From Gammaproteobacteria bacterium DTU040 (GTDB lineage Bacteria; Pseudomonadota; Gammaproteobacteria; Pseudomonadales; Pseudomonadaceae): a DNA stretch of 34,301 bases. Each line of letters starts with the position of its first letter. The stretch's first letter is position 1. The position numbers and the translations under genes were made by a program. The notes beneath the pieces were generated by a model. That model worked only from the letters and a program-made list of their open reading frames with translations, was not told the origin of the DNA and searched no databases. Of this stretch, positions 1 through 34,301 are shown in pieces. The stretch is taken from positions 1 to 34,301 of the forward strand of contig LFTS01000237.1 in the NCBI GenBank assembly GCA_001513435.1, written 5' to 3'.

Positions 1-122
1 CCTTCGGGCCAGCCTTTGGCTGTTACTCCCGTTGGTCGTTGCGCCTTGTGTTAGCGTCCTCGGTAACGTTATTCAGAGGCTCCTAAAGAACAACAAGCCA
101 ACACTAATTAAGTGCAAGTGTC
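1..122. other. unassigned edge sequence next to engB
   Basis: No gene is supported here. In many gammaproteobacteria the DNA beside engB separates it from polA and may hold a small RNA (spf in enterics), but I recognise no such RNA and see no terminator. A short inverted repeat (AGCC TTT GGCT, about 10-20) lies near the left edge. One plus-strand frame stays open from the edge and runs antisense into the 3' end of engB, but it has no recognisable protein. The true neighbour lies outside the window. Confidence 0.3.
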
Positions 123-770
123 TTAGTCGGCTTGCTCAGTGCCTTGTACCTCAGCAGAAATCTCTAGCCATAGTGCCAGCTGTTGATAGGCTTCATCTAA
201 GCCCAGCCTTTTGGTTGCAGAAAAAAGCTGGATGCTGGCAGTGTCAGCCCAGTTCTCGTTGAGTTCTTTTTGTGTCTTCAGTAACACAGTGCGGCCGGCG
301 CCATAGGTGAGCTTGTCTGCTTTGGTCAGCAAAATATGCACAGGCATTTTGTTGGTTTGCGCCCAATCCAACATCATCTGGTCAAAGGGTGTAAATGGAT
401 GGCGAATATCCATCAACAGCACTACACCCACTAGGCTTTTCCTGTTACTTAAATACGAGTTTAAATGCTTTTGCCAGTGCTGCTTAAGCGGCATGGGTAC
501 TTTTGCGTAGCCATAACCGGGCAGGTCAACCAAGCGTCGATGCTCATCAAGGCTAAAGAAGTTTAAGAGTTGAGTGCGGCCAGGTGTTTTGGACGTGCGC
601 GCAAGACCTGTCTTCGTGAGGCAATTGATCGCACTTGATTTGCCCGAGTTAGAGCGCCCGACAAAAGCTATTTCAACACCCTCGTCTGCAGGGCACTGAT
701 CGAGTCGGGTAGCACTGATGAGGAACTGAGCTTTTTGGCAAAGGCCGGTGACAATATTCTTGATTTGCAT
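123..770 (-). CDS. engB: EngB/YsxC ribosome-biogenesis GTPase
   Basis: Essential cytoplasmic GTPase of the TrmE-Era-EngA-YihA class that helps late assembly of the 50S subunit. The 215-residue protein has the full G-motif set: the P-loop GRSNSGKSS at about residues 38-46, the G3 motif DLPGYGYA, the G4 motif TKAD and the G5 motif SATK. The length is normal for the family. The gene reads away from cytochrome c4, and this engB / c4 pairing is the one seen in Pseudomonas. The 227-base divergent region to its right is AT-rich and should carry promoters for both genes, but I cannot pin a convincing -35/-10 pair. Nothing looks broken. Confidence 0.96.
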
Positions 771-997
771 AGGGGTTCCAAAATCGCAAGAGGCGGGATC
801 ATTTCAGTTTTATTAAGTGCAGTATATAATGTGAAAAATTATGTGCATCAATTGGATTGTGTTAATCTACAATTTATTATTTGTGGGTTGGACATGATGC
901 CTACATAATTTGCACGCCGAGGGTTATCAGATTGCCTGCTTGGGCAACTAGATTACTCCGGTAAAAATTTACTTTTAGCCGTAGTTGGATTTAGCCG

Positions 998-1606
998 ATG
1001 AACAAAATTATAGTGAGTCTGCTGTTGACCTTGGGTATCACAGGCCTTGCACAGGCCGCTGGGAACGCAGAAGCGGGTAAGGATAAAATTCTCCTTTGTA
1101 CTGCCTGCCACGGCCAAGATGGCAATAGCACTTTGATGCCGACTTACCCAAAACTAGCAGGTCAGGGGCAACGCTATTTGCTTAAGCAAATGCAGGATAT
1201 TAAATCAGGTGCGCGTCCTGTTGTAGAGATGACGGGCATGCTTAATGCGATGTCTGATGAGGACATGGCTGATATTGCAGCTTGGTACTCAAGCCAAGTA
1301 TCAACTCTGGGTGAAGCTGAACCCGAGTTAGCTGCGCGCGGTGAAGAGCTTTATCGTGGTGGAAAAATAAATGACGGTGTACCCGCGTGTACGGGTTGTC
1401 ATACCCCTACGGGCGAGGGCATGGATTTGGCTTTTTATCCTAAGTTAAGTGCGCAGCAGGCTGGCTATACAGCTAAGCAATTAACTGACTTCCGTGAAGG
1501 CGACCGCACTAATGATGGTGATGCCATGGTTATGCGTGGTGTAGCTGAAAGGCTTAGTAACAAAGACATCAAGGCATTAGCAAGCTACATCCAAGGTTTG
1601 CGTTAA
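998..1606 (+). CDS. cc4: diheme cytochrome c4, periplasmic
   Basis: Secreted diheme electron carrier that passes electrons from the bc1 complex toward terminal oxidases or other periplasmic acceptors. Residues 1-20 form a signal peptide ending in AQA, with cleavage expected before AGNAEAGK. Two CxxCH heme motifs, CTACH at 34-38 and CTGCH at 131-135, mark two homologous cytochrome c domains of about 90 residues each. Candidate axial methionines lie at about 73-85 and 177-179. The length of 202 residues fits the c4 family. It sits beside engB as in Pseudomonas, where this protein is called cc4. An intrinsic terminator follows directly, so it is probably a single-gene transcript. I found no clear FNR/ANR box upstream. 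Confidence 0.93.
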   Translation: MNKIIVSLLLTLGITGLAQAAGNAEAGKDKILLCTACHGQDGNSTLMPTYPKLAGQGQRYLLKQMQDIKSGARPVVEMTGMLNAMSDEDMADIAAWYSSQVSTLGEAEPELAARGEELYRGGKINDGVPACTGCHTPTGEGMDLAFYPKLSAQQAGYTAKQLTDFREGDRTNDGDAMVMRGVAERLSNKDIKALASYIQGLR

Positions 1607-1620
1607 TCTAACCTAGAATT

Positions 1621-1654
1621 AAAACGCCACCTAAGTTAGGTGGCGTTTTTTTTT
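1621..1654 (+). terminator. intrinsic terminator of cytochrome c4
   Basis: An 11-bp perfect inverted repeat (1624-1634 with 1636-1646, arm ACGCCACCTAA) is followed by a run of nine T. This is a strong rho-independent terminator 15 bases after the cc4 stop. Confidence 0.93.
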
Positions 1655-1755
1655 GCGCAAGAAACATGACTTTGAACAAGTTTCGTATTCCGGACCTAGT
1701 AAAATAACTGTATAGTTGACTATATTACTGGGAATTAACTAGGGTGGGATTAACA

Positions 1756-2946
1756 ATGCAGTTACTCGATCGCTCAAAAGCATTAAAGATTACTCCGTTT
1801 TTGCGCTTGGGTTTTAGGCCTTTTTTCTTTCTGGGTGCTCTATTGGCCGCGGTAGCTGTGCCGTTGTGGTTGCTGGCGCTTAATGGCTATTTTGTGGATT
1901 GGCAGCCCACAGGAAATTGGTTGGCATGGCATAGGCATGAGCTGTTATTCGGTTTTGTTGGGGCAATAATAGCCGGATTTTTACTCACTGCGGTGCAGAC
2001 GTGGACAGGAGTCCCGGGGTTGTCTGGTAATCTGCTGCTAGGACTTACTTTAATCTGGGTTGCGGCGCGGCTAGCGTGGTTTGTGAATGTGCCGGAGCCG
2101 GTTTTTTTGATACTTAATGGTTTGTTTTTTCCTTTGGTTGCTTTGCAAATGGCGCGCAGTGTTTGGCCGGTACGCCAAGTGCGAAATTACCCCTTGGTGT
2201 TGGTTTTGTTGGTGTTGTCCGCACTGAATGCTGTGGTTTTGTTCGGTGTGGTAAATGCCGATGAGGCGTTACAGCGGCAGGCGGTGTTGGGAGGTGTGTG
2301 GGCCGTAGGTGCTATTATGTGCATCATTGGTGGGCGTGTTATACCTTTCTTTACTCAGCGTGGTTTATTGCGCCCGCATGGCGTACAAGCATGGCCATGG
2401 CTAGAGCACGCGCTTTTGTATGGCACCTTATTAATAGTGCTGTGCTATGCGGGCGGCTGGGCACTACAACGTCAAGCTGCGATCGGGGCGTTGTTTTTAC
2501 TCTTAGCTGTAGGGCATTTAATACGCTTGGCACGCTGGTATGATCAAGGCATATGGCGAGTGCCTTTGCTCTGGTCCTTGCACGTTGCGACTTTGTGGTT
2601 TGTCATTGCATTTTTCTCGATGGCGCTGTGGAATTTTGGCTGGCTAGCCAATGTGAGCTTGGCCGTGCATGCGCTGACTGTTGGCGCGATGGCTGGCCTT
2701 ATCCTAGCAATGATTGCGCGAGTAACCTTGGGACATACAGGTAGAATGCTGGTACCACCTAAAGCCATGATTTGGGGCTTTGTATTGTTTAATATAGCTG
2801 CCGTTAGCCGAGTATTTTTAGTTGAGCTGAACTATCAAGCTGGTTTGGGTATTGCGGTGCTGTGTTGGTCGATAAGCTTCGCCATTTATTTGTACTGCTA
2901 TGGCCCAATGCTGTGGAAAGCTCGTGTTGATGGCGCGCCGGGTTAG
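1756..2946 (+). CDS. nnrS: NnrS-family heme-copper membrane protein
   Basis: Polytopic inner-membrane protein of the NnrS family. NnrS proteins are linked to protection from nitric oxide and nitrosative stress and are found in denitrifiers and relatives. The protein is strongly hydrophobic with about 12 predicted membrane segments. The family's N-terminal signature is clear: LGFRPFFFLGA, then AWHRHELLFGF and AGFLLTAVQTWTG, with conserved histidines that may ligate metal. I place the start at ATG 1756, with GGTGGGA about 7 bases upstream. A GTG at 1744 in the same frame would add four residues (400 in total). The gene follows cytochrome c4 but lies behind its terminator, so it has its own promoter. 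I see no convincing NO- or oxygen-regulator box; only a TTGAC half-site lies near 1717. Confidence 0.88.
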   Translation: MQLLDRSKALKITPFLRLGFRPFFFLGALLAAVAVPLWLLALNGYFVDWQPTGNWLAWHRHELLFGFVGAIIAGFLLTAVQTWTGVPGLSGNLLLGLTLIWVAARLAWFVNVPEPVFLILNGLFFPLVALQMARSVWPVRQVRNYPLVLVLLVLSALNAVVLFGVVNADEALQRQAVLGGVWAVGAIMCIIGGRVIPFFTQRGLLRPHGVQAWPWLEHALLYGTLLIVLCYAGGWALQRQAAIGALFLLLAVGHLIRLARWYDQGIWRVPLLWSLHVATLWFVIAFFSMALWNFGWLANVSLAVHALTVGAMAGLILAMIARVTLGHTGRMLVPPKAMIWGFVLFNIAAVSRVFLVELNYQAGLGIAVLCWSISFAIYLYCYGPMLWKARVDGAPG

Positions 2947-2950
2947 GTAA

Positions 2951-2962
2951 ACTGTTAACAGT
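2951..2962. repeat. 12-bp perfect palindrome after nnrS
   Basis: ACTGTTAACAGT is a perfect palindrome five bases past the nnrS stop. It has no T-tract, so it is not a standard terminator. It could be an operator or chance. The rest of 2947-3194 is AT-rich and must hold the promoter of the following CoA-transferase, but I see no clear -35/-10 pair. Confidence 0.35.
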
Positions 2963-3194
2963 AAGTCGACTATTGTATAGCTGCCAAAAATATTAAGAGT
3001 TCTAGAATGGAAGTCATACTAAAAGGCTTGGATAACATTCTCGCCAGAGTTGACTGAGTGAAATAAAGCGTTTTTATATAACAAAATACTGGCTGCACAA
3101 ATACATGGGGTTTAATACACTACCCATTGCATATCTAAAGCACAGTGTAGCGAGCAAATAAAACAAATATCATTGAAATTTAGAGGTTATTTTC

Positions 3195-4706
3195 ATGACG
3201 CAGGATTTAAGTAAGTTCATTCGTAATGCAGCTTTCCTAGATAAGGTTGTTTCAGCCGAGGAAGCAGCATCATGGATTGAAGACGGTATGACGCTGGGTA
3301 TGAGTGGTTTCACCTTATTCGGTGAGCCAAAAAAATTCCCAATGGCGTTGGCCGAGCGCGGTAAAAAAGAGAAATTCAAGGTTAACCTGTTTACCGGTGC
3401 TTCCATGGGTCCAGCAGCTGACGGCTCCATGGCTGAGGCAGGTATTATCAATCTGCGCTTCCCCTACAATGCTAACCCCATTTTGCGTAAGCAGATCAAC
3501 GAAGGTGAAGCGTTCTACATTGACCAACACCTTTCCCATAACGCTGAATATGTGCGTCAGGGCGTACTGCCCGGCATTGATTACGCCATTATCGAAGCCG
3601 CGGCGATTACCGAAGACGGCATGATTATCCCGACCGGTTCTGTGGGTAACTCACCTATTTATGTCGAGACAGCTAAGCACGTTATTATTGAAGTGAACGT
3701 GGCTGCGCCGACTGCCTACGAAGGCATGCATGATATTTACGTGCCGGGCCCTGCAGGCGAGAATGCGCGCTGCGATATTCCAGTGTGTGAGATCAGCAAG
3801 CGCATCGGTACCATTGGCATCAAAGTAGATCCTGCCAAAGTGCGTGGCGTGATCATTTCCAGCGAGCCAGATATTCCATCTCCGCTGTTTGAGCCAAACG
3901 AAGAAACCCAGCAGATTGCTGACAACCTATTGCACTTCCTGCATGAAGAAGTACGCAAGGGCCGACTGACCAACAGTCTGGCGCCTTTGCAGTCCGGTGT
4001 GGGTTCGGTAGCTAACGCAGTACTAAACGGCATGATTGACTCGGGCTTTAAAGACCTAATCGTAGCGTCTGAAGTACTGCAAGATGGTGTGTTTGACCTC
4101 ATTGATGCGGGTGTTGTTAAGTTTGCTGCAGGTACGGCGCTGTCCTTATCTAAGAAGCGTGTCGACAGCCTGGCAGGCGACTTGGCTAAGTACGCGGATA
4201 AAGTTGTGTTCCGTCCACAGGAAATTTCTAACCACCCGGAAATTATCCGTCGACTCGGTGTGATTTCTTTCAACACAGCACTGGAAGTGGATATCTACGG
4301 TAACGTTAACTCCACCCACGTCAGCGGCACCCACATGATGAACGGTATTGGTGGTTCTGGTGACTTCGCTCGTAACGCACGTATCACCATGTTCGTGACT
4401 CCTTCCACTGCCAAGGGCGGTAAGATTTCGGCGATTGTGCCGTTTGTTACTCACGTGGACCACACCAACCACGATGTGGATCTGATCATTACTGAGCAGG
4501 GTTATGCGGATCTGCGTGGTCTAGCGCCACGTCAGGCAGCCGAGGCGATTATCGAAAACTGCATGCACCCAAGCTTTAAGCAGCAGGCGCGTGACTACTT
4601 CGAAGAAGCCAAAGCCAAGCGTGGTGGACACACTCCGCACCTGTTGGACAAGGCGTTCTCTTGGCACATTAACTTGGCCGAGAAGGGCACCATGAAACTA
4701 GATTAA
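3195..4706 (+). CDS. succinyl-CoA:acetate CoA-transferase (acetyl-CoA hydrolase/transferase family)
   Basis: Cytoplasmic class I CoA-transferase of the AarC/ScpC/Cat1 type that moves CoA between succinyl-CoA and acetate. It serves acetate use or a TCA-cycle bypass of succinyl-CoA synthetase. The 503-residue length is normal. The N-terminal domain begins with DKVVSAEEAA and GMTLGMSGFT. The catalytic glutamate is probably E293 in ASEVLQDG, and the glycine-rich GGSGDF at 386-391 forms the oxyanion/CoA pocket in AarC-type enzymes. ATG 3195 is preceded by AGAGG at good spacing. Codon choice is richer in C-ending codons (ACC, TTC, CAC, AAC) than in the neighbours, which suggests high expression. 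A strong terminator follows. Hydrolase activity is possible, but the AarC-like motifs favour transferase. Confidence 0.9.
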   Translation: MTQDLSKFIRNAAFLDKVVSAEEAASWIEDGMTLGMSGFTLFGEPKKFPMALAERGKKEKFKVNLFTGASMGPAADGSMAEAGIINLRFPYNANPILRKQINEGEAFYIDQHLSHNAEYVRQGVLPGIDYAIIEAAAITEDGMIIPTGSVGNSPIYVETAKHVIIEVNVAAPTAYEGMHDIYVPGPAGENARCDIPVCEISKRIGTIGIKVDPAKVRGVIISSEPDIPSPLFEPNEETQQIADNLLHFLHEEVRKGRLTNSLAPLQSGVGSVANAVLNGMIDSGFKDLIVASEVLQDGVFDLIDAGVVKFAAGTALSLSKKRVDSLAGDLAKYADKVVFRPQEISNHPEIIRRLGVISFNTALEVDIYGNVNSTHVSGTHMMNGIGGSGDFARNARITMFVTPSTAKGGKISAIVPFVTHVDHTNHDVDLIITEQGYADLRGLAPRQAAEAIIENCMHPSFKQQARDYFEEAKAKRGGHTPHLLDKAFSWHINLAEKGTMKLD

Positions 4707-4725
4707 TCTAGGCTTTGCCATACAG

Positions 4726-4752
4726 AAAAGGGCTCTTCGGAGCCCTTTTTTT
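4726..4752 (+). terminator. intrinsic terminator after the CoA-transferase gene
   Basis: A 10-bp stem (AAAAGGGCTC, 4726-4735, with 4740-4749) has a TTCG tetraloop and a run of seven T. Its end touches the stop codon of the convergent ppk. The reverse direction has only four T, so it serves the plus strand best. Confidence 0.92.
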
Positions 4753-6904
4753 ATTGTGTTGGATTACTGACGTCAGCGACAAATAAGCTAAGCTGTTCAA
4801 GCAGGTTTTGTTGTGCATGCTGAACAGGCTCTAGTGCAGCAGGCTGTTGTTGGATATAGCGGCCATCTGCCTGTAATAGCCAAGCGTGGGTATTATCCTC
4901 AAGATAGAGCTTGAGCTCTTTTTTAACGCGTTTAACCAGTTTTTTGTTCTCTAGCTGGAAACAAGCCTCGATACGTTTATCCAAATTGCGCTCCATTAAG
5001 TCCGCACTGGCTAGGTAAATCTCTTCGTCTGCATCGTGGTTTAGGAAGTAATAAACGCGGCTGTGCTCAAGTTGCTGCCCAATAATAGAACGGACCTGAA
5101 TGTTTTGTGAGACGCCGGCAATACCAGGACGTAAACAACACATGCCGCGCACTATTAAATCAATTTTTACGCCTGCTTGACTGGCTTTGTATAGAGCTTT
5201 AATGATTTTTGCATCGGTTAGCGCATTGATTTTAATGATAATATGCGCGGGCTTGCCGGCCAGCGCGTTGGACTCTTCTCTAGCAATAAAATCCATGAGC
5301 GATTTGCGTAGCGTAAAAGGTGCGTGGATGAGTTTTTGCATCTGCACACTTTTTCCCATGCCAATGAGCTGACCAAAAAGTATGGATACATCCTCGCACA
5401 GCGCTTTATTACTGGTGAGCAAACTGTAATCGGTATACAGCAAAGCGTTAGCCGCATGGTAATTGCCGGTACCTAAGTGTGCGTAGCGCACTAGGCTGTC
5501 TTCTTCGCGGCGTAATATTAGCGCGAGTTTGGCGTGGGTTTTAAAACCTATCATGCCGTAAATAACGATAGCGCCGGCTTCTTGTAAGCGGCTGGCCAGT
5601 GCAAGGTTATACTCCTCATCAAAGCGTGCGCGCAGTTCAATTACTACCGTCACTTCCTTGCCGTTGCGTGCTGCCTCTACCAAGGCATCGGCTATTTCTG
5701 AGTTTGCACCTGCACGATACAGGGTTTGCTTTATTGCCAATACGCTAGGATCTTTTGCTGCTTGGCTTAAAAAATCAATGACGCAGGTGAATGCCTCGTA
5801 GGGGTGGTATAGCAAAATATCTTGTTTGCTGACGACGGCGAAAATATCGGTATTTTTTTGCAGCGCTTTGGGAATCGACGGGACAAAGGGCGCAAACTGC
5901 AAATGCGGGTGTGAAGTTAGATTGGTAATAGCAAATAAACGGGTCAGGTTGACTGGTCCATTTACCTGATAGAGTTCTGTTTCATTGAGGTTGAATTGGA
6001 GTAATAGATAATCAACTAAATGTTTAGGGCAATTATCTGCCACTTCTAGTCGCACAGCATCACCAAACTGCCGTGTACTTAACTCGCCGCGTAAAGCGTG
6101 GGCTAGATCCGTAACATCCTCTGCAGAAAAGCTCAGGTCAGCGTTGCGCGTCAGGCGAAATTGGTAGCAGCCTTTAACTTTCATACCATGGAATAAATCA
6201 TTGGCATGGGCATGCAGCATGGATGAAAGAAAGACGTAGTTAACCCTGGGGCCACCAATCTCTTCTGGCACGCGAATAAGGCGGGGTAAGCTGCGCGGTG
6301 CAGGCAGGATAGCCAAACCTGAGTTGCGACCAAACGCATCGACACCTTCAAGCTCGACAATAAAGTTTAAACTTTTATTAACCAGCAAAGGGAAAGGGTG
6401 GGCTGGATCCAAGCCGATGGGAGTAATAATGGGCGCTACTTCAGCGTGAAAATATTCATTGACCCAGCGCTGTATCGACTCGGTCCAGAAGCGGCGACGA
6501 ATAAAACGAATATTTTCGAGCGCCAGTTTGGGTAGCAAGACCTCGTTGAGTATTTGATATTGACGAGTAACTTGCTGATGCACTATGTCTGCAATGTCAG
6601 CTAAGGCTTGTTGCGGCTGTATCCCGTCTGCATCAATACGCAAACGGTTGTAGGTTATTTGTCGTTTGAGTCCAGCAACACGAATTTCGAAGAACTCATC
6701 TAGATTGCTTGAGAAAATTAATAAAAACTTTAGCCGTTCAAGTAATGGCGTTGATTCGTCAAGCGCCTGATCTAGAACGCGAATATTGAACTGCAGCTGT
6801 GAAAGTTCACGGTGAATATATAGACTGCTATCGTCTAAATTTGGGGCATGAGCGATAGGCTCTGATGTTGATACAGTTGCAGTAACTGCTGGCTTATCGC
6901 TCAT
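4751..6904 (-). CDS. ppk: polyphosphate kinase 1
   Basis: PPK1 polymerises the gamma-phosphate of ATP into inorganic polyphosphate. At 717 residues it has the usual domain set: an N-terminal four-helix domain (LYIHRELSQLQFNIRVL at about 28-44), a head domain, and two phospholipase D-like C-terminal domains. The histidine that becomes phosphorylated is H457 in GFKTHAKL, and the second conserved histidine is H614 in LEHSRVYYF. The start ATG has a GGGGA site upstream. The gene begins 15 bases after the hemB stop on the same strand, so the two are probably co-transcribed; hemB and ppk are also neighbours in Pseudomonas. The exopolyphosphatase gene ppx, often nearby, is not in this window. Confidence 0.97.
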   Translation of the reverse strand: MSDKPAVTATVSTSEPIAHAPNLDDSSLYIHRELSQLQFNIRVLDQALDESTPLLERLKFLLIFSSNLDEFFEIRVAGLKRQITYNRLRIDADGIQPQQALADIADIVHQQVTRQYQILNEVLLPKLALENIRFIRRRFWTESIQRWVNEYFHAEVAPIITPIGLDPAHPFPLLVNKSLNFIVELEGVDAFGRNSGLAILPAPRSLPRLIRVPEEIGGPRVNYVFLSSMLHAHANDLFHGMKVKGCYQFRLTRNADLSFSAEDVTDLAHALRGELSTRQFGDAVRLEVADNCPKHLVDYLLLQFNLNETELYQVNGPVNLTRLFAITNLTSHPHLQFAPFVPSIPKALQKNTDIFAVVSKQDILLYHPYEAFTCVIDFLSQAAKDPSVLAIKQTLYRAGANSEIADALVEAARNGKEVTVVIELRARFDEEYNLALASRLQEAGAIVIYGMIGFKTHAKLALILRREEDSLVRYAHLGTGNYHAANALLYTDYSLLTSNKALCEDVSILFGQLIGMGKSVQMQKLIHAPFTLRKSLMDFIAREESNALAGKPAHIIIKINALTDAKIIKALYKASQAGVKIDLIVRGMCCLRPGIAGVSQNIQVRSIIGQQLEHSRVYYFLNHDADEEIYLASADLMERNLDKRIEACFQLENKKLVKRVKKELKLYLEDNTHAWLLQADGRYIQQQPAALEPVQHAQQNLLEQLSLFVADVSNPTQ

Positions 6905-6919
6905 AAAATCCCCGGTTAT

Positions 6920-8020
<1,101 letters not shown>

Positions 8021-8093
8021 CTAGAGCAGGCTGAAAGCGGATGGAGAAAGTATGGATAAACAGATAAAGGGTGTAGGCATGGTGTTTATGCTC

Positions 8094-8102
8094 TGGTATG
8101 AT
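8094..8102 (+). promoter_or_regulatory. extended -10 promoter upstream of rpmE
   Basis: TGG-TATGAT (TATGAT at 8097-8102) is an extended -10 element 74 bases before the rpmE start codon. No good -35 hexamer lies at 17 bases, which fits extended -10 promoters. Prediction from sequence only. Confidence 0.5.
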
Positions 8103-8176
8103 CGCCCTCCAATTTGCGTGCGGTATTCAACAATGGGGTTGGATGGCGGTACGTTGTATATTTCCGAGGATTCATC

Positions 8177-8389
8177 ATGAAAGCTGGTATTCACCCAAAT
8201 TACACAGATATTAGCGCAACCTGCAGTTGTGGTAATGTGATCGCGACACGTTCAACTATCGGCAAAGACATCAGCATTGATGTATGCTCCGAGTGTCACC
8301 CATTTTATACCGGTAAGCAGAAAGTACTTGATGTGGGTGGTCGTATCGATCGCTTCAAGCAGCGCTTTGGTACTTTCGGTACTAAGTAA
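8177..8389 (+). CDS. rpmE: 50S ribosomal protein L31, zinc-binding type
   Basis: L31 bridges the 50S and 30S subunits. This 70-residue protein is the zinc-containing (C+) form, with cysteines C16, C18, C37 and C40 (CSCG and CSEC). Paralogues without cysteines usually replace it under zinc limitation. The start is ATG 8177, where AGGA sits at proper spacing and MKAGIHPNY matches the family. An upstream in-frame TTG at 8114 would add 21 unrelated residues and is rejected. It has its own promoter and a strong terminator. Next comes malic enzyme; in Pseudomonas rpmE and malic enzyme are also near neighbours, but with extra genes between them that are absent here. Confidence 0.97.
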
Positions 8390-8408
8390 GCTTAATTTTG
8401 CTTGCACA

Positions 8409-8440
8409 GTAAAAAAGCGCCTTCTTGGGCGCTTTTTTAC
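8409..8440 (+). terminator. intrinsic terminator of rpmE
   Basis: A stem of at least 11 bp (AAAAAAGCGCC, 8411-8421, with 8428-8438) encloses a short loop and ends in six T. The A-tract on the left arm makes it work in both directions, but only rpmE ends here. Confidence 0.93.
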
Positions 8441-8621
8441 TTTATAATCACTGAAAGATTTGAGCAGTTAGTAAAGTTTCATAGACTTTGAGTTGCTAGG
8501 CTGCGGTTGTTTTCGTCCGGTGGACCCAGCGCTCATAAAGTCACCCTATCTTGTTGTAGGCTATACTCTTGCGTATGCTCGTCAGTTTATAAATAAAGCA
8601 ACTATCCAGCGGAAAAATATC

Positions 8622-9887
8622 ATGTCTGATTTGAAAACAGCAGCACTTGAATATCATGCTTTACCCCGTCCGGGTAAAATAAGTGTTGAGCTAACCAAGC
8701 CCACAGAGACAGCGCGTGATTTGGCGCTTGCCTATAGTCCTGGAGTGGCAGAACCGGTGCGTGAAATTGCACGCGAACCAAACCTCGCCTATAAATATAC
8801 CAGCAAGGGTAATCTGGTCGGCGTCATTACCGACGGTACAGCTATTCTTGGACTGGGCAATTTAGGGCCGTTGGCATCAAAACCGGTGATGGAAGGTAAA
8901 GGTGTGTTGTTTAAGCGCTTTGCTGGTGTGGACGTGTTTGATATTGAAGTCGATGCAGAAAGCCCACAAGCGTTTATTGATACGGTCAGACGTATTTCAA
9001 TTACCTTTGGCGGTATTAACCTGGAAGACATTAAAGCGCCTGAGTGTTTTGAAATCGAGCGCGCCCTAATTGAGCAGTGTGATATTCCAGTATTCCATGA
9101 TGATCAGCATGGTACAGCTATTGTTACTGCGGCTGGAATGCTGAATGCCCTGGAGATTGCTGGCAAAGAACTAGCCACAGCTAAAATTGTTTGCCTTGGC
9201 TCTGGTGCCGCGGCGATTTCCTGTATGAGATTACTGATCAGTTTAGGTGCCAAGGTTGAAAACATTTTTATGCTCGACCGTAAAGGCGTGATTCATTCAG
9301 GTCGTGATGATCTAAACCAGTACAAAGCCGCATTTGCTCACGACACTGATAAACATACGCTGGAGCAAGCAATGGAAGGGGCGGATGTTTTTGTTGGGTT
9401 GGCCGGTTCTAATTTGCTCAGCGCCGACAATCTTAAGCGTATGGCTGAAAGGCCCGTAGTGTTTGCCTGCTCTAATCCGGATCCGGAAATTAGCCCAGAG
9501 CTTGCGCATGCCACCCGTTCAGACGTAATTATGGCAACCGGTCGTTCTGATTATCCTAACCAGGTTAATAATGTCCTTTGTTTCCCATTTATTTTCCGTG
9601 GCGCACTAGATGTTCGTGCTTCACGCATCAATGAGGAAATGAAAATAGCGGTAGTGCATGCTTTGCGTGACTTAGCCAAAGCGCCGGTCTCCCCCGAGGT
9701 TTGTGCGGCATATGGCTTAGATACGCTGGAGTTTGGCCGTGAATATATTATTCCTAAGCCATTGGACCCCCGTTTGATTACTATCGTCCCTGATGCAGCT
9801 GCCAAAGCTGCGATAGAAAGTGGCGTAGCGAGTTTGCCCTATCCGCGCAACTACCCGCTGCAGTCAGTTGCTGATGTATTTAAATAA
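8622..9887 (+). CDS. maeB: malic enzyme (short form without phosphotransacetylase domain)
   Basis: Oxidatively decarboxylates malate to pyruvate, giving reduced nicotinamide cofactor; the Pseudomonas homologue is usually annotated as NADP-linked. The 421-residue length shows it lacks the C-terminal phosphotransacetylase domain found in long MaeB proteins. Visible motifs are SPGVAEP, KGNLVGVITDGTAILGLGN, the metal-binding segment HDDQHGTA and the dinucleotide fold CLGSGAAAIS. I start it at ATG 8622 (MSDLKTAALEYHA), where AGCGGAA lies upstream. The frame stays open back to 8493, but those 43 residues do not resemble the family. A TATACT -10-like element lies at 8562-8567 without a good -35. A strong terminator follows. 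Cofactor preference cannot be read safely from the sequence. Confidence 0.93.
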   Translation: MSDLKTAALEYHALPRPGKISVELTKPTETARDLALAYSPGVAEPVREIAREPNLAYKYTSKGNLVGVITDGTAILGLGNLGPLASKPVMEGKGVLFKRFAGVDVFDIEVDAESPQAFIDTVRRISITFGGINLEDIKAPECFEIERALIEQCDIPVFHDDQHGTAIVTAAGMLNALEIAGKELATAKIVCLGSGAAAISCMRLLISLGAKVENIFMLDRKGVIHSGRDDLNQYKAAFAHDTDKHTLEQAMEGADVFVGLAGSNLLSADNLKRMAERPVVFACSNPDPEISPELAHATRSDVIMATGRSDYPNQVNNVLCFPFIFRGALDVRASRINEEMKIAVVHALRDLAKAPVSPEVCAAYGLDTLEFGREYIIPKPLDPRLITIVPDAAAKAAIESGVASLPYPRNYPLQSVADVFK

Positions 9888-9902
9888 GCAGGCTTAAGTA
9901 AT

Positions 9903-9936
9903 AAAAAACCCGCTCATTAACAAGCGGGTTTTTTTT
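9903..9936. terminator. bidirectional intrinsic terminator between maeB and mrcA
   Basis: A 12-bp stem (AAAAAACCCGCT, 9903-9914, with 9923-9934) carries T-runs on both sides. It lies between the convergent ends of malic enzyme (+) and PBP1a (-) and should stop both transcripts. Confidence 0.92.
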
Positions 9937-9965
9937 GGTGCAGCATTCATGGGTGTATTAGAGGA

Positions 9966-12374
9966 TCAAAACAAGTCAATATAGCTGTCCTGTTTAAAGC
10001 TCGGTTGAATAGTACCTGGTGTGGTGAAGTTCGTGTCAAACTCTTCCATGCTGGGCGGCGTATCTTCCTCTTTAAATAATTCAAAGAAGCTCTCAGGTGT
10101 ACCAGGTGGTGCAACCCGTCCGCTATGAGGGTCGATACGCAGCAAACTTAATCCGGTTGGTTCAGGCTGGTTGCTCATGGGTTTATCTGCCAGCGCTTGG
10201 CGGGTGTAATCAATCCAGATAGGCAAGGAAATACTGCTGCCATACTCATGGCGACCAAGACTGGCAGGCTGATCAAAACCGGACCACACAGAAGTAAGCA
10301 GATCATAGTTATAGCCAATAAACCAGCTATCAAAAGAGTCGTTTGTAGTACCGGTTTTGCCAGCTAAATCAGTCCGGTTTAATGCCAGTGCGCGTCGGCC
10401 GGTCCCTCTTTTAATGGCATCTTTTAGCACGTCCGTAATTAAGTATGCCGTACGTGGATCCAAAATGGGTTCAGCTAGGTTAATTGGCGGCACTTCGGCG
10501 ACTGAATCCTCTTGGGCGTTAGCGGCTAGTTCTTGCTGCAGAAGTTTAGCCTGCCTTGGAGTAACGCTAGGGGCTGCTTGGAAAATATTTTGTCCGTTAC
10601 GATCATACACTTTGTCGATCAAGTAAGGTTTGATTTTATAGCCGCCATTGGCGAAGGTAGCCCAAGCTGCAGTTAAATCCATAGGTACCAAGCTTGCTGA
10701 GCCTAATGATAAGGAAAGGTTGGGCGGTAAGCTAGACTCGCTGAGGCCGAAGCGACTGATGTATTGGCGTGCATAGGGAATACCAATATCTTGCAGTATG
10801 CGAATGGAAACAATATTGCGTGAACGATATAAGGCCTCACGTACCCTGATCGGACCTAGGAAAGTATCGTTGTCATTTTTGGGTCGCCATACCTCTTTCA
10901 TGCCCGGCTCAAATATTTCAATAGGTGCATCATTGACAAGCGTGGCAGTAGTAAAGCCGGCATCCAGCGCTGCGCTATAAATGAAGGGTTTAAAGCTGGA
11001 GCCGGGTTGGCGTTGTGCTTGGGTTGCTCGGTTGTAATGGCTTTGCTCGAAGGCCACACCGCCCACCAAAGCCTGAATAGAGCCGCTGTGTGGATTTAAA
11101 CTAATTAAAGAGGCTTGTATTTTAGGAACCTGCGAAAAAGCATAGCTGCCATCATCAGTTATGATCACGCGTATGAGATCGCCTACCTTAACTACATCAG
11201 CAGGTTTTTTAGGTGTTGCACCGCGGCTGTTGTTGCTTAAGAACGGAGCCGCCCAGCGCATGCTTGTCCAGGGTATGGTTTGTTCTACGCCATTGGCCAG
11301 TAAAACGGCGATGCTATCCGTATCAACTTGCTTAACGATTGCCGGAAGAAACTGGTTATACCGTTTTGTGTTGGCTAACGTAGAGAGCCATTGCTCGGGA
11401 TTGGCTACATGTTTTTCAGCGCCGCGATATCCATGACGACGGTCATAATCCGTTAAGCCATTAAATACGGCATTTTGAGCATGATTTTGTAGCTCAGCAG
11501 ACATGGTGGTAATTACATTCAGGCCATCAGTGTAAGCATTGCTGCCATACAGGCTTACCATTTCTAGTCGCGCCATCTCGGATATATAGGGCGCGTAAGC
11601 GTCAGGGGTGCGGATATGCAGTTTCGCGTTCAGCGGCTCGTTAATGGCTTGCTCATACTGCTCTTGAGTGATACGCCCTAGTTTGAGCATACGCCCAAGG
11701 ATCCAGTCGCGGCGCTCCATGCTGCGCGCTGGGTTGGCAATAGGGTTGTAACGTGATGGTGCCTTGGGCAGTCCAGCGATCATGGCCATTTGGGCCAAAC
11801 TTAACTCGTGAATGGATTTGCCATAATAAACATTTGCCGCGGCTTCAATGCCATAAGCGCGATTGCCTAGGTATATTTTATTGACATAAAGCTCTAGTAT
11901 TTCTTCCTTACTTAGTTCACGCTCTATCTGCAGCGCTAATAGGATTTCATTGGCTTTGCGTGAAAAACTGCGCTCGCTGGTGAGGAAAAAATTCTTTGCC
12001 ACTTGCATGGTGATGGTGCTGCCACCCGTTTGAATACGACCGGATTTTAAGATTTGAGCAGCAGCGCGCATCAAACTACCGGGATCAACGCCATAATGAT
12101 TGGCAAAGTTGTCATCTTCAGCAGAAAGCAGTGCATGAATAAATTCTTGCGGCACATCTGCAAAGGGAATGGGAGTGCGACGCATCTCACCGAACTCTTC
12201 GATGAGCATGGATTCAGAGCTGTATACGCGTAAGGGTATCTGTAGCTCTACAGTACGCAGTGAGTCAACAGAAGGTAAATTGGGGCTGAGATATAAATAG
12301 GCGCCAGTTAAACTGAGTACTGCTCCGCAAATCGTGGCAATGATTAATGCAATAACTGTTTTTAGAAAAAGCAT
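9966..12374 (-). CDS. mrcA: penicillin-binding protein 1A (bifunctional transglycosylase/transpeptidase)
   Basis: Class A PBP that polymerises glycan strands and cross-links peptidoglycan at the inner membrane (called ponA in Pseudomonas). From the chosen start it has 802 residues. A membrane anchor covers about 5-28. The GT51 transglycosylase domain has catalytic glutamate E86 in SAEDDNFANHYG and the motif TGGSTITMQVAKN. An OB-like insert follows. The transpeptidase domain has SxxK at S459 (PGSSFKP), SRN at about 518-520 and KTGTT at about 673-677. ATG 12374 matches homologue N-termini. The frame extends to an ATG at 12449, but that codon lies in a TATAAT element and is unlikely. It is divergent from pilM, as in Pseudomonas. 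Confidence 0.96.
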   Translation of the reverse strand: MLFLKTVIALIIATICGAVLSLTGAYLYLSPNLPSVDSLRTVELQIPLRVYSSESMLIEEFGEMRRTPIPFADVPQEFIHALLSAEDDNFANHYGVDPGSLMRAAAQILKSGRIQTGGSTITMQVAKNFFLTSERSFSRKANEILLALQIERELSKEEILELYVNKIYLGNRAYGIEAAANVYYGKSIHELSLAQMAMIAGLPKAPSRYNPIANPARSMERRDWILGRMLKLGRITQEQYEQAINEPLNAKLHIRTPDAYAPYISEMARLEMVSLYGSNAYTDGLNVITTMSAELQNHAQNAVFNGLTDYDRRHGYRGAEKHVANPEQWLSTLANTKRYNQFLPAIVKQVDTDSIAVLLANGVEQTIPWTSMRWAAPFLSNNSRGATPKKPADVVKVGDLIRVIITDDGSYAFSQVPKIQASLISLNPHSGSIQALVGGVAFEQSHYNRATQAQRQPGSSFKPFIYSAALDAGFTTATLVNDAPIEIFEPGMKEVWRPKNDNDTFLGPIRVREALYRSRNIVSIRILQDIGIPYARQYISRFGLSESSLPPNLSLSLGSASLVPMDLTAAWATFANGGYKIKPYLIDKVYDRNGQNIFQAAPSVTPRQAKLLQQELAANAQEDSVAEVPPINLAEPILDPRTAYLITDVLKDAIKRGTGRRALALNRTDLAGKTGTTNDSFDSWFIGYNYDLLTSVWSGFDQPASLGRHEYGSSISLPIWIDYTRQALADKPMSNQPEPTGLSLLRIDPHSGRVAPPGTPESFFELFKEEDTPPSMEEFDTNFTTPGTIQPSFKQDSYIDLF

Positions 12375-12447
12375 CAAGATGGTGGGATTCCCAAGATAAA
12401 TTAAGGAGTTAGATAAATAAATGGAAATGATAGATTCAATAGGCCAC

Positions 12448-12453
12448 ATTATA
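12448..12453 (-). promoter_or_regulatory. -10 element of the mrcA promoter
   Basis: On the minus strand this hexamer is a consensus TATAAT, about 70 bases before the chosen mrcA start. I see no good -35 at 16-18 bases. It lies within the mrcA-pilM divergent region. Confidence 0.5.
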
Positions 12454-12478
12454 AGCGTTTTTTTTGCTTAGAAGCTAT

Positions 12479-12507
12479 TTGCGATTCAAGCAAGAGTGTT
12501 ATTTAAT
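12479..12507 (+). promoter_or_regulatory. sigma70-type promoter of the pilMNOPQ operon
   Basis: TTGCGA (12479-12484), a 17-base spacer and TTTAAT (12502-12507) sit about 50 bases before the pilM GTG start. The two divergent promoters are packed within roughly 60 bases. Confidence 0.55.
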
Positions 12508-12532
12508 GTGAAAAACCATAAAACGTCTGTAA

Positions 12533-13620
<1,088 letters not shown>

Positions 13621-13621
<1 letters not shown>

Positions 13622-14196
13622 TGACACAGATTAACTTATTGCCTTGGCGTGAACAGTTACGTGAAGAACGCAAGCAACGATTTTTCGTGCTTTTAGTGGT
13701 TGTTTTGTTACTTGCTGTGGGTGTTATATTTTTGGCAAGCCAGTACTTTAATTCAGCTATTGAGAATCAGCAGGCACGCAACAACTTTATTCGCGCCGAA
13801 AATACCGCACTAGATGCACGGATCAAGGAAATCAGTGAGCTAAAAACACGCCGCCAACAGCTGATCGAGCGAATGAAGATCATTCAGGATTTGCAGGGTA
13901 ATCGTCCGATTGTGTCGCGAATTTTCGATCAGGTTGTACGCACCATTCCTGATGGCGTCTATTTTTCCTCTCTTAAGCTCACAGGCAAAACTGTTGCCAT
14001 TGAGGGCGAGGCGGAAAGTAACAGCTTGGTTTCTAATTTAATGCGTAATCAGGATGCTTCTGATTGGCTTACTGCGCCAAATCTAACAGAGGTAAAAGCG
14101 GTTTCAGCAGATAATACTGACCAAACAAGTCGCTTTAAGATGACTGTGCAGCAAACTAAGCCGGCGGATGAAAGCAAGCAAGGAGCGAGAAAATGA
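13621..14196 (+). CDS. pilN: type IV pilus assembly protein PilN
   Basis: Bitopic inner-membrane protein that pairs with PilO in the periplasm and binds PilM through its short cytoplasmic tail. The PilM-binding motif INLLPWREQLREERK is intact at residues 4-18. One transmembrane segment covers about 21-40. The rest is periplasmic, with a coiled-coil stretch (about 45-95) and a ferredoxin-like domain. At 191 residues the length is normal. Start and stop overlap with its neighbours (one base with pilM, four with pilO), which indicates translational coupling. Confidence 0.96.
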
Positions 14197-14816
14197 GCTT
14201 TATGGATTCCTTGAAAAGCCTAAAACAGGTCGATTTTAATGAGCTTGATGTTAATAATATTGGCTCATGGCCTGCAGCTGTCCGCGCATTAGTCTGTATT
14301 ATTATATTTATTGCGGTGCTTGCATTAGGTTATTTTTTCTACCTAACTGATTTGCAAGAAGATCTTGAGCGTCACCAGCGTGAAGAAGTTACGCTAAAAG
14401 AACAGTTCACCAGCAAGGTGAAGCAGGCAGCCAACCTCAGTGCCTACAAAGAACAAATGGTACTCATGGAAGCTTCTTTTGATGCATTACTGAAGCAGTT
14501 GCCCAGTGATACCGAGGTGCCGGGATTACTGGAGGACATCACTAGTGCGGGTTTGAACTCGGGATTGGAGTTTGAGGAAATTAAACTTCAACCTGAAGTG
14601 GAGCAGCAGTTTTATATTGAGTTACCGATTCAGGTTAAGGTTTATGGTGGCTACCATGAGCTGGCAACCTTTGTGAGTGCGGTAGCCAGTATGCCGCGTA
14701 TTGTCACCTTGCATGACTTCAGTATTGAGCCAGCTAAAGCAGGGAGCAGCTCACGATTGGTAATGAGTATTCTGGTGAAAACCTATAGATATAAAGATCA
14801 GCAGGGGGCTAAGTAA
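14193..14816 (+). CDS. pilO: type IV pilus assembly protein PilO
   Basis: Partner of PilN in the periplasmic alignment complex that joins the inner-membrane platform to PilP and the PilQ secretin. It has 207 residues: a short cytoplasmic N-terminus, one membrane segment at about 30-50, a coiled coil (about 52-100) and a C-terminal ferredoxin-like fold with FYIELPIQVKVYGGYHELATFV, typical of the family. The start ATG overlaps the end of pilN by four bases, and the stop overlaps pilP by one base. Confidence 0.96.
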   Translation: MSFMDSLKSLKQVDFNELDVNNIGSWPAAVRALVCIIIFIAVLALGYFFYLTDLQEDLERHQREEVTLKEQFTSKVKQAANLSAYKEQMVLMEASFDALLKQLPSDTEVPGLLEDITSAGLNSGLEFEEIKLQPEVEQQFYIELPIQVKVYGGYHELATFVSAVASMPRIVTLHDFSIEPAKAGSSSRLVMSILVKTYRYKDQQGAK

Positions 14817-15340
14817 TGAAGTACGCGCGTTACCTTTTAATAGCGACGTTAGCATCAGCTTTGCTTGGTTGTGACTCAGGTGAGCACGCTGATTTGCAAG
14901 CATTTATGGATGAGGTTCGTGCCCAGCCTAGAGGTAGGATTGAGCCTATGCCCGAAGAAGTGGTGTATGAGCCTTTTACCTATGTAGCAACAAGTTTGCG
15001 TAGTCCATTTCAACCCCCGGTTAAACTAGAACAGGCGCAGCGTGAGCGTGGCCGTACCGATTTAAAACCTGATGAAACCAGGGTCAGGCAGTTTTTGGAA
15101 GGCTTTAATATAGAGACCTTTGTAATGGTGGGGACCTTAGCCAATAAAGAAGGCTTGTATGCATTGATACGTGGTGGCGATGGGGTACATCGTGTGCGTG
15201 CAGGTGATTACCTGGGGCGTAATCATGGCCGTATTACTGAGATCAGTGCGGATGCCGTCGAGGTGGTGGAGATTGTGCCAGATGGCGAAGGTGGCTGGCT
15301 GGAACGGCCTAGAACATTGATGTTGCAGGAGCGCTCTTGA
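14816..15340 (+). CDS. pilP: type IV pilus lipoprotein PilP
   Basis: Lipoprotein that connects PilN/PilO with the N0 domain of the PilQ secretin. The signal peptide ends in the lipobox LLGC, with lipidated cysteine C19, followed by aspartate. A flexible region leads to the beta-sandwich domain (about 95-170), with the family motifs SPFQPP and MVGTL. At 174 residues the length is normal. The pilP stop at 15340 lies just before pilQ. Confidence 0.95.
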   Translation: MKYARYLLIATLASALLGCDSGEHADLQAFMDEVRAQPRGRIEPMPEEVVYEPFTYVATSLRSPFQPPVKLEQAQRERGRTDLKPDETRVRQFLEGFNIETFVMVGTLANKEGLYALIRGGDGVHRVRAGDYLGRNHGRITEISADAVEVVEIVPDGEGGWLERPRTLMLQERS

Positions 15341-15389
15341 AGTGGAACAGATTATGAAAACTAACCGGAACACTCAACGGAATTGGACA

Positions 15390-17483
15390 ATGAAAAGAAA
15401 AATTTCTCATATTGCTTGCGCGTGGCTGTTGGCATTTGCTTCGCCAAGCATACTGGCAGCCGATTTAAATACGCTCGACGTATCAGCGTTGCCTGGTGAT
15501 AAGGTAGAGCTAAAGCTCACCTTTGATGAGCCTATTGATATGCCAAGAGGTTATACCATTGAGCAGCCGGCTAGAATTGCATTGGATTTGCCAGGTGTTA
15601 GTAGCAAACTAAAAAGCAAAAATCGTGAGTTAGGCTCGGGTAACGCGCGAAGCCTGACCGTGGTTGAGGCGCAGGGTCGTACGCGTTTAATCATTAATTT
15701 AACCCAGCTCACGAGTTACGACACCCGTATCGACGGTAATAATTTATATGTTGTTGTGGGTGAAGGGTTAACCAACACTGCTGCAACTAATGCGCCTAAG
15801 CAAATCGTTAAACAGCAGAAGCAAACTGCTGCGGTGAAAGGTATCAAAGGTATCGACTTTCAACGTGGCGAACAGGGCGAAGGTAATGTTGTCATAGAGC
15901 TGGCAGATACCGCAGCAAACCCTGATATTCAAGAGCAGGGTGGTAAAATTAACCTGTTCTTCGCACGTACGCAGCTACCTGAAGAGTTGCGTTTACGCTT
16001 GGATGTGAAGGATTTCGCTACCCCAGTAAACTATGTTAATGCGACTGAAAAGTCTGGTGGAGCATCCATTGTCATTGAGCCAACCGGTACGTATGACTAT
16101 TTGGCGTATCAAACGGATAACAAACTAACCATTAGCGTTAAGCCGATTACAAAAGCAGAGCAGGAACGACGTAATGCCGACCGTTTTGCGTATACAGGCG
16201 AAAAACTGTCGCTTAACTTCCAAGACATTGATGTGCGTTCAGTGCTGCAGTTAATAGCTGATTTCACTGATTTGAACTTAGTAGCCAGTGATACAGTGCA
16301 GGGCAATATTACTTTACGTTTGCAAAACGTTCCTTGGGATCAGGCGCTTGACCTAGTGTTGAAAACCAAAGGTTTGGATAAGCGTAAAGTCGGTAACGTA
16401 TTGCTGGTTGCGCCCGCTGCAGAAATTGCAGAGCGTGAGCGCCAAGAGTTAGAGGCACAACAGCAAATTGCCGAGCTAGCGCCGTTACGCCGCGAACTTA
16501 TTCAGGTGAATTACGCGAAAGCCTCGCAAATGGCAGCACTATTCCAGCAGGTCACCAGCGGCCAAGGTGCTGAGCGTGGCTCCATTACGGTGGATGACCG
16601 GACCAATAGCATCATTGCTTACCAAACCCAAGAACGCTTGGATGAGCTGCGCCGCATTGTTGTACAGCTTGATATACCAATGCGTCAGGTTATGATCGAG
16701 GCACGTATAGTTGAAGCGGATGTTGGTTATGACAAAAGCTTAGGTGTTCGTTGGGGTGGAAACCTGTGGGCCAACGGCAGCAAATGGAACGCTTGGGGTA
16801 AAAATGGCAACCTTGGTGTAGCTGATGATCCTACTGATAGTGGCAGACAAACAGGACGTTTCCCGGGTGTTCGTGAAACGCCACTAAACAGTCCTTTTGT
16901 TGACTTAGCGGCAAATGGTTCAACCTCAGGCATAGGGCTTGGTTTTGTTACCAATAACGCCATCTTAGACTTGCAGTTGTCTGCTATGGAGAAATCCGGT
17001 CATGGTGAAGTTGTTTCTCAGCCTAAGGTAGTTACTGCAGATAAAGAAACCGCCAAAATCATGAAGGGTTCAGAAATTCCTTATCAGGAAGCCAGTTCAA
17101 GTGGTGCAACCAGCACTTCATTTAAAGAGGCGGTACTCTCTCTTGAGGTTACGCCACAAATCACACCAGATAATCGCATTATTATGGATGTGAAGGTCAC
17201 CAAGGACGAGCCTGATTTTGCTAATGCAATTGATGGTGTGCCATCACTTAAGAAAAACGAAGTGAATGCAAAAGTACTGGTGTCGGACGGTGAGACCATT
17301 GTTATTGGTGGTGTATTCTCTAACGCGCAGATCAAAACTGTAGAGAAAGTCCCCTTCTTAGGTGACGTGCCTTTTGTTGGTCGTCTATTCAAGCGTGATT
17401 TTGTTCAGGATAATAAAAGCGAGCTGCTAATTTTTATTACGCCGCGCATTATGAGCAATCAAGCAGTTAGTCTGAATTATTAA
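15390..17483 (+). CDS. pilQ: type IV pilus outer-membrane secretin PilQ
   Basis: Forms the outer-membrane channel through which the pilus is extruded and retracted, and may take up DNA. In order it has a signal peptide ending in ILAA, AMIN domains that bind peptidoglycan (about 20-250), an STN/N0 domain and N1 domain ([17 protein letters not shown] onward), and the secretin domain with [22 protein letters not shown] and [20 protein letters not shown] start it at ATG 15390 because the signal peptide then has a normal length and aligns with Pseudomonas PilQ (698 residues). In-frame alternatives are ATG 15354 and GTG 15342 (up to 713 residues), which also have purine-rich sites upstream, so the start is not settled. 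The stop overlaps aroK by one base. Confidence 0.95.
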
Positions 17484-18001
17484 TGCGCTATAAAAATCTA
17501 ACTCTAGTTGGCCCGATGGGAGCTGGTAAAAGCACCATCGGCCGCTTACTGGCAAAAGAGTTACAGCTGAGTTTCAAAGACTCAGATCGAGAAATTGAAG
17601 AGCGGACTGGCGCAAGCATTCCGCTCATTTTCGATCTTGAAGGGGAAGAAGGTTTCCGGGTTAGGGAAGAGCAGGCGATCGGCGATTTACTGCAAGAGTC
17701 CGGACTGATACTGGCAACCGGTGGTGGAGCTATTTTAAAGCCTGAGAACCGAAAAATAATGGCCAGTCGCAGCATCGTTATTTATTTGCACACTTCAGTA
17801 GAGCATCAGCTAGAGCGTACCGCAAGGGATAAGAGCCGTCCGCTGCTGCAAACGGAAAATCCGCGCAAAGTTCTAGAAGACTTGTTGGAAATCAGAGAGC
17901 CCTTATACCGCGAGATAGCGGATATCATAATTGAGACAGATACGCGTCCACCGCGCCTTGTGGTGCAGGAAATCATAGCTCAATTAGCTGCAATAGCATA
18001 A
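17483..18001 (+). CDS. aroK: shikimate kinase
   Basis: Phosphorylates shikimate at the 3-hydroxyl in the pathway to chorismate and aromatic amino acids. The 172-residue protein has the Walker A motif GPMGAGKST (10-18), the shikimate-binding aspartates in DSD (33-35), R59 in GFRVRE, the GGG loop (80-82) and the lid arginine region RDKSRPLL. Its start overlaps the pilQ stop, so it is coupled to the pilus operon, as in Pseudomonas. aroB follows 57 bases later. Confidence 0.96.
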
Positions 18002-18058
18002 GCATGCAGTTAAGATTATACTTCCAGCAAGTATCCACTGTGACCAAGTAGTAATGTT

Positions 18059-19162
18059 ATGCAAAAGCTAAAAGTAGATCTTGCTGAGCGCAGCTATCCA
18101 ATTTATATCGGTTCAAAGCTATTAGATAACCCAGAGTTGTATGCTCCGCATATCCAAGGGCGGCGTGTAGCCATTGTCACCAATGAAACTATAGCGCCTC
18201 TTTATTTAGCGCGAGTTAAAGCAGCCTTAGCCGAGTATCAGGTAACAGAAATAATTTTGCCGGACGGTGAATCCTATAAAAACTGGCAAACGCTGCAACT
18301 TATATTTGATGCTTTACTACAAGAACAGCATGATCGTAAAACCACCATTATTGCTTTAGGTGGTGGTGTTATAGGCGATATGGCGGGTTTTGCCGCAGCC
18401 TGTTACCAGCGTGGCGTTAATTTTATTCAAGTACCTACTACGTTGCTCTCCCAGGTGGACTCCTCAGTCGGTGGCAAAACAGGTATCAATCATCCGCTGG
18501 GCAAAAACATGGTCGGCGCTTTTTATCAGCCACAAGCGGTAATTATAGATACCCAAACACTATCTACACTGCCCGAACGAGAGCTGGCTGCGGGACTGGC
18601 TGAGGTTATTAAATACGGTTTTATTTATGACCCACAATTTTTGACTTGGCTGGAAGAAAATATTCACTTCATGTTACAGCTTGATGAGCAAGCGCTCAGT
18701 TATGCCATTAAGCGTTCTTGTGCGATAAAAGCCGAAGTGGTGGCGCAAGATGAGCGAGAATCCGGCATCAGAGCTATCTTGAATCTTGGGCATACTTTTG
18801 GTCATGCCATTGAGACAGAGCAGGGCTACGGCAACTGGCTGCATGGTGAGGCGGTAGGTGCAGGCACGGTGATGGCCTTGTATATGTCCAAGCAGCTTGG
18901 TTGGATAACGGCTCAAGAGTTGCAGCGAGGCGTGACGTTATTGCAGACCGCTAAACTACCAGTTATTCCGCCGCCTAGCATGCGTGCGCAAGATTATTTA
19001 ACGCATATGGCCGTTGATAAAAAAGCTTTGGATGGGCAGATTCGCTTAGTGCTTTTGCAAGGGCTGGGACGCGCAATCATTACAGCAGACTATTCACGAG
19101 ATTTATTAGAACAAGTTTTAAATACAGACTACAAAATTCTAGTAAACAATCACATTGCTTAA
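18059..19162 (+). CDS. aroB: 3-dehydroquinate synthase
   Basis: NAD- and divalent-metal-dependent enzyme that cyclises DAHP to 3-dehydroquinate, the second shikimate-pathway step. At 367 residues it is full length. The NAD-binding loop is [14 protein letters not shown] (about 101-114), and the substrate/metal segments are [39 protein letters not shown] and [10 protein letters not shown], with metal ligands E and two H in the last three. It lies between aroK and damX, the same order as in Pseudomonas and enterics. Its stop lies 13 bases before the damX ATG. The ribosome-binding site is weak. Confidence 0.96.
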
Positions 19163-19175
19163 GCACGGAACAACG

Positions 19176-20672
19176 ATGGATATTTCGCAGGCCAACGATC
19201 TTTATCTAGAGCATTACCAGTTTAAATTTGATCCTTTTGCCGAGCGTAGCTCCAGTTTTCAGTTTTATAAAGCTAAACGCCGAAGTGTGTTAGAGCAGCT
19301 TATACATTTTGCGCGCTACGGAAACTTCCTGTTGCTCATTACGGGTCCTAGAGGCAGTGGTAAAACAGTACTGCGTCATGCGACGGTTGCGGCAGCTAAA
19401 GAAACAGCCACGAATATTGTTATTTCAGGCGTGCAGGCACAGGATGCTGGGATCCTGATGCAACACATAGCCCATGGATTAAAGGCGGAACAACCTGATG
19501 TTTTAGGGTTGCTCAATGCGATTGAGCAGAGCACGCTTGCGGGCACGGATGTGCATATACTGGTTGATGATGCCCATGCTTTAAATGAGTCCGCCATTGT
19601 ATTGCTGCAACGTCTTGCCAAAGGCAATGGAGCGGCCCGCGCATCGGTATTTTTATTTGGCGAGCCTTCATTGCAAACCACGCTGGCAGATATTGAGCAG
19701 ACGAATGATGAGATAGAGCATCACGCGATTGAACTAGAGCCTTGGTCGGCGGCTGATATTCGCGGTTATTTGCAGGTCAGATTGGAAGCAGCCGGGCAAT
19801 CCCTAGACATTTTCACAGAAACTGAGCTTGAGCGATTATGTGCTGAATCAGGTGGCTGGCCTGGACTGGTTAACCAAGCGGCCAAAGACTTATTAATGGC
19901 GCGCATTTTTGATCGGCCCAGACGTAAAACTTTGCCTCCTTTACCCTATAAGTATTTATTAGCGTTACTGGCGATAGCCTTTGTCTTTATATATTTTTTA
20001 TATCAGCAAGATGAACAACCGGTAGCGGTTAGAGTTGATGATGTGGTGGATGCGCCGATTGAGCGCGCGATGGTTTCTAGTCAACGTGTTAACGAGCAGA
20101 GTGCAGCGCCTAATACGCAGCGAGTACCCTTGCAGCTACCAATGGCAGTGGATAATACGCAGCAAGCAGCAGAGCCAGTTGAGTCAAGGTTAACGCAGCA
20201 AGAGACTATGGTTGAGGTAGCGATAGCGCAAACAGAGGTGAAGCCGGCCGAACAGGCTGTGCCAGAGCCGCCAGCGCCAGTGGCAAAACAAACTCCAACG
20301 CCTGCGGTACAACCTAAAGCAGCACCTGCAGCAGTAAAGCAACCCGCGCCCGCCAAGAAAAGTGCTGCTCCGCCAGTTAAAGCGGCAACACAAGGCGGTG
20401 CTTGGTATGCCCAGCAACCTAGACAGCGTTTTGCACTGCAGGTTTTCGCCAGCGCAAGTGAACAAACTGCGAAGAACTTCGTGCAAAAGAATGGCCAGCA
20501 GTACCATTATTTCCGTAAGCAGCACCAAGGTAAATATTTATACGTGGTGACCTACGGAAGTTTTGCCAATCATGAGACGGCTGTGGCTGCTGCAAGAAAT
20601 TTGCCGGCTGAGCTGCGTAGCAATAAGCCTTGGCCGCGTACTTTTGCCAGCATAGTTCAGGAAATCAATTAA
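19176..20672 (+). CDS. damX: DamX-like AAA ATPase with SPOR domain
   Basis: Inner-membrane protein whose C-terminal SPOR domain binds denuded septal peptidoglycan; DamX-type proteins localise to the division ring. Domain order: an ExeA-like AAA ATPase domain with Walker A GPRGSGKT (57-64) and Walker B HILVDD (127-132), a membrane segment at about 260-277, a long Ala/Pro/Gln/Lys-rich periplasmic linker (about 300-415), and a SPOR domain at about 420-495 beginning FALQVFASASE. Unlike enteric DamX it keeps an intact ATPase P-loop, as in Pseudomonas. ATG 19176 is chosen over an upstream TTG because CGGAA precedes it and it avoids a longer overlap with aroB. It is convergent with the repressor gene, two bases apart. 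Confidence 0.87.
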   Translation: MDISQANDLYLEHYQFKFDPFAERSSSFQFYKAKRRSVLEQLIHFARYGNFLLLITGPRGSGKTVLRHATVAAAKETATNIVISGVQAQDAGILMQHIAHGLKAEQPDVLGLLNAIEQSTLAGTDVHILVDDAHALNESAIVLLQRLAKGNGAARASVFLFGEPSLQTTLADIEQTNDEIEHHAIELEPWSAADIRGYLQVRLEAAGQSLDIFTETELERLCAESGGWPGLVNQAAKDLLMARIFDRPRRKTLPPLPYKYLLALLAIAFVFIYFLYQQDEQPVAVRVDDVVDAPIERAMVSSQRVNEQSAAPNTQRVPLQLPMAVDNTQQAAEPVESRLTQQETMVEVAIAQTEVKPAEQAVPEPPAPVAKQTPTPAVQPKAAPAAVKQPAPAKKSAAPPVKAATQGGAWYAQQPRQRFALQVFASASEQTAKNFVQKNGQQYHYFRKQHQGKYLYVVTYGSFANHETAVAAARNLPAELRSNKPWPRTFASIVQEIN

Positions 20673-20674
20673 CC

Positions 20675-21337
20675 CTACAGTGATTTACTCAAGCTCTGCG
20701 CGCAGGGCTTGATGGAAGGGGCGCTCCAGTCATTAAAGATGCCATGCAACAGCGCATCAAAGTAAGGTTGGCAGTGCTGAATATCAATAACTTCAGCGTC
20801 GCGTAACCAATCACTTAAAATACCAATAAACAAAACGTGTATAGCAACGGCAGCCATGTGTGGGGTGAAGCCGGGTCGTAAGCGTTGAGCCGTTTTTTGC
20901 TCAGAAAAAAGCTCTGTGCACAGCTGTATAAAGGCTTTGATAAAGGCTTCATGTTGTTGTTCAGCTTCTTTGAGCTCGTCAGTAAACTCACAGCGGCGCA
21001 TTAGGATAGTGAAAATACGCTTTTTGCGTTCATCGACTAACAGGGACGCTAATGCATCGACACAGAGGTTGCGTAGTCCTGCCACGGGATCTTCAGGATC
21101 GCACTGCTTGATGCGTTGTGCGATGATTTCTGTGGGCAAGCGGACCTGATTAAGCATGGCATGAAACAAATCAGCTTTGTTTTTAAAGTGCCAATAGATA
21201 GCACCGCGCGTTACACCTGCATATTTAGCAATTTGCTCTAAGGATGTGTGGGCAACCCCTTTTTCGAGAAACAAAATCTCTGCGGCTGTTAACAGGTCAG
21301 AGCGAGTTTTGTCGGCTTCTTGTTTAGTTCTGCGCAT
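20675..21337 (-). CDS. TetR-family repressor, AcrR/TtgR-like
   Basis: DNA-binding regulator of the TetR family, closest in pattern to AcrR/TtgR/MtrR-type repressors of RND drug efflux pumps. The N-terminus RRTKQEADKTRSDLL and the helix-turn-helix (about 33-52, ending GVTRGAIYWHFKNK) match that subgroup, as does the RRCEFTDELKEA segment of the ligand-binding domain. From ATG 21337 the protein has 220 residues. A GTG at 21376 would add 13 residues without a ribosome site. Relatives usually sit divergent from the pump operon they control, but here the divergent neighbour is a tRNA cluster and the convergent one is damX. Its targets are therefore unknown. Confidence 0.82.
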   Translation of the reverse strand: MRRTKQEADKTRSDLLTAAEILFLEKGVAHTSLEQIAKYAGVTRGAIYWHFKNKADLFHAMLNQVRLPTEIIAQRIKQCDPEDPVAGLRNLCVDALASLLVDERKKRIFTILMRRCEFTDELKEAEQQHEAFIKAFIQLCTELFSEQKTAQRLRPGFTPHMAAVAIHVLFIGILSDWLRDAEVIDIQHCQPYFDALLHGIFNDWSAPSIKPCAQSLSKSL

Positions 21338-21495
21338 AATAGGGGCAACCGATAGCGATAAGGTTAGTAAAAACACAGCAGTAGCGAAGTTTGGCAGGTA
21401 TCGTGCTGGGGCTAACTGCTGGGGCTAACTAGTGTGTAATACGATGGCTTAAGCATAACAAATTTTGGCTTAAGAAAGAAAAACAAGGTTTAGGC

Positions 21496-21523
21496 TTGAC
21501 ACATTATGATTATTCAGTAGAAT
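21496..21523 (+). promoter_or_regulatory. promoter of the tRNA cluster
   Basis: TTGACA (21496-21501), a 16-base spacer and TAGAAT (21518-21523) are followed by a GC-rich discriminator (GCGCGCC). This is the form expected of stable-RNA promoters under stringent control. It lies 53 bases before tRNA-Asn. Confidence 0.75.
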
Positions 21524-21576
21524 AGCGCGCCACTGATAGGGGAAAACTTCTTACCAAGCAGAGCCTTCAGTACAGT

Positions 21577-21652
21577 TCCGCGATAGCTCAGTCGGCAGAG
21601 CAAACGACTGTTAATCGTTGGGTCCCAGGTTCGAGCCCTGGTCGCGGAGCCA
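21577..21652 (+). tRNA. tRNA-Asn (GTT)
   Basis: A 76-base cloverleaf with acceptor TCCGCGA/TCGCGGA, D-arm GCTC/GAGC, anticodon GTT at 21610-21612, T-loop TTCGAGC and encoded CCA. All stems pair. First of three tRNAs behind one promoter. Confidence 0.97.
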
Positions 21653-21658
21653 AATTTT

Positions 21659-21735
21659 CGGGGTATAGCGCAGTCTGGTAGCGCGCCTGCTTTGGGAGCA
21701 GGATGTCGGGAGTTCGAATCTCTCTACCCCGACCA
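21659..21735 (+). tRNA. tRNA-Pro (TGG)
   Basis: A 77-base cloverleaf with acceptor CGGGGTA/TACCCCG, anticodon stem CCTGC/GCAGG around loop TTTGGGA, anticodon TGG at 21693-21695, T-loop TTCGAAT and encoded CCA. It starts six bases after tRNA-Asn. Confidence 0.97.
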
Positions 21736-21740
21736 TTTTC

Positions 21741-21815
21741 GGGTCGTTAGCTCAGTGGTAGAGCAGTTGGCTTTTAACCAATTGGTCGCAGGTTCGAACC
21801 CCGCACGACCCACCA
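21741..21815 (+). tRNA. tRNA-Lys (TTT)
   Basis: A 75-base cloverleaf with acceptor GGGTCGT/ACGACCC, anticodon loop CTTTTAA (anticodon TTT, 21773-21775), T-loop TTCGAAC and encoded CCA. Two deviations are visible. The D-loop is one base shorter than the usual enteric form (AGTGGTA), which is tolerated. The T-stem has an A-C mismatch at its third pair (A21790 with C21802), where most tRNA-Lys genes have A-T. It should still fold, but it may be less stable. Confidence 0.93.
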
Positions 21816-21818
21816 TAT

Positions 21819-21853
21819 AAAAAACGCTTAACAGTTGTTAAGCGTTTTTTTTT
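21819..21853 (+). terminator. intrinsic terminator of the tRNA cluster
   Basis: A 14-bp perfect stem (21819-21832 with 21837-21850) has an AGTT loop, and the T-run extends to 21853. It ends the three-tRNA transcript. The A-tract on the left arm means it may also stop minus-strand transcripts coming from ispA. Confidence 0.93.
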
Positions 21854-21907
21854 GCACTCTAAAAAGTCTTTGTAAAAAAGCTTGCCTAGCAGCTCTATAA
21901 GCGAGCC

Positions 21908-22795
21908 TTAATTTTTGCGCTGCACGATATAGTCAGCTAGCTGGCGCAATGGGTCGGCTTTGCTATCAAAGCTATCCAGTGCCGCCAAAGCTTGGTCGCG
22001 CAATTGCAGGGCGTACTGCTGCGCTTGCTGTAGACCAAGTAAGTTGGGGTAGGTTGATTTGGCTTGCTGGCTATCACTGCCTTGCTGCTTGCCTAGCACC
22101 TGAGTGCTGCTGGTAATATCAAGAATGTCATCTTGCACTTGAAAAGCCAGTCCTATGGCCTCGGCGTAACTTGTTAGCGACGCAAGACATGAGTCGCTAA
22201 CACTGCCGCCCGCCATACCGCCAAGCACGACGCTGGCGCGAATTAGAGCGCCAGTTTTGTGTCTGTGCATGTGCTCTAAGTGCTGTTGATCGACTTGTTG
22301 ACCTGTAGCGCTAAGGTCTATGGCTTGTCCGCCGACCATGCCCGCTGCGCCGGCTGCTTTCGTCAGTAGTTGTAACATTTGCAGGCGGGTTGATTCGGGT
22401 ACGGGTGAGTGCACGGCATCACAAAGCACTTCAAAAGCTAAAGCTTGCAGCGCGTCACCGGCCAAAATGGCATAGGCCTCATCAAAGGCAATATGGGTGG
22501 TGGGTTGTCCACGACGCCAAGCATCATTGTCCATGGCGGGTAGGTCATCGTGTACCAGCGAGTAAGCATGGATTAACTCGACCGCACAAGCGGCGCCTAT
22601 GGCGCGTTTAGGATCGCCTGCGACTGCTTCACAGCTGGCCACTACCAGCAAGGGGCGCACTCTTTTACCGCCGTTCATAACGCTGTAGCGCATCGCCTCA
22701 TACAGGCGCGTCATATTGGCGTGGGGTGCTTGAAAGAGTTGCTCGAGTACGGGGTCAACCAGAGATTGGCAATAGGATTGGTAAGCGGCGATCAA
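21908..22795 (-). CDS. ispA: farnesyl diphosphate synthase
   Basis: Condenses IPP with DMAPP and GPP to make farnesyl diphosphate, the precursor of undecaprenyl phosphate, quinone side chains and heme O. The 295-residue protein has the first aspartate-rich motif DDLPAMDND (83-91), of the bacterial type with two extra residues, followed by RRGQPTTH, and the second motif DDILD (222-226). Its start overlaps the xseB stop by four bases. In Pseudomonas and E. coli the order is xseB-ispA-dxs. Here dxs is missing downstream; the space is taken by the tRNA cluster on the other strand. Confidence 0.95.
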
Positions 22796-23094
22796 AATGG
22801 AATATCCCCGCTCGCATCAAAGTCGTCCTCTGCCGCACTTTCAACTTTTGCTTGGTTTGTGTCTGCAGTGTTTAGTGGCTGCTCGACCAGCTCACCGTTT
22901 TTTTCTAGTAGCACATTAATGCGTGTTTGTGCTTGATTTAAGGCTTGCTGGCATTCACGGGTTAGGCTGATACCTTTCTCAAAAGCCTGTAGCGCATCTT
23001 CAAGAGTAAGATCACCGCTTTCCAGTTGTTCGACGGTGGTTTCTAGCGCGTCTAAAGACTGCTCAAAGGAAAAAGATGCTTTCTTGCTGGACAT
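22792..23094 (-). CDS. xseB: exodeoxyribonuclease VII small subunit
   Basis: Small subunit of exonuclease VII, which degrades single-stranded DNA together with XseA. The core helical hairpin is at residues 8-65 ([20 protein letters not shown], then [11 protein letters not shown] and LTRECQQAL). At 100 residues it is about 20 longer than the typical protein, because of a polar acidic C-terminal tail (about 75-100) with no known function. It is followed and overlapped by ispA. Its own promoter should lie in the short gap after the ppa terminator; the ribosome-binding site is weak. Confidence 0.92.
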
Positions 23095-23144
23095 AAATAG
23101 GACTCGGGTTGTTATCTGTGGATTGCGGCTGCTTGTCTGTCAAT

Positions 23145-23172
23145 AAAAAGCCGACTCTGAGGTCGGCTTTTG
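23145..23172 (-). terminator. intrinsic terminator of ppa
   Basis: A 10-bp stem (AAAAGCCGAC 23146-23155 with GTCGGCTTTT 23162-23171) lies 8 bases past the ppa stop. Read on the minus strand it ends in TTTTTATT. It separates ppa from xseB-ispA. Confidence 0.85.
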
Positions 23173-23178
23173 CGGGTA

Positions 23179-23712
23179 TTACTCAGCCTTTTTAAATGCA
23201 GCCACTGACTTACTAATGGCATCGCGTGCTGCTGCGGCGTTATCCCAGCCCTCTACTTTAACCCATTTACCTTTCTCTAAATCTTTGTAGTTTTCAAAGA
23301 AGTGCTTGATTTGCTCAATAAGTAACGCCGGAAGATCGGAGTACTCATGCACATGGTTATAGAGTTGGGTTAGCTTCTCGTGGGGTACGGCAAGCAGCTT
23401 GGCATCGCCACCAGCTTCGTCGGTCATGTTAAGTACGCCAACGGCGCGGCAACGGATAACTGAGCCTGGCGCGACCGGGTAAGGGGTAACCACTAAAACA
23501 TCGAGGGCATCGCCATCATCGGCTAGCGTATTTGGAATAAAGCCATAGTTCGCTGGATAAAACATCGGCGTAGCCATAAAACGATCCACCATCAAGCAGT
23601 CCGTTTCGGTATCGACTTCGTATTTGATCGGCGCGTGATTGGCAGGAATTTCAATAATGACGTTAATGTCATTGGGCAGGTCTTTTCCTGCGGGGATTTT
23701 ACTATAGCTCAT
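23179..23712 (-). CDS. ppa: inorganic pyrophosphatase, family I
   Basis: Hydrolyses pyrophosphate to phosphate, pulling biosynthetic reactions forward. The 177-residue cytoplasmic enzyme matches E. coli Ppa in length. The metal-binding signature DDGDALDV (D66, D68, D71 ligands) is present, as are E21, K30 and [11 protein letters not shown] start at ATG 23712 ([13 protein letters not shown]). The frame stays open to 23841, but that extension is hydrophobic, unrelated to the family, and would overlap the upstream acetyltransferase gene. The ribosome site is GGAA. It probably forms its own transcription unit or is read with the GNAT gene 67 bases upstream. Confidence 0.96.
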
Positions 23713-23779
23713 AAAGGGTTCCGTGCAATAAATGAAAAACGGGTTAATTATAAACAGCCTGCAGTTCAATACCAACAGA

Positions 23780-24223
23780 CTAAGCCATTGTCTGAATATA
23801 ATTCCTAAATACGGGGTCTTCAGCAAAGCCGGTTGATTCAAATAAACGTTGGGCTACTTCGTTGTATTGGCTAATAGAAACGCGAATACGCACTACGTCA
23901 CTGGCGGCAGCCTGCTCAAGGGTATAGCGAATAAGTTTTTCGGCAATCTGCTTCCCGCGATACTCTTCTTTGACAAAGATATCATTCAAAATCCAAACGG
24001 GACGTAGGGATAAAGAAGAGAAACTGGGGTAAACTTGGCAAAAACCAAGTAACTGCTCATCCTGCACGGCCACGAAAATTACCGATTCTTGCTTTTCTAT
24101 ACGCTGCTGTAAAAACTCTTTAGATAGCGCGGTGGCTGGCATGGCGCCATGGAATTCACGATAGGCGACAAACAGCGGAGTGAGTGCTTCTAGGTGTTCA
24201 AGAGTAGCTTGGAAAATACGCAT
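23780..24223 (-). CDS. GNAT-family N-acetyltransferase
   Basis: Small 147-residue cytoplasmic acetyltransferase of unknown substrate. The GNAT fold is visible: beta strand [19 protein letters not shown] (48-66), then [22 protein letters not shown] (77-98), whose RGKQIA is the acetyl-CoA pyrophosphate loop (usual form R/QxxGxA), and the C-terminal [14 protein letters not shown] motif that ends in the typical tip GF. It reads in the same direction as ppa and is divergent from mpl. No specific subgroup can be assigned; amino-acid or polyamine-like acceptors are possible but unproven. Confidence 0.82.
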
Positions 24224-24311
24224 AAATGAAAAAATCCTATACTAACTAATACGAGTGCAAGCATGGTCCAGAATGCTTTATCTGGCAAGCACTCTAAAAA
24301 ATGAGGCAGCA

Positions 24312-25670
24312 ATGAGTCAACACATTCATATTCTGGGTATCTGCGGCACCTTTATGGGTTCGCTCGCCATTCTCGCCAAGCAGCAGGGTTACAGGGTTAC
24401 CGGCTCAGATGCCAATGTTTATCCGCCAATGAGTACGCAGCTTGAGCAGCAGGGAATTGAGCTGCTTCAGGGTTATCATCCGGAGCATTTACAGCCCGCC
24501 CCTGATTTGGTGGTCATCGGCAATGCGCTGTCGCGCGGCAATCCGGCGGTGGAATATGTGTTGGAGCGCGGACTGCCTTATACCTCCGGGCCGCAGTGGC
24601 TGTCTGAGCATGTGTTGCAGAGTAAATGGGTGCTGGCAGTAGCGGGCACCCATGGCAAAACTACGACTTCCAGTATGTTGGCATGGATTTTAGAAGATGC
24701 GGGCATGCAGCCCGGTTTTTTGATTGGCGGTGTGCCGCAAAACTTCTCCGTGTCCGCGCGCTTAGGGGGCAGTGATTTTTTTGTCGTAGAAGCCGATGAG
24801 TATGACAGTGCCTTTTTCGACAAACGCTCTAAGTTTATTCATTACCGTCCGCGTACTTTGGTGCTAAATAATCTTGAATTTGACCATGCGGATATTTTTG
24901 CCGATTTAGCCGCGATTGAAACCCAGTTCCATCACCTGCTGCGCACAGTGCCCAGCAATGGCTTAGTCATCTATCCGGCGCAAGAGTCTGCGCTGGAGCG
25001 AGTAGTGCAGCGCGGCTGCTGGACGCCGACACAAACCACGGGCGATGCCGGACAGTGGCAAGTGGAACTCATCAGTGCTGACGGCAGTGCCTTTAAGGTG
25101 CTGTTCGACAAGGAGCTGCAGGGTGAAGTGCATTGGTCGTTAACCGGTCAGCATAATGTGGCTAATGCCTTAGCTGCTATTGCCGCTGCACGTCATGTGG
25201 GCGTGTTACCCGCGCAAGCTATTGCAGCGCTGGCGCAGTTTAAAAGCGTTAAAAGACGTATGGAAAAAATCACTGATAGTAAAGGTGTCGTTTTGTACGA
25301 TGACTTTGCCCATCACCCCACCGCCATTGAAAGCACGCTGCAGGGTTTAAGGCATCAGGTCGGCGCCGATAAAATTATTGCGGTGATTGAACCGCGCTCC
25401 AATTCTATGAAGTTGGGTGCGCATCGCGAGGGTTTAGCCCCTTCAACTGCTGCTGCGGACTTGGCGATTTGGTATGCACCGGAGACCCTAGGTTGGGATT
25501 TGGCCGCAGCGCTGCAGAATGCGCCCGTGCCTACCCAGGTACTCGGCAGTTTGGATGGCATTGTCGAGCAGGTGCTAAAACAAGCAACACCCGCAACCCA
25601 TGTGGTACTGATGAGCAATGGTGGTTTTGGTGGGTTGCCGCAGTTACTTGCTAAAGCATTGGAGAGTTAA
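24312..25670 (+). CDS. mpl: UDP-N-acetylmuramate:L-alanyl-gamma-D-glutamyl-meso-diaminopimelate ligase
   Basis: Murein-recycling ligase that joins the salvaged tripeptide L-Ala-D-Glu-mDAP to UDP-MurNAc, returning it to the peptidoglycan pathway. At 452 residues it has the Mur-ligase layout: the N-terminal UDP-binding domain (MSQHIHILGICGTFMGSLA), the ATP loop GTHGKTT at 112-118, the central EADEYDSAFFDKRSKF, and the C-terminal domain with YDDFAHHPTAI and EPRSNSMKLG. ATG 24312 has GAGG upstream; the frame is open to 24255 but that part lacks homology. The stop codon directly abuts the ubiX start, as in Pseudomonas where mpl and ubiX are neighbours. Confidence 0.95.
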   Translation: MSQHIHILGICGTFMGSLAILAKQQGYRVTGSDANVYPPMSTQLEQQGIELLQGYHPEHLQPAPDLVVIGNALSRGNPAVEYVLERGLPYTSGPQWLSEHVLQSKWVLAVAGTHGKTTTSSMLAWILEDAGMQPGFLIGGVPQNFSVSARLGGSDFFVVEADEYDSAFFDKRSKFIHYRPRTLVLNNLEFDHADIFADLAAIETQFHHLLRTVPSNGLVIYPAQESALERVVQRGCWTPTQTTGDAGQWQVELISADGSAFKVLFDKELQGEVHWSLTGQHNVANALAAIAAARHVGVLPAQAIAALAQFKSVKRRMEKITDSKGVVLYDDFAHHPTAIESTLQGLRHQVGADKIIAVIEPRSNSMKLGAHREGLAPSTAAADLAIWYAPETLGWDLAAALQNAPVPTQVLGSLDGIVEQVLKQATPATHVVLMSNGGFGGLPQLLAKALES

Positions 25671-26279
25671 ATGAGTGGCACGAAACGAATCACTCTAGCG
25701 ATGACCGGTGCATCTGGCGTGCAATACGGTCTGCGCCTGCTGGACTGCTTGGTGCAGGAAGAGCGCGAGGTGCATTTTTTGATTTCCAAAGCAGCGTTGC
25801 TGGTGATGGCTACAGAAACGGACGTTTGCTTGCCACCTAAAGCGCAAGCCATGCAGCACTTTTTGACCGAATATACGGGTGCAGCGCCCGATCAAATTCA
25901 TGTACACAGCCAGGAAGACTGGATGGCGCCGGTTGCCTCAGGCTCAGGGGCGCCCAGCTCCATGGTGGTGGTGCCTTGTTCGATGGGGACTTTGTCGGCG
26001 ATTGCCACAGGCGCGAGTAATAATCTGATTGAACGTGCAGCAGATGTCACCCTAAAAGAGCGCCGCCAGCTGATAATAGTGCCGCGCGAAGCACCTTATT
26101 CATCGATTCACTTAGAGAACATGCTCAAGCTGAGTCAAATGGGCGCAGTGATCCTGCCTGCCTCACCCGGCTTTTATCATCAGCCGCAATCAGTGGATGA
26201 TTTGATTGATTTTGTGGTAGCGCGGATTTTAAATCAGCTGGATATTCCACAAACTATGTTACCGCGCTGGGGTGAGTAG
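25671..26279 (+). CDS. ubiX: flavin prenyltransferase UbiX
   Basis: Attaches a dimethylallyl group to FMN to make prenylated FMN, the cofactor of the UbiD decarboxylase in ubiquinone synthesis. The 202-residue flavoprotein starts with [17 protein letters not shown] (8-24), has the FMN-binding [25 protein letters not shown] (about 102-126) and the prenyl-phosphate site KERR with [13 protein letters not shown]. The length is normal. It is translationally adjacent to mpl with no gap, so the two are one transcript. It converges on trmA with six bases between stops. Confidence 0.95.
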
Positions 26280-26285
26280 GCAGGT

Positions 26286-27371
26286 TTAAAGCTTTTCTAG
26301 CAGCACTCCAGTCTCTATATGCTCCGTCCATGGAAACTGATCAAACAGAGCACACTGGGTAATACGGTGGGTGTCGGCAAGCTGAGCGATATTGGCGGCT
26401 AGGGTGTCTGGATTGCAGGAAATATATAAAATTCTGGGAAAGCGGCGCACCAACTCGCAGGTATCCACATCCATGCCGGCCCGGGGCGGGTCGACAAATA
26501 CGGTACCAAACTCATAGCTGCTTAAATCCACATGCGCCAAACGGCGGAACGGGCGCACGCCTTGCAGCGCTTGGGTGAGTTCTTCCGCGGATAGGCGCAC
26601 CAGCTCGATGTTGTCTATATCGTTAGCGGTTAGATTAGCGATGGCCGCATTGACTGAGGTTTTGCTGATTTCAGTGGCCAGCACCTTACGTACGCGCGTG
26701 GACAGCGGCAAAGTAAAGTTACCGTTGCCGCAATACAGCTCAAGCAGATCATCATCACGTTCGCCCAGCGCCTGATAGGCCCAATTCAGCATATGCTGGT
26801 TGACCACACCGTTAGGTTGAGTAAAAGCACCTTCTGGTTGGCGATAACTAAAGCTGCGCCCTGCAACGCTCAGTTGCTCGTTGACGTGGTCATGACCAAT
26901 TACCAGACGTTGTCCGCGAGAGCGACCAATTAAACCTATCCCTAACTCTTTAGCTAGCTTTTCTGCTTCCTGCCGCCAAGCCTCACCCAGTGGGCGGTGA
27001 TAACACAGCGTCACTAAAGCCTCGCCTGATAATGTGGTTAAAAACTCAACCTGAAACAATCTGTGCGACAACTCTTTGCTCGCCTGCCAAGCAGCTTTGA
27101 GCCGTGGCATTAATTGGTTAATCAATTCGCTGGCGATGGGCAGCTGCTCAAGCAAAATCGGCGTGCGCTTATCCTGCGGATTAAACATGGCGTAAAAGGA
27201 TTCCTCCCCCTGATGCCACACACGGAATTCCGCACGCAAGCGAAAATGCTGCGCCGGCGACTCAAATACCTGCGGTTGAAGTGGGGTGAAAGGCGCTAGC
27301 AGCTGGTTGAGGCGTGTTTTTTTATCAGCAAGTTGTTGCTGGTAGGCAGTGGCAGAGAAGTCAGTAATCAT
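26286..27371 (-). CDS. trmA: tRNA (uracil-5-)-methyltransferase
   Basis: SAM-dependent enzyme that makes m5U54 (ribothymidine) in the T-loop of tRNAs. The 361-residue protein has the SAM-binding motif [10 protein letters not shown] (211-220), DPPRAG (294-299), catalytic cysteine C319 in [12 protein letters not shown] and the base glutamate E353 in HIETG. It lacks the iron-sulfur/TRAM region of RumA-type enzymes, which together with length favours TrmA. ATG 27371 is used because [14 protein letters not shown] matches the family; an upstream frame-open start would overlap the permease gene. It follows the permease stop by two bases, so both are likely on one transcript. Confidence 0.94.
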
Positions 27372-27373
27372 GC

Positions 27374-28666
27374 TTATGGAAAAAATCCGAGTTTTATAAT
27401 GAACAGAATAGACAGAATCCATAATGCGCTATTGATGTCTTTGTAACGGCCGCTGAGTAGCTTAATTACCGTCCAGCTAATAAAGCCAAAAGCAATGCCG
27501 TTGGCAATGGAAAACGTGAGCGGCATCGTTAATGCAGTGATCACGACGGGCGCAGCGACCGTTAGATCCTGCCAGTCAATTTTAGCTAAGCCTTCGGTCA
27601 TTAGTACGGCGACAAAAAACAGTGCGGGTGCGGTAGCGTAGGCTGGAATAGCGCTCGCCAGTGGGGCGAAAAACAGGCTGAGTAAAAACAATAACGCCAC
27701 CACACAAGCGGTTAACCCCGTACGGCCACCGGCAGCTACGCCGGCAGCGGACTCCACATAGCTGGTTGTAGTTGATGTACCCATGCAAGCGCCGGCCATG
27801 GTGGCGGTACTGTCTGCTAATAGTGCGCGCCCCAGCTTAGGCATCTGTCCTTTTTCATCGACCAAACCGGCGCGCTGGGAAACACCAATCAGAGTGCCGG
27901 AGGTATCAAACAGGTCGACAAACAAAAACGCAAAAATCACGCTGATCAATCCCACATCTAAAGCACCGGCTATATCCAGCTGCATCAGCGTTGGCGCAAG
28001 ACTGGGCGGTGCGCTAACAATGCCGTCTAGTTGAGAAAAACCTAAGAGAATGGAGACGACGGTTACCAGTAATATGCCAATCATTACTGCACCGGTAACC
28101 TTGCGATAAGACAGGGTCACGATAATCATAAAACCTAGTGCGGCAAGGATGGGGCCGTGTTGGCTGAGATCGCCTAAGCTCACTAATGTTGCTGGATGAG
28201 CAACCACAATATCGGCGTTTTTTAACGCAATCAATGCAAGAAATAAGCCTATACCGGCGCTGATAGCCGAGCGTAACGGCAACGGGATGCTATTGATAAT
28301 CCACTCGCGCACCTTAAACAGCGACATGGCAAAAAACAGCACGCCTGAGATAAACACTGCCCCTAGACCAACTTGCCAGCTATAACCCATGGTCAGCACT
28401 ACAGTGTAGGCGAAAAAGGCGTTCAAACCCATGCCGGGAGCCAGAGCAATAGGGTAATTAGCGAGCAGGCCCATAATGGAAGAGCCGATAGCGGCAGCCA
28501 AACAGGTAGCAACAAACACCGCACCAATATCCATGCCTGTTTCCGCCAGCATGCTGGGGTTAACAAACAGAATATAAGCCATGGTTAAGAAAGTGGTGAT
28601 ACCGGCAAGGATCTCGGTACGCACCGTGGTGTTATGTGCGTTTAACTGGAAAATGCGCTCAAGCAT
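27374..28666 (-). CDS. AzgA-type nucleobase permease (NCS2 family)
   Basis: Proton-coupled inner-membrane transporter of the AzgA branch of NCS2, whose members take up adenine, guanine or hypoxanthine. About 12-14 membrane segments span 430 residues. Family signatures are the N-terminal [22 protein letters not shown], the substrate-region [34 protein letters not shown] and [26 protein letters not shown] 28666 ([13 protein letters not shown]) matches homologues; a TTG at 28684 in frame would add six residues. No strong ribosome site is visible. It lies just upstream of trmA on the same strand and is divergent from the trp operon. The exact purine cannot be told from sequence. Confidence 0.9.
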
Positions 28667-28695
28667 GATAAATAGGTCGGCCAAGGAAAACGCGA

Positions 28696-28701
28696 ATAAT
28701 A
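28696..28701 (-). promoter_or_regulatory. extended -10 promoter of the permease-trmA operon
   Basis: On the minus strand TGG-TATTAT forms an extended -10 about 30 bases before the permease start. No clear -35. The leader would be very short, leaving no room for a purine riboswitch. Confidence 0.45.
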
Positions 28702-28800
28702 CCAGCGCCCTTGTTAAAAAGGAAAAAGTGCGTTGATTTTGTCTAAATGAAACGACGCATTTAATTGTCTAATCTAATACGCAGGCATAAAGAGAAAATC

Positions 28801-28829
28801 TTGCATACAGGGTTAAGCTGCGCTAATGT
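28801..28829 (+). promoter_or_regulatory. sigma70-type promoter of the trp operon
   Basis: TTGCAT (28801-28806), a 17-base spacer and TAATGT (28824-28829) give an expected start near 28836, 45 bases before the leader peptide. The gap between the permease and trpE start codons (28667-29028) is over 300 bases; it holds the permease promoter, this promoter, the leader peptide and the attenuator region. Confidence 0.65.
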
Positions 28830-28880
28830 TATCCGCCTGAAATACTGATAATTTCTCCTAAATTCACTAAGGAAACACTC

Positions 28881-28952
28881 GTGGCTTTAGTACGTAAACA
28901 ACAAGATTGGCCGTTTTTAATAGTTTGGCGTCGTTGGCGCTGGCGCGCTTAA
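28881..28952 (+). CDS. trpL: trp operon leader peptide
   Basis: A 23-codon open frame, GTG to TAA, with a good AAGGA ribosome site 7 bases upstream. It has four tryptophan codons, at positions 10, 16, 19 and 21, with three of them in the last eight residues (VWRRWRWRA). Four Trp in 23 residues between a promoter and trpE is the mark of a transcription-attenuation leader peptide: ribosome stalling at Trp codons when charged tRNA-Trp is scarce would favour read-through into trpE. It is too short for routine gene calling. The reading is inference from layout; no homologue was compared. Confidence 0.8.
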   Translation: MALVRKQQDWPFLIVWRRWRWRA

Positions 28953-28963
28953 ATTTTGTTTGT

Positions 28964-28998
28964 AGTCGCTTGTGCGACTGGCTTTGCGTATTTTTATT
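28964..28998 (+). promoter_or_regulatory. putative trp attenuator hairpin
   Basis: A perfect 6-bp hairpin (AGTCGC 28964-28969, loop TTGT, GCGACT 28974-28979) begins 12 bases after the leader stop. A T-rich run (TATTTTTATT, 28989-28998) follows only after about nine bases, so it is not a textbook terminator. An upstream GCGC-TGGC-GCGC pairing (28937-28948) overlaps the last Trp codons and could be the competing 1:2 structure. The position fits an attenuator, but a strong antiterminator is not obvious to me. Confidence 0.5.
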
Positions 28999-29028
28999 GA
29001 ACTCTCTCCTCCTCCACGAGACCTGCTT

Positions 29029-30501
29029 ATGACCCAAGAAGAATTTTTGCAGCTTGCCAGCCAAGGCTATAACCGCATCCCATTATCGCGCGTGACCTTG
29101 GCTGACTTTGACACCCCGCTGTCTGTGTATTTAAAACTGGCCGATGCGCCTTATTCCTATTTGCTCGAGTCCGTTCAGGGCGGTGAGAAGTGGGGGCGTT
29201 ATTCCATTATTGGTTTGCCAAGCCGCACCCAGCTGCGCGTCAGTGGGGATGAAGTCACCGTCACTACCGATGGCGAGCAGGTTGAACAGCAGCAGTGTGC
29301 CGACCCCTTAAGTTTTATTGAAGCCTTTAAAGCCCGCTACTCAGTGCCGAGTTTGCCAAACTTGCCGCGTTTTAACGGTGGTTTGGTTGGCTACTTTGGT
29401 TATGACAGCGTGCGTTATGTGATGCCAGAACTGGGCGCGTGTCCGAATCCCGATGCTTTGCAGACCCCAGACATTTTGTTGTTAGTGTCTGATGCAGTGG
29501 TGGTGTTTGATAACCTCGCAGGCACGCTGTACACCATTGTCTTAGCGGACCCGAATGAGCCGGATGCCTATGCCCGCGGCCAGCAGCGTTTGGATGAATT
29601 GACCGCGCGTTTGCGTCAGCCGATTCAACCGCGCTTGGGTGTCGACTTAAACCACATGAATACTGTCGAGCCCGAGTTTGAATCCAGCTTTTCTCGCGAA
29701 GCTTTTGAGCAAGCCGTTGCGCGAATTCAAGACGACATTGCTGCCGGTGACTGCTTACAGGTGGTGATTTCCCAGCGCATGTCAGTGCCGTTCACAGCAG
29801 CACCTATTGATCTCTACCGTGCGCTGCGTTGCTTTAATCCCACGCCCTATATGTACTTTTTTAACATGGATGATTTCCATGTGGTCGGCAGCTCACCCGA
29901 GGTATTGGTGCGGGTTGAAGAAGGCTTAGTGACGGTGCGACCCATTGCCGGCACGCGCCCACGTGGCGCCACGCAAGAAGAAGACGTGGCGTTAGAACGC
30001 GAGCTGATGGCTGATAAAAAAGAGCTGTCTGAGCATGAAATGCTGATCGATTTAGGCTGTGCGGATGTGGCGTTGGTCGCGGATGAGGCGACGGTCAAAG
30101 TGACGGAGCGCATGGTGGTTGAGCGTTATTCCAATGTGATGCATATAGTCTCCAACGTGACGGGACAGCTTAACCCCGACTTAACGGCCATGGATGCACT
30201 GAAAGCGATTTTACCTGCGGGTACGCTATCGGGTGCGCCTAAGCTGCGTGCTTTACAAATCATTGATGAGCTAGAGCCAGTTAAACGCGGTATCTATGGC
30301 GGTGCGGTCGGCTACTGGGCGTGGAATGGCAATATGGATATGGCCATTGCTATCCGCACTGCCATTATTGCGCAGGGCGTTTTGCATGTGCAGGCCGGAG
30401 CTGGCATTGTGGCGGACTCTAAGCCCGCTGCTGAATGGGAAGAAACCCTCAACAAGCGCCGCGCTATGTTTAAAGCCGTGGCTTTAGCGCAACCAAATTA
30501 A
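29029..30501 (+). CDS. trpE: anthranilate synthase component I
   Basis: Converts chorismate and ammonia to anthranilate, the first committed step of tryptophan synthesis; glutamine use needs the TrpG/PabA amidotransferase subunit. The 490-residue protein carries the Trp feedback-site motif LLES (45-48, in [10 protein letters not shown]) and the chorismate-binding segments [25 protein letters not shown] and [14 protein letters not shown]. It reads as TrpE rather than PabB. I start at ATG 29029 ([10 protein letters not shown]), which matches Pseudomonas TrpE; the frame extends to 28972 but that part overlaps the attenuator. It is first in the trpE-ddh-trpD-trpC order, and trpG is not present. 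Confidence 0.95.
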
Positions 30502-30521
30502 GCGTTAGCCGCTACGCGCTT
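30500..30521 (+). other. small stem-loop at the trpE-ddh junction
   Basis: AAGCG/CGCTT arms (30500-30504 with 30517-30521) enclose TAGC/GCTA. It starts within the trpE stop codon and has no T-run, so it is not a terminator. It might tune ddh translation or mRNA stability, or be chance. Confidence 0.3.
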
Positions 30522-30552
30522 GACGCCCTTTAGCAATAAAACAGGTGAAACA

Positions 30553-31539
30553 ATGACACAACAAATCCGCATTGGGATAACCGGCTACGGCAACCTTGGC
30601 CGTGGCGTTGAAGCCGCACTGCAGCAGTCGCCTGATATGCGTTTGGTCGGCGTGTTTAGCCGCCGAGAGCCTGCCAGCGTGCAACTATTGGATACGAGCG
30701 TGCCGGTCTATGCGATTGATGAAGTGGCCGCCTATCAGGACGAGATTGACGTAATGATTCTGTGCGGCGGCTCTAAAGCCGATCTGCCCGAGCAAGGTCC
30801 TTACATGGCGGGCTTGTTTAATACCGTCGACAGCTACGATACCCACGCGCAGATTCCTGAGTATTACAACAGCGTGGACAAACCCGCACGCGAATCAGGG
30901 CATGTGTACTTGCTCTCCGCAGGTTGGGACCCAGGCTTATTTTCGATTAATAGACTCGTGGGCGAAGCCATTTTGCCCGTCGGTGAAACCTATACCTTTT
31001 GGGGTAAGGGCTTAAGCCAAGGCCACTCGGATGCCGTGCGCCGTGTGCCCGGCGTCAAAGCGGGCGTGCAATACACCATTCCGTCCACTGATGCCATTGA
31101 GCGGGTGCGCAGTGGCGCGCTGCCAGAGTTAAGTACCAAAGAAAAACATGTGCGTGAGTGCTATGTTGTGCTGGAAGAGGGTGCGGATGCGGATCAGGTC
31201 CGCCAAGCGATTGTGACCATGCCAGCTTACTTTGCGGATTACGACACGACAGTTCACTTTATTGATGAGAACACTCTAGCCAATGAGCACAGCGCCATGC
31301 CGCACGGTGGTTTTGTTATTCGAAGTGGTAAAAGTGCGCTGGACAATGATCAGGTGATGGAGTTCTCGCTTAAGCTAAACAGCAATCCCGAGTTTACCGC
31401 CAGCGTGTTGGTTGCTTATGCCCGTGCTGTGCACCGGCTGAGTCGTTTAAGCGATATTGGCGCGAAAACAGTGTTTGATATAGCGCCCGGCTTGTTGTCG
31501 CCTAAGAGTCCGGCACAGCTGCGCAAAGAACTGCTCTAA
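30553..31539 (+). CDS. ddh: meso-diaminopimelate D-dehydrogenase
   Basis: NADPH-dependent enzyme that makes meso-2,6-diaminopimelate in one step from tetrahydrodipicolinate and ammonia, feeding peptidoglycan and lysine synthesis and bypassing the succinylase route. The 328-residue protein aligns by eye along its length with Corynebacterium Ddh: Rossmann loop GYGNLGR (11-17), NADPH-phosphate FSRR (35-38), TVDSYDTH (91-98), [11 protein letters not shown] (124-134), [20 protein letters not shown] (149-168), MPHGG (249-253) and GLLSP. ATG 30553 has AGGTGA upstream; a TTG at 30520 would add 11 residues. It sits 51 bases after trpE and 26 before trpD, same strand, with no terminator between, so co-transcription with trp genes is expected. 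This is the position of trpG in Pseudomonas. Confidence 0.93.
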
Positions 31540-31565
31540 GCAGTAGACAGATAGAAGGTAGAACA

Positions 31566-32606
31566 ATGCACATTAAAGAAGCACTGAACTGGATAGTGAA
31601 TAATCTGGATTTAAGTACCGAGCAAATGCAATCGGTGATGCGCCAGATTATGACTGGCCAATGTACGGACGCTCAGATTGGGGCTTTCCTGATTGGATTG
31701 CGGATGAAAAGTGAAAGCATTGACGAGATCGTCGGTGCGGTGCAGGTATTGCGCGAGTTAGCTGAACCGGTCACCGTGAATGTGCCTTACTTGGTGGACA
31801 CTTGCGGCACTGGCGGCGATGGCATGAATATCTTTAACGTCTCCACAGCGGCGGCCTTTGTGGTGGCGGCAGCAGGCGGTCATGTGGCTAAGCACGGTAA
31901 TCGCGCGGTGTCTGGCAATAGCGGCAGTGCAGATTTACTGCAAACCGCCGGTGTCCATTTGGACTTAACCCCCGAACAGGTGGCGCGCTGCGTAGAAACC
32001 GTAGGCGTGGGCTTTATGTTTGCCCCCGCACATCACGGCGCGATGCGTCATGCCTTGGGGCCGCGCAAAGAACTGGGCTTGCGTACCCTGTTTAATATCC
32101 TCGGGCCGCTGACTAACCCAGCGCAGGTTAAAAACCAAGTGATAGGTGTGTTCAGTCGCCAACTGTGTCGCCCGCTAGCTGAGGTGCTACAACGACTAGG
32201 CAGCACCCATGTGATGGTGGTGCACGCACAGGATGGCATGGATGAAATCAGCCTAGGCGCACCGACCCATGTAGCAGAATTAAAAGACGGCGAAATCCGC
32301 GAGTACCGTATTCAGCCAGAAGATTTTGGCATTAATAGCCAGTCGCTGATTGGCTTGGAAGTCACGGACTCCGCCGCGTCTTATGCGTTGATTAAAGATA
32401 CTTTTCTCGCTCGTGAACTGCCTTACGCGCACAAAGCGGCAGAAATGATTGCCCTAAATGCGGGCGCGGCGATTTATGTCAGTGGCATAGCCGCAAGTCT
32501 CGAAGAAGGCGTGCAGCGCGCCCACGACACTATATATACCGGGCTGGCTTTGGAAAAGCTGGTCGAGTTGGTATCCTTTACTTCAGTTTTTAAGCAGGAG
32601 TCTTGA
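31566..32606 (+). CDS. trpD: anthranilate phosphoribosyltransferase
   Basis: Transfers the phosphoribosyl group of PRPP to anthranilate in the second tryptophan-specific step. The 346-residue protein has the glycine loop GTGGDG (81-86), NVSTAAA (91-97) and the PRPP loop KHGNRAVSG (109-117), then [21 protein letters not shown] and the metal-binding DGMDEIS. One residue is odd: the loop reads GNSGSAD, with asparagine N118 where homologues have lysine (GKSGSAD or SKSGSAD). The rest is intact, so I call it functional. It is a stand-alone enzyme, not fused to trpG. ATG 31566 has GAAGG upstream. trpC begins two bases after its stop. Confidence 0.95.
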
Positions 32607-32608
32607 GC

Positions 32609-33409
32609 ATGAGCATGCCGACGGTATTAGAAAAAATAGTGCTGCGTAAGCAGGAGGAAGTAGCTCAGCGCAAAGCTATAGTGAGCTTGTCTGAACTGGA
32701 AGCGCAAATTTCTGATGTAACACCTGTACGCGGTTTTGCTCAAGCGCTGCAGCGTAAAGTAACTGCTAAGCAAGCGGCTGTAATTGCGGAAATTAAAAAA
32801 GCTTCGCCAAGTCGAGGTGTTTTGCGTGAGAATTTCGTGCCTGCAGACATTGCCCACAGCTATGCGGCAGCGGGTGCTGCCTGCCTGTCGGTGCTGACGG
32901 ATATTGATTTCTTTCAGGGTGCCGATCGTTACCTGCAAGAAGCACGAAACGCGTGCAGCCTGCCGGTGATTCGCAAGGACTTTATGATTGACCCCTATCA
33001 GGTGTTGGAAGCGCGCGCGATTGAAGCGGACGCTATCTTGCTAATTGCCGCATGCTTGTCAGATGCGCAGATGCAAGAGCTAGCGGCAGCGGCTAAAGAA
33101 CTCGACCTTGATGTCTTGGCTGAGGTGCACACTGCCGATGAGCTGGACCGCGTATTAGAGGTATTAGACACGCCCTTGGTAGGCATTAATAACCGCGATT
33201 TGCACACCTTTGAGGTGTCGTTGGCCACGACATTGGATTTGCTACCGCGTATTCCTAAGGACCGTATTGTGATCACTGAAAGCGGTATCTTACAGCGCGC
33301 CGATGTGGAGCTAATGCAGATTAATAATGTGCATGGTTTTCTAGTGGGCGAAGCCTTTATGCGCGCACAGGATCCGGGTGCAGAGTTGAAACGGTTGTTT
33401 TTCGCTTAA
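32609..33409 (+). CDS. trpC: indole-3-glycerol phosphate synthase
   Basis: Ring-closes the anthranilate ribulose phosphate CdRP to indole-3-glycerol phosphate. The 266-residue single-domain TIM barrel has [17 protein letters not shown] (catalytic lysine in IKKASPS), [26 protein letters not shown] (second catalytic lysine), [13 protein letters not shown] and ITESGI. It is not fused to TrpF. ATG 32609 is chosen because AGGAG lies 8 bases upstream and [10 protein letters not shown] matches Pseudomonas; an in-frame TTG at 32603 overlaps trpD. It is the last trp gene here. In Pseudomonas the crp-like vfr gene follows trpC, but it does not follow here. Confidence 0.96.
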
Positions 33410-33421
33410 GCTGGCGATGCA

Positions 33422-33451
33422 AGTGAGTCTTGGCTTAAGCCGCGACTCACT
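33422..33451. other. stem-loop between convergent trpC and cnoX
   Basis: AGTGAGTC (33422-33429) pairs with GACTCACT (33444-33451), and the loop itself contains the palindrome GGCTTAAGCC. It lies between the two stop codons. Neither strand has a proper T-run directly after the stem, so a role as a weak terminator or 3'-end stabiliser is only a guess. Confidence 0.45.
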
Positions 33452-33464
33452 CATTAACAAAAAA

Positions 33465-34301
33465 TCAGTACAGCGCTTGATAGAGCTTGCGGCGATAGTC
33501 TGTCACTAGCGGGTGCTCTGTACCCAGCAGATCAAAAACCTGCAGCAGAGTGCGGTGTGCAGCGCCTTCGTTAAAACTGCGATTGCGCGTAAAAATTAAC
33601 AATAGTGCTTGTAGTGCAGGTTCGTACTGTTGGCGGGCCAGCTGTTGAATGGCCAATTGATACACCGCTTCGTCATCATTGGCATCTTGCGCAATGCGCG
33701 TTTTTAAATCGGCCATTTCTGGCATTTTTTCAGCCTGACGTAAAAAAGTCAGCTGTGCCTTGGCAGCCGCCAGTGCATGCTTGAGCTCATCGGTGTTGAC
33801 GGCATTAAGTACTTGTTCAGCCTCTGCCAGTTCATTACGTTCAATTAAGCAGCGACCAAATAAAATTAGCGCTTGCGCGTTGCTGTTGTCCTCAGTCAGT
33901 AGGGCTTTTAGTAGTGCTTCGGCTTGTGCAAATTCGCCTTGATAAAAAAATTGCTGCGCCTGTTCTAACGGTGAAAGACTGGGCGCTTCGGGTTCAGCCA
34001 AGTGTTTAGCGAGCATTTCTTTAATCTGTGATTCTGGTTGCGCACCGGCAAAGCCATCCACAGGTTGACCGTCTTTAAACAGCACCACGGTAGGCAGGCT
34101 GCGTACGCCAAAGCGTGCCACTATTTCCTGTTCAATATCGCAATTGACCTTGGCCAGTAACAAGCCACCGTTGTAATGGGCGGTGATTTTTTCCAGTAGC
34201 GGCATTAGTGCTTTACAAGGAGCACACCACTCCGCCCAGAAATCCACCAGAACAGGTGTGCTGAAAGATTTTTCGATAACCTGTTGGTCAAAGTTTTCTG
34301 C
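33465..34301 (-). CDS. cnoX: thioredoxin/TPR co-chaperone of the CnoX (YbbN) type, N-terminus cut by window
   Basis: Thioredoxin-fold protein with a C-terminal TPR-like tail; CnoX proteins hold unfolding proteins and hand them to GroEL. 278 residues are visible and the frame is open at the window edge, so roughly ten N-terminal residues are missing. An apparent start at 34247 is an internal valine codon (GTG). The thioredoxin domain covers about the first 105 visible residues, with active site WCAPC and the cis-proline segment RSLPTVVLF. The TPR region (about 115-275) begins SPLEQAQQFFYQGEFAQAEALL. The CAPC motif keeps both cysteines, unlike E. coli CnoX, so thiol reductase activity may remain. 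It is convergent with trpC. Confidence 0.88.
   Translation of the reverse strand, partial: AENFDQQVIEKSFSTPVLVDFWAEWCAPCKALMPLLEKITAHYNGGLLLAKVNCDIEQEIVARFGVRSLPTVVLFKDGQPVDGFAGAQPESQIKEMLAKHLAEPEAPSLSPLEQAQQFFYQGEFAQAEALLKALLTEDNSNAQALILFGRCLIERNELAEAEQVLNAVNTDELKHALAAAKAQLTFLRQAEKMPEMADLKTRIAQDANDDEAVYQLAIQQLARQQYEPALQALLLIFTRNRSFNEGAAHRTLLQVFDLLGTEHPLVTDYRRKLYQALY

Follow-up and report, generated by a model that had tools for sequence, protein, structure and literature searches.

The locus raises the question whether the short, tryptophan-rich reading frame ahead of trpE controls this gene, and whether such control would act on transcription or on translation. The window, which is the whole stretch of DNA analysed (34,301 nucleotides), stems from a fragmented genome of 2.2 Mb, whose closest named relative by TrpE is Thiopseudomonas denitrificans (L006, 81% identity), which places it in the Pseudomonadaceae. 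A search of plasmids for DNA resembling 28700-29100 gave no match.

The leader reading frame ahead of trpE

All features described here lie on the + strand. The trpE gene for anthranilate synthase component I (29029-30501) was identified by a TIGR00564 match of 541 bits against a cut-off of 517.7. Its start is the ATG at 29029, with the GAG(A) of its ribosome site at 29018; the GTG at 28972, proposed mechanically as the start, was rejected. The leader ORF MALVRKQQDWPFLIVWRRWRWRA (28881-28952) begins with GTG and comprises 23 codons, of which codons 10, 16, 19 and 21 encode Trp (28908, 28926, 28935 and 28941). Its ribosome site AAGGA (28869-28873) is placed 7 nt 5' of the GTG. The first-pass annotation had reported a GTG-started frame of this length with four Trp codons and a ribosome site ahead of trpE, and all of these elements are present.

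The plausible promoter described together with the frame found mixed support. A strict sigma-70 consensus scan 5' of the leader returned none, but a probable promoter can be read from the sequence, with TTGCAT at 28800-28805, a 16-nt spacer and an extended -10 element TGC-GCTAAT at 28819-28827, which would place the start of transcription at about 28834-28836. The -10 stretch TGCGCTAAT (28819-28827) includes GCGCTA, and this motif is found 38-61 nt 5' of the leader start in 47 of 111 distinct pseudomonad leaders, the one of the window among them.

The number of Trp codons alone is weak evidence for a leader, since 3 of the 426 ORFs of 15-40 codons in the window contain four or more. Relatives were therefore compared. 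The regions upstream of trpE were collected from 58 named loci, 3 genus-mates and 86 further Pseudomonadaceae genomes, the last taken from 243 with a match among 248 searched. One of the named loci (L062) holds only the end of trpE and lacks its start, and one of the 86 (L121) was not oriented by the script; its leader is present in that genome as L152. Of the resulting 146 upstream sequences, 128 carry the Arg-Trp anchor and 18 do not (L040, L043, L045-L058, L060 and L061), all 18 from outside the Pseudomonadaceae by title. After L035 was dropped, whose leader start is cut by the contig end, 127 leaders remained, 111 of them distinct.

A leader precedes trpE in all 128 resolved Pseudomonadaceae loci, and in all of them its end is of the RWRWR type or its Thiopseudomonas form. 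Loss of the Trp codons in relatives had been named beforehand as a possible refutation; instead, Trp is kept at the two last positions in 111/111 and 108/111 distinct leaders. A typical peptide of the family is MVVTRKQWMKVIKALARWRWRA, from which the window's leader diverges, with an additional Trp at 16. This conservation, unlike the Trp count, is strong evidence that the leader is beyond chance, and sequence comparison indicates a genuine leader ORF of ancient origin in the pseudomonads. Of 25 loci from other families of the order (L154-L178), 15 have a listed short ORF with WRW ahead of trpE.

A long-range stem between the leader start and the trpE ribosome site

In the minimum-energy fold of the window, two helices, P0 and P1, enclose two further ones, P2 and P3. 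P0 is an inverted repeat that joins CUCGUGG (28878-28884), including the start codon of the leader, to CCACGAG (29014-29020), including the GAG Shine-Dalgarno sequence of trpE. P1 pairs leader codons 3-6 (AGUACGUAAA, 28889-28898) with UUUGCGUAUU (28983-28992), a stretch 3' of the hairpin P3; its 5' arm is also marked by covariation in relatives. P2 (AACAAGAUU, 28900-28908, with AAUUUUGUU, 28952-28960) holds most of the Trp codons, and an equivalent pairing appears in the folds of relatives.

Folding ensembles of the distinct leaders showed the same two contacts. With a threshold of more than 4 expected pairs, contact between the leader start and the trpE ribosome site was found in 100/111 leaders, or in 104/111 when the leader region was widened to its own Shine-Dalgarno sequence, and contact between leader codons 3-11 and the stretch behind the hairpin in 107/111. 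Among the 98 leaders no longer than 175 nt, 94 made the first contact, 94 the second and 92 both; the corresponding counts for 588 block shuffles were 96, 121 and 44, which are not independent tests because the sequences are related. For the window alone both helices were reached by 15/400 shuffles, which is thin evidence, and L003 from its own genus is weak, with 4.0 and 0.0 expected pairs. P0 is missing from the ensemble in five leaders with a longer spacer (L110, L117, L120, L123 and L129) and almost missing in L107 and L146.

Inserted stretches or extra hairpins were seen between the P1 3' arm and trpE in L109, L112, L136, L138 and L144. A second group with inserts or extra hairpins (L107, L110, L111, L117, L120, L123, L129 and L146) has largely lost P0 in the ensemble.

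A test in which arms were swapped between leaders discriminates weakly. The own pairing was better than the mean of the swaps in 84/111 leaders overall, in 80/111 for P0 and in 68/111 for P1. When swaps were made by arm class, the own arm was better in 17/21, with the L118-class arm anchored wrongly in this test; the 7-nt arm of the window did not beat the others (12.5 versus 12.8). Taken as sequence and modelling evidence, the folds argue that leader sequence sequesters the ribosome site of trpE in a conserved stem.

Compensatory changes in P1 and P0

RNAalifold on a plain MAFFT alignment yielded almost no structure, because leaders of unequal length were misaligned; alignment A1 shares this fault. 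Pairs were therefore counted on anchored blocks. In P1 the partners were found to swap in step: GCAAAC:GUUUGC, GCAAGC:GCUUGC (genus group g11 and L124 of g15), GCACAG:CUGUGC (g6), CACACAC:GUGUGUG (g8) and CACACGC:GCGUGUG. In 42 anchored rows 94.4% of the cells are paired, and 13 cells are changed on both sides compared to 2.8 in whole-arm shuffles, a value reached by 0/1000 of them. This count leaves aside the Halopseudomonas rows, L003-L005, L008 and L014, where the sequence anchor missed the 3' arm; with all 62 rows, 18 cells stand against 5.6 (again 0/1000). Slid versions of P1 are paired in 9-50% only.

P0 varies as CGUGG:CCACG, CGUGGAA:UUCCACG, CGUGU:ACACG and CGUGC:GCACG. In Halopseudomonas and Thiopseudomonas the pairing of the leader site with the trpE site is kept in other registers (GAUCAGCC:GGCUGAUC in Halopseudomonas, AAAGGC:GCCUUU in L005) and is weak in L003. 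In 47 rows 8 cells are changed on both sides compared to 3.3 in shuffles (reached by 8/1000), and extra pair types are no more frequent than in shuffles (238/1000). For all 62 rows, the percentage paired was reached by 36/1000 and the number of extra pair types by 293/1000 shuffles. Changes of leader codon 2 in g8 (GTG to GAA or GAT, TTG, CTG) are matched by changes in the trpE site; such codon-2 compensations were seen in this one genus group only, and mismatches in L129, L148, L015 and others are uncompensated. In the covariance check, as proposed with the first reading of the locus, the compensatory support from these anchored blocks is strong for P1 and modest for P0.

Ribosomes on the leader and access to trpE

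With about even chances in our judgement, the leader controls trpE mainly at the level of translation, by translational attenuation. The sensor would be the leader ORF with its final codons alternating between Arg and Trp. When Trp is ample, ribosomes would clear the leader and the long-range stem of P0 and P1 would close, pairing the leader start region with the trpE ribosome site, so that neither start is accessible and trpE stays off. Under a shortage of charged tRNA-Trp, ribosomes would stall and queue on the leader; they would then occupy the 5' arms of both helices and expose the trpE ribosome site. We infer three points for the organism: the closed stem represses trpE, queued ribosomes open the stem, and the signal sensed is Trp.

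The unpaired fraction of trpE positions -12 to +3 was calculated with ribosomes placed on the leader. Its mean over 111 leaders was 0.39 in the free RNA, 0.52 with the leader start covered and 0.50 with a queue; in the window it rose from 0.41 to 0.68 and 0.74, respectively. With one ribosome at the final pair of Trp codons the site stayed unopened (0.40 versus 0.39 free, 111 leaders). Covering the leader region, which had been suggested as a check, hence made the site more open when a ribosome sat on the leader start or a queue was placed, but not with one ribosome at the final Trp pair. Since a single stalled ribosome opens nothing in the model, switching would require queued ribosomes or effects of kinetics. 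A leader of 22-23 codons would be long enough for another ribosome to follow a stalled one. An upstream Trp codon (W8 in many Pseudomonas, W10 in the window) would be expected to hold a ribosome over the P1 arm; a ribosome at this position changed little (0.42 unpaired in 74 leaders), because P0 remains paired.

In a wider reading, which we hold to be possible though rather doubtful, the starts of the sensor ORF and of the enzyme gene would form a mutually antisense toggle with queueing as its signal and without a terminator, which may span the Pseudomonadales with other pairings. Trp would then be sensed through the occupancy of the leader start by ribosomes. Among loci of other families, pairing of the leader with the trpE ribosome site was found at p<0.05 in 10/39 loci and at p<0.01 in 4, only a hint, since the 39 include the Pseudomonadaceae loci L152, L153 and L059 and several uncertain trpE starts.

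The contact between leader and trpE ribosome site takes a quite different form in some of L154-L178. In L163 the sequence GGUAAUUCC at the Trp-stop region pairs with GGAAUUACC, and in L157 GUUAUACC pairs with GGUAUAAC; neither is significant alone.

The hairpin, the T-run and termination of transcription

The hairpin P3 lies 3' of the leader stop codon (28963-28980, core 28964-28979, AGTCGC-TTGT-GCGACT) and folds better than shuffles (z -2.74, 1/200), while the entire leader alone shows no unusual stability (z -1.24 and -1.31). A TTTTT run (28991-28995) shares its first two bases with the end of the P1 3' arm. Hairpin and offset T-run are thus both present as first described, but the offset from the hairpin core is 11 bases and not about nine.

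Intrinsic termination, in which P3, or P1 closing at TTTTT, halts the polymerase except when stalling of a ribosome on the leader keeps the stem from forming, appears unlikely. It is favoured by the window, whose P1 ends inside the T-run, and by T-runs past the P1 3' arm in some relatives (L139, L147). By its title, a study of Pseudomonas putida likewise places trpE and trpGDC under attenuation (Olekhnovich and Gussin, 2001, J Bacteriol 183:3256, cited in PMC8297930). On the other hand, the T-run of the window is 11 nt away from the P3 stem and is not conserved: between leader stop and trpE a five-T run was found in only 16/111 leaders and an 8-nt stretch with six T in 28/111, and a lenient stem-plus-T scan found sites in 29/111, mostly weak and at differing positions. 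In the alignment, relatives share an equivalent of P3 that lacks a U-tract. P3 was therefore rejected as a conserved intrinsic terminator, and the earlier view of the hairpin as one was not borne out. The antiterminator pairing had been called not obvious, and none was found in free or constrained folds of the leaders either. Finally, any such terminator would lie upstream of P0 and leave this helix without a role. The surmise of a variant rather than an enteric attenuator agrees with these data: the Trp leader is conserved, the U-tract is not, and another stem is conserved instead.

Rfam searches of the window at gathering score returned tRNAs only and no match to a trp leader family, which was not found up to E 5 either. 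The one sub-threshold match, on the opposite strand, was to a Pistol ribozyme (20.4 bits versus 34.5, E 0.15) and was taken as chance.

In tnaC, stalling on the leader blocks loading of Rho. Leader-controlled Rho-dependent termination of this kind, with a closed leader and an untranslated trpE giving access to Rho and stalling blocking its loading, would fit the lack of a conserved intrinsic terminator. It is compatible with translational attenuation acting at once; the two can co-act because an untranslated trpE would invite Rho. For P. aeruginosa in biofilm under azithromycin, premature 3' ends near a GTG uORF of trpGDC are reported (PMC8297930). As the main mechanism, Rho would leave the co-variation of leader start and trpE ribosome site unexplained, and we regard it as improbable.

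The Arg-Trp end of the peptide

The Arg-Trp repeat at the end of the leader had been singled out as striking. It is present, but it is no peculiarity of one genome; being common to trpE and trpG leaders of relatives, it is a trait of the family. R17 and R19 are invariant in 111/111 leaders, with only CGC or CGT as codons. In 73 leaders of 22 codons pN/pS was 0.83 for codons 2-8, 0.34 for codons 9-16 and 0.20 for codons 17-22, as expected if pairing binds the 5' part and coding binds the end.

The peptide itself might act, either by arresting ribosomes from within the exit tunnel through its Arg-Trp end or, once released, by working in trans, as described for the rhizobial peTrpL. The two Arg residues, kept although both codons are in use, the pN/pS of the end and its recurrence in trpG leaders are in keeping with such an action. 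However, these Arg codons have C or T at the wobble base throughout, a restriction that base pairing by itself might impose, and any attenuator would conserve Trp; an active peptide seems very unlikely. Less probable still is that a biased composition and the resemblance of the two ribosome sites produce the long-range pairing incidentally, with the leader working otherwise: both P0 arms are start contexts, P0 cores are short (e.g., CGUG:CACG) and the swap test is weak, but the pairing exceeds block shuffles, slid versions pair worse and the partners change together in several genera.

Relation to known attenuators

Control of amino acid genes by leader peptides is taught as termination of transcription. 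The trp attenuator of enteric bacteria, trpL (Rfam RF00513, Trp_leader), resembles the leader of the window in having a short ORF with Trp codons near its end and then a hairpin ahead of trpE. In contrast to trpL, the Trp codons here alternate with Arg instead of adjoining each other, no conserved U-tract and no antiterminator were seen in the leaders and Rfam gave no match.

Translational attenuators are known for antibiotic resistance genes such as erm and cat, where the stall site sits in the sequestering stem. Translational attenuation of trpE as proposed here would share with them that the state of the leader ribosome decides on access to the ribosome site of the next gene; it would differ in that the leader's own start is in the stem, with most Trp codons inside its loop, and in that the signal would be an amino acid. 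Such attenuators of resistance genes are also the subject of PMC12288461, and tlrB of Bacillus subtilis is another member of the class (PMC6851288). In the LEU element of actinobacterial leuA, a proposed pseudoknot, a base stem joins the leader to the Shine-Dalgarno box, with leucine codons pairing with this box; actinobacterial leaders for other amino acids that lack obvious terminators and have a base stem of this kind are described as well (PMC1262725). Both the LEU element and the leader of the window are thus amino acid leaders stemmed to a Shine-Dalgarno sequence, but here it is the leader start that pairs, and the gene is trpE.

A pairing of two translation starts was not found among the open papers searched. 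Nor did the search return a structural account of the trpE leader in pseudomonads; most subscription papers lay outside this search, so that such an account may be in print. The attenuation in P. putida, known here by title, concerns the same gene in the same bacterial family and is leader-based, and the stem between the two starts may be part of it. Leader attenuation of trpE is therefore already known, while the pairing of leader start and gene start is apparently new. If true, amino acid attenuation in a well-studied group would be set at the level of translation, which would explain why scans based on terminators overlooked the pseudomonad trp leader. The model offers base pairs that are directly testable in laboratory pseudomonads, e.g., P. 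putida.

A second leader and the gene order at trpG

A second leader, ending in KAxARWRWRA, was found ahead of trpG in 8 of 9 trpG loci examined (L183, L188-L193 and L196), in which trpG does not adjoin trpE; in the ninth, L195, trpG directly follows trpE. In 7 folded loci the RWRWR codons lie 151-187 nt 5' of the trpG start. The P1 pair GCAAAC:GUUUGC is present in the trpG leader of L188, too. The trpG leader looks like a copied control element.

Between trpE and trpD of the window (30501-31566), a diaminopimelate dehydrogenase gene (TIGR01921) stands in place of trpG. A similar gene is found at the same place in L006, and in the whole genomes G000-G003 trpG is likewise missing between trpE and trpD. 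TIGR00566 (trpG_papA) gave nothing above cut-off in 4 Thiopseudomonas genomes, one of them rated 100% complete, and was present in 15/15 other Pseudomonadaceae genomes tested. The weak TIGR00566 matches in Thiopseudomonas were frames of 381-447 amino acids, like many weak second matches in relatives. Thiopseudomonas seems to run anthranilate synthase without the usual glutaminase subunit. In the Denitrificimonas-like loci L008-L014 a glutaminase gene lies about 1.1 kb past trpE, with room for the same inserted gene, a gene order intermediate between trpEGDC and that of Thiopseudomonas.
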